Under the pieces are notes generated by a model. That model saw nothing but the letters and a program-made list of their open reading frames with translations. It ran no database searches and was not told the origin of the DNA. From Bacteroidota bacterium (GTDB lineage: Bacteria; Bacteroidota; Bacteroidia; Chitinophagales; Chitinophagaceae): DNA of 64,000 bases. The stretch is from the NCBI GenBank assembly GCA_018267575.1, contig JAFDYF010000005.1:1-64000 (forward strand). The letters run 5' to 3'. Of the stretch, positions 1 through 64,000 are shown piece after piece. The stretch's first letter is position 1. Each line of letters begins with the position of its first letter. The position numbers and the translations under genes were made by a program.

Positions 1-1
1 G

Positions 2-29
2 AAAAAAAAGATATTCAGCTGAATATCTT
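2..29 (-). terminator. Perfect palindrome with T-tract, probable terminator
   Basis: Positions 8-29 form a perfect 22-bp palindrome (arms AAGATATTCAG / CTGAATATCTT). Read leftwards it is followed by a run of T (complement of the A run at 2-9). It lies 88 bases past the stop of the leftward membrane-protein gene at 117, so it is probably its intrinsic terminator. The stem is A/T-rich and has no separate loop, so strength is uncertain. Confidence 0.55.
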
Positions 30-116
30 CGATTTATAACGCAACGCTAGTGAAATCATTTATAAACTACACAGTCCTTAAGCCCTAGCATTTAGACCTT
101 TAACCCATTCGCCCCA

Positions 117-875
117 TCAAGCATGTTCGTCTGGGACCGTTGGCCTCATCGACATCAGCAGTTGCCTGATGCAAACCAGGTGCCCAAAAATGAATATGGG
201 CACCAGATAGCTTGGCAACCAGATAAAAGGAAAATGTAGAACAGCAATATTGGGCTGCTTGAACGAGAACTGTTCAAAATCGAAAGGAGCCGATAGTATG
301 CCGATAGTAAGCACATTCAATAATAATAGCAGTGCAAAAATATTCCAGGCCAAAAGCGCTTTATTGCTCAGTTTTGATTTTTCAAAACCCCAATAAGCGA
401 TAAAGGGAGCGGATACACCGACCAGAATATCAAAATTCTTCCCTGCAAATGTCATGAGTTGTGGTACCGCTTTGTGGAGAGACAGCCAGAATAAAACCAG
501 TTCAATGGGTACACGTAAAGTGTTCAGATAGGTAAGGTCCATCATCGGCAAAGTGTCAACAAAAATTTTACCCCGCTTGCTAAGAAACACTACCAGGATA
601 ACTAAGAAAGGCGGCACCATTGCCAATGCAAATCTCGGTGGCAGGCCTGTGGTGTCTGCAACATAAAAATCATTGAGAGTGAGTATCGCTTGTATCACCA
701 GCCAGAAAGAAATCAAACTGGTAATGATAATCGCATTGCCTTTAGGGCTGGTAGAATCAGAATTGAGAAAGGCATAATGGAACAGTACGACTGTTAATAA
801 GCTGGTTAGTAGGAAGACCACTGATACATAAACCGGTATGTCTAAACTCATAGATTTCTTTAGCAGGTTCAACAA
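117..875 (-). CDS. Polytopic membrane protein of unknown function
   Basis: This 252-aa protein is mostly hydrophobic. About seven membrane-spanning segments can be seen, at roughly residues 13-34, 48-67, 83-99, 118-136, 150-164, 172-195 and 213-235. There is no signal-peptide cleavage site and no motif I recognise. The first ATG gives MLNLLKKSMSLDIP; an alternative start is Met9 (position 851). It stands alone, read leftwards away from the small ORF at 1039, with a palindromic terminator after it. A Bacteroidota-specific conserved membrane protein is likely; no function can be assigned. Confidence 0.75.
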   Translation of the reverse strand: MLNLLKKSMSLDIPVYVSVVFLLTSLLTVVLFHYAFLNSDSTSPKGNAIIITSLISFWLVIQAILTLNDFYVADTTGLPPRFALAMVPPFLVILVVFLSKRGKIFVDTLPMMDLTYLNTLRVPIELVLFWLSLHKAVPQLMTFAGKNFDILVGVSAPFIAYWGFEKSKLSNKALLAWNIFALLLLLNVLTIGILSAPFDFEQFSFKQPNIAVLHFPFIWLPSYLVPIFIFGHLVCIRQLLMSMRPTVPDEHA

Positions 876-1038
876 TATGGCTCAAGTTATCGGATGCAAT
901 AGCCGACATTCATTTAATAATTCGGCATCACATCAATCCCAATTGGGGGAAACCAAGTTTTGCAAAAGGAACGGGAAAACCAGTCTTAAAGGCTTATATC
1001 AGATATGAAGATGCTTATAAAATCCTTACCTAGATACC

Positions 1039-1209
1039 ATGAAAATAGATAAAATGAATAAGAAAATGGTAAAACAACCAGACTTTTTACATTTTCCGTC
1101 CTTCAGACTTCATGTGTTGTTTGAACAGGAACATATACAAAGTTTGGTGGATGCCATCATTGTTTTGGCCGTTAACCAAAATCCCCTAATTTCAGAAGAA
1201 GATAAGTAA
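1039..1209 (+). CDS. Small ORF, 56 aa, unknown
   Basis: An ATG-to-TAA frame of 56 codons starts MKIDKMNKKMVKQPDF and ends NPLISEEDK. The N-terminus is Lys-rich, and a hydrophobic stretch (SLVDAIIVLAV) occupies residues 36-46. It ends 41 bases before the aminotransferase gene at 1251 on the same strand and could be co-transcribed with it. I do not recognise the sequence. It could also be a remnant or chance frame; balanced composition and position in an otherwise empty gap favour a real gene only weakly. Confidence 0.4.
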   Translation: MKIDKMNKKMVKQPDFLHFPSFRLHVLFEQEHIQSLVDAIIVLAVNQNPLISEEDK

Positions 1210-1250
1210 AGTCTTAAACTGCAAACTATCACAAACCTCTAAACAAAACC

Positions 1251-2360
1251 ATGCAGTACAAAAGAATGCCCATCGAAATAGAATCGCCGGAAAGTCTCGG
1301 TTATGATTCTATTGAATGCAACCTAGCTGAAAGTTCAGTCAGGGATATCAAATATAAAGATTTGGGCATCGACCTAAATCAGCTTGTACTTGCCTATGAC
1401 AATCACATTGGAAAACCAGCCCTACGAAAACTGATTGCACAGGAGCATGCGGGTATTTCTGAAAAAGATGTGTTGCTAACCGTTGGGGCTGCTGGCGCTT
1501 TATTCATCATCAACACTTCATTACTAACTAAAGAAGACCATCTGATTGTTGTGTGCCCTAATTATGCCACCAATATTGAAACCCCACGTGCCATCGGCTG
1601 CGATATCAGTTTTATTGATCTAAGTTTTGAAGAACAGTATGCACTCGATTTAGAAAAAATAAAATCGGCACTGCGGCCCAATACCAAATTAATCAGCATC
1701 ACTACGCCCCATAATCCCACCGGCACCATTGTTGAGAAAAAAATTTTAGAAAATCTTTGCAAGCTTGCTGAAGACCAAGGATGCTATTTATTGGTTGATG
1801 AAACTTATAGGGATATCGCGTTTCATAACGTTACAGCACTTGCGGCCACGGTTAGTCATAAAGCCATCAGTGTATCTTCAGTATCTAAAGCTTATGGCAT
1901 CCCGGGTATCCGCCTCGGTTGGGTCATTTCTAGAGACCCACTTTTACAAGAAGTTTTTTTAGCAGCCAAGGAGCAGATCCATATCTGCAATTCTATTATA
2001 GATGAAGAAATAGGTTATCAAACTTTGCTAAAAAAAGAAACTTATTTCCCAAAAATCAAAGAAGAAGTGATGGCCAATTTTGCCTTATTGAAAAATTGGA
2101 TGCAGACACACCAATACCTTGAATGGATAGAACCTTCCGGTGGGGTTGTATGTTTCCCCCGCTTCAAAAAAATAGTCAATATAGATATCGAAGCTTTCTA
2201 TAAAACTTTGTTGAAAAAACATAGAACCTATGTAGGCCCCGGTCATTGGTTTGAGCAGAGTAAAAGAAGTTTCCGTTTGGGTTTTGGCTGGGAGCAGCAA
2301 ACTTCCTTTATCAGAGGGTTGGCAAATATTGATAAGGCAATTTTGGAAACTTTGTTATAG
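1251..2360 (+). CDS. PLP-dependent aminotransferase, class I/II fold
   Basis: 369 aa, a fold-type I pyridoxal-phosphate enzyme. Visible motifs in order: a glycine turn VGAAGALF (about 78-85) for the cofactor phosphate, TTPHNPTGT (151-159) with Asn155, VDETYRDI (182-189) with Asp183 for the pyridine nitrogen and Tyr186, and SVSKAYGIPGIRLGW (210-224) with Lys213 as the Schiff-base lysine and a substrate-binding Arg221. Full length for the family. The substrate cannot be read from sequence; some relatives act on arginine-derived or other amino acids. It is encoded alone, possibly behind the 56-aa ORF at 1039. Confidence 0.85.
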   Translation: MQYKRMPIEIESPESLGYDSIECNLAESSVRDIKYKDLGIDLNQLVLAYDNHIGKPALRKLIAQEHAGISEKDVLLTVGAAGALFIINTSLLTKEDHLIVVCPNYATNIETPRAIGCDISFIDLSFEEQYALDLEKIKSALRPNTKLISITTPHNPTGTIVEKKILENLCKLAEDQGCYLLVDETYRDIAFHNVTALAATVSHKAISVSSVSKAYGIPGIRLGWVISRDPLLQEVFLAAKEQIHICNSIIDEEIGYQTLLKKETYFPKIKEEVMANFALLKNWMQTHQYLEWIEPSGGVVCFPRFKKIVNIDIEAFYKTLLKKHRTYVGPGHWFEQSKRSFRLGFGWEQQTSFIRGLANIDKAILETLL

Positions 2361-2407
2361 CCAATCATCCTAAGCATCAAGAGCTTTGATTTCCTACAAG
2401 CAAATTC

Positions 2408-3604
2408 TTATAGATAGCTTAACCACCATTGATAATGGGTGCTTTTATATTTGTTATACCATTTACAAAGCGGGTATAGGCAGATAATCACAAATACCCA
2501 AATAGCATACATCGCCGGTAGGTTTACACCAAAATCATCAGGTCGGAAGAGGAAAGGCGTACGCTTTGGGTGTATATCTTTTATTCCATAGCCAGAAATA
2601 AAAAAAGCAATCACACATAAAAAATGGATAAAAAAGAAATGGGTAATATAGTAGAAAAAAGGAACCCGGCCAAACACGGTGAAAAAATCAGTAACCTTAT
2701 TCTGAACCCTTTCCAAAAATGCCAGTGACAAAATAGAAGGTCCCAAGGTCATACACAAATACATCAAGGAAGGTGGATATTTGGTTGTGTTCAAAAATGA
2801 AAGAAAGCTATACAAGGGATTTCTCTGAACCGACCAAGGGGCTGGGTCACCATAGTTGTTTATAAATCTTAAAATAATAAACAATGCAATCAGCGCTGAG
2901 CCAAGACCGATAAGTATTTTTCTTCGTTTGTCTGCAAGCATTGTTTTTCCATACAATTTTCCAAAACAATAACCACAGCAAATAACCCCAAACCATGGAA
3001 GAAATGGGTAAAAAATCATTAATTGGTGATTGCCAAAAAGTGGATAGAAAGCGAAATGACCATGATGCAAAAGATCCCACCAAAACCCAATTGAATTGCC
3101 ATTTGCCGCCTCTAATCGATCAAGACTATTATGGCCAATCAAAATCAAAAGACCTATAGAAAGAATGGCTGCAAAAGGCAGTCTAACCATTAATCCTAAC
3201 AAAAACATACTGATACCCGTTGCCCAAATGACCTGAAAAATAAAAATATGATAAAGAGGGTCAAACGTAAATGCCAAACTCATTACCATAATTTCTACCA
3301 AGATGAGCCAAAGCCCTCTCTTCATTAGAAATGAGCTGAGTTCGACTTTTGTTTTTTTTGTTCCATTGAGATAGGCTGCCGTACCCGCAAGAAACACAAA
3401 GGTTGGTGCACAAAAATGGGTTATCCATCGGGTAAAAAAAAGCTGGGGTGTGGTAGTAGCCATATCCGTAGGGTCGCCTGTTGAAGCTTGGATATGAAAA
3501 AAATCACGGACATGGTCAATTGCCATAATCACCATGATAATGCCTCGAAGGAGGTCAATGGACCACACTCGGTATTTGGGTGTTCCCGACAGGTTAGTCG
3601 ACAT
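2408..3604 (-). CDS. DUF1624 / HGSNAT-type membrane acyltransferase-like protein
   Basis: 398 aa with about ten membrane segments. The N-terminus has the family hallmark RVWSIDLLRGIIMVIMAIDH (residues 12-31) with Asp30-His31, as in the heparan-alpha-glucosaminide N-acetyltransferase catalytic domain family (PF07786/DUF1624). By family analogy it may transfer acetyl groups across the inner membrane, but bacterial members are mostly uncharacterised. The next leftward gene toward 1 is on the other strand, and the aminotransferase and this gene converge with 47 bases between stops. The start ATG gives MSTNLSGTPKYR, the first possible Met. Confidence 0.8.
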   Translation of the reverse strand: MSTNLSGTPKYRVWSIDLLRGIIMVIMAIDHVRDFFHIQASTGDPTDMATTTPQLFFTRWITHFCAPTFVFLAGTAAYLNGTKKTKVELSSFLMKRGLWLILVEIMVMSLAFTFDPLYHIFIFQVIWATGISMFLLGLMVRLPFAAILSIGLLILIGHNSLDRLEAANGNSIGFWWDLLHHGHFAFYPLFGNHQLMIFYPFLPWFGVICCGYCFGKLYGKTMLADKRRKILIGLGSALIALFIILRFINNYGDPAPWSVQRNPLYSFLSFLNTTKYPPSLMYLCMTLGPSILSLAFLERVQNKVTDFFTVFGRVPFFYYITHFFFIHFLCVIAFFISGYGIKDIHPKRTPFLFRPDDFGVNLPAMYAIWVFVIICLYPLCKWYNKYKSTHYQWWLSYL

Positions 3605-3691
3605 GTTATGCTTAGGGTTATAGATTACAATGTAGCGAATAAAAAAAATAAATGAAGATTATTTATATATAAATCCTCCGTTTCCCTAATG

Positions 3692-4933
3692 CTACACAAA
3701 ATTGCTTTCAAAATGGGCAATGGCTTTGGCCGCAATAAATCCACTTGTCCAAGCATGTTGAAAATTAAATCCTCCTGTAATGCCATCCACATCCATCACC
3801 TCGCCAGCAAAAAACAGACCTGGAGCGATTTTGCTTTGCATGGTATTAGGGTCTATTTCTGATAATGTAATTCCACCTGCGGTTACGAATTCTTCTTTAA
3901 AAGTGGTTTTGCCCTTTACCTCCAATGGCTGGGAAACCAGGTTTTTGATAAGCCCATTTTGTTCACGAATGGGTAAATCGGCCCAACGCCTATTTTCTGA
4001 TACCCCTGACTGTTGGGCAAGGTATTCCCATAAACGCTGCGGCAAACCAAAAGGATTCTTGCTGATGATCCATTGAGAGGCCAGTTCGGTCCTTAATTCT
4101 TGTATCTTTTCGCGAAGAGAATGCTCGTTGTGATCAGGAACCCAATTTACAGAAATACCAAAATGATAATTGCTTAAGACCAAGTCTTTAGCTCCCCATG
4201 CTGACAATCTCAATACCGCTGGCCCGCTTAATCCCCAATGGGTAATTAGCATCGGACCTCTTTCTATTAGTTTCGATCCTTCAATTTTTATTTTAATATT
4301 GGCTACAGAAATGCCCATCAACTTTGTGATGCGGTTGCCCGGCAAATTGAATGTAAACAATGATGGTATCGGATCCACAATAGTATGGCCTATGCGTCTT
4401 AACCAATCAAACATGGACGATTTGGGATAGCCGCCACAGGCAATGCAGAGAAGGTTGGCGCTGAATTTTTGATCATTGGACGCGGTCAGCAACCATTCAT
4501 CGTTTACCCTTTCCACAGATTTCACATCGCGGTTCATCATTATTTCAATACCATATTTGTTTACTTCCTTTATCAAACATTCGATAATAGTTTGAGAGGA
4601 ATCTGTGACTGGAAACATTCGCCCATCGGCTTCTGTTTTCAACTCCACCCCTCTTTGATTGAACCATTCAATGGTATCGGTAGTAAAAAATTGATGAAAT
4701 GATTTTTTTACAAAATGGGTGCCACGTGGATATCTCTTTACCATCTCTGCTATATCAAAACAGGCATGCGTTACATTACAACGGCCACCACCACTCAGTT
4801 TTACCTTGCTTAATAAATGGGATGATTTCTCGAGTATGATTATTTTCAGATCCTGATTGAAACGTGCCGCGTTTACCGCGCAAAAAATACCAGCAGCACC
4901 GCCACCAATTACTATTAGTGTTTTTGTAGGCAT
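3692..4933 (-). CDS. HI0933/YhiN-family FAD-dependent oxidoreductase
   Basis: 413 aa. An FAD-binding Rossmann motif VIGGGAAGIFCAV is at residues 8-20, followed by the family signature VKLSGGGRCNVTH (about 44-56). Near the C-terminus, GLFFAGEVMDVDGITGGFNF (about 371-390) closes the flavin site. Length and motif order match the HI0933/YhiN family of flavoproteins, whose substrate is unknown. It reads leftwards after map, separated from it by a repeat-rich gap of about 104 bases. Some Bacteroidota annotate it as aminoacetone oxidase family; I would not rely on that name. Confidence 0.88.
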   Translation of the reverse strand: MPTKTLIVIGGGAAGIFCAVNAARFNQDLKIIILEKSSHLLSKVKLSGGGRCNVTHACFDIAEMVKRYPRGTHFVKKSFHQFFTTDTIEWFNQRGVELKTEADGRMFPVTDSSQTIIECLIKEVNKYGIEIMMNRDVKSVERVNDEWLLTASNDQKFSANLLCIACGGYPKSSMFDWLRRIGHTIVDPIPSLFTFNLPGNRITKLMGISVANIKIKIEGSKLIERGPMLITHWGLSGPAVLRLSAWGAKDLVLSNYHFGISVNWVPDHNEHSLREKIQELRTELASQWIISKNPFGLPQRLWEYLAQQSGVSENRRWADLPIREQNGLIKNLVSQPLEVKGKTTFKEEFVTAGGITLSEIDPNTMQSKIAPGLFFAGEVMDVDGITGGFNFQHAWTSGFIAAKAIAHFESNFV

Positions 4934-4939
4934 ATTATT

Positions 4940-5066
4940 TATGCTAAACGCTCGATGCGGAACGCTGAACGCAAAACGGTTAAAATCCTTTAGCTTTTAT
5001 TGTTGTGTGTTCCACAACATGCTTTCAGTGTTCTGCTTTACGCGTTAAGCGTTTCCCTTTCAGCGC
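4940..5066. repeat. AACGCTGAACGC-type dispersed hairpin repeat, copy 1
   Basis: The gap between the flavoprotein and map holds words of the type TAAACGC, GAACGCTGAACGC and, in inverted orientation, GCGTTAAGCGTTT and TTCAGCGC. The two halves can pair. The same words recur at about 11665-11760 and 20797-20818, so this is a dispersed intergenic element. Its right half runs into map and encodes the last ten residues of that protein. Confidence 0.6.
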
Positions 5067-5856
5067 AAAAAAGGTTCAGGTTTGCTTTTTCAGCAGCTTC
5101 AATGATACTATAATCCGAAAGGATATCCGGTTGGCTTTTCTGAACATGTACATCGTGCTCAAAATGCACGGATACTTTATGATCCTTGGTTCGCACTGTC
5201 CAACCGTCTTCTTCGGTATACACGTCTTTCGTACCCAGGTTTATCATCGGCTCAATGGCCAATACCATGCCCTCCTTCATTTTGCCTCCGCTTCCACGCC
5301 GACCATAATTGGGTACTTGTGGATCCTCGTGCAAACTTTTACCCAAACCATGACCAACCAGCTCCCGGACCACTCCATAACCATATTTTTTTTCTGTATG
5401 TTCCTGGATGGCATAAGAAATATCACCTACCCGGTTACCAGCTACTGCCTTTTCAATTCCCTTATATAAAGATTCTTTGGTTACGCGAATCAATTGAATC
5501 AGTTCATCGCTGATGGAGCCCAACGCAAAAGTATATGCGTGATCTCCGTGATACCCATTCTTCACTACACCGATATCGATTGATACAATATCCCCATCCT
5601 TCAGTTCATTAGCATTGGGGAATCCATGTACCACTACATCGTTTACAGAAATACATGAATTAAATGGGTAGCCATGATAATTTAAAAATGACGGTACCGC
5701 TTGATGGTCGCGGATAAACTCCCCAATAAACTGATCAAGCAACAAGGTACTGATCCCCGGCTTAAGCAACTTGGCCACTTCGGTAAGTGTTTTGCTAACT
5801 AACAAAGCACTTTCACGCATCAGCTCAATCTCTGCTTTTGTTTTATAATAAATCAT
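5038..5856 (-). CDS. map: Methionine aminopeptidase, type I
   Basis: 272 aa. It removes the initiator methionine from new proteins. All five metal ligands of the pita-bread fold are visible: Asp94 (SIDIG), Asp105 (YHGDHAY), His169 (LVGHGLG), Glu202 (AIEPM) and Glu233 (HFEHDV); His77 (VVVHGFPN) is the substrate histidine. The gene follows secY, its usual neighbour, but a strong hairpin with a T-tract (5883-5911) lies between, so expression may be partly uncoupled. The C-terminal residues FCAERETLNA are encoded by a dispersed intergenic repeat and are probably a late extension. The usual next gene, infA, is missing. Confidence 0.96.
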   Translation of the reverse strand: MIYYKTKAEIELMRESALLVSKTLTEVAKLLKPGISTLLLDQFIGEFIRDHQAVPSFLNYHGYPFNSCISVNDVVVHGFPNANELKDGDIVSIDIGVVKNGYHGDHAYTFALGSISDELIQLIRVTKESLYKGIEKAVAGNRVGDISYAIQEHTEKKYGYGVVRELVGHGLGKSLHEDPQVPNYGRRGSGGKMKEGMVLAIEPMINLGTKDVYTEEDGWTVRTKDHKVSVHFEHDVHVQKSQPDILSDYSIIEAAEKANLNLFCAERETLNA

Positions 5857-5882
5857 CTATCCAGCTTTCTTATTAAAAAATA

Positions 5883-5911
5883 AAACCTGTTAGGGTCTAC
5901 CTAACAGGTTT
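5883..5911 (-). terminator. Intrinsic terminator after secY
   Basis: Arms AAACCTGTTAGG (5883-5894) and CCTAACAGGTTT (5900-5911) form a perfect 12-bp stem with a 5-base loop. Read leftwards, the stem is followed by TTATTTTTT. It lies 27 bases past the secY stop and 27 bases before the map start, so it should end or attenuate the S10-spc transcript before map. Confidence 0.8.
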
Positions 5912-5937
5912 ACTATAAATCATAATAAATATACGAG

Positions 5938-7281
5938 TTAGATAACAGCCCCTGAAACGGTCGAGGACTGTCTGCCCTGAATGCGGCCGCTCTTCATCAG
6001 ACCATCATATTGGCGCATCAATAATTGTGTTTCTACTTGTTGAAGCGTATCTAAAATTACGCCTACCATAATCAACAAGGAGGTGCCACCGAAAAAGGAA
6101 GCAAAGCCCTGGGTAACGCCCAAACGCTGGGCAAAGCCAGGAAGAATACCGATAATGGCCAACAATATTGCCCCAGGCAAAGTAATTTTATCCATTACCG
6201 AACCAATATAATCAGTGGTGGGCTGACCTGGTTTTACACCCGGGATAAAGCCATTATTACGTTTCAGGTCCTCAGCAATTTGCTTTGGATTAAAAATCAA
6301 AGCCGTGTATAGGAAGGTAAAGGCCACCACAATCACCGCATAGATCACCATGTGCAGATAATCCTTGGGGTCAGAGAATATTCTCGATATACCTTCTTTA
6401 TTTTCAAAGCTAGTATAAGAAATCAAAGTAGGAAGAAACATGATGGCTTGGGCAAAGATAATGGGCATAACCCCTGCGCTGTTCACTTTTAAAGGAAGGA
6501 ACTGTCTAGCCCCACCAAACTGTCTGTTCCCCACAATCTGTTTGGCATAGTTGACCGGAACTTTTCGGACACCTTGTATGAGCACAATCAAACCCATTAT
6601 AATTGCAATCAGGATGGCGATTTCAATAACAAAAATCAAAATACCACCGCTACCCATTGCCAATTTGGCTGTAAGTTCCTGCTGAAAGGCACTTGGGAGT
6701 CGCGCCAGGATACCAATCATGATGATGAGCGAGGTACCATTGCCCAATCCTTTATCAGTTATTTTTTCGCCCAACCACATCACAAATAACGTACCGGCTG
6801 TGAGCACTATGGGGGTTGTGAGCCACAAATAAGGGGAAAATGAATCAATAATCGCATCCTTTGCCATGGTCCGTAGGTAGGTAACATAAGCATAAGCCTG
6901 AACAAAGGTTACGATAACAGTAAGATATCTCGTCCACTGATTAATTTTCTTTCTTCCGCTTTCCCCTTCTTTCTGAACTTTCTGCATTTGCGGAACCAAT
7001 ATGGTCATCAATTGCATAAAGATGGAAGCAGAGATATAGGGCATGATACCCAGTGCAACGATAGAAGCTTGTAAAAATGCACCACCAGAAAACGCATCGA
7101 TCAATCCGAGTGCTCCAGATTTAGCACTCGTAAGGGACCCCAACTTATGTGGGTCTACCCCGGGCAATACGATATAGGTACAAAGACGGAAAATCAGGAT
7201 CAGAAGCAGTGTAGTAAGAATCTTACTCTTGAGCTCCTCAATGCCCCAGATATTTTTAAGTGTTTGAATCAGTTTCTTCAC
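5938..7281 (-). CDS. secY: Protein translocase subunit SecY
   Basis: 447 aa, the channel subunit of the SecYEG translocon in the inner membrane. Ten membrane segments are visible. Conserved points include the N-terminal RILIFRLCTYIVLPGVD region (about 25-45), the plug after it, and the cytoplasmic loop with RKVPVNYAKQ (about 235-250), where ribosome and SecA dock. It is the last gene of the ribosomal S10-spc run, directly after rplO with 76 bases between, as in most bacteria. A terminator follows. Confidence 0.97.
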   Translation of the reverse strand: MKKLIQTLKNIWGIEELKSKILTTLLLILIFRLCTYIVLPGVDPHKLGSLTSAKSGALGLIDAFSGGAFLQASIVALGIMPYISASIFMQLMTILVPQMQKVQKEGESGRKKINQWTRYLTVIVTFVQAYAYVTYLRTMAKDAIIDSFSPYLWLTTPIVLTAGTLFVMWLGEKITDKGLGNGTSLIIMIGILARLPSAFQQELTAKLAMGSGGILIFVIEIAILIAIIMGLIVLIQGVRKVPVNYAKQIVGNRQFGGARQFLPLKVNSAGVMPIIFAQAIMFLPTLISYTSFENKEGISRIFSDPKDYLHMVIYAVIVVAFTFLYTALIFNPKQIAEDLKRNNGFIPGVKPGQPTTDYIGSVMDKITLPGAILLAIIGILPGFAQRLGVTQGFASFFGGTSLLIMVGVILDTLQQVETQLLMRQYDGLMKSGRIQGRQSSTVSGAVI

Positions 7282-7357
7282 GAAAGTGGTAATTTTTTAT
7301 TTAAACATTGCAACAAAAAAAACGCCCTTTGGATGCGTCCATGCAAGTTACATATAA

Positions 7358-7807
7358 TTACTTAAGCAACTCGACCGTGTTGCCAGCTTCTTCAATTGCT
7401 GCTTTTGCCTTTGCGCTTACCGCATTTACCTTGAAGGATATCTTGCTTTTAAATTCGCCATGACCAAGCACTTTTACCAATGCAGTCTGGCTAATGAGAC
7501 CATTGATATACAAATTTTCAGGAGAAAATTCCTTGATGCCATATTTCTCAACCAGTTGATCGATTTGCCCAAGATTGAACACATTGTATTCAATACGGTT
7601 GATATTTTTGAAGCCTCTTTTAGGAATCCTTCTTTGGATAGGCATCTGACCACCTTCATGAGCCATTTTGCGCTGGTATCCTGCACGGCTCTGTCCGCCT
7701 TTATTACCTTTTGTAGAAGTGCCGCCCTTACCAGAAGCTTCACCACGACCTAATCTTTTTTCTTTGTGAGTAGCGCCTTTTGCAGGCCTAATGGAGTGTA
7801 GTTTCAT
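7358..7807 (-). CDS. rplO: 50S ribosomal protein L15
   Basis: 149 aa. The basic, glycine-rich N-terminus (GRGEASGKGGTSTKGNKG, about 21-38) threads into 23S rRNA, and MPIQRRIPKRGFKN is the usual central signature. The C-terminal globular half (about 80-149) is normal. It sits between rpmD and secY in the standard spc order. The gap to rpmD (7808-7921) holds an imperfect inverted repeat built from GGCTAATTTG-like words. Confidence 0.97.
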   Translation of the reverse strand: MKLHSIRPAKGATHKEKRLGRGEASGKGGTSTKGNKGGQSRAGYQRKMAHEGGQMPIQRRIPKRGFKNINRIEYNVFNLGQIDQLVEKYGIKEFSPENLYINGLISQTALVKVLGHGEFKSKISFKVNAVSAKAKAAIEEAGNTVELLK

Positions 7808-7921
7808 TTTATCTGATTTTTACTTAACGGGGAATCGCCCCTCGCTTTATGAATAGGCTAATTTGATAATGAGCTAATATGCTTGAAAAAGTTAACAGCT
7901 GCACATTAGCAAATTGGCTAA

Positions 7922-8104
7922 TCAACTAATTTCTTCCACTTTTACCAGATGGTCCACTTTACGCACCATCCCTAATATTTGCGGCGTAGCTTCCACCTCT
8001 TTTGAAGCGTGCATTTTTTTCAAACCAAGAGCCAATAAAGTTTGCTTTTGGCGCTCTGGCCTATCGATACCGCTTTTTATCTGTGTGATCCGAATTTTTT
8101 TCAT
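7922..8104 (-). CDS. rpmD: 50S ribosomal protein L30
   Basis: 60 aa, a small protein of the large subunit. It starts MKKIRITQIKSGIDRPERQK and carries the conserved TLLALGLKKM helix and MVRKVDHLVKVEE end. Length and sequence match the bacterial L30 family. Position between rpsE and rplO is canonical; rpsE ends 46 bases upstream. Confidence 0.96.
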   Translation of the reverse strand: MKKIRITQIKSGIDRPERQKQTLLALGLKKMHASKEVEATPQILGMVRKVDHLVKVEEIS

Positions 8105-8150
8105 TGCTCAATTATTTAACTGTCAACGGTGATAGACCACCGCCAACTAT

Positions 8151-8669
8151 TTATCCATTAAATACTTTCTTCAAAGACAAGTGACGGGTTCTTCCCACAA
8201 CCACTGGCTCTCTCAACATCGCCAATGCTTTGAAGGTTGCTTTTACCACATTATGAGGGTTCGCTGAACCCAATGACTTGGCAAGAACGTCGGTAACCCC
8301 AGCACTCTCAAGAACAGCACGCATACTGCCTCCTGCAATCACACCAGTACCATGAGCAGCTGGCTTGATCAATACCTTTGCGGCACCTTCCTTAGCCAAT
8401 TGATCGTGAGGGATAGTACCATGCAAAATCGGAACTTTAATCAGGTTCTTCTTTGCATCTTCTATGCCTTTGGTAATCGCTTCTTGAACTTCTTTAGCTT
8501 TCCCAAGACCATGGCCTACTACTCCCGCTTCGTTTCCAACTACCACCAGTGCAGAGAAACTAAAGGCACGTCCGCCCTTGGTTGTCTTTACCACACGGTT
8601 AATAGCAACCACCTTCTCTTTGAGTTCCAGGTCTCCGGCTTTAACTTTGCTTAAATTAACTTTTGACAT
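8151..8669 (-). CDS. rpsE: 30S ribosomal protein S5
   Basis: 172 aa. The N-terminal double-stranded-RNA-binding-like domain has the signature [22 protein letters not shown] (about 36-57, shown by its core [17 protein letters not shown]), and the C-terminal half (about 80-165) has the normal S5 fold with [19 protein letters not shown]5 helps decoding fidelity and mRNA unwinding. Canonical place between rplR and rpmD; gap to rplR is 32 bases. Confidence 0.97.
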
Positions 8670-8701
8670 TGTATACTTTAAAAGTTTGAATGTTTTTTTT
8701 C

Positions 8702-9055
8702 TTAAAACTCAAGGCCACCTTCCCTTGCTCCATCAGCAACCGACTTCACACGGCCATGATATAAATTCCCTCCGCGATCGAAAGTGCAATTTTTAAAGCC
8801 CAGCGCAATTGCTTTAACAGCAATAGCAGCGCCTACCATTTTGCTTTTCTCAATCTTAGTACCTTTTTGGGCTTTGATATCCTTATCCCTAGAAGAAGCA
8901 GATGCAATGGTTTTGCCATTATCGTCATCAATCAGTTGCACATATATATCACTATTGCTTCTGAAAACGGAAAGCCTTGGTTTTTGGGCAGAACCGGAAA
9001 TCTTTTTACGGATGCGGTGCCTTATTTTTTGCCTCTTGACTAATTTAGTATCCAT
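8702..9055 (-). CDS. rplR: 50S ribosomal protein L18
   Basis: 117 aa, binds 5S rRNA. Basic N-terminus ([12 protein letters not shown]) followed by [19 protein letters not shown] and the C-terminal [20 protein letters not shown] signature. Normal length. Between rplF and rpsE. The 125-base gap to rplF includes a CCTTCCCC/GGGGAGCAAGG hairpin near 9107-9125. Confidence 0.97.
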
Positions 9056-9180
9056 ATCGCTTATTTTACTTTCCTGATTCTGCCAGGAATTATGTTGATC
9101 CCTTCCCCAAAGGGGAGCAAGGATTTGAAATTGCTATTAGAATAATTAAGATCTATTACCAACCTTCGGGCTATGGTTTA

Positions 9181-9735
9181 TTATTTACCAGCCGCCTTAC
9201 CAGCTTTCTTACGAACCACTTCACCGGTATAACGAACACCTTTTCCTTTGTACGGCTCTGGCTTACGAAGACCGCGAATCTTTGCTGCAACCTGGCCAAT
9301 CAATTGTTTGTCGGTACCCTCTAGTACAATTTTGGGGTTATCCCCTTTTTCTTGCATAGTGGCTACTTTCAATTCTTTGGGAATCTCGAATATGATATTG
9401 TGAGAATAACCCAAAGCCAAATCCAACAGGTTTCCTTGGTTAGAAGCTTTGAAACCCACACCAATCAGTTCCAATTGTCTTTTGTACCCTTCGGTTACAC
9501 CCTTTACCATATTGGCAACCAATGAGCGATACAAACCGTGCATAGCACGATGACGTATCTGGTCAGTAGGGCGGGCAATTTCAAGATGGCCATCCTTCAC
9601 TTCCGCTTTGATATCGCGGTCCATCAATTGTTTCAATTCGCCTTTTGGCCCTTTCACTGTAATCACATTATCTGCACCTACGGTGATGGTTACCCCAGCT
9701 GGGATCGCTACTGGTTTTTTTCCTATTCGAGACAT
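9181..9735 (-). CDS. rplF: 50S ribosomal protein L6
   Basis: 184 aa with the two repeated alpha/beta domains of L6 (about 1-80 and 84-175). MSRIGKKPVAIPAGV is the typical start and the C-terminal PEPYKGKGVRYTGEVVRKK is the L6 signature that contacts the sarcin-ricin loop. A short Lys/Ala tail (KAGKAAGK) ends it. Canonical between rpsH and rplR. An inverted repeat of the AATTTGAAAA type fills the gap to rpsH. Confidence 0.97.
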   Translation of the reverse strand: MSRIGKKPVAIPAGVTITVGADNVITVKGPKGELKQLMDRDIKAEVKDGHLEIARPTDQIRHRAMHGLYRSLVANMVKGVTEGYKRQLELIGVGFKASNQGNLLDLALGYSHNIIFEIPKELKVATMQEKGDNPKIVLEGTDKQLIGQVAAKIRGLRKPEPYKGKGVRYTGEVVRKKAGKAAGK

Positions 9736-9736
9736 A

Positions 9737-9840
9737 TTGATTTGAAAATGTGATAATTTGAAAAAGTGAAAATGAAATCAAATTATCTGTTCAAAATTTA
9801 TTTTCAATGTGGAGGTTATTTTCAAATTTCCACATTTGAG
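9737..9840. repeat. AATTTGAAAA-type inverted repeat between rpsH and rplF
   Basis: ATGTGATAATTTGAAAA (9748-9764) pairs with TTTTCAAATTTCCACAT (9819-9835) at 15 of 17 positions. It fills the gap between rpsH and rplF. Related words occur in the gaps at 12491-12516 (rpmC-rpsQ), 13214-13240 (rpsC-rplP) and 14832-14858 (rplB-rpsS). Confidence 0.6.
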
Positions 9841-9850
9841 AATCTGCTAA

Positions 9851-10249
9851 TTAATAAATATAACAAAGCACCTCACCACCTACATTCTGTGATTTGGCTT
9901 CTTTATCTGTCATCACGCCTTTTGAAGTAGAGATGATGGCCACGCCCAAGCCATTTTTCACACGCACAAATTCAGCAGGGCTCGCATACTGGCGAAGACC
10001 AGGACGGCTTACCCTTTCCAAAGATTTGATAGCAGGCTCTTTGGTGGTAGGATCATATTTCAACGCAATTTTGATAACGCCTTGTTTGGTATCGTCTTCA
10101 AATTTGTATTTAAGAATATATCCTTTATCGTATAGAATTTCTGTTATACGCTTTTTAAGATTAGAGGCAGGGATTTCAACAATACGGTGATTAGCCATCT
10201 GCGCATTGCGCACTCTTGTCAAATAATCTGCAATTGGATCAGTAACCAT
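9851..10249 (-). CDS. rpsH: 30S ribosomal protein S8
   Basis: 132 aa. It starts [19 protein letters not shown] and ends with the S8 signature [32 protein letters not shown]8 binds the central 16S rRNA domain and in some bacteria represses the spc operon. Standard position between rpsN and rplF. Confidence 0.97.
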
Positions 10250-10314
10250 TGTTTATTTTAGTTAAACGATTTTCAAAAATTAATTTACAATGCGATATCC
10301 AAGATATCACCGAA

Positions 10315-10584
10315 CTACCAGCTCGCTTTTCTTACGCCGGGTATCTTTCCTGCTAATGCCATATCGCGAAAAACAAGCCTTGACACACCGAAGTATCTCA
10401 TATAGCCCCTTGGCCTGCCTGTTAATTGGCAACGATTTTTCAATCGTACAGGAGAAGCATTTTTAGGAAGCAAATCCAATGCTTTGTAATCGCCTGCCGC
10501 TTTTAATGCTGCACGCTTTTCAGCATATTTTGCTGACAATGCTTCTCTTTTTCTTTGCCTGGCTTTTACTGACTCTTTAGCCAT
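10315..10584 (-). CDS. rpsN: 30S ribosomal protein S14, zinc-independent form
   Basis: 89 aa. It has the S14 C-terminal signature [19 protein letters not shown] (about 51-69). The CxxC pairs of the short zinc form are absent, so this is the long, zinc-independent type. Canonical between rplE and rpsH. The 144-base gap to rplE has no gene and only A/T-rich words. Confidence 0.96.
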
Positions 10585-10728
10585 GATGAATGTTTGATTT
10601 AAGAATTACGATTCACAATTTGTTCAGTTTAAAACTGATGGTCACAAACTGTAAACCCAAATATGATTGATTTAGATTTTTAGATTTAAGCTGTACAAAG
10701 AGCACATCTCAATCTAAAACCTCAAATA

Positions 10729-11304
10729 CTATTCAGCTTTTTTTGCTGCGTTCTTGAATGGCATACCCAATTCTTTCAGCAACTCATACGCTTCCTCATT
10801 GGTATTGGCTGTAGTCACAAAAGTGATGTCCATACCAGTGATCTTGTTCACTTTGTCAATATCCACTTCAGGGAAAATGATCTGTTCGGTGATGCCCAGT
10901 GTATAGTTACCACGGCCATCGAAAGATTTTTCATTAACCCCTTTAAAGTCACGTACACGAGGTAAAGCAGTAGACACCAACCTATCCAAAAATTCGAACA
11001 TTTTCTCTCCACGCAAAGTGACCCTTGCACCGATAGGAATATTCTTTCTCAATTTGAAATTGGAGATATCCTTTTTTGACATCGTTGATACGGCTTTCTG
11101 ACCAGTGATCAGCGTAAGCTCGTCCACAGCCACATCCACCAATTTTTTGTCGGATACAGCGCCATTCACACCACGGTTCAAGCATATTTTCTCCAATTTA
11201 GGAGCTTGCATGATGCTCGTGTAGCCAAATTTCTTCATCAAAGCAGGTACTACTTCATTCTTGTACTTGCTAACTAACCTCGGAGTATATTTTACTGTGC
11301 TCAT
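10729..11304 (-). CDS. rplE: 50S ribosomal protein L5
   Basis: 191 aa, binds 5S rRNA and the tRNA elbow. Conserved parts are [19 protein letters not shown] (about 37-55), the [20 protein letters not shown] stretch and the C-terminal [19 protein letters not shown]. Its ATG shares one base with the stop of rplX (TAATG), so the two are translationally coupled. A Lys/Ala tail (NAAKKAE) is present. Confidence 0.97.
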
Positions 11305-11642
11305 TATTTAATTACCCCCTCTGATTTTTTTGATATACGAACTAGTTTACCGTTTTCTCTGCTACGCTTTATCTTGGTCGCTTCGCCTGCTTTTGCGTCC
11401 CAAAGCATTACATTGGAAATATGGATGGCTGCCTCCACTTTTAAGATGCCACCCTTAGTATTTTGAGCAGAAGGTTTGGTGTGCTTGGTTACAATGTTCA
11501 CGCCTTCTACCAATACCTTTGCTTTGTCTGGATATACTTCCAACACTTTGCGAGGCTTTTTGGCATCCTTGTCGTCACCTGTGATCACCACCACACTGTC
11601 GCCTTTTTTAATATTGAACTTTGGTTTAAATCTGTTGCTCAT
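11304..11642 (-). CDS. rplX: 50S ribosomal protein L24
   Basis: 112 aa with an N-terminal KOW motif ([20 protein letters not shown], about 11-30), followed by [21 protein letters not shown]24 is an assembly initiator for the large subunit. It overlaps rplE by one base. The 123-base gap to rplN (11643-11765) is filled with the AACGC-type hairpin repeat. Confidence 0.97.
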
Positions 11643-11659
11643 TTTTTTATGCTTTCTAT

Positions 11660-11762
11660 TTTAGAGCGCTTAAAGTTTTACGCTTAACGCGTGACGATGA
11701 ACGCTTTTAATCTATTTTGCTTCGCACTTCCGCATCCCGCATTCAGCGTTCAGCATTAAGCC
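11660..11762. repeat. AACGCTGAACGC-type dispersed hairpin repeat, copy 2
   Basis: The rplN-rplX gap holds GCGCTTAAAG, TTACGCTTAACGCG and GATGAACGC on the left and GCATTCAGCGTTCAGCATTAAGC on the right, which is largely the inverted counterpart. Same family as 4940-5066 and 20797-20818. It would form a hairpin in the ribosomal mRNA. Confidence 0.6.
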
Positions 11763-11765
11763 CTT

Positions 11766-12134
11766 TTACAGTACTTCAGGTGCCAATGAAATAATTTTCA
11801 TATAGCCTTTGTCCCGGAGTTCCCTGGCAACTGGCCCGAAAATACGGGTGCCGCGAGGGTCTTCTGATTGGTTCAACAACACAACAGCATTGTCATCGAA
11901 GCGGATGTATGAACCATCTTTACGGCGCAACTTGTTTTTGGTACGCACGATTACCGCTTTGGTAACAGTTCCTTTTTTGATGCCGCCAGCAGGCAATGCG
12001 TCTTTTACTGTTACAACAATTTTATCGCCAATCTTAGCATAGTCCTGGCCGCTGTTTCCAAGCACACGGATACAAAGTACTTCTTTGGCACCGCTGTTGT
12101 CTGCTACGTTTAACCTGCTTTCTTGTTGAATCAT
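11766..12134 (-). CDS. rplN: 50S ribosomal protein L14
   Basis: 122 aa. It begins [20 protein letters not shown], carries the central signature ([21 protein letters not shown], about 58-78, core [10 protein letters not shown]), and ends IISLAPEVL, all normal for L14. Standard position between rpsQ and rplX. Confidence 0.97.
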
Positions 12135-12231
12135 TTTATTAAACTTTGAGCTGGTAGATATGAACTACAAGCATTATTACTATTCTTTTATCCTACAGCT
12201 TAAGCTATTTGCTTAAAGCCAGTAACTGTTT

Positions 12232-12489
12232 TTATTTCGCCTTCTCTACTACCTCCACTAATCTCCAACGCTTGGTTTTACTAAGCGGACGGCTTTCCAT
12301 GATCCTCACGATATCCCCTACAGTGCATTCGTTCTTTTCGTCATGCGCATGGAAACTGGTAGTCTTTTTTACGAACTTACCATAGATAGGGTGTTTCATC
12401 CTTCTTTCAACAGAAACGGTAATGGTCTTGTCCATTTTGTTGCTTTTCACAACACCTATTCTGATTTTCCGTAAATTTCTTTCAACCAT
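12232..12489 (-). CDS. rpsQ: 30S ribosomal protein S17
   Basis: 85 aa with the OB-fold signature [19 protein letters not shown] (about 13-31), HPIYGKFV and the end [20 protein letters not shown]. Normal length. Between rpmC and rplN; the gap to rpmC has an AATTTGAAAA-type word. Confidence 0.97.
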
Positions 12490-12546
12490 AACTTTAATTT
12501 GAAAATTTGAAAATTTCTCTAAAGAGTCCTTTCCACATTAATACTA

Positions 12547-12756
12547 TTATGCTCCAGCTTTAATATTAGCTAGCTTTGTTTTCATGCGTGCGATGTCTTT
12601 TCTCAATGAACGGATGCTCATTGGGTTTTCCAGCGGGGAAATGGCATGTGCAAATTCCAGCTTCTTCAGACGCAGTTCATCTTCTTGAATACGAGCCTTC
12701 AAATCCAGTTCATTCAATTCCTTCAGGCTATTTACAAAATCAATTCTCTTTGACAT
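12547..12756 (-). CDS. rpmC: 50S ribosomal protein L29
   Basis: 69 aa, two-helix protein at the exit of the peptide tunnel. The LKELNELDLKARIQEDELRL helix and the RSLRKDIARMKTKL helix are the recognisable parts. Directly after rplP (22 bases), the usual order. Confidence 0.94.
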   Translation of the reverse strand: MSKRIDFVNSLKELNELDLKARIQEDELRLKKLEFAHAISPLENPMSIRSLRKDIARMKTKLANIKAGA

Positions 12757-12778
12757 TTGTACTAGTTTAAAATTATTT

Positions 12779-13213
12779 CTATTTAACGCTCACCTGTGCT
12801 ACCACATCATGACGAACGATGAATTTTGTTTTGATGGGGAGTTTCTGTGCGGCCAGTTCCAGTGCTTCTTTCGCAACCTGTTCGGGAACGCCATCCGCTT
12901 CAAACAAAATACGTCCTGGCTCAATCACAGCCGCCCAATATTCTGGGTTACCTTTACCTTTACCCATCCTCACTTCCTGAGGCTTCTTGGTGATAGGCTT
13001 GTCAGGGAATACCCTGATCCAAACATTACCTTCCCTCTTCATATGGCGGGTAAGTGCCTGACGGGCAGCTTCCAATTGACGGTTGGTTAACCAGATAGCT
13101 TCCAACGCTTTTAAGCCATAAGACCCAAAAGATATAGAGCTGCCTCTTTTTGCAGTTTCACGTATCCGCCCCTTTTGCGCCTTTCTATGTTTCGATCTTT
13201 TCGGTTGTAACAT
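12779..13213 (-). CDS. rplP: 50S ribosomal protein L16
   Basis: 144 aa. Starts [37 protein letters not shown] and [20 protein letters not shown] are the two L16 signatures. L16 lines the A-site tRNA path. Follows rpsC by 74 bases. Confidence 0.97.
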
Positions 13214-13287
13214 TTTATTCTAATTTCTCAATTTGAAAATCCCTAAATCGCTCAACTTTACGAATGAGCCATTTTCATATTTGCTGA

Positions 13288-14100
13288 TTAATTTCTCCTT
13301 TCCCTTCTTTCACCACCGCCACCTCTTCTCTCACCACCAGCACCGCCGCCTCTTCTGTCATCGCGACGCTCACCACCACGGTGATCATCCCTTCTTCCAC
13401 CATCCCTTCTCTCACCTGCATTTGTACCACCTTCTTTTCCACCCACAAAGTTCGGGTTCAGGTCACGCTTTGCTAATACTTCACCTTTACAGATCCATAC
13501 TTTGATACCGATTTTGCCATATACCGTTTGTGCAAATACACTAGCATAATCAATATCCATACGCAGGGTATGCAATGGGGTACGGCCTTGTTTGATTTCT
13601 TCAGAACGTGCAATTTCATTACCACCCAAACGGCCACTTACTTTCACTTTAATACCTTCAGCACCCATTCTCAATGAAGAAGCAATTGCCATTTTAATAG
13701 CACGCTTGTAATTGATACGGTTTTCAATCTGACGTGCTATGGTATCTCCTACGATATTCGCATCCAGTTCAGGCCTGCGGATTTCGAGGATGTTGATTTG
13801 TACATCATCCTTTCCGGTAAGCTTTTTCAGCTCTTCCTTTATACGGTCCACTTCGCCACCACCTTTACCGATGATGATACCAGGCTTGGAAGTATGTATG
13901 GTAACAATCAGTTTGTTCAGTGTACGCTCAATAACAATTTTTGCTATGCCACCTTTATTGATACGAGCATTGAGGTAAGTCCTGATTTTGTGATCTTCGA
14001 TTAGTTTGGAAGCATAATCTTTTTTGCTTCCGTACCAGTTAGATTCCCAACCACGGATAATCCCCAATCTTGCACCAATAGGATTTGTTTTCTGGCCCAT
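13288..14100 (-). CDS. rpsC: 30S ribosomal protein S3 with Arg/Gly-rich tail
   Basis: 270 aa, longer than the usual 210-240. The KH domain has [20 protein letters not shown] (about 72-91) and the C-terminal S3 domain has [20 protein letters not shown], both complete. After [11 protein letters not shown] (about 208-218) comes an extension of about 52 residues made of Gly, Arg, Asp and Glu with repeated [12 protein letters not shown] words, resembling an RGG box. S3 sits at the mRNA entry channel. The frame stays open with normal codon use. The tail is unusual but could vary widely in length between relatives. Confidence 0.96.
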
Positions 14101-14132
14101 GTTATACTTTAATAGTTTTTATCAATTATTTT

Positions 14133-14486
14133 TTATTCAGCAGTTGCTTTTGTGTCAACAATCAGTGTTACATGGTTGCTGCGTTTGCGAACGCGATAAC
14201 CACGACCTTGTGGGGCTGGGCGCATACGCTTAAGCACTCTTCCATTATCCACGAAAACGGTCTTAACAACAAGACCCGCATCTGCCGCACTTTTTTCCGC
14301 ATTCTTCTGTTCCCAGTTCTTTACAGCAGACCATAACAATTTATGCAAGGGTGTAGAGGAATGCTGTGGATGATGCTCGAGTAAAGCCAATGCCTTTTCA
14401 ACATTCATCCCACGAATTTCATCTACCAGCAAACGCATTTTGCGGGGAGAGGTCGGGTAATTTCTTAATCTAGCTACTGCTTCCAT
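14133..14486 (-). CDS. rplV: 50S ribosomal protein L22
   Basis: 117 aa. [20 protein letters not shown] (about 7-26) and the beta-hairpin with [20 protein letters not shown] (about 89-108) that lines the nascent-peptide tunnel are visible. Canonical between rpsS and rpsC. Confidence 0.97.
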
Positions 14487-14556
14487 TTTTTATTAGTTTT
14501 TAGTTCGGAGTTCAAAGTTTAGAGCGGTTGCCCCTTCACTTAGTACTACCGACTAA

Positions 14557-14829
14557 TTATGCGATCTTTTTACTTGAGTGTCCTTTGAAATGGCGGGTGG
14601 GTGCAAATTCGCCCAACTTATGCCCTACCATAAATTCCGTTACATAAACAGGGATAAACTTATTGCCATTATGAACAGCAAGTGTATGCCCTACAAAGTC
14701 CGGAGTAATGGTCGAACGTCTGCTCCAAGTCTTTATGACACCTTTCTTTGATTTGCCTTCGTTAATATCCAAAACCTTTTTTTCGAGGTTTGCATCTACG
14801 TAAGGACCTTTTTTTATTGAACGAGCCAT
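14557..14829 (-). CDS. rpsS: 30S ribosomal protein S19
   Basis: 90 aa. [37 protein letters not shown] and [20 protein letters not shown] are all S19 hallmarks; the end [16 protein letters not shown] is normal. Between rplB and rplV. Confidence 0.97.
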
Positions 14830-14920
14830 ATTTTAATTTGACAATTTGAAAATTTCCGAATTGCTCAATTCATTTTTTTTGATGGCTTATTGAGCACCGA
14901 GCCATTGCATCGCTTTTAAA

Positions 14921-15760
14921 TTATTGCGATAGCTTTTTACCGTTCTTCCTTTGGATAATGAACTTGTCAGTTCCTTTTCCTTTGGTACGGGTCTTGAGGC
15001 CTCTTGAGTACTGACCGTTCCTTGAACGAGGCTGACCACCAGATGCCTTACCTTCACCACCACCCATTGGGTGATCAACAGGGTTCATCGCAACACCACG
15101 GTTTCTTGGACGGATGCCCCTCCAACGATTACGACCTGCCTTACCCATGCTCTGCAAACTATGGTCGCTATTTGAAACCACACCTACCGTAGCATAGCAG
15201 TTGATCAATATTTTCCTCAACTCACCAGAAGGCATTTTGAGTACAGCGTATTTTTCTTCTTTGTTGGTAAGCTGCGCTGAAGTTCCGGCGCTACGAACCA
15301 ATTTACCACCTTGACCAGGTTGCATTTCAATATTATGCACATTGGTACCCAGAGGCATAAACTTCATCTGAAGCGCATTGCCCAACTCAGGAGCAATATC
15401 ATCACCAGATTGAACTGTAGCACCTACCTGCAAACCTTGTGGCGCAATGATATATCTCTTTTCACCATCCACATAGTTCAACAATGCGATGAAGGCACTA
15501 CGGTTTGGATCATATTCAATAGAAGCAACAGTAGCAGGAATCCCCTTTTTGTTTCTCTTAAAATCGATGACACGGTACATTTTTTTGTGCCCGCCACCAA
15601 TATAGCGCATCGCTCTTCTACCTTGAACATTTCGGCCGCCTGTAGACTTTACTTTTTCAAGCAAACTCTTTTCAGGAGTGTCCGTAGTGATTTCCACAAA
15701 GGCATTACCAATTCTCCATCTGGTACCTGCTGTAATCGGTTTATATTTTCTTAATGCCAT
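14921..15760 (-). CDS. rplB: 50S ribosomal protein L2
   Basis: 279 aa, full length. The peptidyl-transferase-near signature [20 protein letters not shown] is at about 226-245, with the central [21 protein letters not shown]2 is needed for subunit joining. Canonical between rplW and rpsS. Confidence 0.98.
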
Positions 15761-15868
15761 ACCCTAAGTCCCTACAGGGATAATTTAATTTGAAATATTG
15801 TTCAACACTTTGCGGCCGTTGATATAGCCATTACTATTTTTTAACCCTTGCCAATTAATGGCTATCGG

Positions 15869-16168
15869 TTAAATATGAGAATACAAATCAATTGACTCGC
15901 CCACTGCCAAAGTAACCAGTGCTTTTTTGTAAGCTGGCTTGCGACCTTCCACAACACCGGCTTTCGTTGAGCGTGTTTTATGCTTAGCCGGAACCACTAT
16001 CGTGTTCACATCAATAATGGTAACACCATAAAAGCTTTCTACTGCTTTTTTGATTTCCAGCTTATTTGCCTTTCTATCTACACGGAAAGCATACCTTCTC
16101 AGTTTTTCTTGCTGAGCATTGGCCTTCTCTGTCAGTATCGGCTTTATTAAAACATCTGCGAGTTTCAT
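15869..16168 (-). CDS. rplW: 50S ribosomal protein L23
   Basis: 99 aa. LIKPILTEKANAQQEKLRRY at the start and KKAVESFYGVTIIDVNTI in the middle are typical. L23 forms the docking site for trigger factor and SRP at the tunnel exit. Between rplD and rplB. Confidence 0.96.
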   Translation of the reverse strand: MKLADVLIKPILTEKANAQQEKLRRYAFRVDRKANKLEIKKAVESFYGVTIIDVNTIVVPAKHKTRSTKAGVVEGRKPAYKKALVTLAVGESIDLYSHI

Positions 16169-16218
16169 TCTATCTTATTTGAAAAATTTCTTAATTAGTC
16201 TTTGTTCGATTTTTATCA

Positions 16219-16851
16219 CTATGCTTCTACTGCATCTTCAGAAAAAACTTTTGCAGCGCTTTCTAAAAACACAAGCACATCTGCATTCACAATATCATAA
16301 GTATTCATATCCGCCAACAAAGCGCTTTCTACTTTTGGTATATTGCGAAGGCTCAGATACACATTATCATTATACTCTGGGAACACAAACAGTGATTTCT
16401 TATTTGCGAACTCCAGTGTTTTTAAAATACCTGCAAAATCCTTTGTTTTAGGAGCATCCAGTTTGATATCTTCCAACACTACAATGGAGTTGGTTTTTGC
16501 TTTGCTAGCTAAGGATGACATCTTTGCCAGATCCTTTACCTTACGGTTCAGTTTGATATCCCAACTGTGCGGCTTTGGTCCGAAAATGGTACCACCACCT
16601 TTATATAATGGGTTACGGATATTCCCTTTACGAGAACCACCCGTACCTTTTTGCTTATGCAGTTTTTTGGAAGAACCTTTAACCTCCATGCGCGTTTTCA
16701 CTTTGTGGGTACCTTGACGCTGAGCAGCTAAATACTGCTTAACGGCCAGATATACCACATGCTCATTCGGTTCGATCGCGAAAATTTCATCAGGCAGTTC
16801 AACGGTTCTACCTGTTTTCTTACCTTGTATATTTAAAACTTCTGCTTGCAT
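16219..16851 (-). CDS. rplD: 50S ribosomal protein L4
   Basis: 210 aa. The extended loop has KLHKQKGTGGSRKGNIRNPL and GGTIFGPKPHSW (about 67-101), which reaches the tunnel constriction; VLEDIKLDAPKTKDF and the end VLVFLESAAKVF are normal. In Escherichia coli L4 also represses its own operon by binding the leader; whether the structured leader at 17503-17775 plays that part here is unknown. Confidence 0.97.
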   Translation of the reverse strand: MQAEVLNIQGKKTGRTVELPDEIFAIEPNEHVVYLAVKQYLAAQRQGTHKVKTRMEVKGSSKKLHKQKGTGGSRKGNIRNPLYKGGGTIFGPKPHSWDIKLNRKVKDLAKMSSLASKAKTNSIVVLEDIKLDAPKTKDFAGILKTLEFANKKSLFVFPEYNDNVYLSLRNIPKVESALLADMNTYDIVNADVLVFLESAAKVFSEDAVEA

Positions 16852-16884
16852 TTTCTTTTATTTTTAAACCTTACCGGTTCGTGA

Positions 16885-17502
16885 TTATTTCTGGATGTAA
16901 ACAATTGAACCAATATGGCCTGGGATAGAACCACTGATCAGTATATAATTTTTTTCTGGGAAAATTTTCACCACTTTAAGGCTTTTGATTTTCACACGGT
17001 CGCAGCCCATACGGCCGGCCATGCGAACACCTTTCATTACACGAGATGCATCGGAAGAGTTACCCAATGAACCTGGGGCACGTTGACGATCGTGCTGACC
17101 GTGAGACTGTTGACCTACCCCATGGAAACCATGGCGTTTTACAACACCCTGAAAGCCCTTACCCTTGGTAGTACCCACCACATTCACTTTTTCGCCTTCG
17201 GCAAAAATGTCAACAGTGATAGACTCACCTAAATTCTTTTCTATGGAAAAATCACGGAATTCTCTAACGTGCTTTTTGGGAGCGGTGGATGATTTTGCGA
17301 AGTGGTTTTTTTCGGCAGCGATGGAATGCTTTTCTGTTTTATCGCCGAAACCTAATTGAAGTGAACTGTAACCGTCTGTTTCTTTTGTCTTCACCTGTGT
17401 AACTACGCAGGGACCTGCTTCAATAATGGTGCAGGCAGTTTGTTTACCGTCGGCGCTGAAGATGCTGGTCATCCCGATTTTTTTACCAATAATACCTTTC
17501 AT
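16885..17502 (-). CDS. rplC: 50S ribosomal protein L3
   Basis: 205 aa. [19 protein letters not shown] start and the loop [20 protein letters not shown] (about 119-138) with the Gln that is methylated in many bacteria. One of the first proteins in large-subunit assembly. A 273-base gap separates it from rpsJ, unusually long for this pair. Confidence 0.97.
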
Positions 17503-17775
17503 TTTTTACATTTTGCGCCTTGGGTATAGGGACAATCATGTACTCTTGTTTGGTAACAGATGGTCATGATTTCAATCCCCCGTTTGCTACTGACCTTTTC
17601 CTTTGTTTCAGAAGTACCAGTAGTAAACAAACCCGGAACGGCTTGTTTATATGTTCACCAACTTCATTGGAAGTTGTTATTGTTTACTATTTTTTATCCA
17701 GCGCTGCTTTATCGGGGGTTCAGTCCCGGGTTTGCAGATAGATATTGAAAGAACTTTTTAAAGGATGCCTCTCGG
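17503..17775 (-). promoter_or_regulatory. Structured leader between rpsJ and rplC
   Basis: This 273-base gap has no ORF. It contains consecutive inverted repeats: ATCATG/CATGAT (17535-17540, 17565-17570), CTACTG/CAGTAG (17587-17592, 17618-17623), TAAACAA/TTGTTTA (17624-17630, 17643-17649), CAACTTC/GAAGTTG with a 4-base loop (17659-17665, 17670-17676) and a G/C-rich one near 17713-17729. The run of hairpins ahead of rplC suggests an r-protein leader RNA. That role is inference. Confidence 0.45.
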
Positions 17776-18081
17776 TTATGCCTTTATCTCTACATCCACG
17801 CCAGATGGCAGATCCAATTTTGACAGAGCATCCACCGTTCTTGAAGAAGAGGTGTAGATGTCCAGCAAACGCTTATGCGTATGCAGTTGGAATTGCTCAC
17901 GAGCTTTTTTGTTTACGTGCGGGGAGCGAAGAACGGTGAAAATTTTCTTCTTAGTAGGTAAAGGAATAGGTCCTGTAACTACTGCACCGGTGCTGCGCAC
18001 GGTTTTTACGATTTTCTCGGCAGATTTATCTACCAGATTGTGATCGTATGACTGTAATTTGATCCTGATTCTTTGAGACAT
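17776..18081 (-). CDS. rpsJ: 30S ribosomal protein S10
   Basis: 101 aa, first gene of the S10-spc run. [20 protein letters not shown] at the start and [20 protein letters not shown] are signatures. Also known as NusE, which takes part in transcription antitermination. A well-formed promoter (18111-18142) lies 30 bases upstream, and GC-rich tandem repeats lie beyond that. Confidence 0.97.
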
Positions 18082-18110
18082 AAGCCAAGCCCATTTTTAG
18101 AATGGGAGTG

Positions 18111-18142
18111 CAAAGGTATGGGCTATGAAGCAAATAGACAAA
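18111..18142 (-). promoter_or_regulatory. rpsJ promoter (TTTG-N20-TACCTTTG)
   Basis: Read leftwards: TTTG (complement of 18139-18142), 20 bases, then TACCTTTG (complement of 18111-18118). This matches the Bacteroidota primary sigma consensus TTTG-N19-21-TAnnTTTG. Expected start of transcription is near 18105, giving a leader of about 25 bases before rpsJ. Confidence 0.8.
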
Positions 18143-18182
18143 GAAATTTGCTGTTTTTTATAAAAAAAGCACAGAAACTTAT

Positions 18183-18456
18183 CGATGGCGGATGGGCGAT
18201 GGTAGCTGGCCGGCTTTAGTGCGCATTTCGTTCAGAAAGGCGGCCGTCGGTGAACGGCTAACGGCCATCGATGACCGATAGGAGATGGCGGTTGGCCGCC
18301 TTAGTTGGGGCTTCGTTCAGAAAGGCAGCCTTCGGTGAACGGCTAACGGCCATCGATGACCGTTGTGCGAAAGCAGATGGCCGACACTGGTCGGGGCTTC
18401 GTTCCAAAAGGCGGCCTTCGGCCTACGACCGTCGGCGAACGACCATCGGCCATCCT
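18183..18456. repeat. Three GC-rich ~85-bp tandem repeats
   Basis: A block much richer in G and C than its surroundings. The anchor TTCGTTC occurs at 18227, 18312 and 18398, a period of 85-86 bp, followed each time by a form of CGGTGAACGGCTAACGGCC. Copies 1 and 2 also share CCATCGATGACCG; copy 3 is more diverged. Each unit contains inverted CGGCC/GGCCG words. The block starts 41 bases upstream of the rpsJ -33 box and ends three bases from the S9 peptidase stop. Confidence 0.8.
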
Positions 18457-18458
18457 TC

Positions 18459-20663
18459 CTACCTCGCCCCCGGAGCGCAATGCTCTTTTAAATAGTTAGT
18501 ATACAGGGTTGACAAATGCTCAGTCGTGCCCGGACCTTCGGAAATGCTATGTGTACGGTTGGGGTAGGACATAAACTGGAATTGCCGGTTGTATTTCACC
18601 AACTCATTAATCAGCATTTCTGCATTATCATAATGCACATTATCGTCGCCTGTGCCATGGATATACAATAGGTTTCCCTGAAGATTCTTGGCATGGGTAA
18701 TTGGTGACCCGTTCACAAAATCCTCCCTGTTTTCCTGCGGAAGCCCCATATAGCGTTCTTGGTAAATATTGTCGTAAGTCAGTTCATTGCCTACAGCCGC
18801 AATGGAAATCCCGGTTTTATAAATTTCTGGGTATTGGAACATCAGGTTCAAAGTAGCCGAGCCGCCACCACTCCAGCCCCATACCGCTATGCGGGAGCTA
18901 TCCACAAAAGGCCATTTCAAAATTTCTTTCGCTGCCATGGCCTGGTCGCGAATATTGAGGCGACCGATTTTTCTATAAATCGATTTTCTCCAGGTACTTC
19001 CTTTGGGCGCAGGTGTGCCACGGTTGTCAACAGAAATATAGATATAACCATCGGCTGCCATGCTGCCTTTGTACTCATCATTATCGGCAATCCCATAAAC
19101 ATCGCGTACTGTCTGGCTAGCTGGCTCCGAATAAACATAAAATACCACTGGATATTTTTTAGTACTATCGAAATGATCGGGTCTCGCCATCCAGGCATCC
19201 ATCTCAACCCCATCCTCTGTTTTTATTTTGAAGAAACGGATATTCGATTTGGTAGAATCGGCTGCTTGCACCGCCTCATAAACATGATGCCCATTCAATG
19301 CCGAATGATCGGGCAATGAAACCCACTCCCCTACTGGTGGCGTGTAATAGTTCGAAAAACTATGCCATGATAGTTTTGCATTGGGAGAAATCACATATTC
19401 ATGAGTGCCCCGCTGGTTTGTGGGTGACAACAATTCCAACTTACCCTTACCACTAAGTTTCGTGCGGTAGAGATATTTTTGAGTCGCATTGTCCGGCGAT
19501 GCTAGAAAATATACATAGCCTTCTTTTTCATCAATACATTTGATATCAATCACATCGTAATTACCGGCAGTTACCAAAGTTTCCTTTTTCCCATCATGAC
19601 TTATACGGTATAGATGCAGCCAGCCATCTTTTTCGCTGGGCCATAAAAATTCTTTCCCGTTATCTAGCCAGTCCCACCCTCCCATTTTATAATTATCAAA
19701 CCAACGGGAAGCGATATCAATCCAAGCTGCATCTTTTTCGGTATAGATTGTTTTTGAAGATCCATTAATCACATTGCAAAGCATGAGATCACTTTGGTTT
19801 TGCTTACGGTTCAGATGCTGTATAATCAGTTCATCATTATTGGCTGCCCATTCCATACGGGGCACATAAGAACCCCATACTGCATCTGTCGGGATTTTCA
19901 TCCATTTGGTTTCGGAATTAGCAATATCCACCACGCCAATCTTATAAGGGGATGGGGCTTGTCCAGCAACCGGGTACTCTACTGGTACAATATGCGAATA
20001 CACGGAATCTGTGGTATTGAGCATCAAATAATCTCTGGTATTTTTTGCATCAATCTGCCAATAAGCAATCATTTGGCTGTTTGGGCTCCAGCGGAAACCA
20101 TCACGACAATCAAACTCTTCTTCATATACCCAATCGAATGTGCCATTGATCAGCTTTCTGGTGCCGTCGAAAGTCAGTTGCTTTATTTCGTGGGTAGCCA
20201 AATCTTCTACATATACATTATGCTCACTCACATAAGCTGCTTTTTTTGTGTCGGGTGAAAATTTTGCAAACATCAATGAAGAGGGGGGCAAGGATTTCCC
20301 TAACTGAAATAAATTGCCCGAAGGCAGATCGTAGACCCAATAATCGCCTCGGGTATGGTAACGCCATACTTTTTTAGTGTTAGTGAATATAAGGATCTGC
20401 TGACCATCATTGGAGAATTTCAATGATCTGATGTCAAGCGGCCGACCCTGACCCGCCGGCACCAATTTATCGTTAGGTACAAGGAGGGTTTTATTATGTT
20501 CCTTTACATAATATTGCAAAATCCCATCTTTACTGGCAGTATAAAAAGAGTTTCCATCCTTGCTCCACTCCAACCTATCACCAAACTGGGCAAAACCAAT
20601 TATTGAAAAATGAATGAATATGACCGTGAAAAAAAAGAACAAGCGCTTATTGCTGAGGGGCAT
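18459..20663 (-). CDS. Secreted dipeptidyl-peptidase IV family protein (S9)
   Basis: 734 aa from the chosen ATG. The chosen start (20663) gives a clean signal peptide (MPLSNKRLFFFFTVIFIHF, cleaved about after GFAQ); the frame is open further upstream without a signal peptide. The N-terminal beta-propeller (about 80-470) is of the DPPIV_N type. The C-terminal alpha/beta hydrolase has GWSGGG with Ser598, GTGDDNVH with Asp673/Asp674 and His705 (RTHSISEG). It likely cuts dipeptides from peptides in the periplasm or outside. It lies between fusA and rpsJ, where tuf stands in many bacteria, and has no link to translation. Confidence 0.92.
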   Translation of the reverse strand: MPLSNKRLFFFFTVIFIHFSIIGFAQFGDRLEWSKDGNSFYTASKDGILQYYVKEHNKTLLVPNDKLVPAGQGRPLDIRSLKFSNDGQQILIFTNTKKVWRYHTRGDYWVYDLPSGNLFQLGKSLPPSSLMFAKFSPDTKKAAYVSEHNVYVEDLATHEIKQLTFDGTRKLINGTFDWVYEEEFDCRDGFRWSPNSQMIAYWQIDAKNTRDYLMLNTTDSVYSHIVPVEYPVAGQAPSPYKIGVVDIANSETKWMKIPTDAVWGSYVPRMEWAANNDELIIQHLNRKQNQSDLMLCNVINGSSKTIYTEKDAAWIDIASRWFDNYKMGGWDWLDNGKEFLWPSEKDGWLHLYRISHDGKKETLVTAGNYDVIDIKCIDEKEGYVYFLASPDNATQKYLYRTKLSGKGKLELLSPTNQRGTHEYVISPNAKLSWHSFSNYYTPPVGEWVSLPDHSALNGHHVYEAVQAADSTKSNIRFFKIKTEDGVEMDAWMARPDHFDSTKKYPVVFYVYSEPASQTVRDVYGIADNDEYKGSMAADGYIYISVDNRGTPAPKGSTWRKSIYRKIGRLNIRDQAMAAKEILKWPFVDSSRIAVWGWSGGGSATLNLMFQYPEIYKTGISIAAVGNELTYDNIYQERYMGLPQENREDFVNGSPITHAKNLQGNLLYIHGTGDDNVHYDNAEMLINELVKYNRQFQFMSYPNRTHSISEGPGTTEHLSTLYTNYLKEHCAPGAR

Positions 20664-21047
20664 AAAATAAATTTTGGGGAAATTAAGGCATTCGGTACAA
20701 AAGGATTTCAACGAGACAAAAAATAAACGAATTTTTAGAGTTTGGTAAGCGATTTTTAGTTTCACACAAGGGCGCAAAGAATTCAACGAGACAAAGCTTA
20801 ACGCTAAATGCTTAACGCAAAACCCAAGTCTCTAATACGTCAACAATTCAAAAGCACGCCCCAATTCCTAATTCCCAATTCCTTCAAACCACTAACAGTG
20901 CCTCTGCGTGAAATTAATATTGAACCACAGTGGCACAAAGGCACATAAGGAACGCTTTGCTATCTAATATTCTCTGTGCCTCACCTCTGTCCCCTCTGTG
21001 GTAAAAGCCTTAAACCCTCTACCCTAAACCTTTTTTCCCTAAAACAA
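20664..21047. repeat. Repeat-rich gap between the S9 peptidase and fusA terminator
   Basis: No gene seen. TTCAACGAGACAAA occurs twice (20707, 20782). 20797-20818 is copy 3 of the AACGC family (GCTTAACGC twice). 20924-21002 holds a long hairpin of the dispersed ACCACAG...CTGTGGT type: ACCACAG (20924-20930) with CTGTGGT (20996-21002), and AGGCACA (20939-20945) with TGTGCCT (20975-20981). Confidence 0.6.
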
Positions 21048-21080
21048 AACAACCCTGCTGAATCAGCAAGGTTGTTTTTA
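21048..21080 (-). terminator. fusA terminator
   Basis: AACAACCCTGCTG (21048-21060) pairs with CAGCAAGGTTGTT (21064-21076), one mismatch, loop AAT. T-runs follow on both strands, so it may act both ways. It lies 22 bases past the fusA stop. Confidence 0.8.
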
Positions 21081-21098
21081 TTAAGATGGAAAAACGAA

Positions 21099-23240
21099 TT
21101 AAGCGTGTGCTTTCCCTTTCACCTTGGCAATCACTTCCTCAGCGATATTGTTTGGTGCAGGGGAATAATGAGAGAACTCCATGGTAGATGTGGCACGACC
21201 TGAGCTCAGGGAGCGCAACTGTGTCACATAACCGAACATTTCGCTCAGTGGAACTTTTGCTTTGATCACCTGCGCATTGTTCTTGCTATCCATACCTTCC
21301 AAGATACCACGACGACGGTTAAGGTCGCCGGTCACATCACCCATGTACTGATCGGGAGTGATTACTTCCACTTTCATGATGGGCTCCAACAAAACGGGTT
21401 TTGCTTTTCTCGCTGCTTCACGGAAACCTTGTTTAGCACAAAGTTCAAAAGACATTGAATCGGAGTCAACCGCATGGAAGCCGCCGTCAAAAACACGCAC
21501 TTTCATGTTCTCAACTGGGTAGCTAGCCAATACACCCGTAGTCATAGAACTTTCAAATCCTTTTTGAATAGCTGGTACAAACTCACGGGGAATGGATCCA
21601 CCGAATATATCGTTCACAAACTGATATTGACCTTTTCCTTCTTTTAGGAACTCTTCATCAGCAGGCCCGAGTTCGAAAATGATGTCGGCGAATTTACCGC
21701 GACCACCCGTTTGTTTTTTCAAAATTTCCCTATGTTCCACTGTTTGTTGGAAGGCTTCTTTGTATGCCACTTGTGGCGCACCTTGGTTGATTTCCACTTT
21801 GAACTCACGTTTCATCCTATCCACAATGATCTCCAAGTGAAGCTCGCCCATACCACTTAAAATGGTTTGACCTGTTTCTTCATCTGTTTTCACCTTCAAA
21901 GTAGGATCTTCCTCCACCAGTTTGGCGATTGCCATACCCATCTTATCTACGTCAGCTTGGGTTTTTGGCTCCACCGCAATAGAGATAACCGGTTCTGGGA
22001 AAGTCATACTCTCCAATACAATCGGATGATCTTCGTTACACAAAGTATCACCTGTTTTGATATCCTTAAATCCAACAGCCGCACCTATATCACCTGCCTC
22101 GATAAAATCGATTGGGTTTTGTTTGTTCGCATGCATCTGCATGATACGAGAAATACGCTCATTCTTTCCAGTACGTGTGTTCAGCACATAAGAGCCCGCA
22201 TCCAAGTGACCGCTATATGCACGGAAGAACGCCAACCTTCCCACAAATGGGTCGGTCATGATTTTGAAAGCCAATGCTGCAAAAGGTTCTTTTGCATCTG
22301 GCTTGCGCTCCAATTCTTCGCCTGTATTAGGATCGGTTCCTTTCACTGCATCAATGTCCAAAGGACCTGGTAAGTAACGAACAATTGCATCCAATGCAGT
22401 TTGTACCCCTTTGTTTTTGAAAGAAGAACCACACATCATTGGGATGATGGAAATATCAATAGTTGCTTTACGGATAGCCTCATGTACTTCTGCTTCAGTA
22501 ATCGTATTAGGATCATCGAAGAATTTTTCCAATAATTTATCATCGTATTCAGCAACAGCTTCAATCAAATGTTGTCTCCACTCAGCCACATCATCAGCCA
22601 TATCATCAGGAATGGGAACTTCTTTGAAAGTCATTCCTTTTGTTTCTTCTTCCCAAATAATACCTTTCATGGTAATCAAATCCACTACACCCCTAAATCC
22701 ATCTTCTGCCCCGATTGGCAATTGAAGGGGAACGGCTTTGGCACCCAGCATTTCCTTAACCTGTTTTACCACGTTCAAGAAATCGGCACCCGCACGGTCC
22801 ATTTTATTTACAAAACCGATACGTGGTACTTTATAGCGATTGGCTTGGCGCCAAACGGTTTCAGATTGAGGTTCCACACCAGACACTGCGCAGAACAATG
22901 CCAACAAACCATCCAACACACGCAATGAACGCTCCACTTCCACGGTAAAATCCACGTGACCGGGAGTATCGATGATGTTGAACTTGTACTGTTTTGTATC
23001 TGCATTTTTCTGGCCCTGCGTGGTAGGGAAATTCCAGAAACAAGTAGTAGCAGCAGAAGTAATCGTGATCCCTCTTTCCTGCTCCTGTGCCATCCAGTCC
23101 ATGGTGGCAGCACCATCATGCACCTCACCAATTTTATGGTTAACACCAGTGTAATATAGAATACGCTCTGTAGTGGTTGTTTTTCCTGCGTCGATATGCG
23201 CAGCGATACCAAAATTTCTTTGAAACCTTAAGTCTGCCAT
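21099..23240 (-). CDS. fusA: Elongation factor G
   Basis: 713 aa, the translocation GTPase. G-domain motifs are [16 protein letters not shown] (G1, about 14-29), [10 protein letters not shown] (G2), DTPGHVDFT (G3) and NKMDRAG (G4). The five-domain length is normal. A -7 element TACCTTTG (23383-23390) lies about 145 bases upstream and a terminator follows, so it seems to be its own unit rather than part of the rpsL-rpsG transcript. Confidence 0.98.
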
Positions 23241-23382
23241 TGTTTTATTTTAAAAAGTTATTGATGTTTTTTGGCTTTCATCAAGCCTAATTAACGCTAC
23301 AGGATAGCACTGTGCCTCATTTTCTTTTCACGGCTATCTGATTACGGCTCATTGGTATTCTATTTTAAAAAAATTAAGTGTG

Positions 23383-23390
23383 CAAAGGTA
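23383..23390 (-). promoter_or_regulatory. fusA promoter -7 element TACCTTTG
   Basis: Complement of CAAAGGTA. It is identical to the -7 octamers of rpsJ and rpsL. No exact TTTG is found at the right spacing upstream, only a T-rich stretch. It lies between the rpsG terminator and fusA. Confidence 0.6.
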
Positions 23391-23460
23391 TGTAAATTAT
23401 TGCTCAAAAAAAGAACTCTGTAGAAAACCAAATTATTAAATAACCAATTGCCCTAAAAGC

Positions 23461-23488
23461 AACAGCCCCACAATGTTGCGGGGCTGTT
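23461..23488 (-). terminator. Terminator after rpsG
   Basis: AACAGCCCC (23461-23469) and GGGGCTGTT (23480-23488) form a perfect 9-bp stem with a 10-base loop. Read leftwards the stem is followed by GCTTTT, a short T-run. It lies 19 bases past the rpsG stop. Confidence 0.7.
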
Positions 23489-23507
23489 TATATCTTTTGA
23501 GTTAACG

Positions 23508-23975
23508 TTAAACTCTAAAATGGGCGAATGCTTTGTTGGCTTCAGCCATACGGTGTGTGTCTTCTTTCTTTTTGAACGCGCCGCCCTCACCTTTGCTTGC
23601 CGCAACAATTTCATTAGCCAGTTTATCGGCCATGCTCCTACCATTTCTTTCACGGCTATAACGTATCAACCATTTGATGCTCAGTGAAATTTTCCGGTCA
23701 GCACGAACTTCCGAAGGGATCTGGAAGGTTGCCCCACCAATCCTGCGGCTACGTACTTCAACGGCTGGAGTGATATTCGCCAATGCACGTTTCCATATTT
23801 CATAACCATCCTCGTTGGTTTGCTTGGATACTTTGTCCAACGCATCGTAAAAAATGGTAAATGCAGTATTCTTTTTTCCCTGCCACATTATGTTGTTCAC
23901 AAAACGGGTAACCTGGATATCGTTATATTTTGCATCCGGGGCAAGGGGCAATTTTTTTGCTTGCGTTTTCCTCAT
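23508..23975 (-). CDS. rpsG: 30S ribosomal protein S7
   Basis: 155 aa. It starts [19 protein letters not shown] and has the signature of S7 in [17 protein letters not shown] (about 24-40). S7 nucleates assembly of the 30S head. It follows rpsL by 24 bases in the classical str order. Confidence 0.97.
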
Positions 23976-23999
23976 TTCAATGGAATTACTATATTAAAA

Positions 24000-24398
24000 T
24001 TATTTTTTTGCTGCTGTTTTAGCTCCACCTTTTTCTTTCTTGGTACCGTATTTGGAACGGCTTTTTTTACGGTCTTTTACACCCGCAGTATCCAAGCTGC
24101 CACGAACAATATGGTAACGCACCCCTGGCAAATCCTTCACACGACCACCGCGAATCAACACGATGGAGTGCTCTTGCAAATTGTGCCCTTCCCCTGGGAT
24201 ATATGCAATCACCTCCACTTTATTAGTTAAACGCACTTTAGCCACCTTACGCAAGGCCGAGTTAGGTTTTTTGGGAGTGGTCGTGTACACACGGGTGCAT
24301 ACGCCACGACGTTGTGGGCAGGAATCCAAAGCTCTTGATTTGCTTTTAGCCCTGATGATTTCTCTTCCTTTTCTAACTAATTGTTGTATGGTAGGCAT
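24000..24398 (-). CDS. rpsL: 30S ribosomal protein S12
   Basis: 132 aa from the ATG at 24398, which gives the standard [13 protein letters not shown] start; the frame is open 19 codons further upstream, but those residues overlap the promoter. The decoding-centre loops [14 protein letters not shown] (Lys42-type region) and [14 protein letters not shown] are intact. The tail is Lys-rich ([13 protein letters not shown]). First gene of the str unit. Confidence 0.97.
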
Positions 24399-24424
24399 TC
24401 TTGACCTATTTATTTTTTGGACGG

Positions 24425-24456
24425 CAAAGGTAATGGCCCAATCAGTAATCTCCAAA
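24425..24456 (-). promoter_or_regulatory. rpsL promoter (TTTG-N20-TACCTTTG)
   Basis: TTTG (complement of 24453-24456), 20 bases, TACCTTTG (complement of 24425-24432). Exact match to the Bacteroidota consensus, about 27 bases upstream of the rpsL ATG. It supports the start at 24398. Confidence 0.85.
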
Positions 24457-24976
24457 TAAAATACGGTTTTTCAAACCCGGACTGGCTGCATAGCCTTAAA
24501 CCCGCTGCTGAAAGCCAATATTTTGCCCCTGAACTGCTTATTTTCACCTTGTTTTCCAGCTTTGTATCACTACCAAAAGTTGGTTTCGGTCAAAAGATAG
24601 CTGACCCGATTATATCTCTGCTGACTTCCTTAAACATCACCCTACCAACCAAGGGTGGTAAATTGGCAGACCAAAATTACACACTCTTTTGTCTTAGTGT
24701 TGATGCAATAAAAAAGTAAGGGACTTAAGAATAGATTGGCAATCTCTTTTCAAAATTGGTTGAACCTAAAAATAGTCAGTGTAAATAACTGAATCAGACA
24801 TCAGTTGGTCTTATCCTATTATTATGGCATCAGACCCTTTGTTATTAACGTCATTAAAATCTTGGAGTAATTGAAATCAAATAAGCAAAACAATTCTGCC
24901 TAAGCAAGTTTAACCACTTATACATTCTTACAAAAAAATTTTGGAACAAATTCCTTACACCGATGCTATCAACCTT
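24457..24976. other. Gene-free gap between rpsL and ilvE
   Basis: About 520 bases without a convincing gene. Open frames here have no coding character. Both neighbours read leftwards, so it should hold the ilvE 3' end and the region upstream of rpsL. No clear terminator hairpin or repeat was seen. Confidence 0.5.
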
Positions 24977-26041
24977 CTACACCTTAAACATCCATTCGTG
25001 AGTATCAGCCAGCTTACCCGTCTTAATATCTGTCATTGTTTTTTTGAGTTGGATCGCAGATTTAAAATTGCTCGGGTCGAAGTTCATTACAAAGTCCTTG
25101 TATTTTAATTCTTTTATCGGCGAAATGGTAGCAGCTGTGCCGGTTCCGAAAGCTTCTGTAAGTTTTCCTGATTTATAAGCTTCCATCAATTCGTCAATGC
25201 TGATCCTTCTTTCTTCCACAGTCAGTCCCATTTCTTTTAATAGCGTAAGTGCGCTGTCCCTTGTAACCCCTTCCAGAATGGTGCCTTCTTCCAGAGAGGG
25301 AGTAACCACTTTATCACCGAAAATAAACATCACGTTCATGGTACCAACTTCTTGTAACCATTTATGCTCAAAGGCATCGGTCCAAAGTACCTGATCGTAA
25401 CCTTTTCTCTTCGCTTCTGCAGAAGCATGCAAACTACCACCATAATTACCTGCATTTTTGGCAAACCCCACCCCACCTGGTGCAGCACGGGTATAAGTTT
25501 CTTCCACATAAATCTTCATGGGTGCGGAATAATAAGGCCCAGTTGGACTAAGGATTATCAAAAATTTATACGAATCGGAAGGCTTCACCCCAATCACGGC
25601 ATCCGTTGCAAACATGAAGGGCCTAATATACAGAGCATAATCCTGCTTTGCGGGGATCCAATTTTTATCAAGCTCTATGAGTTGGCGCATCCCTTCAATA
25701 AAAATCTCTTCTGGTACTTCAGGCATTTCCATCCGCGCAGCAGAAATATTGAAACGCTTAAAATTATCCATTGGCCTGAACACATAAGCTTCCCCTTCTT
25801 TATTCTTATAGGCCTTTATGCCTTCGAAAATGGATTGACCATAATGTATGGCAGCCAATGATGGTTCCATCATTAAAGGTTGGTAGGGTTTGATCTCCGC
25901 CGATTTCCATTCGCCATCCCTGTAATCTGCAACCAACATATGATCGGTAAAATATTTTCCGAAAGGAAGGTTATCAAAATCTATTTCGTTTATTTTGCTC
26001 TTCGTCGCTTTAGTGACTTTTAATCCCATTGTTCCTACCAT
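24977..26041 (-). CDS. ilvE: Branched-chain amino acid aminotransferase
   Basis: 354 aa from ATG 26041; ATG 26029 is also possible, and a GTG at 26062 is less likely. Fold-type IV PLP enzyme of the last step of Leu/Ile/Val synthesis. The Schiff-base lysine lies in FAKNAGNYGGS (Lys195 in this numbering), and QEVGTMNVMF carries the cofactor glutamate. Motifs and length fit the larger BCAT type (about 350 aa) found in Bacteroidota. Read divergently from the unknown gene at 26151. Confidence 0.94.
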   Translation of the reverse strand: MVGTMGLKVTKATKSKINEIDFDNLPFGKYFTDHMLVADYRDGEWKSAEIKPYQPLMMEPSLAAIHYGQSIFEGIKAYKNKEGEAYVFRPMDNFKRFNISAARMEMPEVPEEIFIEGMRQLIELDKNWIPAKQDYALYIRPFMFATDAVIGVKPSDSYKFLIILSPTGPYYSAPMKIYVEETYTRAAPGGVGFAKNAGNYGGSLHASAEAKRKGYDQVLWTDAFEHKWLQEVGTMNVMFIFGDKVVTPSLEEGTILEGVTRDSALTLLKEMGLTVEERRISIDELMEAYKSGKLTEAFGTGTAATISPIKELKYKDFVMNFDPSNFKSAIQLKKTMTDIKTGKLADTHEWMFKV

Positions 26042-26110
26042 AAAAATATTTTTTGCTGACACAAAGAAACAAACATTCTTTGTGCTTACAAAGAAACCAA
26101 AGAAAAAAAA

Positions 26111-26124
26111 CTAACAATTGTTAG
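26111..26124. promoter_or_regulatory. Perfect 14-bp palindrome, candidate operator
   Basis: CTAACAATTGTTAG is an exact palindrome in the divergent gap between ilvE and the gene at 26151. It could be a regulator binding site for either gene. No known motif was matched. Confidence 0.35.
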
Positions 26125-26150
26125 TATTGATTTAGTTAAATTTTTAATTT

Positions 26151-26660
26151 ATGAACCTGAACGATACAAAGTTGAATACGGCTACCCTCGTTGGTTTATA
26201 TAAAAATGTGCTGGTTGCAAGCCCCCAAAAAGTTCAGGATAGTGAATTAGCTACAAATAAAAAGTATAAATTTCTGGGGAAGAATAAAAAATCGGTATTG
26301 TTGGTCAATGATTGTAAAGACGCTGTTTTTGTTTCAGAGAAAGAGTTGAATTTTATTAGCAAACTGCTGGAAGCTTGTAAAATGAACCTGGAAGATATAG
26401 CAATTGTAAACAAGGCTTCGGAAGATATCAACATCACGGAACTTAAAAACCAATTGGCACCCAAAACAATTATCTTTTTTGGCGTAGCGCCAACGGATAT
26501 TAAACTGCCCATTCATTTTCCCATGTTCAAATTACAAGAATATGATGGATGCGTTTATTTATCAGCACCAAACCTGGAAGAGCTGGACCAAAATACCAAT
26601 GAAGGAAAAATATTGAAAAGCAAACTCTGGGTTTGCTTGAAACAGTTGTTCGGTTTATAG
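26151..26660 (+). CDS. Conserved-looking protein of unknown function
   Basis: 169 aa, soluble, no signal peptide. Mixed alpha/beta pattern: VLLVNDCKDAVFVSEKELNF (about 49-68), a central PKTIIFFGVAPTDIKL (about 103-118) that looks like a core strand and loop, and SKLWVCLKQLFGL at the C-terminus. I do not recognise the family. It lies directly upstream of rdgB on the same strand (58 bases), and divergent from ilvE. Codon use resembles its neighbours. Confidence 0.75.
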   Translation: MNLNDTKLNTATLVGLYKNVLVASPQKVQDSELATNKKYKFLGKNKKSVLLVNDCKDAVFVSEKELNFISKLLEACKMNLEDIAIVNKASEDINITELKNQLAPKTIIFFGVAPTDIKLPIHFPMFKLQEYDGCVYLSAPNLEELDQNTNEGKILKSKLWVCLKQLFGL

Positions 26661-26718
26661 GAAACCATCGAAATCCCCAATCAGCGGTTGAACAAAAACA
26701 ATCAATGAACCATCAAAA

Positions 26719-27300
26719 ATGAAAAGATTAATATTTGCTACGAACAATCAACATAAGGTAGACGAAATACAATCGGCGGTTGGTCATTTGATCGAGGTAA
26801 TTAGCCTCAAAGAGGCAGGAATTGATATCGATATACCCGAGCCCCACGATAGTTTGGAAGAAAATGCTACCGAAAAATCAAGGACCATCCACCAGTTAAA
26901 AGGGATCGATTGTTTTAGCGAAGACACCGGACTGGAAGTGAAATCGCTTAATGGCGAGCCCGGCGTGAAGAGTGCCCGTTATGCTGGTGATGGAAAATCG
27001 CATGAAGACAATATAAACAAACTTTTATCCAAGCTGGGTGACAATAAAAATCGGAAAGCACGGTTTCGCACGGTGATTTCGTTGATCATGGAAAAAAAGG
27101 AATATTTATTTGATGGCGTTTGTGAAGGAGAGATTGGATTGGAAAGAAAAGGAGAAAAAGGCTTTGGCTACGACTCGGTTTTTTATCCAACAGGTAGTAA
27201 TAAAAGTTTTGCCGAAATGGGTATGGAAGAAAAAAACAGGTTTAGCCACAGGAAGAAGGCGGTGGATAAAATGATTGCATTTTTGAAGGGGATTGGTTAG
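26719..27300 (+). CDS. rdgB: Non-canonical purine NTP pyrophosphatase (RdgB/HAM1)
   Basis: 193 aa. It hydrolyses dITP/ITP/XTP to monophosphates and so keeps deaminated purines out of nucleic acids. ATNNQHKVDEI (about 7-17) is the phosphate-binding start; FSEDTGLEVKSLNGEPGVKS (about 73-92) carries the metal-binding acid, and GFGYDSVFYPTG and FSHRKKA complete the site. Its TAG stop is the first part of a CCACTGAT-type repeat. Confidence 0.96.
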   Translation: MKRLIFATNNQHKVDEIQSAVGHLIEVISLKEAGIDIDIPEPHDSLEENATEKSRTIHQLKGIDCFSEDTGLEVKSLNGEPGVKSARYAGDGKSHEDNINKLLSKLGDNKNRKARFRTVISLIMEKKEYLFDGVCEGEIGLERKGEKGFGYDSVFYPTGSNKSFAEMGMEEKNRFSHRKKAVDKMIAFLKGIG

Positions 27301-27392
27301 CCACTGATGCACTGATTGATTAGAACAAATCATTTAAAATCATACAATCAGTGGCAACCCTTTCTTTAGCCACTGATTCACTGATTGGCTAG
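27299..27392. repeat. CCACTGAT-type repeat between rdgB and thioesterase
   Basis: A 25-base word beginning AGCCACTGAT occurs at 27299-27323 and again at 27368-27392 with a few differences. Between them, CAATCAGTGGC (27345-27355) is the inverted form and can pair with either copy (10 of 11). It may act as hairpin terminator or as mobile small repeat. Confidence 0.6.
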
Positions 27393-27426
27393 AGGCAACA
27401 AACAAAATTGAAAAAGTAGAACTAGT

Positions 27427-27858
27427 ATGGCAAGGATAAAAATAGATATACCTGAAAAATTCAACTTTACCACGGAAATCCCTAGCCGCATCACCGATCT
27501 AAATTATGGTGGGCATGTTGGTAATGATAAAGTACTATCCATCATCCATGAGGCTAGGGTTCGTTTTCTCCAGCACCACGGTTATACGGAATTGAATATG
27601 GCCGGCATCGGACTGATCATGAGCGATGTGGCTATTGAATTTAAGAATGAACTATTTTATGGGGATACCATCAAAGCCTCCATTGCGGTAGGCGATTTTT
27701 CTAAAGTGGGTTTTGATATTTTTTACCGACTCGAAAAAGAAACAAACGGAAAAACTGTATTGGTTTCCATTGCCAAGACTGGGATGGTTTGCTTTAATTA
27801 CTCACTCAAGAAAATAGCACCTGTACCAAATGAAGCGCTGGAGAAATTGAATAGTTGA
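27427..27858 (+). CDS. Hotdog-fold acyl-CoA thioesterase (4HBT)
   Basis: 143 aa. The 4HBT signature is seen as RITDLNYGGHVGNDKVLSII (about 21-40) with Asp/Asn and the GHVGN turn, followed by a HEARVRFL helix. This resembles the YbgC/FadM type, which cleaves acyl-CoA or acyl-ACP thioesters. The exact substrate is unknown. It stands alone after the repeat at 27299-27392. Confidence 0.85.
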   Translation: MARIKIDIPEKFNFTTEIPSRITDLNYGGHVGNDKVLSIIHEARVRFLQHHGYTELNMAGIGLIMSDVAIEFKNELFYGDTIKASIAVGDFSKVGFDIFYRLEKETNGKTVLVSIAKTGMVCFNYSLKKIAPVPNEALEKLNS

Positions 27859-27894
27859 ACATCCGGTAAGTTAGTCAGCAGCTATTAGCCTTTA

Positions 27895-28629
27895 TTACTC
27901 ATTCCAAATTTTCCAGCTTTCTTCTGCTTGTATTGCCAACATTTCGCCCCCATTATGAATACTAGCACCATGTTCTTCACCTTTTTGCAGGAAGACGGTC
28001 TTTTCGGGGTTATAAACCAAGTCAAACAAATAGTGTTTATCCGTTAATGCATCATAGGGAATATTTGGGTAGGTCTCTGTTTTTGGGAACATCCCAAGAG
28101 GAGTCGTGTTGATGATCAACAGGGAGTCGCGAAGAATTTTTTCATTCAAATCCTGATATCCGATTGTATTTGTAGATGAACTATTCCTAGATACGAATTG
28201 GTAAGAGATCCCGAGTTTTCCCATCACAAATTCCACCGCTTTTGCTGCGCCGCCAGTACCTAAAATCAAGGCCTTTTTATGTTCCTCCCTCAACTTTTTT
28301 TTCAAAGAAATTTCAAAGCCAATCACATCCGTATTGAACCCATAAAGTTTGCCATCCTTTATTTTGATACAATTACAGGCACCGATTTCAGCCACCACCT
28401 GAGTTTTAATATGGAGGAAAGGGATAATCTGCTCTTTGTAAGGGATGGTAACATTTAGCCCTTGAAGTGTTGACTCGCTATCAAGCAAAGCAGCAAACTG
28501 ACTGATTTCGGGAATGGGAAAATTTTGATACAAACAATCAGGTATATTTTCCTTTCTAAATTTTTCAGTAAAATATTTTTGAGAAAAGGAATGGCTCAGT
28601 GGATATCCGATTAGCCCGAACTTTCTCAC
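27895..28629 (-). CDS. aroE: Shikimate dehydrogenase
   Basis: 244 aa; reduces 3-dehydroshikimate with NADPH in aromatic amino acid synthesis. Catalytic Lys65 (VTIPYKEQ) and Asp101 (GFNTDVIGF) are present, substrate contacts are in YPLSHSFS, and ALILGTGGAAKAV is the NADP loop. The start is GTG at 28629, overlapping the stop of the comA-like gene in a GTGA arrangement; no nearby ATG fits, and MRKFGLIGYPLSHSFS is the expected N-terminus. On the short side of the family, as is usual in Bacteroidota. Confidence 0.95.
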   Translation of the reverse strand: MRKFGLIGYPLSHSFSQKYFTEKFRKENIPDCLYQNFPIPEISQFAALLDSESTLQGLNVTIPYKEQIIPFLHIKTQVVAEIGACNCIKIKDGKLYGFNTDVIGFEISLKKKLREEHKKALILGTGGAAKAVEFVMGKLGISYQFVSRNSSSTNTIGYQDLNEKILRDSLLIINTTPLGMFPKTETYPNIPYDALTDKHYLFDLVYNPEKTVFLQKGEEHGASIHNGGEMLAIQAEESWKIWNE

Positions 28630-29402
28630 TTCTTACCATTTTTGTCAAGGAATAAATGGAAAGTATCCCCACGAAGACCTACCCGCATTGCTTCCAATGG
28701 GATCACTTCGGTAGGTGCAATATTGCCAAGGTTCACATTGCAACCAATAAGTTCAATAAAATAGAGTTGCTGCGCTTTTTGTGGTGCTTCCCATAATATT
28801 TTCTCTTCGGGTATCTGGGTCAATATCTCCTGCACCAGACCTTCCCTTACTTCACCACTGCCACGATAGATGCCCACATTGCCAGCCTCCCGCGCTTCTG
28901 CAATCACATAGGAAGATCCTGCATTCAATTCAGCACGCATCAGTTCGATCCATTTATAAGGAGGAATGATATGTTCTGCATCTTTACTCCCCACCTCACT
29001 TAATACGGTTCCATACTTTGTCATCTTCTCAATATAACCACACTTTTCTGCATGGGGTATTATAATGGAGCCATCACTGACTTCCATATAGGTAATCCCA
29101 TATTCTTTACAAACGTCAAGATATTCATTGAACATGTTACGGATCAGAAAAGCTTCAAACAAAGTGCCACCAAAATAAACGGGTATATTATGCGATTGGT
29201 AAACTTCTATTTTCTCCCTCAATCCAGGTGTAACATATGAAGTACCAAAGCCAAGCTTCACAATATCCACATGGGGGTGGGCTATACTGATAAAATTTTT
29301 TGCCTCCTCAATACTCAAACCTTTATCCATGACCATCGTGATACCGCTCTTCCGGGGCTTGGCAATCCGATCGGGTATTTGCGTTAGATTAAAATTCATC
29401 AT
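28626..29402 (-). CDS. comA: Phosphosulfolactate synthase (ComA family)
   Basis: 258 aa from ATG 29402 (the next codon is also ATG). TIM-barrel enzyme family that adds sulfite to phosphoenolpyruvate, giving (2R)-phospho-3-sulfolactate, first known from coenzyme M synthesis. Visible conserved blocks: KSGITMVMDKGLS, VDIVKLGFGTSYV, VYFGGTLFEAF, YMEVSDGSIIIP, VLSEVGSKD and IAEAREAGNVGIYRGSGEVR. It overlaps aroE by four bases and follows the TPR gene, so the three form an operon. In this organism a role in sulfonate or sulfonolipid precursors is possible but unproven. Confidence 0.88.
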   Translation of the reverse strand: MMNFNLTQIPDRIAKPRKSGITMVMDKGLSIEEAKNFISIAHPHVDIVKLGFGTSYVTPGLREKIEVYQSHNIPVYFGGTLFEAFLIRNMFNEYLDVCKEYGITYMEVSDGSIIIPHAEKCGYIEKMTKYGTVLSEVGSKDAEHIIPPYKWIELMRAELNAGSSYVIAEAREAGNVGIYRGSGEVREGLVQEILTQIPEEKILWEAPQKAQQLYFIELIGCNVNLGNIAPTEVIPLEAMRVGLRGDTFHLFLDKNGKK

Positions 29403-29499
29403 ACGAATATAATTAAGTGAAATGCGCGCAAAAATAAGGAACAATCCGATACAAAAAATATCCTATCAAACCAGTAGACTGATAGACCCAATGCCTATC

Positions 29500-30921
29500 C
29501 TAAAAGGATTTGCCCTTTTTGTAACGGGCAATAATATCCACCACGGATTGATGCTGTAATATGGAGGGATTCAGTTCAACCATTTTTTTCAATAAGCGGG
29601 GGGCTTTTGACATTGCTTTTTCCAGTTGCAAAAGCCCTTCTTTTGATTTGCCAAGCGCCATATAAACCGCGCTCATGTAGAATATGAAAATGGGCTTCCC
29701 CGAAGTAATGCGAATTGCCGCATTTACCTGTTCGAGCGCCTCTTTATAAAAACCAGCACTGTACAAACAGCGTATAAGCGCCTCCCAACTGGATACGTTT
29801 TTGGGCCGCACCCGAACCACGGTAGAAAAATATTGGATAGCGTCCCGATACTCGCCCATCTGCATCTTGCACTCTCCCATCGCCAAATTGTATTCGGGTT
29901 GCGAAGAATGGATACGCATGGCTGTTTCCAGATATTTTACCGCATAGGACCAATTGGCCTCATTTAGGTAAGTGCAGGCGATTTTATAGTACAGCTTACT
30001 GTCATCCGCATTCAGGTGCGAGGCCTTGCGATAAAAAATCCTTGCCTGTGCATAATTGCCCAACTTGTCATAGCAATGGGCAATCGCTTCATAAATCACA
30101 TCTTCGGGCCTACTGAGCTCAATCACTTTTTCCAAAGCTTCAATGGCCTCTTTAAATTTCCGAAGCCGGATATAGGCATCGCCCATATTACGGTAGGCAT
30201 AATCAAATTTTTCATCAATTGCTACCGCATATTTATAAGCATCGATTGCCTTTTCATAGAGCTTTAATCCTTGATAGGAAGCCGCCAAGTTAAACCAAGC
30301 CAGCTCGTTATATGGATAGTCATCAATAATTTTTTGGTGTAACCGGATGCTTTCTTCGTTTCGACCAGTGAAATCAGTCCAGAAGCATATTTTGTATAAG
30401 GCCTCTTCATTGTTGGGGTCTTCTTCCAGAATCAACTTTAAGCAGTCGAATATTTTATCAAATTCCTCATAATCATCATATACATCTGATAGCTCAAACA
30501 AGAGTTCGATACGATCCTGGCCTTCAAAATGCTTGAGTGCATTTTGAAGGATCACCACAGCCTTGTCTTGCTGATCCAGTGCCAGATAAGCATCCGTTTT
30601 TAATATATAGAGATTGATATCCGAACTATCAAAAAGCTCTGCTTTTTCCAAAATGTACAAAGCTTCGGAATAATGCCTCGTAGCAATCATCAAATCGGCC
30701 TTTTTAATCAATAGCCCGGAAGAATAAGGATATTGGTCAATGGCCAAGTCCACTGCTTCAAGTGCTTGGGGCAATTGCTCCTTTTCATCAAAATATTCGA
30801 TTATTTTTTCAAAAGATTCTTCTTCAATAAAGGAATGACTGCCTCCTGTCCGGAGATTTTGGTACTGTCGGAGTAGTTCTTTTAGGTCTTCACTTTCGTA
30901 TGAGGATGGATTTTCTTTCAT
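29500..30921 (-). CDS. Tetratricopeptide repeat protein
   Basis: 473 aa, no signal peptide or membrane segment, so cytoplasmic. From about residue 50 to 450 it is built of 34-residue TPR units with the W/Y-A/G-F-A-P pattern, e.g. NELAWFNLAASYQGLKLYEK and DYAYRNMGDAYIRLRKFKEA. At least ten repeats can be counted. Likely a protein-binding scaffold; partners unknown. First gene of the operon with comA and aroE (98 bases to comA). Confidence 0.9.
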   Translation of the reverse strand: MKENPSSYESEDLKELLRQYQNLRTGGSHSFIEEESFEKIIEYFDEKEQLPQALEAVDLAIDQYPYSSGLLIKKADLMIATRHYSEALYILEKAELFDSSDINLYILKTDAYLALDQQDKAVVILQNALKHFEGQDRIELLFELSDVYDDYEEFDKIFDCLKLILEEDPNNEEALYKICFWTDFTGRNEESIRLHQKIIDDYPYNELAWFNLAASYQGLKLYEKAIDAYKYAVAIDEKFDYAYRNMGDAYIRLRKFKEAIEALEKVIELSRPEDVIYEAIAHCYDKLGNYAQARIFYRKASHLNADDSKLYYKIACTYLNEANWSYAVKYLETAMRIHSSQPEYNLAMGECKMQMGEYRDAIQYFSTVVRVRPKNVSSWEALIRCLYSAGFYKEALEQVNAAIRITSGKPIFIFYMSAVYMALGKSKEGLLQLEKAMSKAPRLLKKMVELNPSILQHQSVVDIIARYKKGKSF

Positions 30922-31129
30922 GTTTTACATGTTGTAAGGTAAAGCATTCTTTTTGCCCAACAAATTTGAAGTTAGAAGCAACCTTTTAGCCTAAGAAATA
31001 GTCTTATTAACAAGAGATAATGAAATGTGAATAACAGAAATTGGAACGATTTTTGACTTTCAGCTTATGTATGTTAAAGAATCACTAAAAAATAAGTGCC
31101 AAGGTTAAAGAATACCCAATTTTTTTTAC

Positions 31130-31137
31130 TATATTTG
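31130..31137 (+). promoter_or_regulatory. -7 element TATATTTG
   Basis: Exact TAnnTTTG, ending 10 bases before ATG 31148 and 46 before ATG 31184. The expected transcription start (about 31143) would make the first ATG nearly leaderless, which lends some weight to the second. Confidence 0.6.
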
Positions 31138-31147
31138 CACCAACAGC

Positions 31148-31534
31148 ATGAAAACTGCAATCCATACAAATAGTACCAAACTGATGCGCTCAGGCATACT
31201 TTTTATATCCCTGCTGGCTATTGTTATGTTTGCTTTTGCGAGTACCGGTGGTGGGGACAAAAAGAAAAACATCCCAACCAATGATAATTTTACCCCAATC
31301 AATCTCTCTAGTGCTTTTAGTTTAAAGAATGGTGTTTCCTATATGGGAAGCCATATTTTTGGCCAACAGCGAGATAAGAATAGTATTTCTGTTAATACAC
31401 TCATCACTTATCAGAATGGTAATACTATATACTTGATGCCGTATAAGTATAAGATTAGCATATCCGCACAGAACAACCCTTCGCCTACTTCTTCCAACTT
31501 ACAGTTGTTGAACCTAAAAATCAAAGTTCACTAA
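31148..31534 (+). CDS. Small secreted or membrane-anchored protein, unknown
   Basis: 128 aa. A hydrophobic segment (residues 17-32, GILFISLLAIVMFAFA) near the N-terminus looks like a signal peptide or anchor, followed by a Gly/Lys-rich linker and a beta-rich end. The start could instead be Met13 (31184), giving a more typical signal peptide and a leader of about 40 bases from the promoter at 31130. No known domain. Converges with the GLPGLI-like gene (34 bases between stops). Confidence 0.7.
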   Translation: MKTAIHTNSTKLMRSGILFISLLAIVMFAFASTGGGDKKKNIPTNDNFTPINLSSAFSLKNGVSYMGSHIFGQQRDKNSISVNTLITYQNGNTIYLMPYKYKISISAQNNPSPTSSNLQLLNLKIKVH

Positions 31535-31568
31535 GAAGAAAGGTTTTGATTTTACATTCGACTTTTGG

Positions 31569-32231
31569 TTATAATTTCCTGCTTTCTTCATAGCTCATTT
31601 CGCGGTATCCTGATTTTGGGATGTCGAACTTTGATGCCAACACGGGGTTGAGATTGATTCTATTTACGATGTACCTTATTTTATATTTATCATTCAAAAG
31701 CTCATATTCCAAAGGAAGCCCATCCAGGTTCCTGAATTTGGGGTTATAATCTTTATTGTCGGGTACAATATCCGTAGTGTAATAAACAATCAATTCCATC
31801 CCCGAACTGGTTTTACCAACGGCCTTCATGCATCTATAACCAGCAATGGTTTTGGATTCGTTTGTATGAATAAAGTTAATCCCTTCGAAGGGCTTGTTCA
31901 TCTCTTTCCAATTGGCAGGACTAAGATGGATCAATAATTTCTGTCCACTCACCTCTTTTAATATCACGGCCTCACCCGTTTTGGAGTTATAGATGGTGGA
32001 TGAAGTGAACATAGGGCTTTCCATTTCGGAGCGGATCAAATTCCCCTTTATATAAATAATATTAGTTCCGTTTATGGAATTGGCAGGCTTGTTCTCAGCT
32101 TCGGTATTGATCACGGAATAATCATATGCTACAGTGAGCTCGGCAACCTTTTTTTGCGCTGACAGATCAAGGGATAAAAAAAAGCAGGGTAACAAAAAAA
32201 CAAGAAAATATAGTAAGCACTTCATGCGCAT
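31569..32231 (-). CDS. Secreted GLPGLI-like / DUF4412-like protein
   Basis: 220 aa with a signal peptide (MKCLLYFLVFLLPCFFLSLDLSAQ). The mature part is beta-strand rich; SKTIAGYRCMKAVGKTSSGMELIVYYTTDI and NLDGLPLEYEL (a GLPGLI-like turn, about 168-178) are typical of this Bacteroidota family of periplasmic or outer-membrane-associated proteins of unknown role. It follows yidC by 119 bases and may share its transcript. Confidence 0.75.
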   Translation of the reverse strand: MRMKCLLYFLVFLLPCFFLSLDLSAQKKVAELTVAYDYSVINTEAENKPANSINGTNIIYIKGNLIRSEMESPMFTSSTIYNSKTGEAVILKEVSGQKLLIHLSPANWKEMNKPFEGINFIHTNESKTIAGYRCMKAVGKTSSGMELIVYYTTDIVPDNKDYNPKFRNLDGLPLEYELLNDKYKIRYIVNRINLNPVLASKFDIPKSGYREMSYEESRKL

Positions 32232-32350
32232 TCTTTGTGTAAATATAGACTATAAAACAAATGGATGCAAAGATGATGCTTTGGTAAAAAACCGTTAAAA
32301 TCAAGCCTGCTGTAAACAAATGAATAAACGATTGATAACAACAACCACTA

Positions 32351-34183
32351 CTATCGGTTATTGTTCCTGTTCTTCAGATCCTGAACCTTTTTTTGAGAAT
32401 CCTGCATCTGCTCGAAACGCTCCTGCCATTTGGTCTTGGACTTTGGCTTTGATCTATTTGCTTGTAATTGTGCAAGTATCTTATCGTGGTCGATAATATA
32501 GTTTTGGATCACATATTGCAGCACCAATGTAATCAGGTTAGAAACGGTATAATACCAGGTAAGCGCAGAAGGCAAACTGTTGAAAAAGAACAAGAACATC
32601 AGCGGCATGATATAAGGCATGTACTTCATCGCCGGATTATTTTGATCCGGTGGTGTCATGCTGATACCATACAAAGAAATCAGGAAGTTGGTAGCCGATG
32701 CCAACAGACCAAACATACTCAAGTGATCAGGGAACCAAGAAAGTCCCAAGTTCCAATGAAACACTGGATCAAATGCTGATAAATCCTTTGACCATAAAAA
32801 GGCCTGATTCCTCAACTCGATATTCGAGTTAAAAAAACTATAAAGCGCAAAAAATATTGGGATCTGTAACAATGCCGGAATACAGCCACCAAGTGGGTTT
32901 ACACCCGCTTCCCTAAACAGTTTCATTTGCTCCATGCTGGCACGTTGCTGATCATCTCCCACCCTTTTCTTCATCTCATCAATTTCTGGACGTAGTGCCT
33001 TCATTTTTGCACCGCTCAAATAACTACTGTAAACAAGTGGTGAGGTAATGAGCCTAATCACAATCGTCAACAACATGATCACAATGCCATAACTAGCAAT
33101 AAACCTTTTGAAGAAATCGAAGACCGGCATGATAATATATACATTGATTGGTCGAACAAAGGAATAGAAGCCCCTCCCCAAATCAATTATATTTGCCATG
33201 CCGGGTGCCTGTCTTTTTAATATTGAATAGTTATTGGGACCATAATAAACCTGGAAAGGCATGATAACGGGGTTGCCGCTCGGAATCTTTGCCTGAAGAC
33301 TGGCATCCATCTTGGCAATCACATTTGACGAATCGCTCATTTCCCTTGCCCAATGCAAAGAACCTGATGTAAAATTATCCTTCGCAATTAGACAAATATT
33401 AAAGAACTGCTGGGAAATAGAAACCCATTGTACAGGCTTTTCAAAATTCTTTTCCGTTTTACGGGATATATAATCAAAATCATTGCCTTCATAAAAGGAA
33501 ATATTTGCGAGGCGCTTTTCGTATGCCACCCCCTGCTGAGCCCTTGTAGGCTCCGCTTGCCAACTAAGGTTAAATTTATTTTCAGTAAATAATTTGGAAG
33601 GGTTAGTTATCTGAACATCCCAGTCAACCATATAATCATCGGGGCGAATGGTGAAATGATGGACAATTGATTCCCCATCTGGGGTAGGTAAACGAAAATC
33701 AACTGATTGGGAGCCATCGGGGTTTTTCATCAATTGCCCGGGCGAAAAGTACAAATCCTTTATCTGGGCAGCACCTTTATCCAGATTGATAGAATAGGAA
33801 ATATAATTGTCCGCAATGGGATTGATAATTTTTACAGCTGTGCTATCGTAGGACTTAAATTTTTTAAGCTCTATTTCCTTTGGTTGCGCCCCCTTGTTGG
33901 TAAACACAATTTTCATCACATCGTTCTCCACCGTTAGCAATTCCTCATTACCCACAATGGCTTTATTGAAACCAGTAGTATCAACAGCCACCACCTGCTT
34001 TTTAGCTTTTGCAGTGTCTTGCGAGCGTACCAGGGAATCCTGATGTGCTTTGACCATAGCCACAGAATCGTCATAAAGCTTTTTTTGCTTTGCAAAGTCT
34101 TGGCTGTTTTTGGTAGAAATGAATAGATATAAGAAAAGCAAGATGCCCAACAACACAAAGCCAATTACGGTATTACGATCCAT
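32351..34183 (-). CDS. yidC: Membrane protein insertase YidC
   Basis: 610 aa from MDRNTVIGF (34183); an in-frame ATG two codons upstream (34189) also exists. It inserts and folds inner-membrane proteins. An N-terminal anchor (about 6-24) is followed by the large periplasmic domain (about 80-350) and the five-helix Oxa1 core (about 360-580) with the charged cytoplasmic loop. The C-terminus is basic (RSKPKSKTKWQERFEQ). It follows pyrG and has its own -7 element. Confidence 0.96.
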   Translation of the reverse strand: MDRNTVIGFVLLGILLFLYLFISTKNSQDFAKQKKLYDDSVAMVKAHQDSLVRSQDTAKAKKQVVAVDTTGFNKAIVGNEELLTVENDVMKIVFTNKGAQPKEIELKKFKSYDSTAVKIINPIADNYISYSINLDKGAAQIKDLYFSPGQLMKNPDGSQSVDFRLPTPDGESIVHHFTIRPDDYMVDWDVQITNPSKLFTENKFNLSWQAEPTRAQQGVAYEKRLANISFYEGNDFDYISRKTEKNFEKPVQWVSISQQFFNICLIAKDNFTSGSLHWAREMSDSSNVIAKMDASLQAKIPSGNPVIMPFQVYYGPNNYSILKRQAPGMANIIDLGRGFYSFVRPINVYIIMPVFDFFKRFIASYGIVIMLLTIVIRLITSPLVYSSYLSGAKMKALRPEIDEMKKRVGDDQQRASMEQMKLFREAGVNPLGGCIPALLQIPIFFALYSFFNSNIELRNQAFLWSKDLSAFDPVFHWNLGLSWFPDHLSMFGLLASATNFLISLYGISMTPPDQNNPAMKYMPYIMPLMFLFFFNSLPSALTWYYTVSNLITLVLQYVIQNYIIDHDKILAQLQANRSKPKSKTKWQERFEQMQDSQKKVQDLKNRNNNR

Positions 34184-34211
34184 GCCCATTAGAGTAGAAT
34201 TTTAAAAGCTG

Positions 34212-34219
34212 CAAAGATA
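34212..34219 (-). promoter_or_regulatory. yidC promoter -7 element TATCTTTG
   Basis: Complement of CAAAGATA. Exact TAnnTTTG, about 28 bases before the yidC ATG. No clear TTTG at the usual upstream spacing. Confidence 0.5.
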
Positions 34220-34335
34220 AGGGGTTGGCACGGGAGTTCATATTAAGAGTTGAGCCTTACCGATTTAATATTTTACCCCCCAAAAAAAACAGGAATTAGC
34301 CCAGTTGGGTTGACCATTTTATGGGGAGGAATGTC

Positions 34336-36302
<1,967 letters not shown>

Positions 36303-37154
36303 ATGATTATTATGAGAAAAATATTACTTTTTTTAGGCTTATTACCAGTCTGCTTTCTAGCATCAGCCCAAGAAAAACCAAGTTGTTGCGCCGCATCAGC
36401 CACTGAATCCTTTTCCCAATTGGCATCCGATAAAAATTTTGCCATGAGCCACCAGAACCCATTGCCCTATTCCTATCAGGATGAAAATGGCAAGGCCATC
36501 GTTTATAAAGCCGCGGATGGCACCGACGCCTATGGATGGGAAATCAAATCAAAAAAGCCGTCAAACAATTATCTTCTGGTGATACATGAATGGTGGGGAC
36601 TGAACGACTATATTAAAAAAGAATCTGAGCAGATTTGGCATGACTTGGGCAATGTGAATGTGATTGCCCTGGACCTCTATGATAAAAAAGTAGCCAGAAC
36701 CCGCGAGGATGCCGCCAAATACATGCAAGCGGTGACCAATGAACGTGCAGTTGCCATCATTAAAGGGGCAATCGCTTATGCTGGTGGAAATGCAAAAATC
36801 TATACGATTGGTTGGTGTTTTGGGGGCGGTTGGAGCTTACAAGCTTCCCTACTCGCGGGAAAGCAGGCTGATGGTTGTGTGATCTATTATGGTATGCCCG
36901 AAAAAGATGTTGAAAAATTAAAAACACTGCATGCAGATGTTTTGGGCATTTTTGGCAGCAGGGACCAATGGATTAACCCAAAAGTAGTGGATGAGTTTGC
37001 AGAGAACATGAAAAAGGCAGAAAAGAAATTGGTGGTGAAAAGCTATGATGCAGACCATGCTTTTGCCAACCCGAGCAACCCTTCATTTGATAAGAACGCC
37101 AAGGAAGACGCCTATAAAATGACCATTGCGTTTTTGAAAAAAAGAATCAAATAA
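36303..37154 (+). CDS. Secreted dienelactone hydrolase family protein
   Basis: 283 aa. A signal peptide is present (MRKILLFLGLLPVCFLASAQ; ATG 36312 is an alternative start). The alpha/beta-hydrolase triad has Cys172 in GWCFGGG, Asp221 in SRDQW and His252 in DADHAFANP, the Cys-Asp-His set typical of dienelactone hydrolases. Natural substrate unknown; secreted members may act on esters outside the cytoplasm. The mature N-terminus has a CC pair (residues 28-29). Confidence 0.88.
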   Translation: MIIMRKILLFLGLLPVCFLASAQEKPSCCAASATESFSQLASDKNFAMSHQNPLPYSYQDENGKAIVYKAADGTDAYGWEIKSKKPSNNYLLVIHEWWGLNDYIKKESEQIWHDLGNVNVIALDLYDKKVARTREDAAKYMQAVTNERAVAIIKGAIAYAGGNAKIYTIGWCFGGGWSLQASLLAGKQADGCVIYYGMPEKDVEKLKTLHADVLGIFGSRDQWINPKVVDEFAENMKKAEKKLVVKSYDADHAFANPSNPSFDKNAKEDAYKMTIAFLKKRIK

Positions 37155-37176
37155 GCGAAATCTTTTAAAATATTCT

Positions 37177-37344
37177 TTAATTGGAGTAGCTATAACTGTG
37201 GCTCAAGCTAATGTTTTGCTGTTGGGATGCATCTTCGGGTTTTGAGAGCCTAAGTTTGTCTTGGTGGCTCAGCTTAAAGGAATGTATAATTACTATAGCC
37301 GCAATTTCGGTGGCTAAAATGATGAGACTCAGCCTCTTTTTCAT
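37177..37344 (-). CDS. Small membrane or secreted protein, 55 aa
   Basis: A leftward ATG-to-TAA frame of 55 codons. MKKRLSLIILATEIAAIVII is a positively charged start followed by a hydrophobic helix, like a signal anchor; the rest is polar, with QQQNISLSHSYSYSN at the end. It converges on the hydrolase (22 bases between stops) and lies 212 bases downstream of proC. I do not recognise it. The charged-hydrophobic-polar layout favours a real gene. Confidence 0.5.
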   Translation of the reverse strand: MKKRLSLIILATEIAAIVIIHSFKLSHQDKLRLSKPEDASQQQNISLSHSYSYSN

Positions 37345-37556
37345 TCTACGGGGTTTTATAAGATATTAAATTTCAAGTATTCAAAGGATAAGCTCAGATC
37401 TACGGTATAGGTATAAACGATGCATTATGCATTTTATTATTTTCGTTTTTAAATAAATGAAATCCACCAGTATCGGTAATATTACTGCCCAAGATTAAAC
37501 AAAATATTTTTGCGGATGATTATTGGTGTTAAAACTGGTATAACTATCATGTTCAA

Positions 37557-38354
37557 TTAATCCTTATCAATCTTTTCATAGCTGGCCACCAACCCTTTTA
37601 TCAACGAGGAACTAAAGCCACGATGCTCCATCTCATTGAGACCGGCAATAGTGCAGCCCTTGGGGGTGGTTACTTTATCGATTTCCTGCTCTGGGTGTGA
37701 TCCTTTTTTCAACAATAATTCCGCGGCGCCTTTTACCGTTTGCGCGGCAATCAGGTTGGCAGTGGCGGCATCAAAACCGATCTCAATACCTCCTTGTATG
37801 TTGGCCCGGATATAGCGCATGGCAAAAGCGGTTCCACAAGCACCGAGTACGGTGGCCGCGTCCATCAACTTCTCATCAATCCTTACCGTTTTTCCCAATT
37901 GGTTGAAAATCTCATGTACATACTGCAATTGCTCCTCATTGATATCCTTGGCTGCAATGCAGGTCATGCTTTCCTGGATGGCGATGGCCGTGTTTGGCAT
38001 GGCTCGCACGATGGATATTTTTTTGCCAATTATCCCGGCGATATGCGAAATACTAACACCGGTAATCACGGAGACCAATACATGTTTTCCCTCCTTAAAT
38101 TCAGCTTTGAGCGAAGACAGAATATCATTTACCTGAAATGGTTTTACCGCCAAAATCACCAGATCGGCATATCGTACTGCTTCTTCATTTTTATCGCTCA
38201 CCAATACTCCTTTTCTTTCCAAGGCATGGAGCGTTAGGATATTCCTTTTGGTAATGAGGATATGCTTGGGTAGTACAAAACCACTCTGTATAAGACCTTC
38301 CGCAATGGCTGTTCCAAGATTGCCCCCGCCGATGATCGCAATTTTTTTGTTCAT
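37557..38354 (-). CDS. proC: Pyrroline-5-carboxylate reductase
   Basis: 265 aa; last step of proline synthesis. IAIIGGGNLGTAIAEGL (5-21) is the NAD(P) loop, VRAMPNTAIAIQESMT is the substrate region, and the C-terminal dimer domain with GCTIAGLNEMEHRGF is complete. It follows the epimerase gene leftwards by 25 bases, probably the same transcript. Confidence 0.95.
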   Translation of the reverse strand: MNKKIAIIGGGNLGTAIAEGLIQSGFVLPKHILITKRNILTLHALERKGVLVSDKNEEAVRYADLVILAVKPFQVNDILSSLKAEFKEGKHVLVSVITGVSISHIAGIIGKKISIVRAMPNTAIAIQESMTCIAAKDINEEQLQYVHEIFNQLGKTVRIDEKLMDAATVLGACGTAFAMRYIRANIQGGIEIGFDAATANLIAAQTVKGAAELLLKKGSHPEQEIDKVTTPKGCTIAGLNEMEHRGFSSSLIKGLVASYEKIDKD

Positions 38355-38379
38355 AATTTATCGCTTAAAACTACACTAG

Positions 38380-39369
38380 TTAATAAAAATGATGTTGGTC
38401 CAGGTATTCCCGCACATAGTCTGCCACCCCATCCTCCAAAGTATAAAACGCATCTGTATAACCCGCGCTGCGGAGTTTTTGCATTTTTGCTTCCGTAAAA
38501 TATTGGTAGGTAGCACGGAGGTCTTCGGGCATATCGATATACTCGATCTTTGGCTGCAAATCGAGTCCTTTAAAAGTTGCTTTCACCAAATCATCGAAGC
38601 TTCTGGCAATACCTGTTCCTAAATTATAAATGGCAGAGGCGGGCTGCTCCTGCATTAGCCAATAACAAACTTTAATCACATCCTTCACATACACAAAATC
38701 ACGTAATTGCTGACCATCTTTAAAATCAGGACGGTGCGATTTGAAGAGTTTTACAAAGCCATTCTTCTTGATCTGGTTGAATGAGTGGAATATAACGCTT
38801 GCCATTCTTCCCTTATGGTATTCATTGGGACCATATACATTAAAAAATTTGAGCCCAGCCCAAAAGGGAGGATGATCTTCTTGATGCAAAACCCATTTAT
38901 CGAATTCGTTTTTCGAAACCCCATAAGGGTTTAAAGGTTGTAAGGAAGGTATAATTTCATGGTTATCCTCATAGCCTAATTCCCCCGCCCCATAGGTTGC
39001 GGCTGAAGAAGCATAGACCAATGGGATGGCTTTAATGGTACAATAGTCCCAAATTTTTTTTGAGTATTCTACATTCAGGTGTTCATGAATGGCATAATTG
39101 AACTCAGTGGTATCAGTTCTTGCTCCAATATGAAAAACAAAACCTATCTGGTACTTGTACCGATCAAGCCATTCAAAAAAAACTTCCCGCTCTACTTTTG
39201 TGATAAATTTCTTGCCTTCGTAATTGGGCGTTTTATCATCCCTACCAAAATCGTCCACTAAAATGAGATGTTCGTAACCGTTCCGGTTTAGATATTCAAT
39301 CAGGCAACTGCCTATAAAACCGGCTGCCCCTGTAACAACGATATTTGAATCTTTATTGATCAAGTTCAC
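38380..39369 (-). CDS. rfaD: ADP-glyceromanno-heptose 6-epimerase
   Basis: 329 aa, extended short-chain dehydrogenase. NIVVTGAAGFIGSCLIEYL (9-27) binds NAD(P); catalytic Tyr-Lys is in NPYGVSKNEFD (YxxxK), and YASSAATYG holds the Ser/Thr. Family length and the FHSFNQIKKNGFVKLFKSHR stretch fit HldD/RfaD, which makes ADP-L-glycero-D-manno-heptose for the lipopolysaccharide core. Next to glycosyltransferases. Just after purL (11 bases), just before proC. Confidence 0.9.
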   Translation of the reverse strand: MNLINKDSNIVVTGAAGFIGSCLIEYLNRNGYEHLILVDDFGRDDKTPNYEGKKFITKVEREVFFEWLDRYKYQIGFVFHIGARTDTTEFNYAIHEHLNVEYSKKIWDYCTIKAIPLVYASSAATYGAGELGYEDNHEIIPSLQPLNPYGVSKNEFDKWVLHQEDHPPFWAGLKFFNVYGPNEYHKGRMASVIFHSFNQIKKNGFVKLFKSHRPDFKDGQQLRDFVYVKDVIKVCYWLMQEQPASAIYNLGTGIARSFDDLVKATFKGLDLQPKIEYIDMPEDLRATYQYFTEAKMQKLRSAGYTDAFYTLEDGVADYVREYLDQHHFY

Positions 39370-39380
39370 TTTATTTGATT

Positions 39381-41615
39381 TTATAAAGCCCCCAATGCGC
39401 CTTCGGCTTCAGTAGCAGCCAATAAGTTTGCAATGGCATTATCATATTTTTCCTTCCAAAAAAAGATATTTCCCCAATCCTGACCATCCAGTTCCACACT
39501 GCCATTGGTAACAAAACCCAATTCTGCATAAGGCTGTGTGCCCAATTCTTTTTTGAAAGCATCTATATTTTCCGCTTTCACGCTTACCACTACCCGGCTT
39601 TGGGATTCCCCAAACCAGAAAGCATCTTTTCTGATATTGGCATCGGAAGCGACCACATCAAAACCGAGCTGGTTATGAAAAGCAGATTCCACCAAAGCCA
39701 CAAAAAGACCTCCTTCACTCACATCATGTGCCGACACAACCAACTTCCTTTTTATCAAATCCATGACCAGTTTTTGGATGACCAATTCTTCTTCCAATTC
39801 AAAATGGGGGGCTGGACTAAACTCAATCCCCTGCAGTTTGTGGAGATATTCGGATGAACAGATATCGTTTGTGCTTTTGCCTATTAAAAAAATCACATCA
39901 TCCGGTTCTTTGAAGTCCAGCGTCATTTTATCCTTCACACTATCCAGCACACCAACCATCCCAATAGTAGGCGTTGGATAAACCGCCCCTTCGGGATGCT
40001 GGTTATAAAAACTCACATTACCCCCAGTTACAGGTGTATTGAATTTACGACAAGCTTCACCCATTCCTTTAATCGCCTGCACAAACTGATAGTACACTTC
40101 AGGATTGTAGGGATTGCCAAAATTCAAACAGTTGGTTACCCCCAATGGCTGGCCACCGCTGCAAACAATATTCCTTGCTGCTTCGGCAACGGCAATCTGA
40201 GCACCTTTAAAAGGATCCGCATAAACATAACGACTATTACAGTCAGTGGTTACGGCTAATGCTTTTTTAGTACCCTTCGCCAGCACAATAGCTGCATCGC
40301 TTGGCTCGTTGGTAGAGGAATTGGCAGCACCTACCGTACTATCGTATTGAACAGCCACCCATTTTTTTGAAGCAATATTGGGAATCGAAATCAGCTTCTC
40401 TGCAATTTCCTTTAGGTTATCTGGCACTTCGACAGTTGCAGGATCGAAAGCTTTTATTTTTTCCAGATAAGAAGGTGCTGTATATTCTCTATCATACTGT
40501 GGGGCACCGCCACCAAGCACCAACTCATGCGCAGGTATCGCAGCTTCGAGATTTCCATTTAGGTAGAACTGTAACAGACCGTCATCGGTTACTTCCCCAA
40601 TCTCTGCACAGGGCAAATCCCATTTGGTAAAAATCTTCAATACTTCAGCTTCTCTTCCTTTGCTCACTACCATCAGCATGCGTTCCTGGCTCTCGCTCAA
40701 TAACAATTCCCAGGCTTTCATATTTTGTTGCCTTGTTGGCACTTTATCCAGATCAATGCGCATCCCCACTTCACCTTTGGCACTCATTTCTGCTGTTGAG
40801 CAAATAATGCCAGCTGCCCCCATATCCTGCATACCCACTACGGCGCCTGTTTTAATTACTTCCAGACAAGCTTCCAGCAATTTCTTTTCTTGAAAAGGGT
40901 CGCCCACTTGTACAGCTGGTAATTCTTCTGTGCTCTCCTTGGTAATATTTGCCGAAGCGAAAGAAGCACCCCCAATACCATCCTTACCCGTGGCACTGCC
41001 AACAAACATCACCGGATTTCCTTTTCCTTTGGCGGTTGCCGAAATCGTTTCCCCATTTTTTAAAATACCTACGCTCATTGCATTCACCAGAGGGTTGGTA
41101 TGATAGCAATCTTCAAAATATATTTCGCCACCAACTGTGGGCACCCCAAAACAATTTCCATAATGACCGATGCCATGCACCACGCCAGCCAAGAGGTGTT
41201 GCGTTTTTGCTTCTTTCAGGTTACCAAAACGGAGTGAATTGAGTGAAGCAATGGGTCTTGCGCCCATAGTAAAAATATCGCGGTGGATACCACCTACACC
41301 GGTTGCAGCCCCCTGAAATGGCTCAATTGCGGAAGGGTGGTTATGTGATTCAATCTTAAAAACAACCCCATACCCATCACCGATATCCATAAGACCGGCA
41401 TTTTCCTCACCCGCTTTCACGAGCATCTTCTCCCCGTCACGCGGTAGTGTTTTGAGCCATTTGATCGAATTCTTGTAGCTGCAATGTTCACTCCACATAG
41501 CGCTGAAGGCGCACAGTTCAGTAAAATTGGGCCTACGACCCAGCTTTTGCTTAATAAGCTCAAATTCTTCTGCGGTAAGTCTTAATTGATGGGCGGTTTG
41601 TGCGGTTATTTCCAT
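39381..41615 (-). CDS. purL: Phosphoribosylformylglycinamidine synthase, large subunit type
   Basis: 744 aa from MEITAQTAHQL (41615); MIM start at 41621 is possible. ATP-dependent step in purine synthesis. It is the shorter PurL form without a fused glutamine amidotransferase domain, so separate PurQ and PurS should exist elsewhere. Key parts: MWSEHCSYKNS (about 42-52), ESHNHPSAIEP, GGEIYFEDCYHTN and QDMGAAGI. A -7 element lies 18-25 bases upstream of the ATG. Confidence 0.95.
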   Translation of the reverse strand: MEITAQTAHQLRLTAEEFELIKQKLGRRPNFTELCAFSAMWSEHCSYKNSIKWLKTLPRDGEKMLVKAGEENAGLMDIGDGYGVVFKIESHNHPSAIEPFQGAATGVGGIHRDIFTMGARPIASLNSLRFGNLKEAKTQHLLAGVVHGIGHYGNCFGVPTVGGEIYFEDCYHTNPLVNAMSVGILKNGETISATAKGKGNPVMFVGSATGKDGIGGASFASANITKESTEELPAVQVGDPFQEKKLLEACLEVIKTGAVVGMQDMGAAGIICSTAEMSAKGEVGMRIDLDKVPTRQQNMKAWELLLSESQERMLMVVSKGREAEVLKIFTKWDLPCAEIGEVTDDGLLQFYLNGNLEAAIPAHELVLGGGAPQYDREYTAPSYLEKIKAFDPATVEVPDNLKEIAEKLISIPNIASKKWVAVQYDSTVGAANSSTNEPSDAAIVLAKGTKKALAVTTDCNSRYVYADPFKGAQIAVAEAARNIVCSGGQPLGVTNCLNFGNPYNPEVYYQFVQAIKGMGEACRKFNTPVTGGNVSFYNQHPEGAVYPTPTIGMVGVLDSVKDKMTLDFKEPDDVIFLIGKSTNDICSSEYLHKLQGIEFSPAPHFELEEELVIQKLVMDLIKRKLVVSAHDVSEGGLFVALVESAFHNQLGFDVVASDANIRKDAFWFGESQSRVVVSVKAENIDAFKKELGTQPYAELGFVTNGSVELDGQDWGNIFFWKEKYDNAIANLLAATEAEGALGAL

Positions 41616-41632
41616 AATCATTTTAGAAATCG

Positions 41633-41640
41633 CAAAAGTA
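41633..41640 (-). promoter_or_regulatory. purL promoter -7 element TACTTTTG
   Basis: Complement of CAAAAGTA; exact TAnnTTTG, 18 bases before the purL ATG at 41615. No matching TTTG upstream. Confidence 0.5.
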
Positions 41641-41690
41641 CAAACACAGCATCAATCTTATTTATAATTTTATCCCTATTAATTCACCAT

Positions 41691-42605
41691 ATGCTGATCC
41701 GTTTTGTGCATACAGGGAGGGCCTTTCTGCCAGAAATTGATGCTTACCGTCATTTTTTTGAGCAGCATGCTTTCAACACGGTTGTTGATCGGCCAACCCA
41801 AAACAGCAGTGCTAAGCCCGATGTGGAATGGCGGTTTATGGGAAAACAATTCAGTGGGAAGAACAATTCAGCCGTTCTAATCCATGAATATGCTTCTTCC
41901 TCCCTGCCCCCCTTTAGGAAATGCAAAGATTTGATGAAAAGAACCCTGAATGTAAAACCCGATTTCCGGTTGTTCCTAAATGAATATACCCAAAGCCAAC
42001 TTGGCTTCCATGATGGCATTCCCCATGGGTTTAGGGATATGGGGATAAATATCCCAGAGATAGACCATTCGAAAAGGGACAAAAAATATGATTTCATTTA
42101 CTGCGGATCAGTAGGCAAGGATATGCATTTTGAAAAATTACTGGAATGCTTTACCAAGGAAGGGTTAAATGAAAAAACATTGCTTGTGCTCAGCAATGGA
42201 TATCAAGAATACCAGCAACGATACCTCCCTTATCGCAATATTTTTTTTGAAGGTCCCGTGCCTCAAGAGCAGGTGGCAGGCCATATCGGCACCGCACGTT
42301 TTGCAATCAATTATAAACCAGATATAGAGCCACATAATCATCAAACTTCAACCAAATTGCTGGAGTATGCCTCTTGTGGGATTCCCATTATCAGCACCGA
42401 TTTTTTTTGGATGCGCCAATTTCAGGAGAAATGGGGAGGCAAGTATTTTTATCTGAAACCAGACCTGTCCAATTTTGGGTGGGAAGCGATTAACCAGTTC
42501 AACTATGCGAATCCAGACTTGAGCCAATGGTCTTGGGCGAACCAGATCCGCCGTTCGGGAGTACTTTCCTTTCTGTCATCCCGATTCCCTGAAATTTCTT
42601 TTTAA
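41691..42605 (+). CDS. Glycosyltransferase, GT-B / group 1-like
   Basis: 304 aa from ATG 41691 (MLIRFVHTGRAFLPEID); the frame is open further upstream but overlaps purL. The C-terminal half has the GT-B donor-binding pattern: YDFIYCGSVGKDMHF (about 138-152) and EPHNHQTSTKLLEYASCGIP (about 237-256), with an E-x(n)-E arrangement. The N-terminal domain is short compared with typical GT4 enzymes. Sugar donor unknown. Its stop overlaps that of the convergent glycosyltransferase (TTAA). Confidence 0.78.
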   Translation: MLIRFVHTGRAFLPEIDAYRHFFEQHAFNTVVDRPTQNSSAKPDVEWRFMGKQFSGKNNSAVLIHEYASSSLPPFRKCKDLMKRTLNVKPDFRLFLNEYTQSQLGFHDGIPHGFRDMGINIPEIDHSKRDKKYDFIYCGSVGKDMHFEKLLECFTKEGLNEKTLLVLSNGYQEYQQRYLPYRNIFFEGPVPQEQVAGHIGTARFAINYKPDIEPHNHQTSTKLLEYASCGIPIISTDFFWMRQFQEKWGGKYFYLKPDLSNFGWEAINQFNYANPDLSQWSWANQIRRSGVLSFLSSRFPEISF

Positions 42606-43738
42606 ATATTTTTGAGCGTGCGGTCATATTCACGGATCACTAGGTCCACATTGAATTTTTTAATGACCAATGCCCGACCATTTTTCCCCATCCTTGCACG
42701 CTCCTCCGATGAAAGGTTTATCATCTTTTCCATTTTATCTGCAATGTCAAAAGGATCGTTGAGGTTGCATGTATAGCCATTCGAATTGTTCAATACCACT
42801 TCCTTACAGCCACGGTTATACGAAGTGATAATGGGTAGTTCCATGGCTGCCGCTTCCATCAAGCATCGGGGCACTCCTTCATTATAAAAGGAAGGAAACA
42901 CAAAACAATCGGCGTTGCGGAGATAGGGGCGCACATCTTTTGCGAAACCATGATAACGGACAAGCCCTTCCTGCTCCCATTTCAACAAATCGTCCTCGGC
43001 AATCGAATCTGGATGGTGTTTTTCAAAAAAACCAATCAGTTCAAAATCCACTTCATACCCTTTGTGCTTGATAATACGGGCGGCATCCGCATATACCCCA
43101 ATGCCCTTGCTTTTGAGCAAACGGGTACTCATCAAAAACGTAAAGCGTCTGCTTGGTTCCAACCCCTTGTTTTCGGCAGGCGAAAAATAATCTGTATTGA
43201 TCCCCTCTCCCGGAAGTACTTTCATTCGCTTGATATCGACGACATGCTCACTGATAAATAGTTTTGCATCCTCATTGTTGAGAAACCATACTTCTTCCGT
43301 TTTTCTTAATGCTGTTTTGTACATGAGCCGCACCAACTTGTATAGCCAGTTTTTTGTGGCGAAAGAATAACCAAGACCGGTTACCACTGCCACGGATTTG
43401 ATATGAGAGACCGCCGCTGCCAAGGACCCATAAATATTGGGCTTGATCACATAGTGGAAAATAAGTGCCGGTTGCTTTTCGATATAGATTTTTTTGAGCT
43501 GACGGTAAAGACCAAAATCCAAAAAAGGGCTGGCAGAACGGTTATTGAAATTGATTTGTACATATTCACAACCTTCGGCAACCAATAAGGATGAATATTC
43601 ATCATCTGGCGCTACCACCAATACCAAAAAACCATTTTTAAGTAAATGCCGGATCACATCGAGCCGAAAATTATAGAGTGACCAAGAACTGTTGGATACA
43701 AAGGCAACCTTTTTTTTCTGGCTGTTTGGAGGGATCAT
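42602..43738 (-). CDS. Glycosyltransferase family 4 protein
   Basis: 378 aa. N-terminal VAFVSNSSWSLYNFRLDVI (about 11-29) and the C-terminal donor site FVFPSFYNEGVPRCLMEAAA (about 285-304), followed by ELPIITSYNRGCKEVV with the conserved glutamate, place it in GT4. The length and NGFLVLVVAPDDEYSS region resemble polysaccharide or O-antigen transferases. A TAATTTTG -7 element lies at 43755-43762. It converges on the other glycosyltransferase. Confidence 0.88.
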   Translation of the reverse strand: MIPPNSQKKKVAFVSNSSWSLYNFRLDVIRHLLKNGFLVLVVAPDDEYSSLLVAEGCEYVQINFNNRSASPFLDFGLYRQLKKIYIEKQPALIFHYVIKPNIYGSLAAAVSHIKSVAVVTGLGYSFATKNWLYKLVRLMYKTALRKTEEVWFLNNEDAKLFISEHVVDIKRMKVLPGEGINTDYFSPAENKGLEPSRRFTFLMSTRLLKSKGIGVYADAARIIKHKGYEVDFELIGFFEKHHPDSIAEDDLLKWEQEGLVRYHGFAKDVRPYLRNADCFVFPSFYNEGVPRCLMEAAAMELPIITSYNRGCKEVVLNNSNGYTCNLNDPFDIADKMEKMINLSSEERARMGKNGRALVIKKFNVDLVIREYDRTLKNI

Positions 43739-43754
43739 TCATGTATATTAAATC

Positions 43755-43762
43755 CAAAATTA
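43755..43762 (-). promoter_or_regulatory. -7 element TAATTTTG for the GT4 gene
   Basis: Complement of CAAAATTA, exact TAnnTTTG, 17 bases before the GT4 start codon. No clear -33 box. Confidence 0.4.
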
Positions 43763-43799
43763 TAGATTTGGTGCATTATAAGTTCATTTCAACCCTACT

Positions 43800-45062
43800 A
43801 TGTTCACTGTTCTCCTCTTTATTATATACTTTATTTTGTTGGCACTGGCCTTGAACCTGATTGCTAAGAGAAAAAAATTGAGTCTTTCAACAACAACCAT
43901 CTTTTGCATTTTTGCTTTCAAGGTTTTTCTCGGCTGTGCTTATGGTTATATTTTTTTAAAGTTCTATCATGGGGATGACACCTGGATGTTGTTTAGAGAA
44001 TCATTTGATGAATACCATAAACTGACCCATCAACCTTTTCAATTTGTACACGACATGCTGCCCAACCCTGCATTCTGGGCCACACATAAAGTTTCGAAGA
44101 GCATTCAGATTTATCTGGAAGATCTAGAATATTGGACGATACCAAAATTGCTTGCCATTTTCCATATTTTCAGTAGGGGCAATTACTATATCGATGTTCT
44201 TTTTTTTGATTTCGTTTCGATTTTTGGATTGCTGCTACTTTATAAATTGGCCTATGCACTCTTCCCTACCAAAAAGCAATGGCTGATTGCCATTCTTTTT
44301 TTCCTGCCTATGACCAGTTTCTGGCTCAGTGGTATACGAGCAGAGGGTTTGCTACTATTATTCATGATGATGGCTCTGTATTATGCACTCAAGTGGCCAA
44401 GTTATTCCCAAAAAATACTTCCGCTTATATATATAGTTATAGGGGTAGCCGGCACCATGATTTTCCGTTTTCAATTATTGTTTGTGTTGGTTCCCGCCTT
44501 GATTGCAACAGGTATTAGTTTCAATAAATCTGGGAAACCCATTCATTATTTTACAGGGGTATATGCTCTTTGTATCATTCTGTTTTTTGCCAGTATATGG
44601 GTCTCGCCACAAAAAAACCTATCCACTCCCCTCATTGAAAGGCAACAGGAATTTTTAAGTTTGCATGGCAATACGGTTTTCCATTTGGATAGCCTGCAGC
44701 CCTCTTTACAAAGCTTCGCGAAAGTTTTGCCCCAGGCACTTTCAAACAGTTTTCTCCGCCCAACCCTATTTGAAGCAAAGGGGATTTTGCAGGTAGTTAC
44801 CGCATTTGATACCCTTTTCTTTTTAGCAATATTGTTAATCGCTTTTCTTTGGCACGAACCCAATTGGAAAAAAAACTTCCAAGCACCTTTAGCCCTATTC
44901 TTTGCATTTTATGGCATAAGCGAAATTATTTTAATAGGATATATAGTACCTTTCCCAGGTGCTATCGTGAGATATAAAACAATTCCTGAAATATTCTTAT
45001 TCATATTATTGATAGGGATTATTGATTACAAAAAGTTAAGTTCTATGTTCTTTAAAAAGTAG
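43800..45062 (+). CDS. Polytopic membrane protein, possibly cell-surface polysaccharide related
   Basis: 420 aa with about 10-11 membrane segments, starting at residue 2 (FTVLLFIIYFILLALALNLI). A loop with YHGDDTWMLFRESFDEYHKL (about 59-78) after the second helix is rich in acidic and aromatic residues, as in membrane glycosyltransferases of GT-C type (acidic pair in the first outer loop), but no family could be named. It lies beside two glycosyltransferases, divergent from the GT4 gene. Confidence 0.7.
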   Translation: MFTVLLFIIYFILLALALNLIAKRKKLSLSTTTIFCIFAFKVFLGCAYGYIFLKFYHGDDTWMLFRESFDEYHKLTHQPFQFVHDMLPNPAFWATHKVSKSIQIYLEDLEYWTIPKLLAIFHIFSRGNYYIDVLFFDFVSIFGLLLLYKLAYALFPTKKQWLIAILFFLPMTSFWLSGIRAEGLLLLFMMMALYYALKWPSYSQKILPLIYIVIGVAGTMIFRFQLLFVLVPALIATGISFNKSGKPIHYFTGVYALCIILFFASIWVSPQKNLSTPLIERQQEFLSLHGNTVFHLDSLQPSLQSFAKVLPQALSNSFLRPTLFEAKGILQVVTAFDTLFFLAILLIAFLWHEPNWKKNFQAPLALFFAFYGISEIILIGYIVPFPGAIVRYKTIPEIFLFILLIGIIDYKKLSSMFFKK

Positions 45063-45243
45063 CGACCATACATAATATAAAAAAATTTAATACATTAATT
45101 TTCAAAAGATATCGCTAAATTTTTGAGAATATATGATATTATACCCTTCTTTTTAATGCTGCGCTCCATGTTATCCACATAAATTGAGAAATTTTTTTAT
45201 TTTTTAATGTGAATCGTTTAGTTTCGCCAAAAAACATTCTAGC

Positions 45244-47436
45244 ATGTCATCATTAAGATTTAAATCAATCGACAACTTATCTACCCAATCTCAGGAAAAA
45301 GTTGCAGGCTCATCTAAAATCACTGCTATTTTTAATGAAAACGTGTTTACGCTGAAGACAGCACGTGAATTTTTGAGCGACGAAGCTTATAAAAGCCTTT
45401 TACACTCCATAAAAGGGGGCAAAAAAATTGATAGGGTCGTTGCCAACCAAATATCTGCAGGTCTCCGCCAATGGGCGGAAGCAAAAGGGGTAACCCATTT
45501 TACACACTGGTTTCAGCCATTGACTGGAACTGCTGCCGAAAAGCATGATTCATTTTTTACCTTGAAAAGTGATGGCACTCCGATTGAAGAATTTGATGGT
45601 GCCGCTTTGATACAACAAGAACCAGATGCCTCTTCCTTCCCCAGCGGTGGTTTGAGAGCCACTTTTGAAGCAAGAGGATATACCGGTTGGGATCCTTCTT
45701 CCCCCATTTTCATCATGGAAATAGGTTCCGGAAAAACACTTTGCATTCCTACCATCTTTGTTTCCTATACCGGGGAATCTTTGGACTATAAAGCTCCTTT
45801 GTTGAAGGCGCTTGCATCCCTTGAAAAATCCGCTGTTGATGTTTGTCATTATTTCGACAAAAATGTAAATAAAGTAACTGCAACCCTCGGATGGGAACAG
45901 GAATATTTTGTTATCGATGAAGGTTTCTTCAATGCACGTCCTGACTTGTTGATGAGTGGAAGAACCGTATTTGGACATTCCCCAGCAAAAGGCCAACAAT
46001 TGGAAGACCACTATTTTGGTTCTATCCCTGAAAGGATTTATGCTTTCATGCGTGATTTCGAAACGGAAGGATATAAATTGGGCATTCCCCTTCGTACAAG
46101 ACACAATGAGGTAGCTCCTGCCCAGTTCGAGTGCGCTCCCATTTTTGAAGAAGTGAGCGTGGGGGTTGACCATAACCTATTGTTGATGGACATCATGGAC
46201 CGGGTTGCACGTCGCCACAAACTGCGTGTACTGTTGCATGAAAAACCATTTGCCGGCATCAATGGTAATGGCAAGCACAATAACTGGAGCATGTCAACCG
46301 ATACCGGTGTAAACCTGTTGGCACCAGGCAAAACGCCAAAGACCAACTTGATGTTCCTCACTTTCTTTGTGAACACCATCAAAGCCGTACATGACTACTC
46401 GGATATTTTAAGGGCTTCCATCGCTTCTGCGGGTAATGATTTCCGTTTGGGCGCCAACGAAGCACCTCCTGCCATCATCTCTGTATTCATTGGCCAATAT
46501 CTTACCAAAGTATTGGGTGATGTAAAAGAAAGAGTGGGTTCTAAATTTGATGAACAGGATGAAGCGATATTGAAATTAGATCTTCACAAGAGCATCCCTG
46601 AATTGCTTTTGGACAATACCGATAGGAACAGGACTTCTCCATTTGCCTTCACCGGTAATAAGTTTGAATTCCGTGCGGTAGGTTCCGCAGCAAACTGCGC
46701 CAATGCCATGACGGCATTGAACACGATCCTCGCTGAAACCTTGTCCACTTTCAAAAAAGATGTGGATGCATTGATCGACAAAGGCGAGAAAAAAGAAATC
46801 GCTATCATGCATGTAATCCGTGAGTACATCGTAGCTAGCGAAAAAGTGTTGTTTGAAGGCGATGGTTATAGCGAAGAATGGCATCATGAAGCTGAAAGGC
46901 GCGGTTTGCCCAATGTGCGCACAACCCCACTGGCATTGGATGCGATGGTGACTGACAAAGCCAAAAAGCTTTTCGAAGACAATGGCGTTTATTCACACAC
47001 AGAGTTGGAAGCAAGACATGAAATTGAGTTGGAAAAATACATCAAGAAAGTGCAGATCGAAGCTCGCATTATGGGCGAACTGGTTACCAGCCATATCCTC
47101 CCTCCATCTATCAAGTATCAGAACACATTGATCCAAAATATCAAAGGGATGAAAGAAATTGGCTTGAAAGAAGAGTCTTATGCCAACCAAAAACAAATAT
47201 TGGTGAAGATTTCTGAACATATCAGCAAGATCAGCGAACTGGTAGAAAAAATGATCGAGGCACGAAAAGTTGCCAATGCAATCACCAATACCAGAACAAA
47301 GGCCATTGCTTATAACGCTCAAGTGAAAGAACCATTTTTCGATGCAATCCGCTACCACGCAGATAAATTAGAACTGTTGGTAGATGATAAAGAGTGGGTT
47401 CTTCCAAAATACAGAGAAATGTTATTCTTAAGATAA
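45244..47436 (+). CDS. glnN: Glutamine synthetase type III
   Basis: 730 aa, the long GSIII type typical of Bacteroidota and some cyanobacteria. It joins ammonia to glutamate with ATP. Recognisable parts: the FTHWFQPLTGTAAEKHD block (about 88-104), TFEARGYTGWDPSSP, the GWEQEYFVID glutamate/metal motif, RHNEVAPAQFE and NGNGKHNNWSMS. Full length. A possible -7 element (TAGTTTCG, about 45219) precedes it, and a strong terminator follows. Confidence 0.97.
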   Translation: MSSLRFKSIDNLSTQSQEKVAGSSKITAIFNENVFTLKTAREFLSDEAYKSLLHSIKGGKKIDRVVANQISAGLRQWAEAKGVTHFTHWFQPLTGTAAEKHDSFFTLKSDGTPIEEFDGAALIQQEPDASSFPSGGLRATFEARGYTGWDPSSPIFIMEIGSGKTLCIPTIFVSYTGESLDYKAPLLKALASLEKSAVDVCHYFDKNVNKVTATLGWEQEYFVIDEGFFNARPDLLMSGRTVFGHSPAKGQQLEDHYFGSIPERIYAFMRDFETEGYKLGIPLRTRHNEVAPAQFECAPIFEEVSVGVDHNLLLMDIMDRVARRHKLRVLLHEKPFAGINGNGKHNNWSMSTDTGVNLLAPGKTPKTNLMFLTFFVNTIKAVHDYSDILRASIASAGNDFRLGANEAPPAIISVFIGQYLTKVLGDVKERVGSKFDEQDEAILKLDLHKSIPELLLDNTDRNRTSPFAFTGNKFEFRAVGSAANCANAMTALNTILAETLSTFKKDVDALIDKGEKKEIAIMHVIREYIVASEKVLFEGDGYSEEWHHEAERRGLPNVRTTPLALDAMVTDKAKKLFEDNGVYSHTELEARHEIELEKYIKKVQIEARIMGELVTSHILPPSIKYQNTLIQNIKGMKEIGLKEESYANQKQILVKISEHISKISELVEKMIEARKVANAITNTRTKAIAYNAQVKEPFFDAIRYHADKLELLVDDKEWVLPKYREMLFLR

Positions 47437-47466
47437 CCCCCTAACCATCTGTACCTTTCTACCTTA

Positions 47467-47497
47467 TAAGCTCACCAATTGGTGAGCTTATTTTTTT
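47467..47497 (+). terminator. glnN terminator
   Basis: 47467-47490 is a perfect 24-bp palindrome (TAAGCTCACCAA and its complement), followed by a run of T to 47497. It lies 30 bases past the glnN stop and touches the stop codon of cmk, read from the other side. Confidence 0.85.
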
Positions 47498-48182
47498 AAC
47501 TGATTTTTTGCTTTGCCCATTTCAGCGCCAGGTCAAACTGCTGCTTCTCCGAAAGATTGGAATTGTCAAGCACCTCGGCATCAACCGCTTGCCGCAAAGG
47601 GCTCACTTCCCGGTGAGAATCGATATAGTCGCGCATTTCCAGATTGCTCCTCACTTCATCGAGTGTAATATTGGGGTTTTTATCAAACAATTCCTTAAAC
47701 CTGCGCTCTACACGCACCATTTCATCCGCCGTCATGAATATTTTCAGCTCTGCTTTAGGGAAAACCACCGTACCAATATCCCTCCCATCCATCACAATGC
47801 CCTTATGTTTGCCCATTTTTCGCTGTTGTTCCACAGCAAAGGCCCGCACTTCCTTAATGGCGGCCACCTCGCTTACCTTTTCTGCCACCACCAAATCGCG
47901 AATCACATATTCCACATTTTCCTCGTTCAAATGAATCTCACTTTGCTTGCTTTTGGGATTGTATAAAAACTGAAGATTGATATTCTTCAAGCCTTCTTCC
48001 ACTTGCTTTGCTTTGGTCCAATCCACATGGTTACGCAAAAAATACAGAGTGATGGCTCGGTACATGGCACCGCTATCGATATATACATAATCGAGTTCCT
48101 TGGCAAGTTGTTTGGCCAAAGTGCTTTTGCCACAGGAGGACCAACCATCGATTGTGATTATAATTTTCTTTTCTGTTTTCAT
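47496..48182 (-). CDS. cmk: Cytidylate kinase
   Basis: 228 aa from ATG 48182 (MKTEKKIIITIDG); the frame is open 30 codons further upstream, but that part is hydrophobic and not family-like. P-loop DGWSSCGKST (12-21), then the MDGRDIGTVVFP motif and the RRFKELFDKNP segment. Phosphorylates CMP/dCMP. Divergent from bshB1. Confidence 0.95.
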   Translation of the reverse strand: MKTEKKIIITIDGWSSCGKSTLAKQLAKELDYVYIDSGAMYRAITLYFLRNHVDWTKAKQVEEGLKNINLQFLYNPKSKQSEIHLNEENVEYVIRDLVVAEKVSEVAAIKEVRAFAVEQQRKMGKHKGIVMDGRDIGTVVFPKAELKIFMTADEMVRVERRFKELFDKNPNITLDEVRSNLEMRDYIDSHREVSPLRQAVDAEVLDNSNLSEKQQFDLALKWAKQKIS

Positions 48183-48300
48183 ATAATTGGGTACAAAAAT
48201 GCAGAAAAAAAAGATATCTATCAGGTTATAAAAAGATGATGTACAGCGGCGTAAACCCAGCAAGAAAAACAAATGCCATCGGATTTATCTACCACTTGTT

Positions 48301-48308
48301 TATTTTTG
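48301..48308 (+). promoter_or_regulatory. bshB1 promoter -7 element TATTTTTG
   Basis: Exact TAnnTTTG, 16 bases before the bshB1 ATG. The -33 region has TTTA rather than TTTG. Confidence 0.55.
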
Positions 48309-48324
48309 CAACTCAATTTCGAAA

Positions 48325-49062
48325 ATGAAACTAGATATATTAGCTATTGCTGTTCATCCCGATGATGTGGAACTCTGTTGTTCCGGCACATTGATGATGG
48401 AAAAAAACAAAGGCAAAAAAGTGGGTGTCATCGATTTGACCCGTGGTGAATTGGGTACGAGAGGAACCGCCGAAACCCGAGCCAGTGAAGCTGCACAAGC
48501 CGCATCTATCATGGGGCTGGATATTAGGGAAAACTTGGGCTTCGCGGATGGTTTTTTCAAGAACGATGAAACTCACCAACGTTTGTTGATCAGCATGATC
48601 CGTAAATACCAGCCCGAAATCGTATTATCGAATACGTTGAACGACAGGCATCCCGACCATGGAAGAGCTGGCCATTTGATTTCAGATTCCTGCTTTTTAA
48701 GTGGCCTAAGGAAAATAGTGAGTTTTGACGAAAACGGTAATGAACAACCGCACTGGCGGCCCAAATATGTTTTCCAATTCATCCAGGACCGATATTATAA
48801 TCCTTCTTTCGTATATGATATCAGTGAAGTGTTTGAAAAAAAATTGGCATCCATAAAAGCATATTCTTCGCAGTTTTTCTCCACAGAATACAATAAGGAC
48901 GAGCCGCAGACCTATATATCCACCCCAGAATTTTTTAATGCAGTGATTGGTCGGCATCAAATGTTCGGCAAAATGATTGGAGTCGCTTATGCTGAGGGGT
49001 TTATCTCAGAAAAAATGATCGGCGTCAATAGTTTTGAAGCGCTTATCCAGCAGGATACATAA
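48325..49062 (+). CDS. bshB1: Bacillithiol biosynthesis deacetylase BshB1
   Basis: 245 aa, LmbE/PIG-L fold. It removes the acetyl group from GlcNAc-malate on the way to bacillithiol, the low-molecular-weight thiol of many Bacteroidota. The zinc motif AVHPDDVELCCSGT (about 9-22) and the distal HPDHGRAGHL (about 112-121) are intact; TRGELGTRGTAETRASEAAQ is the family signature. The genes for the other steps (bshA, bshC) are not in the window. Confidence 0.93.
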   Translation: MKLDILAIAVHPDDVELCCSGTLMMEKNKGKKVGVIDLTRGELGTRGTAETRASEAAQAASIMGLDIRENLGFADGFFKNDETHQRLLISMIRKYQPEIVLSNTLNDRHPDHGRAGHLISDSCFLSGLRKIVSFDENGNEQPHWRPKYVFQFIQDRYYNPSFVYDISEVFEKKLASIKAYSSQFFSTEYNKDEPQTYISTPEFFNAVIGRHQMFGKMIGVAYAEGFISEKMIGVNSFEALIQQDT

Positions 49063-49173
49063 AATTAACAAAACAAAAATACGATAAGGTCGTTTTATAC
49101 TTGTTTATTTGCCATCAATAGATTTTATTAGACTAACTTGCGCAGGATTTAAAATGCTCTAAATATTTCATTC

Positions 49174-50247
49174 ATGTCAATATCATTACCAAAGTTTGCC
49201 AATGTGCCCAACTCTTTTTACCAAGAGCTAAAAAACAGGATCAGCGAATATTTTGAAACCACCGGTAAGGCACGTACCGGAAACTTTAGCTTGTACTCTA
49301 AAGCCATCATTCTACTTACGATATTTGTTGCGGGGTATATCAGTCTTATTTTTTTTACACCCAATGTATGGTGGGCCATTCCAGAATGTATCATCATGGG
49401 CATTACGGGTGCTGCCCTTAGCTTTAATATGATGCATGATGGCGCACATGGTAGTTTTTCTAAATTCCCTTTTTTGAATACGATGGCTGCCCACTCCTGG
49501 GATGTGATTGGTGGTAGCACTTTCATTTGGAAAATGAAGCATAATGTGATTCATCACTCTTATACCAATGTGGATGGATTGGATGACGATATTGATGTGA
49601 AACCTTTTTTAAGGATGAGCGAAACTCAAAAAAGGCATGGCATGCATAAGTTCCAACACATCTATTTCTGGATTTTGTATCCCATGACCTACCTGTTCAT
49701 GATTTTTATCCAAGATTTTATAAAATATTTCCGTCGTAAAATTGGAGATATTCCCATGAAGAAGATGAATGCCGTTGACCATATCGATTTTTGGGGATTC
49801 AAATTATTATTCATCGCTGTTTTTTTAATATTCCCCATTTATAAAGTAGGATTGCTGAGCTTTATTATCGGGTTTTTGGTATTCAGCTTGGTAAATGGCT
49901 TTATTCTGAGCATCGTATTTCAATTGGCGCATACGGTAGAAGATACCCAATTCCCAAAAGCCGATGAAAAAACAGGCCGTTTTGATACGGAATGGGCCAT
50001 CCACCAATTAAAGACAACTGCCAATTTTGCCACCAATAATAAAATTGTTTGTTGGTTTGTGGGTGGTTTGAATTTCCAGATTGAGCATCACCTTTTCCCT
50101 AAAATATCACATATCCATTATCCCGCCATCAGCAAAATCATTAGACAGGCATGTAAGGATTATGGAGTGGCTTATCTTGAAGCTCCAACTGTACGTTATG
50201 CAGTTGCCTCCCATGTTTCTTTTTTGAAACAAATGGGCAGAGGATAG
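49174..50247 (+). CDS. Fatty acid desaturase
   Basis: 357 aa, membrane-bound di-iron enzyme. The three His boxes are HDGAH (88-92), HNVIHH (123-128) and QIEHH (about 304-308). Four or more membrane segments lie between them. No cytochrome b5 domain. The third box with Q and the N-terminal layout resemble acyl-lipid front-end type desaturases; regiospecificity cannot be told. A terminator follows. Confidence 0.9.
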   Translation: MSISLPKFANVPNSFYQELKNRISEYFETTGKARTGNFSLYSKAIILLTIFVAGYISLIFFTPNVWWAIPECIIMGITGAALSFNMMHDGAHGSFSKFPFLNTMAAHSWDVIGGSTFIWKMKHNVIHHSYTNVDGLDDDIDVKPFLRMSETQKRHGMHKFQHIYFWILYPMTYLFMIFIQDFIKYFRRKIGDIPMKKMNAVDHIDFWGFKLLFIAVFLIFPIYKVGLLSFIIGFLVFSLVNGFILSIVFQLAHTVEDTQFPKADEKTGRFDTEWAIHQLKTTANFATNNKIVCWFVGGLNFQIEHHLFPKISHIHYPAISKIIRQACKDYGVAYLEAPTVRYAVASHVSFLKQMGRG

Positions 50248-50283
50248 CTTGTAAAAATATTAAGACATAAAGTCTAAATAAAG

Positions 50284-50328
50284 TCCGAAAGAAGTGATCA
50301 TCATAGAATCCCTTCTTTCGGATTTTTT
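50284..50328 (+). terminator. Terminator after the desaturase gene
   Basis: TCCGAAAGAAG (50284-50294) pairs perfectly with CTTCTTTCGGA (50312-50322), followed by six T. It lies 37 bases past the stop. Confidence 0.85.
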
Positions 50329-50340
50329 GTTTGAGTTATT

Positions 50341-50406
50341 GTCTGACCATCCCGGTGTTACAAATACTTGACTCGTCATACCGTCCCGGTCAGACCAGTC
50401 AAGTAT
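50341..50406. other. Two interleaved inverted repeats
   Basis: GTCTGACC (50341-50348) pairs with GGTCAGAC (50388-50395), and ATACTTGACT (50364-50373) with AGTCAAGTAT (50397-50406). The pairs interleave (A-B-A'-B'), as in a pseudoknot, though a one-base link between A' and B' makes a classical H-type fold difficult. The block lies between a terminator and the aguB promoter, so it may be a DNA operator instead. Confidence 0.55.
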
Positions 50407-50468
50407 CAATCACAATCCCACCACTATTAAGCTTTCTCTTGAGTTTCGTTGTTTTCAAGCATCATTTG

Positions 50469-50476
50469 TACTTTTG
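50469..50476 (+). promoter_or_regulatory. aguB promoter -7 element TACTTTTG
   Basis: Exact TAnnTTTG, 19 bases before the aguB ATG, with TTG at 50449-50451 as a partial -33 box (17-base spacing). Confidence 0.65.
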
Positions 50477-50495
50477 CCACCTTAATCAAAAAACA

Positions 50496-51371
50496 ATGGG
50501 CAAAGTAAAAATTGGTTTGGTACAGATGAGTTGCACGGCCGACAAGCAGCAAAACCTGCAAAAAGCCATGCACAAGGTAAGAGAGGCCGCTGCAAAAGGC
50601 GCTCAGATCATCTGCTTACAAGAACTTTTCACTTCTTTATATTTCTGCGATGTGGAAGATTATGAATTCTTCAAGCTCGCAGAAGCCATTCCCGGCGCAT
50701 CCACGGATGCTTTGGGTAAATTGGCGAAGGAATTACATGTAGTGATCATCGCTTCTTTGTTCGAAAAAAGAGCCCAGGGCATTTACCATAATACCACTGC
50801 CGTATTGGATGCCGATGGTACTTATCTCGGCAAATACCGGAAGATGCATATACCCGATGACCCTTCTTACTATGAAAAATTTTATTTCACCCCCGGCGAT
50901 CTGGGGTATAAAATATTCAAGACCAAATTTGCCAATATCGGCGTGTTGATCTGTTGGGACCAGTGGTACCCCGAAGCAGCACGCATCACCGCTTTGATGG
51001 GTGCTGAGATTTTATTTTACCCCACCGCTATCGGTTGGGCCACCGCTCAGGATGAAGCCACCAATACGGAGCAATACAATGCTTGGCAAACCATACAACG
51101 AAGCCATGCGGTCGCTAATGGCGTGCATGTGGTGAGTGTGAACCGGGTAGGCTTTGAGCAAAATGGGGCAATGAAATTCTGGGGCGGCTCTTTTATCTCC
51201 AATCCTTTCGGCACCATATTATATCAAGCCACTCATGATCATGAAGAAGTGATTGTTCAGGAAATCGATACCGAAAAAACCGATAGTTATCGCACCCATT
51301 GGCCATTCATGCGTGATCGACGGATCGATTCCTATCAGCCGATCACGAAGAGGTATATTGATGAGGGATAG
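50496..51371 (+). CDS. aguB: N-carbamoylputrescine amidohydrolase
   Basis: 291 aa from MGKVKIGLVQMSC; an open stretch upstream (from 50331) overlaps the promoter and is not coding. Nitrilase-family enzyme with the Glu43 (LQELFTS), Lys116 (YRKMHIPDD), Cys153 (LICWDQWYPE) triad. It converts N-carbamoylputrescine to putrescine, CO2 and ammonia. The pathway partner aguA follows after the four-helix-bundle gene. An 8-bp repeat array begins seven bases past its stop. Confidence 0.95.
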   Translation: MGKVKIGLVQMSCTADKQQNLQKAMHKVREAAAKGAQIICLQELFTSLYFCDVEDYEFFKLAEAIPGASTDALGKLAKELHVVIIASLFEKRAQGIYHNTTAVLDADGTYLGKYRKMHIPDDPSYYEKFYFTPGDLGYKIFKTKFANIGVLICWDQWYPEAARITALMGAEILFYPTAIGWATAQDEATNTEQYNAWQTIQRSHAVANGVHVVSVNRVGFEQNGAMKFWGGSFISNPFGTILYQATHDHEEVIVQEIDTEKTDSYRTHWPFMRDRRIDSYQPITKRYIDEG

Positions 51372-51378
51372 GGGGAAA

Positions 51379-51450
51379 GTCGGGAAGACGGAAAGTCAGA
51401 AAGTCAGAAAGTCCAGAAGTCGGGAAGACCGGAAGTCGGAAAGATGGAAG
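51379..51450 (+). repeat. Array of nine 8-bp units (GTCNGAAA type)
   Basis: Nine contiguous 8-mers: GTCGGGAA, GACGGAAA, GTCAGAAA (twice), GTCCAGAA, GTCGGGAA, GACCGGAA, GTCGGAAA, GATGGAAG. No base is inserted between units. The arrays downstream of the four-helix-bundle gene are in inverted orientation. The array lies between the aguB stop and the four-helix-bundle gene, 45 bases upstream of its ATG. Confidence 0.9.
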
Positions 51451-51495
51451 ATACTAGATAGTAAACCACTTTTAATAACTCGAAATTTCATTTCT

Positions 51496-51864
51496 ATGCC
51501 ATTTAAATTTGAGAAATTAATAGTATGGCAGAAAGCGGTGGGCCTTTCTGATCTTGTAAATCATCTGACGAAAAATTTCCCCAAAGACGAATTGTATGTT
51601 TTGACCTCACAAATAAAAAGCGCAGCGGACTCTGTTTCTTTGAATATAGCAGAAGGTTCAACGGGACAATCAAATGCGGAATTCGCAAGATTTTTAAGCA
51701 TTGCAACTAGATCGGATATTGAAGTAGTGGGTTGTATCCACTTGGCAAAGCGGAGAGGATATATTCAAGAGGATAATTTTAATACAATTTATAAAATGTG
51801 TGAAGAAATTTTAGTTATGCTAAACTCATTGAAAAATTCCTTGACGAATAAACAAAAAGCCTAA
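51496..51864 (+). CDS. Four-helix-bundle protein (S23 / 23S rRNA IVS type)
   Basis: 122 aa from ATG 51496 (MPFKFEKLIVWQKAVGLSDL); the frame is open upstream through the repeat array but that part is not family-like. Family blocks: KLIVWQKAV (about 6-14), FPKDELYVLTSQIKSAADSV (about 28-47), NIAEGSTGQSNAEFARFLSI and a C-terminal helix. This matches PF05635/TIGR02436, named from proteins encoded in 23S rRNA intervening sequences and related to the Avd protein of diversity-generating retroelements. No rRNA or reverse transcriptase is near. It splits aguB from aguA and is flanked by inverted 8-bp arrays. Confidence 0.93.
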   Translation: MPFKFEKLIVWQKAVGLSDLVNHLTKNFPKDELYVLTSQIKSAADSVSLNIAEGSTGQSNAEFARFLSIATRSDIEVVGCIHLAKRRGYIQEDNFNTIYKMCEEILVMLNSLKNSLTNKQKA

Positions 51865-52036
51865 GCATTAAAAATACAAAGGGCTTTCCGATTCCCCGTC
51901 TTTCGGACATCCCGACTCCACATTAGTAAAACCAAACTCATTGAAAACTCCTTGACCAATAAACAATAATTATGAGCAATATAAATACAAACAAGTCTTC
52001 TGACTTTCCGACTTCCGGACTTTCGGACTTCCCGAC
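51811..52036. repeat. 112-bp tandem duplication ending in 8-bp arrays
   Basis: Copy 1 (51811 to about 51918) has the last 18 codons of the four-helix-bundle gene, a short spacer and four units (TTTCCGAT, TCCCCGTC, TTTCGGAC, ATCCCGAC). Copy 2 (51923-52036) repeats this in the same direction, with AAACTCATTGAAAA at both 51822 and 51934, and five units (CTTCTGAC, TTTCCGAC, TTCCGGAC, TTTCGGAC, TTCCCGAC at 51997-52036). Copy 2 runs into aguA. Confidence 0.85.
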
Positions 52037-53069
52037 CCCTCGTGATCTAGGCTACTTCTTCCCCGCTGAATTTGCACCACATGAAGCTACTTGGCTAAGC
52101 TGGCCGCATAAGGAAGCATCCTGGCCGGGAAAGATCCATACCATTTTCCCTTATTATAGTCAATTTATAAAAGAGCTGGCACTGAGCGAAAAAGTGCGCA
52201 TCAATGTAGCGGATGAATCAATGAAAGCATTTGCTATAAAAAATTTACAAGAAGCAGGAGTGGTTATGGGGCAAGTGGAATTTTTCTTTCACCCTACCAA
52301 TGATGCTTGGTGCCGCGACCATGGCCCTGCATTTTTGATAAACCCACAGGCAACCCAAAAGAAAGTCGTGGTGGATTGGGACTATAATGCATGGGGAAAT
52401 AAGTATCCTCCTTACGAACTTGATGATGTAATCCCCACGCTGATTGCCAAACATTTCAACCTGCCTGTTTATCATCCCGGTATTGTGATGGAAGGTGGCT
52501 CGGTGGATTTCAACGGAAAAGGAACAGTGATTACTTCCACCGCTTGCCTATTGAACAAAAACAGAAACCCACATCTTAATCAGGAGCAAATTGAAAATTA
52601 TCTCCAAAATTATTATGGAGTGGATCAAGTACTATGGGTAAGCGAGGGTATTGTGGGCGACGACACCGATGGTCATATTGACGATACGGTACGTTTTATC
52701 AATGAGGATACGGTGCTGACCGTTATTGAAGAAAACAAAAACGATGAGAACTATTCATTACTTCAACAAAATTTATCCGAACTAAAAACGATGCGTTTAT
52801 TGAACGGCAAGCAGCTCAATATTATAGAACTGCCCATGCCGGACGAAATCGTTTACAATGAACAAAGGCTTCCACCATCCTATGCCAATTTTTATATTGC
52901 CAATAAATCGGTGATTGTCCCAACCTATCGCTGCGACAAGGATGAAAAAGCCTTGCAAATAATTGCTGATTGTTTCCCCAACAGAAAAATAGTGGGCATC
53001 GACTCAACCGAAATAATCTGGGGATTGGGATCCTTTCATTGCTTAAGCCAACAGGAGCCGGCGGTGTAG
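51972..53069 (+). CDS. aguA: Agmatine deiminase with repeat-derived N-terminus
   Basis: 365 aa. It converts agmatine to N-carbamoylputrescine, the substrate of AguB. The guanidine-modifying fold has EGGSVDFNG, DDTDGHIDDTVRF and the catalytic Cys357 in GLGSFHCLSQQEP. The family normally begins near LGYFFPAEFAPHEATW; here about 24 residues precede this, including SDFPTSGLSDFPTP (residues 10-23), encoded by the 8-bp array. The only usable start codon, ATG 51972, lies in the duplicated segment. So the gene's start was built or replaced by the repeat. Confidence 0.95.
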   Translation: MSNINTNKSSDFPTSGLSDFPTPRDLGYFFPAEFAPHEATWLSWPHKEASWPGKIHTIFPYYSQFIKELALSEKVRINVADESMKAFAIKNLQEAGVVMGQVEFFFHPTNDAWCRDHGPAFLINPQATQKKVVVDWDYNAWGNKYPPYELDDVIPTLIAKHFNLPVYHPGIVMEGGSVDFNGKGTVITSTACLLNKNRNPHLNQEQIENYLQNYYGVDQVLWVSEGIVGDDTDGHIDDTVRFINEDTVLTVIEENKNDENYSLLQQNLSELKTMRLLNGKQLNIIELPMPDEIVYNEQRLPPSYANFYIANKSVIVPTYRCDKDEKALQIIADCFPNRKIVGIDSTEIIWGLGSFHCLSQQEPAV

Positions 53070-53074
53070 GGTGG

Positions 53075-53140
53075 GGAGTTGATTAGTTGATAAGTTGAGG
53101 CGTTGATTGGTGGAATTGGGAACTAGGAATTGGGGGCTGA
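53075..53140. repeat. GTTGATTAGTTG / GGAATTGGG dispersed words
   Basis: Short imperfect tandem words (GTTGATTAGTTGATAAGTTG and GGAATTGGGAACTAGGAATT) follow aguA. The second is nearly the inverted form of CAATTCCTAATTCCCAATT at about 20863-20881, so it belongs to a dispersed intergenic family. Confidence 0.5.
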
Positions 53141-53239
53141 TTTTGAAAGAGCATGAATAATTAGGTTAAACTAAAAAAACTCACGTATTTACCCTTCAAT
53201 TTCTTATTTTACAGAAGCCCTACATTTAAAACGATTGCT

Positions 53240-54124
53240 ATGACCCCAAAAGACCTCAGCGAAATCCATCATTTGGTAAGCGACCTGTTTCAATGGCCAA
53301 AAACCAAATCAGAGTGGGATGCTTATCACCTAACAAAAGAGCAAGTGGATTTTTTTAATGAAAATGGTTTTCTTGCCAATGTTCAAATGCTGGATGAAAG
53401 GCAGATAGCCGTTTTAAGAAATGCGCTTGCCCTGCTCACCGATGTGAACCATCCGGGTCATCCACTTTTTTACGAATTCCATAGCAATGAGTCCGCTGAT
53501 ATCAATACCATTCTTTTTCATGCATTGGGCGCTTGGCGCATAGAACCTGCTTTTCATGATGTGCTTTGGAACCCAAGGTTTGTGATGGCAGCTAGCCAGT
53601 TGTTGGGCAATAAACCCATCCGTTTCTGGCACGACCAGTTGTTCTATAAGCCTGCAAAAAAAGGAGGTGTGGTAGCATGGCACCAGGATTACTCTTACTG
53701 GACCCGCACCAAGCCAGTAGCACACCTCACCTGCTGGTGCGGGCTCGATGATTCGACACAGGAAAATGGTTGCCTGCAATATGTTCCGGGTAGTCATCGC
53801 TGGGGGCTGCTCGATAAACCAGCATTAACCGGTGATTTGATGGGCATCATGGATTATCTGAGTGATAATCAAAAAAAGGAGTTCCATCCCATACCCGTGG
53901 AAACCAGGGCTGGCTATGCCAATTTTCATCATTCGCTCACGCTGCATGGATCAGGGGAAAATAAAAGTGAAAGACCAAGAAGAGCATTCGTGATCAATGT
54001 ATTTGAAGATGGCGTAAAATCCGATAGCAATGAGGTTTTATTGACTGGTGTTCCCCCCATTAAAAAAGGGGAAAAAATGGATGGCCCATTTTTTCCCCTC
54101 TTACTAAGGAATGGCTTTAATTAG
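53240..54124 (+). CDS. Phytanoyl-CoA dioxygenase (PhyH) family protein
   Basis: 294 aa, Fe(II)/2-oxoglutarate oxygenase fold. His148-x-Asp150 (WHQDYSYW) and His236 (TLHGSGENKS) are the iron ligands, and Arg247 or Arg248 probably binds 2-oxoglutarate. FRFWHDQLFYKP-like strand (about 128-138) precedes them. Substrate unknown; bacterial members hydroxylate varied small molecules. Its 3' end overlaps the convergent UspA gene by 8 bases. Confidence 0.88.
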   Translation: MTPKDLSEIHHLVSDLFQWPKTKSEWDAYHLTKEQVDFFNENGFLANVQMLDERQIAVLRNALALLTDVNHPGHPLFYEFHSNESADINTILFHALGAWRIEPAFHDVLWNPRFVMAASQLLGNKPIRFWHDQLFYKPAKKGGVVAWHQDYSYWTRTKPVAHLTCWCGLDDSTQENGCLQYVPGSHRWGLLDKPALTGDLMGIMDYLSDNQKKEFHPIPVETRAGYANFHHSLTLHGSGENKSERPRRAFVINVFEDGVKSDSNEVLLTGVPPIKKGEKMDGPFFPLLLRNGFN

Positions 54125-54953
54125 GTGATGAATGAATGGCCACAATAGGTACGTGGCTATGATAAACGAGTTTCTTTGTATGTGAGGTCTTGAAAATATT
54201 TGAAAGAAAAGAATGGCTCTTTGGGAAAGTGATAATGAGCTCAATATTCTTATCTGAAGCAAACTGGTTGATAGAATCCACAAAATCATACATCCTGATA
54301 AAAGCATATTCTGGCTCATATTCTTTTATCATGCTATCCAATTTGGCACGTTCAGCTTTGTATTCGTCTGATAAATCTATATAGTGTTCAGAGTCCACAT
54401 TCACTACATAAAGTTTCAGTCTGAAAAGGTTTAGCACCTCCTTTAATGCTGTGATGGGAATGGTTTTTTCAACATCCTTAAAATCGCAAATCATCATGAT
54501 ATTTTTAGTGTCCTTGAACTGTGCGTCTGGAGGAACAATCAACACAGGTGCTGTTTTCCGCTCAACCAAGTCCAAGGTATTGCTCCCCATCAAAATTTGG
54601 CTTGCTTTGGAAGCCCCCGTAATGCCCATTACAATCAATTGAACATTGTTCTGGTTGGCAAAGCGTTCCAAGCTATCAACAAAATGATCATTCTCTTCTA
54701 CCTGTATAGAAATATCCGCATCAGTAATGTACTGCAGTTTCTTTTTTAATGCTTGTAATGCAAATTCAATAAGGGCCTGTCTGCCTTTATCGTCGCTTTG
54801 CAAAGGGGTACCATCGGAACCAGCTTCAATATTATCAAACGCATTGTACAGTATTATACTGGCATCTGCAACTTGTTTGGTAAGGTTTGCTGCAAAGATG
54901 GCCGCGTTTTCGGATGTGTCTGAAAAATCTACAGGAACTACAATCTTGTTCAT
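54117..54953 (-). CDS. Tandem universal stress protein
   Basis: 278 aa with two UspA domains (about 1-145 and 150-278). MNKIVVPVDFSDTSENAAIF is the typical start. The first domain keeps the nucleotide-binding motif G-x2-G-x9-G-S (GITGASKASQILMGS, about 119-133); the second is more divergent and ends KKLVYHSHVPIVAIHSS. UspA proteins help survival under stress; the specific role is unknown. It stands alone. Confidence 0.92.
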   Translation of the reverse strand: MNKIVVPVDFSDTSENAAIFAANLTKQVADASIILYNAFDNIEAGSDGTPLQSDDKGRQALIEFALQALKKKLQYITDADISIQVEENDHFVDSLERFANQNNVQLIVMGITGASKASQILMGSNTLDLVERKTAPVLIVPPDAQFKDTKNIMMICDFKDVEKTIPITALKEVLNLFRLKLYVVNVDSEHYIDLSDEYKAERAKLDSMIKEYEPEYAFIRMYDFVDSINQFASDKNIELIITFPKSHSFLSNIFKTSHTKKLVYHSHVPIVAIHSSPN

Positions 54954-55221
54954 AAGCTATTTTGGTTTTATTAAAAAAGATTTATCGCCTAAAGTTATTG
55001 TTTGTTTATGAAAAAAGCTATCCTTCACTTTGGAATATCTATCCCACTTTTTAGTGGTGATACCTTCACCCTAGTATAATCTACTCACCAAAATCCTAAC
55101 CCGTTTAAATTACTTGATTGCGATTGAACCGTAAATCGAAAACTGGAATAAAATCCCAAAAATATACAAAAAATAACATAAGAAAATAGCATGTGACTGA
55201 TAAAAAATGAGGGTTTGCCAT
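54954..55221. other. A/T-rich gap between UspA and the regulator terminator
   Basis: No gene seen in this 268-base stretch. It must include the UspA promoter (leftwards). No exact TAnnTTTG was placed with confidence. The rest of the gap to 55456 is described with the terminator and candidate small RNA. Confidence 0.4.
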
Positions 55222-55373
55222 AAAAAGGCCTCCGCAAAAGCGGAGGCCGAGGATGTATAAAACCGAAAACTACTGCAACACTTTATTTTAAAACCTTTGT
55301 TCCTAATTTAATGAATATGCTAAGGTTTTAAAGGGATGGTTCAAACTTTCATATTTCTATCAGTTTACCAATC
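55222..55373 (-). ncRNA. Candidate small RNA or structured 3' UTR
   Basis: Leftward of a TATTTTTG -7 element (complement of 55380-55387) lie about 150 gene-free bases ending in a strong terminator. Inside, TTTAAAACCTT (55287-55297) pairs with AAGGTTTTAAA (55322-55332), an 11-bp stem with 24-base loop. Expected start near 55373. It could equally be the 3' UTR of the regulator gene ending at 55457. No family recognised. Confidence 0.35.
55227..55248 (-). terminator. Strong intrinsic terminator
   Basis: GGCCTCCGC (55227-55235) and GCGGAGGCC (55240-55248) form a perfect 9-bp G/C stem with a 4-base loop; read leftwards it is followed by TTTTT. It is 209 bases past the regulator stop. Confidence 0.9.
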
Positions 55374-55456
55374 CCAATACAAAAATACAAGCCCTTCATT
55401 TAGCATCGTTTAAAAGTGAATTAAAATCCTATTAAAAGCACTACCATAGTCAGCTT

Positions 55457-56161
55457 CTATTTTATAGACCTCATTGAGTTTTCTTTCAGCACATAACCCA
55501 TCCCTATTTGGGTAAAAATAAGCTTGGGCATAAAGTCCTTGTCGATTTTGTTCCTTAAAAAACTAACGTATACATCTATTACGTTGGTCTTTGTGTCAAA
55601 ATCAATATCCCATACATTGATAGCGATATCTGCGCGGGACACTACCCTGTTTTTGTTCCTGATAAAATATTCGAGCAGTTGAAACTCTTTAGCCGTCAAG
55701 GAAATATTTTTACCATCCCTGATCACCGTTTTGCTGTCCAGATTTATGACTAGATTTTCAACTTCCAGTATCTTATCCTCATGAGCATATGGGTGCAAGC
55801 GTTTCTGCAAAGCCTTTATTCTAGCCAGCAACTCTTTAAAATCAAAAGGCTTTACTATATAATCATCTGCGCCAACATTAAAGCCTTCTAGCTTGTCATC
55901 TGTATTGCTCATGGCACTGAGCATAATCACCAAGGTATCTTTTTTATTGGAACGTATATAGTCGCAGAGGCCATATCCATTTAAATAAGGCAAATTGATA
56001 TCCAAAATCACCAGTTGATAATTATTAAGATTGACCATTTTTTTGCCACAGATTCCATCTTCGGCAATGTCTACCTCATATTGTTGTTCAGATAGACCTT
56101 TTGCCAAAGCTTGTGCAATCTTTTTTTCATCTTCAACAATTAGAATTTTCATTTGGCCCAT
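55457..56161 (-). CDS. OmpR-family response regulator
   Basis: 234 aa (231 if it starts at MKILIVEDE, 56152). Receiver domain with phospho-acceptor Asp54 (VILDINLP) and Lys104 (IVKPFDF) in the 234-aa numbering; winged-helix DNA-binding domain from about 135 with VVSRADIAINVWDIDFDTKT and VIDVYVSFLRNKID. It follows the membrane-fusion gene by 13 bases, the last gene of the efflux operon, so it probably controls this operon. No histidine kinase is encoded nearby. Confidence 0.93.
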   Translation of the reverse strand: MGQMKILIVEDEKKIAQALAKGLSEQQYEVDIAEDGICGKKMVNLNNYQLVILDINLPYLNGYGLCDYIRSNKKDTLVIMLSAMSNTDDKLEGFNVGADDYIVKPFDFKELLARIKALQKRLHPYAHEDKILEVENLVINLDSKTVIRDGKNISLTAKEFQLLEYFIRNKNRVVSRADIAINVWDIDFDTKTNVIDVYVSFLRNKIDKDFMPKLIFTQIGMGYVLKENSMRSIK

Positions 56162-56174
56162 AAAAATGGTTTTA

Positions 56175-57266
56175 TCAATTACCTGCCAATGAAGCCCCTT
56201 CTTTTATCTCATCGTTGGCATTTACAATTATGGTATCACCAGCTTGTAGGTTGCCGAGCACTTCGATTTTTTTGGCACTTTCATTGCCAGTCGTCACATC
56301 TACCAGATGCGCCTTGCCATCTTTTGCTACCAATACATATTTTCTTACAGTGGAAGTGACCACTGCTGTTTTTGGTACCGATAAGGCCCCTTGGGTGCCC
56401 TTGCTGTCAATGATAACATCTGAATACATACCGGGGGCCAGGATATTGTTCGGATTATTTACATCTAGTTCAACCCTTTCGGTGCGATATTGTTCGTTCA
56501 CGTTCATCGATTTCCGGGCGATGTGGCCACTGAATTTTTTCCCAGGGAATGCACTCAAATAAAAGTTTATGGTATCTTTCGGTTTCAGTTGGGCAGCTAT
56601 TTCCTCGGGGATGTCTACCTGTAACCTCAGATGGCTGATTTGTTTTAATTCCAGCATCGGCTGACCATCCTTGGCTTCAGCGCTTACCAATGCGCCTGGG
56701 TGCACATTTCTGAGTGTGATCACACCATCAAAAGGCGCCCTCACAATCAAATAACCCATCATGGTTTGCTGTCTTTCCCAATTCGATTTTTCAGCATTGC
56801 TCAATGCACTATCGGCAAGCATCTTGCTTTTGGACGTTGCCAAATCCAGTGGGGAGATGGCTCCCGGTGTTTCGGCCGCTTCTTTCAAACGGGCATATTG
56901 TTCCTTTGCGATGGTATAGTCCAATTTTGATTGTGCCCATTTTTCTTTCGCTTCCGCAACTTCCTGTTCCAATTCAGGTGCTTCGAGTGTCATCAGCAAT
57001 TGGCCACGCTTTACTTGCGAGCCAATATCTACCGATACGGTTTTCACATATCCATTCACTTTGGGGAAAATGCTTACTTCCAAATAGGCAGCGAGCTGTG
57101 CGGGCAATTTGGTGGTTTGGTCCACATCTGCCCTTTCCACTTTTGCAAATTCAAAACTGGGGGCTGCTGGAGCCGCTTTGGGGTCTTTCCCTTCCTTGCT
57201 ATCCGAATCGGAACAACCGGATGCAAAAACCATGAGTACTGCTAAAATAATAATAGATGATTTCAT
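56175..57266 (-). CDS. RND efflux membrane-fusion lipoprotein
   Basis: 363 aa from MKSSIIILAVLMVFASGCSDS, a lipoprotein signal with Cys after FASG; the frame is open upstream but overlaps the pump gene. Periplasmic adaptor (HlyD/AcrA type): lipoyl-like half motifs around VNGYVKTVSVDIGSQVKRGQ (about 75-94), a coiled-coil hairpin (about 100-165), second lipoyl half near MGYLIVRAPFDGVITLRN, then beta-barrel. Joins the pump to the TolC channel. Operon position between pump and regulator. Confidence 0.93.
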   Translation of the reverse strand: MKSSIIILAVLMVFASGCSDSDSKEGKDPKAAPAAPSFEFAKVERADVDQTTKLPAQLAAYLEVSIFPKVNGYVKTVSVDIGSQVKRGQLLMTLEAPELEQEVAEAKEKWAQSKLDYTIAKEQYARLKEAAETPGAISPLDLATSKSKMLADSALSNAEKSNWERQQTMMGYLIVRAPFDGVITLRNVHPGALVSAEAKDGQPMLELKQISHLRLQVDIPEEIAAQLKPKDTINFYLSAFPGKKFSGHIARKSMNVNEQYRTERVELDVNNPNNILAPGMYSDVIIDSKGTQGALSVPKTAVVTSTVRKYVLVAKDGKAHLVDVTTGNESAKKIEVLGNLQAGDTIIVNANDEIKEGASLAGN

Positions 57267-57279
57267 GTCTTTTTGAAAT

Positions 57280-60200
57280 TTATTTTGATGATGATTCGTC
57301 TTCTGGTAATAATGAAACAGAGTCAAAGGATGTTTTTTGCTGTATCCAGCCGTAAACAAGCGGCACTATAAACAAGGCCGCTAAAGTGGAAGCGATCAAT
57401 CCCCCAATAACAGCCCTACCAAGTGGGGCCGATTGGTCACCGGATTCACCGAGCCCACTGGCCATGGGTATCATCCCGGCAATCATTGCCAAGCTGGTCA
57501 TCAGGATGGGACGCAATCGCACTCCCGCTGCAGTAACGGCCGCCTTAAAAGGGTTTTTATAATCCAATCTCAGTGCTTCCGCATTGGTTACGATCAAGAT
57601 TGCATTGGCCACGGATACACCTACCGACATAATGATGCCCATATACGATTGCAGGTTTAGGGTAGCACCTGTTGCCAGCAACATCAGCATCGAACCTGAT
57701 AATACCGCTGGCACCGTTGCCAAAACCGAAAGGGACAAACCAAAAGATTGGTAGTTTGCTGCCAGCAACAATAGTATCACCACAATAGCGGCCAACAAAC
57801 CGGTTTGTAGAGACCCCAATGTTTCTGTAAGCAGTGACGACATGCCTTTTATTTCCGGCACCAACCCTTCGGGTGGCTTGCCCATAGAATTGATGGCTTT
57901 TTGAACGGCTGCCGTGGCAGTACCCAAATCCTTTTTATAAATATTGGCACTTACCGTAATGAAACGTCTTGGACCGGAGCGGTCATATTCGCCGGGAAGA
58001 GAATCGATCGACAATTCGGCCACATCGGATAAAATAGGGCGCATCTGCCCTTTTACCAATGGGATGGATTTTAATTGTTCAAAGGAGTTCATGATATACT
58101 CGGGAATAAAAACCTGGGTTTGGTAGGTATAGGAGTTGTTGTTGTCCAACCACAAATTTTTATTCGTGTACCTGCTGGAGGAAGTGGCATCAGTAATACT
58201 TTTGGAAACCTCATCAATGGATAAACCCATCATGGAAAGTTTTTGCCTATCCACCGTGATATTGATAGTGGGCATTTTTAAAGGTTGGGCAATTTGAACA
58301 TCCCGTAGGTAGGGGATTGCTTTCAGCTTATCCAACAGCTTTGTGCCATAACCTTCAATATCCTTCATGTTTTTTCCCGCTACCCTAACTTCAATAGGGG
58401 TAGAAGCTCCCTGTGCCATGATCTTTTCAGTAAGCTCAATGGGCTCAAAAGAAAGTTTTAGTGTTGGGAATGCTTTCAAAATATTTTTCCTCAACTCATC
58501 TTTCAGGTCATCTATATGTACTTTGTATTTATCATCCAGGTTTACCTGTATCACCGCCTCATGGGTACCGCTTGAAAATATATAAAGGTTACTACTACCA
58601 AAATTGCTAGGAATCACCCCTACATACGCAGAGCTGATGTCCACATGGCCATTTACCGTAGAATCAATAATGTCCAGGATTTTTTTGGTGGCATTCTCTG
58701 TCACTTCCAAACGGGTACCGTCTGGTTCTCTGATTCTCAATTGTAATTCACCAGCATTGGATTTTGGTAAAAGATCTTTTCCGATTGCCATAAAGCAGGC
58801 ACCTGCAGTTCCAAAAGCAAGAATGAGGTAAGCTATCACAACCAGTTTTCGTTTGGGCATCCATTTTTCCAATCTATTGGTAAGACCAAGTTTTATTTTT
58901 TGGAAAAACCCATTTTCGTGGGGGTTCGCTGTTTCCGTTTTTTCATGTTTGTCGATTTCATCAATCTCACCTTCATTCAATGCAAGCCCTGCATGTGCAT
59001 GGATGCCGCTTTGGTGGTATTGGAACATTTCTTCCTTGATAAGCCAATTGGAGATGATGGGCACCAATGTTTGCGCCGCAAAAAAAGAAACAATCATGGC
59101 AAAGGCAATGGACAAAGAAAGGGGCAAGAACATGGCCTTGGGGACCCCGCTCATTACAAAGGAAGGTGCGAACACCGCCAATATACAAAGTAGGATGAGC
59201 AATAAAGGGAAAGATATTTCCGAACAAGCATCCAATATGGCTTGCTTTTTAGGTTTGCCCATTTCCAAGTGTTGGTGGATGTTCTCAATTGTCACCGTTG
59301 CTTGGTCTACCAAGATACCGATGGCCAATGCAAGACCGCTCAATGTCATAATATTGACGGTTTGTCCCGATAGCTTCAAAAAGAAAACGGCACTCAACAC
59401 CGAAACAGGTATGGTAATGATCACCACCAAACTGCTTCTCCAATCTCGCAAGAACAGCAGCACCATCAATCCGGTAAGCACTGCCCCAAGAATACCTTCT
59501 GTCATCAAACTTTTGGCGGCATTGATCACAAAAATGGATTGGTCAAATTCATAACTGATATTAATATCATTGGGCAAAAGGCTTTTCATTTCAGGCAGCT
59601 TTGCCCTCAATCCCTGTACCACATCCCAAGTGGAGGCATCCGCCGTTTTCACCACTGGTATGTACACGGATCGTTTGCCATTCACCAAGGCATAATCCAC
59701 GGTAATATCCGCGGCATCTTCCACATGCCCCACATCTTTCACAAATATGGTTGTGCTGCCATTGCTCTTGATCGGGATATCATCAAACTCCTTCACTTTG
59801 TTTTCGAGGGAATTGATGGAAGTAACATACATAGTGCTATCTACCCTTAAATTCCCTGACGGGGTGATGGTATTGTTTTTTACCAATGCCTGTACCACTT
59901 CATCGGGGGAAAGATCATAAGCCCTTAGTTTTTGGGGATCCACGTTGACGACTACCGTCCTTGCATTGGAACCAAAGGGGGGTGCGGAAGACATACCGGG
60001 AATGGTAGCGAACAATGGACGGACCCTAGTGAGGGCAATATCAAAAATATCTTTCAGTGATTTTGTCTTGCTGCTGAACACCAGTTCTCCCACGGGCAAT
60101 GAGGAGGCGTCAAAACGGATTACCTGCGGAGGCAATGCACCCGGCGGGAAAAATGCGGATGTCCGGTTTACCTGTAAGGCCACTTGAGCAGAGGCTTCCC

Positions 60201-60498
60201 CCATGTCCACCCCTTCATAAAAAGTGAGTTTGATCAAAGAGAGGCCCTGCACATTTTTGCTTTCGATATTCTTGATACCATTGATATACAAAAACTGGTC
60301 CGCCATACGGGTAGCGAAAAAGCCCTCCATTTGTTTGGGGGACATCCCTCCATACTGTTCAATCACATAAATAGTAGGAAGGTTAAGTTTGGGGAAAATA
60401 TCTATCGGTATGGTTCTTACTGCCATAATAGAAAACAGTAAGAGTCCCATAAATAAAACAAGTATCGTGATCGGTCGCTTTAAAGCTGTTTTGACCAT
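57280..60498 (-). CDS. RND family efflux transporter, inner-membrane pump
   Basis: 1072 aa, 12 membrane segments with two large periplasmic loops, like AcrB. The TM4 motif reads LALAIGILVDQATVTIEN (about 389-406): Asp398 is kept, but the second Asp of AcrB (Asp408) is Gln399. In TM10, GVSVANAILIV has Ala964 where AcrB has Lys940; Arg994 and Thr1001 (RLRPILMTS) are kept. A His/Glu-rich loop lies at about 493-530. Substrate unknown. It stands between the TolC and fusion-protein genes. Confidence 0.95.
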   Translation of the reverse strand: MVKTALKRPITILVLFMGLLLFSIMAVRTIPIDIFPKLNLPTIYVIEQYGGMSPKQMEGFFATRMADQFLYINGIKNIESKNVQGLSLIKLTFYEGVDMGEASAQVALQVNRTSAFFPPGALPPQVIRFDASSLPVGELVFSSKTKSLKDIFDIALTRVRPLFATIPGMSSAPPFGSNARTVVVNVDPQKLRAYDLSPDEVVQALVKNNTITPSGNLRVDSTMYVTSINSLENKVKEFDDIPIKSNGSTTIFVKDVGHVEDAADITVDYALVNGKRSVYIPVVKTADASTWDVVQGLRAKLPEMKSLLPNDINISYEFDQSIFVINAAKSLMTEGILGAVLTGLMVLLFLRDWRSSLVVIITIPVSVLSAVFFLKLSGQTVNIMTLSGLALAIGILVDQATVTIENIHQHLEMGKPKKQAILDACSEISFPLLLILLCILAVFAPSFVMSGVPKAMFLPLSLSIAFAMIVSFFAAQTLVPIISNWLIKEEMFQYHQSGIHAHAGLALNEGEIDEIDKHEKTETANPHENGFFQKIKLGLTNRLEKWMPKRKLVVIAYLILAFGTAGACFMAIGKDLLPKSNAGELQLRIREPDGTRLEVTENATKKILDIIDSTVNGHVDISSAYVGVIPSNFGSSNLYIFSSGTHEAVIQVNLDDKYKVHIDDLKDELRKNILKAFPTLKLSFEPIELTEKIMAQGASTPIEVRVAGKNMKDIEGYGTKLLDKLKAIPYLRDVQIAQPLKMPTINITVDRQKLSMMGLSIDEVSKSITDATSSSRYTNKNLWLDNNNSYTYQTQVFIPEYIMNSFEQLKSIPLVKGQMRPILSDVAELSIDSLPGEYDRSGPRRFITVSANIYKKDLGTATAAVQKAINSMGKPPEGLVPEIKGMSSLLTETLGSLQTGLLAAIVVILLLLAANYQSFGLSLSVLATVPAVLSGSMLMLLATGATLNLQSYMGIIMSVGVSVANAILIVTNAEALRLDYKNPFKAAVTAAGVRLRPILMTSLAMIAGMIPMASGLGESGDQSAPLGRAVIGGLIASTLAALFIVPLVYGWIQQKTSFDSVSLLPEDESSSK

Positions 60499-60503
60499 TG
60501 TTT

Positions 60504-61904
60504 TTATTTTATCGTTTGAATAAATGAATCGAGGTTTCCGGTAGCGCCTGCTTTGTCCAAGTTGGCAAGCAGCCAGTCGCTCAATGTTTCCACATAATCA
60601 GATTGGGCGCGGTAAAGCACAAAGGAAGCATTTGTTAGGTCAATCAGATTGATGATGCCTGCTTTGTATTGTGCCGTTTTCTGGTTATAGGCATCCTTTG
60701 AAGCTCTTATTTGAATCGGAATTTCCAACAGGTTTTTCAAGCTAGCATGTATGCTTTCACTAGCCTGATTGCTCACATTGTTCATGGAGAGCTGTTGCTG
60801 CTGCAGATTATAGTCACTCGCCATTGTATTATATTGGCTAATGGACAGCTTGTCTTTTTTATGAACGATATTGAAAAGGTCATAAACCAAAGTGGCACCC
60901 ACCATATAATTGAAACGTTGGTACCCGAGCCCATCAGTCAATGATTTATAATTGCCCGTATAATCAATACTTGACCCTCTTGCCCATCCTGTAGCGCTAA
61001 GAAAAATTTTGGGCATGTAGGATTTTTTCACCAAATCTTCGGTCTGCTTATACAGCATTTTTTCTTTGGCATAATATTCAATCAATGGGTTGGTATTACT
61101 GCTGTCCATGGATTCGTTTACCAATCCTTGCAATACAAACAAGTGTTTTTTGGTCAGGGCCGTGTCAATGGAAAAAGCATCGGCAGAAATCCCTGTCATA
61201 TAAGAAAGTTGTTGTTGCAAAATCCGAATCTGTCCCTTGGTTTGGTTATAAGTAATACGGCTTTTGGACAGCTCGGCCAAAGCAAGCGAAGAATCTGCCC
61301 CGGGCTTAATGCCACTCTTTGTAAGGGCTTGGATTACGCTATAAGCCTCTTTGTATCGATCAATACTCTGATAGTCGATGGCCAATTGGAACTGATTTTT
61401 AAGCATATCAAAATACAGTTTGCCTATTTGCCATTTTATCAAATATTTTTCTTTTTCCAGATCGGCCTGACTCAAATTGGCATAGGCCATCGCATTTTGA
61501 ACCCTTGCCTTCTTTAATCCAAAATCAGCCAGTTCGTATTGGCTTTGGAAAATAGCGATATTGCCAATCGCCGATTGATAATCGTTTGATGGGTGCATCC
61601 CCCCCGATGCGGAGGGAATAATGCCATAGGAAAGGTAAGAGCCTGGGAGGGAATTGTCCGTACCCAAAGTAAGTTCGTCGCCCACAAATGCAGAAGGCAA
61701 AAAAGAATGCTTGGCATCGGTAATGCCTGCTTGGGCTGCATCTACCAATGCCTTTTTTTGCAAAAACAAGGGCATATGCCGTTGCGCCGAATCTATCAGG
61801 TCGGATAAAGAGTAATCCCTTTTCGTCTGCGCAAAGCCATTCTGAAATAATAGTGCCGAGGCTATTAAAATAGTAGAAGCTGTTTTTTTAAACAGAACAA
61901 CCAT
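60504..61904 (-). CDS. TolC-family outer membrane efflux protein
   Basis: 466 aa with signal peptide (ending about NGFAQ). Long alpha-helical hairpins with heptads in two structural repeats (about 85-250 and 270-450) and the YSLSDLIDSAQRHMP start are typical of TolC/OEP. Forms the outer-membrane duct for the pump. Only five bases separate its stop from the pump start, so translation is likely coupled. Confidence 0.93.
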   Translation of the reverse strand: MVVLFKKTASTILIASALLFQNGFAQTKRDYSLSDLIDSAQRHMPLFLQKKALVDAAQAGITDAKHSFLPSAFVGDELTLGTDNSLPGSYLSYGIIPSASGGMHPSNDYQSAIGNIAIFQSQYELADFGLKKARVQNAMAYANLSQADLEKEKYLIKWQIGKLYFDMLKNQFQLAIDYQSIDRYKEAYSVIQALTKSGIKPGADSSLALAELSKSRITYNQTKGQIRILQQQLSYMTGISADAFSIDTALTKKHLFVLQGLVNESMDSSNTNPLIEYYAKEKMLYKQTEDLVKKSYMPKIFLSATGWARGSSIDYTGNYKSLTDGLGYQRFNYMVGATLVYDLFNIVHKKDKLSISQYNTMASDYNLQQQQLSMNNVSNQASESIHASLKNLLEIPIQIRASKDAYNQKTAQYKAGIINLIDLTNASFVLYRAQSDYVETLSDWLLANLDKAGATGNLDSFIQTIK

Positions 61905-61956
61905 AAAAAAATGTTTGATGAGAAATTAAGTTCGAGATAAGGGCTTGGATAGAATC

Positions 61957-62373
61957 TTAGCCAAGTGAGGGTGGCCCTCGAAGACAGCGAGCCTGAAAAT
62001 GCAGCTCTTTAATATTTTCATCTACAAAATGAAAAGTGGACGAAACTTTTTTGTACAAAAAAGGAAAATGAAAAGCTGGGGTTTCTATGAACAGTACAGC
62101 TTCTGGTTGGTAATGCTTGTTGAGATAGACGGCTTTGTATTGCTTCTTCGGACAAGAAGTTGGTATTGATTTATCAACCAGTTTGAATGACAAATTCTTC
62201 GAGGCGTGGAACGAAAATGATTCAAGATTTGCGAAAGTTTGAGTTGTTGCAAACCGACAAAACAGTTGAACAGAAAAGAAGGCAATATATACTGCGAACA
62301 AAAGCAGTTTGAAAAAAAGCTTATTATATCGTTGCCTGCCTTTTTGCATCATCCGCGAAGATAGCAGCTTCAT
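61957..62373 (-). CDS. Small membrane-anchored protein at the head of the efflux operon
   Basis: 138 aa. One hydrophobic segment (about 19-41, KLFFKLLLFAVYIAFFSVQLF) after a basic start suggests an inner-membrane anchor or signal peptide; the rest is soluble, with Phe- and His-rich words, and ends CLRGPPSLG. I have an impression that small proteins with an RGPP end precede RND operons in other Bacteroidota, but this must be checked. 52 bases upstream of tolC and in the same direction, so probably the first gene of the operon. Confidence 0.65.
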   Translation of the reverse strand: MKLLSSRMMQKGRQRYNKLFFKLLLFAVYIAFFSVQLFCRFATTQTFANLESFSFHASKNLSFKLVDKSIPTSCPKKQYKAVYLNKHYQPEAVLFIETPAFHFPFLYKKVSSTFHFVDENIKELHFQARCLRGPPSLG

Positions 62374-62824
62374 AGTTTATAAAAAGTTAGCCTTTGTAAA
62401 ATTACTGTTAAGGGGGCAAAATAATTTTGCAAAACCGTTAACTGCCACTACCTATTACCTTGTTTGCTATTTAAGTCAAAATTACAGGTAGGCTTGTTAC
62501 TAAAAAAATTATATGCGTATACCGTTTTCTACTTTTGCCCATTAGCCGTGTAGATGGCTGTAGTTTTCCCCCTAAAAGTTATTGATTAATTGCTTTTCCC
62601 ATTTTGACAATTCTTCTAGGGAAGCATAAGTATAATAAATTTTTATACTATATGCGAATTGTGATTGTCGTTTTCTTGCAAAATAAAATTGATCACATCA
62701 TTCAATTAGAGCTAACTTCTTTTGTTTTCCTCCTAAAAACTGGCCAACCCAAAGAAAAATTAGACTTGGCATGGCAAACAAAATATCGCCATTATTTCAA
62801 TTTTACTGAGCCCTCAGAAAAATT
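62374..62824. other. Divergent gap between efflux operon and phnA
   Basis: 451 bases. It contains a perfect palindrome GCAAAATAATTTTGC (62416-62430) 43 bases upstream of the efflux operon's first ATG, a candidate operator. An open frame at 62604 starts at TTG and has poor coding character. Nothing else was recognised; it should contain the operon promoter. Confidence 0.5.
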
Positions 62825-62832
62825 TACTTTTG
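62825..62832 (+). promoter_or_regulatory. phnA promoter -7 element TACTTTTG
   Basis: Exact TAnnTTTG with TTTT at 62801-62804 and a 20-base spacer; 21 bases before ATG 62854. It overlaps the upstream part of the open frame and so supports the start at 62854. Confidence 0.65.
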
Positions 62833-62853
62833 CTGCCACTCAAAAATGAGCTT

Positions 62854-63435
62854 ATGAAACTGGAAGATCAGGTATTAGAAAGAAGTAAGAATCTTTGCGA
62901 ACTATGCAGCTCCCCCAATGGGATCAAAATGTATGAAGTGCTTCCCCAATCTGGGCGGGATACAGACAACTGTATTATGATCTGTGACAAATGCCGCGCA
63001 CAGGTGGATAAAAAAGAAGAACTGGACAATAGTCATTGGGCTTGCCTTACAGAAAGCATGTGGAGCGAGGTGCATGCTGTGCAAGTGGTTGCTTGGCGCA
63101 TGCTCAACCGGCTCAAAACTGAAAGCTGGGCCGCCGACCTTTTGGATATGCTTTATCTCGATGCTGACAAATTGCAATGGGCAAAAGCTACTGGCGACCA
63201 TGAAAATGATGGAGCGGTTGACTTGCACAAAGATGCCAACGGGAATGTATTGCAGAGCGGGGATACCGTTGTACTGGTAAAATCATTGGATGTAAAAGGC
63301 ACTTCTCTCAATGCCAAAATGGGTACCGTAGTAAAAAACATCCGGCTCGTGGAAGAAAACACAGAACAAATAGAAGGCAAAATAGAAGGCCAAACTATTG
63401 TGATCCTGACCAAATATGTGAGAAAACAAAATTGA
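62854..63435 (+). CDS. PhnA-domain (YjdM-like) protein
   Basis: 193 aa from ATG 62854 (MKLEDQVLERSKNLCELC). N-terminal zinc ribbon with Cys15-x2-Cys18 and Cys44-x2-Cys47; C-terminal SH3-like PhnA domain (about 125-193) with DANGNVLQSGDTVVLVKSLD. The name PhnA is historical and the protein is not proven to act on phosphonates. It stands alone, converging on the oxidoreductase. Confidence 0.9.
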   Translation: MKLEDQVLERSKNLCELCSSPNGIKMYEVLPQSGRDTDNCIMICDKCRAQVDKKEELDNSHWACLTESMWSEVHAVQVVAWRMLNRLKTESWAADLLDMLYLDADKLQWAKATGDHENDGAVDLHKDANGNVLQSGDTVVLVKSLDVKGTSLNAKMGTVVKNIRLVEENTEQIEGKIEGQTIVILTKYVRKQN

Positions 63436-63451
63436 GACTATTGTAATAAAC

Positions 63452-63514
63452 TAACCGCTGAGATGCAGAAGCGCAAAAATTTGACCATTTTTAGAGTCAA
63501 AGTCTCAGTGGTTA
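63452..63514. terminator. Long hairpin between convergent genes
   Basis: TAACCGCTGAGA (63452-63463) pairs with TCTCAGTGGTTA (63503-63514), with one G-T pair; TTTGAC and GTCAAA form an inner stem. It lies between convergent stops and may end transcription both ways. The words resemble the dispersed ACCACTGAGA/CTCTGTGG repeat family. Confidence 0.55.
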
Positions 63515-63532
63515 TCTTATCAAAAGACAATT

Positions 63533-64000
63533 TTATAATGATACCGAGCCCCAGCCCTTTCTATATTCCCTTTTAATAAATTGATTGGCCGGTTCAAAAT
63601 TCGATACTTTCATGTTTTCGCCATCCCATTTGAGAGCGATATATCGGCCACTAAATTTATATCCCTCCATATTCCCGTATACAGGATCGTTGCGTTTTAT
63701 TTTTTCTTTGATATTGAAACTTCTCAACAACAAGTTGCCCAATAGTACGGTTTCGGTTAACGGTCCTGCATAACCGACAAAAGGCGAGTCCACTTCCATA
63801 TTGCCATAACCAGCCAAACAGGCATCTACCCATTGCCACCAATGGCCATCCATATCACCAGTAACCCTTGGGTATTTTTTGGGCACATTCACATCTTTGT
63901 TCAGTGATAATGGCAACAAACGAGGATGGCTACCGCCCCAGCCACAAGAGGCTTTCCCTCTAGAACCAATAAAAACCGTGCATCCTTCAAAATCATTTTC
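63533..64000 (-). CDS. Gfo/Idh/MocA oxidoreductase, C-terminal part (cut by window)
   Basis: At least 156 codons are open through the right edge, so the N-terminal NAD(P) domain lies outside the window. Visible: EGCTVFIGSRGKASCGWGGS, QWVDACLAGYGNMEVDSPFV and YAGPLTETVLLGNLLLRSF, which are C-terminal domain blocks of Bacteroidota Gfo/Idh/MocA proteins, often exported and with unknown sugar-type substrates. Confidence 0.85.
   Translation of the reverse strand, partial: ENDFEGCTVFIGSRGKASCGWGGSHPRLLPLSLNKDVNVPKKYPRVTGDMDGHWWQWVDACLAGYGNMEVDSPFVGYAGPLTETVLLGNLLLRSFNIKEKIKRNDPVYGNMEGYKFSGRYIALKWDGENMKVSNFEPANQFIKREYRKGWGSVSL

Follow-up and report, generated by a model that had tools for sequence, protein, structure and literature searches.

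The window analysed here is a stretch of 64,000 nucleotides from a Chitinophagaceae genome (contig JAFDYF010000005.1). In it, the genes for ribosomal protein S10 (rpsJ) and an S9 peptidase are separated by a 377 bp spacer that holds a GC-rich block of repeats (Table 1). The initial annotation had described three tandem units of 85–86 bp upstream of the rpsJ promoter, and the repeat was recovered. TRF run on the window gave a period of 85 with 2.3 copies and 83% matches at 18227–18421, and repeat finding placed a 53-nt core three times inside the block, with starts at 18219, 18304, and 18390 and spacings of 85 and 86, respectively. The unusual base composition was also confirmed, as 18200–18499 showed 58–61% GC versus 37–48% in the neighbouring 100-bp windows. 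The block lay upstream of the rpsJ promoter motif and did not overlap it, a motif that we take to be a Bacteroidota −33/−7 promoter.

Table 1. Features of the rpsJ–S9 locus and of the PF05635 element in the window.
Feature	Position	Strand	Basis
rpsJ (ribosomal protein S10)	17776..18081	-	–
rpsJ promoter motif TTTG-20-TACCTTTG, outside the block, conserved in relatives	18111..18142	-	reading of same-genus rpsJ loci
Whole inserted block, three tandem hairpin units of degenerate CGGCCAT heptamers	18183..18458	.	repeat finding and comparison with relatives
Unit 1, 5' arm, G-rich	18183..18212	- (heptamers read on minus strand)	heptamer pattern search
Unit 1, 3' arm, C-rich	18241..18279	+	heptamer search, Viterbi arm limits, autocorrelation
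Unit 2, 5' arm, G-rich	18283..18298	-	heptamer pattern search
Unit 2, 3' arm, C-rich	18326..18364	+	heptamer search, autocorrelation
Unit 3, 5' arm, G-rich	18368..18384	-	heptamer search, Viterbi arm limits
Unit 3, 3' arm, C-rich, runs to the S9 stop codon	18412..18458	+	heptamer search, Viterbi, autocorrelation
S9 / DPP IV-type peptidase gene	18459..20786	-	–
5' arm of the PF05635 element, GGAAAGTC words	51374..51443	+	repeat finding
PF05635 gene of the window, full element with a different vocabulary, between GGAAAGTC-word arrays	51496..51864	+	PF05635 family
Complementary 3' array of the PF05635 element, GACTTTCC words	52002..52036	+	repeat finding (a shorter one near 51884–51917)

Structure and origin of the block

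A heptamer period was present beneath the 85-bp repeat. Averaged over the three C-rich arms, the autocorrelation at lag 7 was 0.60, compared with a mean of 0.26 and a maximum of 0.41 in 5000 shuffles. The heptamers were CGGCCAT with substitutions, such as CGGTGAA, CGGCTAA, CGGCCAT, and CGATGAC, and the 5' arm of each unit held the complement of this degenerate word. Minus-strand words were followed by a loop of about 25 nt and then by plus-strand words, and each unit formed an imperfect hairpin; the inverted GGCC/CGGC words originally noted in each unit could thereby be refined to the two arms of one hairpin. The words ran head-to-tail but degenerate within each arm, and their orientation alternated between arms. 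Compared with shuffles, folding of the block gave z values of −6.06 (RNA, transcribed strand) and −5.69 (DNA). A free Viterbi heptamer scan of the window was far too lax, and it was used only for arm limits and for spotting arrays, with no counts taken from it. The Rfam search of 17400–19200 returned nothing up to E 1.

Comparison with relatives showed that the block is an insertion: of the species compared, that of the window alone carried it. rpsJ was matched in 35 of the 39 genomes searched, and 20 same-genus loci, including our own, were read. The S9 peptidase adjoined rpsJ in 16 of the 19 other same-genus genomes, where the spacer measured 80–122 bp in ten, 142–167 bp in three, and 402–1187 bp in three, the values for L041 and L043 being slightly overstated as the S9 match stopped early. 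The spacer of most relatives was about 90 bp, and the three long ones held other sequence. CGGCCAT-array matches numbered 32 in the spacer here and 0 in all 16 relatives. No target-site duplication was seen by eye at the block. A tblastn search of the spacer with three PF05635 proteins gave no convincing remnant of that gene (best E 0.19).

Two further observations were made on the spacers of relatives. In G002 (L046) word arrays of another kind were visible by eye between the S9 peptidase and rpsJ, and in two relatives (L042 and L044) other coding sequence, whole or partial, lay between these two genes.

The word itself was dispersed. As a whole, the 274-bp block had a single match in the 4.96-Mb genome, namely itself, so the unit count called for by the initial annotation gave a single-copy block made of a widespread heptamer. 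At up to 3 mismatches, CGGCCATCGGCCATCG gave 95 matches genome-wide, compared with 15 for a reversed-pattern control. The CGGCCAT-word matches fell at 47 places, 19 of them with two or more matches, and in the clusters that were read, closely opposed arms had the minus-strand words first. For another CGGCCAT hairpin, the only end-to-end matches were to itself and to a copy (83%) lying about 320 bp off, and there was one partial match besides. The dispersed hairpins thus have words in common but not sequence, which is unlike ordinary transposition. The neighbours of the arrays were unrelated. Stop-to-stop frames no shorter than 700 nt ran across 12 of the 22 CGGCCAT array regions that were checked, so arrays occur outside gaps too, and chance matches in coding sequence may account for some of the hits. 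In relatives, versions of the word were found as CGGCCAACGGCCAAC in G016 and as CGGTCATCGGTCATC in G005 and G018, while many others stayed near the control level.

Other repeats were seen around these arrays. At L072, CGGCCAT arrays twice passed directly into arrays of the CCCAATTCC type, as though the vocabularies travel together. A second dispersed palindrome, AACTTTTCCAAAGTTTGAAACTTTGGAAAAGT, lay next to CGGCCAT arrays at L073 and L077. One-directional heptamer arrays at L078, L082, and L141 were seemingly inside protein-coding linkers.

Mirrored arrays around PF05635 genes

The CGGCCAT word also framed a protein-coding gene. At C13:147312, a gene of the family PF05635 had ATGGCCG words before it and CGGCCAT words after it, although the self-complementarity score of this element was only 18, a value reached by 7% of mismatched pairs. 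PF05635 is the 23S-rRNA-IVP/S23p family, an Avd-like four-helix bundle. Relatives with solved structures were 2gsc and 2rld, and NCBIfam Avd matches in two of four PF05635 proteins were weak and below the cut-off. By eye, all six PF05635 genes of the genome had mirrored word arrays, with vocabularies that differed between them; one of the six lies in the window (Table 1). Some of these flank vocabularies recurred as ORF-less arrays within the window. The cognate protein that the initial annotation proposed to look for thus has a candidate in this associated family, none of whose genes lies at the rpsJ locus.

Other word arrays in the window can be listed here. Two mirrored arrays of AACGCTTA/AACGCTGA words lay at 4943–5064 and 11665–11762, in gaps near ribosomal operons, and the same kind of word bracketed the PF05635 gene at C13:129966. 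The fusA–S9 spacer (20779–21002) held three array kinds, namely AACGCTTA words, CCAATTCC words, and a mirrored pair of CACAGTGGCACAAAGGCAC and CTGTGCCTC..CTCTGTGG.

The flanks of PF05635 genes were then scored by the local complementarity of 180-bp flanks, and a score of at least 18 was counted as self-complementary. Where a gene had in-frame stops, these were kept visible in its translation. Overall, 121 of 149 PF05635 genes from many phyla reached this score. Among the controls, 13 of 189 ORFs that neighbour them in the same loci did so, and 0 of 57 genes of the window. In the genus set, 43 rows gave 42 elements from 10 of 23 genomes, as a single frameshifted gene had taken up two rows, which were combined; 34 of the 42 scored at least 18, with an own mean of 27.1 versus 12.3 for mismatched pairs (0/100000 permutations). 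PF05635 was found in 157 of the 198 Bacteroidota genomes sampled. The phylum set, limited to the 30 places that came with a locus out of many more listed by the search, had 21 loci at or above the threshold (own 20.0 versus cross 12.4; 0/100000 permutations). The broad set comprised 80 named loci, of which three were dropped (one long ORF, two short flanks), and 66 of the remaining 77 scored at least 18 (own 23.6 versus cross 11.8; 0/20000 permutations). By the labels of the records, its phyla included Bacteroidota, Planctomycetes, Cyanobacteria, Patescibacteria, Omnitrophota, and Fibrobacterota. Among the 121 self-complementary genes, the best arm period was 7 in 89 and 8 in 29, and the 5' arm had more G than C in 108, fewer G in 11, and equal numbers in 2.

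At L066, L097, L120, and L168, a PF05635 gene stood upstream of the same downstream gene in genomes from more than one family, which suggests an old or reused site.

Arms at the same site differed between species yet still matched each other. For 68 elements in 22 groups, each group sharing a similar gene downstream, the own score averaged 22.3 versus 17.0 for within-group crosses (0/20000 permutations). Groups L161/L163, L193/L219, and L202/L203/L242 were among those lacking an own-versus-cross difference, as expected of close relatives. The spacer between MoxR and DUF58 genes illustrates this turnover. Among 20 loci, with G010 left unassigned and the contig of G018 truncated, the spacer was 9–53 bp in 11 genomes, and PF05635 with arrays was present in 5. 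The words varied by species, with CGGCCAT here and types GGATGGT, GATGGTT, GTTGACG, and GTTGGCG elsewhere, each matched on the opposite side. In G022 the 87-bp spacer contained an ORF-less word hairpin. The spacer of G015 also held a hairpin, together with a faint match to the 3' end of a PF05635 gene (KQCQKILDGFISY, E 0.02–0.05); this trace is only suggestive of a possible gene remnant.

Interpretation and comparison with known systems

Taken together, the block is probably an ORF-less ("solo") relative of the PF05635 elements, which was inserted and amplified locally and is no switch for rpsJ. It shares with these elements the heptamer period and the G-rich 5' and C-rich 3' arms, and no PF05635 gene stands between its arms. 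It is therefore called a relative of the class and not a member, and as neither the gene nor a convincing remnant was found in the block, it is the common words and the hairpin form that speak for kinship. Among the four roles first suggested, an expanding selfish repeat fitted best, given that all 16 measurable relatives lack the insertion and that its heptamer is dispersed at 47 places. The block has the look of selfish DNA, of a class that has drawn little attention.

A stepwise origin can be proposed. A hairpin-forming heptamer array would have been inserted into the short spacer and then multiplied locally to three 85-bp units. Its inverted arms would fold as DNA or as RNA. An arm may grow when the polymerase slips by 7 nt at a time, and the words of one arm may be copied into the other by template switching across the hairpin, hence the vocabulary could drift while the arms stay complementary. 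Slippage combined with template switching across the hairpin is the mechanism that we infer to be best supported. As a candidate role, the PF05635 protein would bind the hairpin and help its spread or tolerance.

More tentatively, the PF05635 genes may form a bacteria-wide class of elements with the layout heptamer array, ORF, and reverse complement, in which both arms are rewritten together and the word is particular to each lineage. The Avd-like protein would help to make, spread, or protect the arrays, the rpsJ block and other solo arrays would be by-products, and the 23S rRNA intervening sequences would be copies that landed in rRNA. The literature searched, which covered few subscription journals and no preprints, gave no description of mirrored heptamer arrays around PF05635 genes outside rRNA. 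The class to which the block points is more interesting than the block itself. An oddity beside one gene has led to a testable rule, that PF05635, a widespread family of unassigned function, is usually framed by mirrored heptamer arrays. If true, the hairpin arms would also offer a natural example of concerted evolution.

The arrays could also come from slippage and template switching by themselves, without any role for the protein. Heptamer arrays would then arise and grow wherever they are tolerated, and PF05635 would merely sit among them. Heptanucleotides are described as the commonest long simple repeats, for which slippage has been proposed (PMC4679880), and template switching across a hairpin can create stems and mend both arms (PMC8794818). 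The dispersed hairpins have words in common and not their whole sequence, and arrays also occur inside open frames, as this passive account would have it. We nevertheless regard it as rather unlikely, since it gives no reason to favour one gene family in many phyla. The excess of mirrored arrays at PF05635 genes over neighbouring ORFs and window genes and the recurrence of the same word across one genome also stand against it.

A host site for regulation or transcript processing is improbable. Such hairpins would insulate rpsJ from S9 read-through, as an RNase III site, pause, or terminator, or would form an upstream activating array, and both the strong fold on the transcribed strand and the placing of the block, with the S9 stop on one side and the rpsJ promoter on the other, would suit this. 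However, the block was missing from all 16 comparable relatives, and the promoter motif (TTTG-N-TAnnTTTG) was kept at 20 of 20 same-genus rpsJ loci, block present or not, and the upstream activating sites suggested at first are not supported. Nor is an intrinsic terminator as the proposed transcription stop for the peptidase gene: a GC stem with a T run after it was found at 0 sites in 17700–18900, though an effect of the hairpins on S9 read-through is possible. The absence from relatives and the dispersal of the heptamer among unrelated neighbours point to an inserted array rather than a regulatory site, and rpsJ is a bystander for which a role of the block is not supported. The spread of the heptamer also comes near to what had been set beforehand as telling against a link to rpsJ, namely a unit common in many unrelated gaps.

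A REPIN- or MITE-like palindrome mobilised by a transposase such as RAYT is very improbable despite GC-rich inverted arms and three PF01797 genes in the genome, as other palindromes flank all three PF01797 loci, no conserved unit is common to different places, no homologous whole copy of the block exists elsewhere in the genome, and no target-site duplication was seen by eye. The three PF01797 (RAYT-type) genes lie at L257, L258, and L259 beside their own palindromes, and one has in-frame stops.

Among known systems, REPINs and BIMEs with RAYT transposases are short, dispersed, GC-rich palindromes, as is the block, but they differ from it in having a conserved unit and, in this genome, in the palindromes beside the PF01797 genes. 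PF05635 proteins resemble Avd of diversity-generating retroelements (PMC10053308), whereas the profile search found no PF00078 reverse transcriptase in this genome; the class, if true, would give a nucleic-acid context for the Avd-like fold outside retroelements. PF05635 genes also occur in cas loci (PMC3936711) and in rRNA insertions of CPR bacteria (PMC11270868), and the words "inverted", "heptamer", and "tandem repeat" were absent from the latter paper.

Heptamer direct-repeat arrays (TAACTGA, large simple sequence repeats (LSSR), STRR) share the 7-nt unit with the block, but the arms of the block are inverted and degenerate, with the word CGGCCAT. The cyanobacterial STRR are heptamer direct-repeat arrays. 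The TAACTGA arrays have 7-nt units and are mostly intergenic, dispersed, and variable between strains; heptamer arrays were nearly all direct repeats, and the list for the genome in question contained a single inverted repeat (PMC4679880).

The 23S rRNA intervening sequences are another close counterpart, and an inverted-repeat stem occurs in both. The central S23p/IVP ORF is not present in all of them. The block differs in that it is ORF-less and lies between the S9 peptidase and rpsJ genes and not in rRNA; an Rfam scan of 20 PF05635 loci from the broad set found rRNA in none, and the vocabulary varies between PF05635 elements. In the published description, the S23p/IVP ORF (PF05635) lies between inverted repeats, with RNase III excision in Coxiella, where tandem heptamers (GACAGAT) stand just before the ORF (PMC4990558). 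The elements described here would, if the class reading holds, supply a parent class for these intervening sequences.
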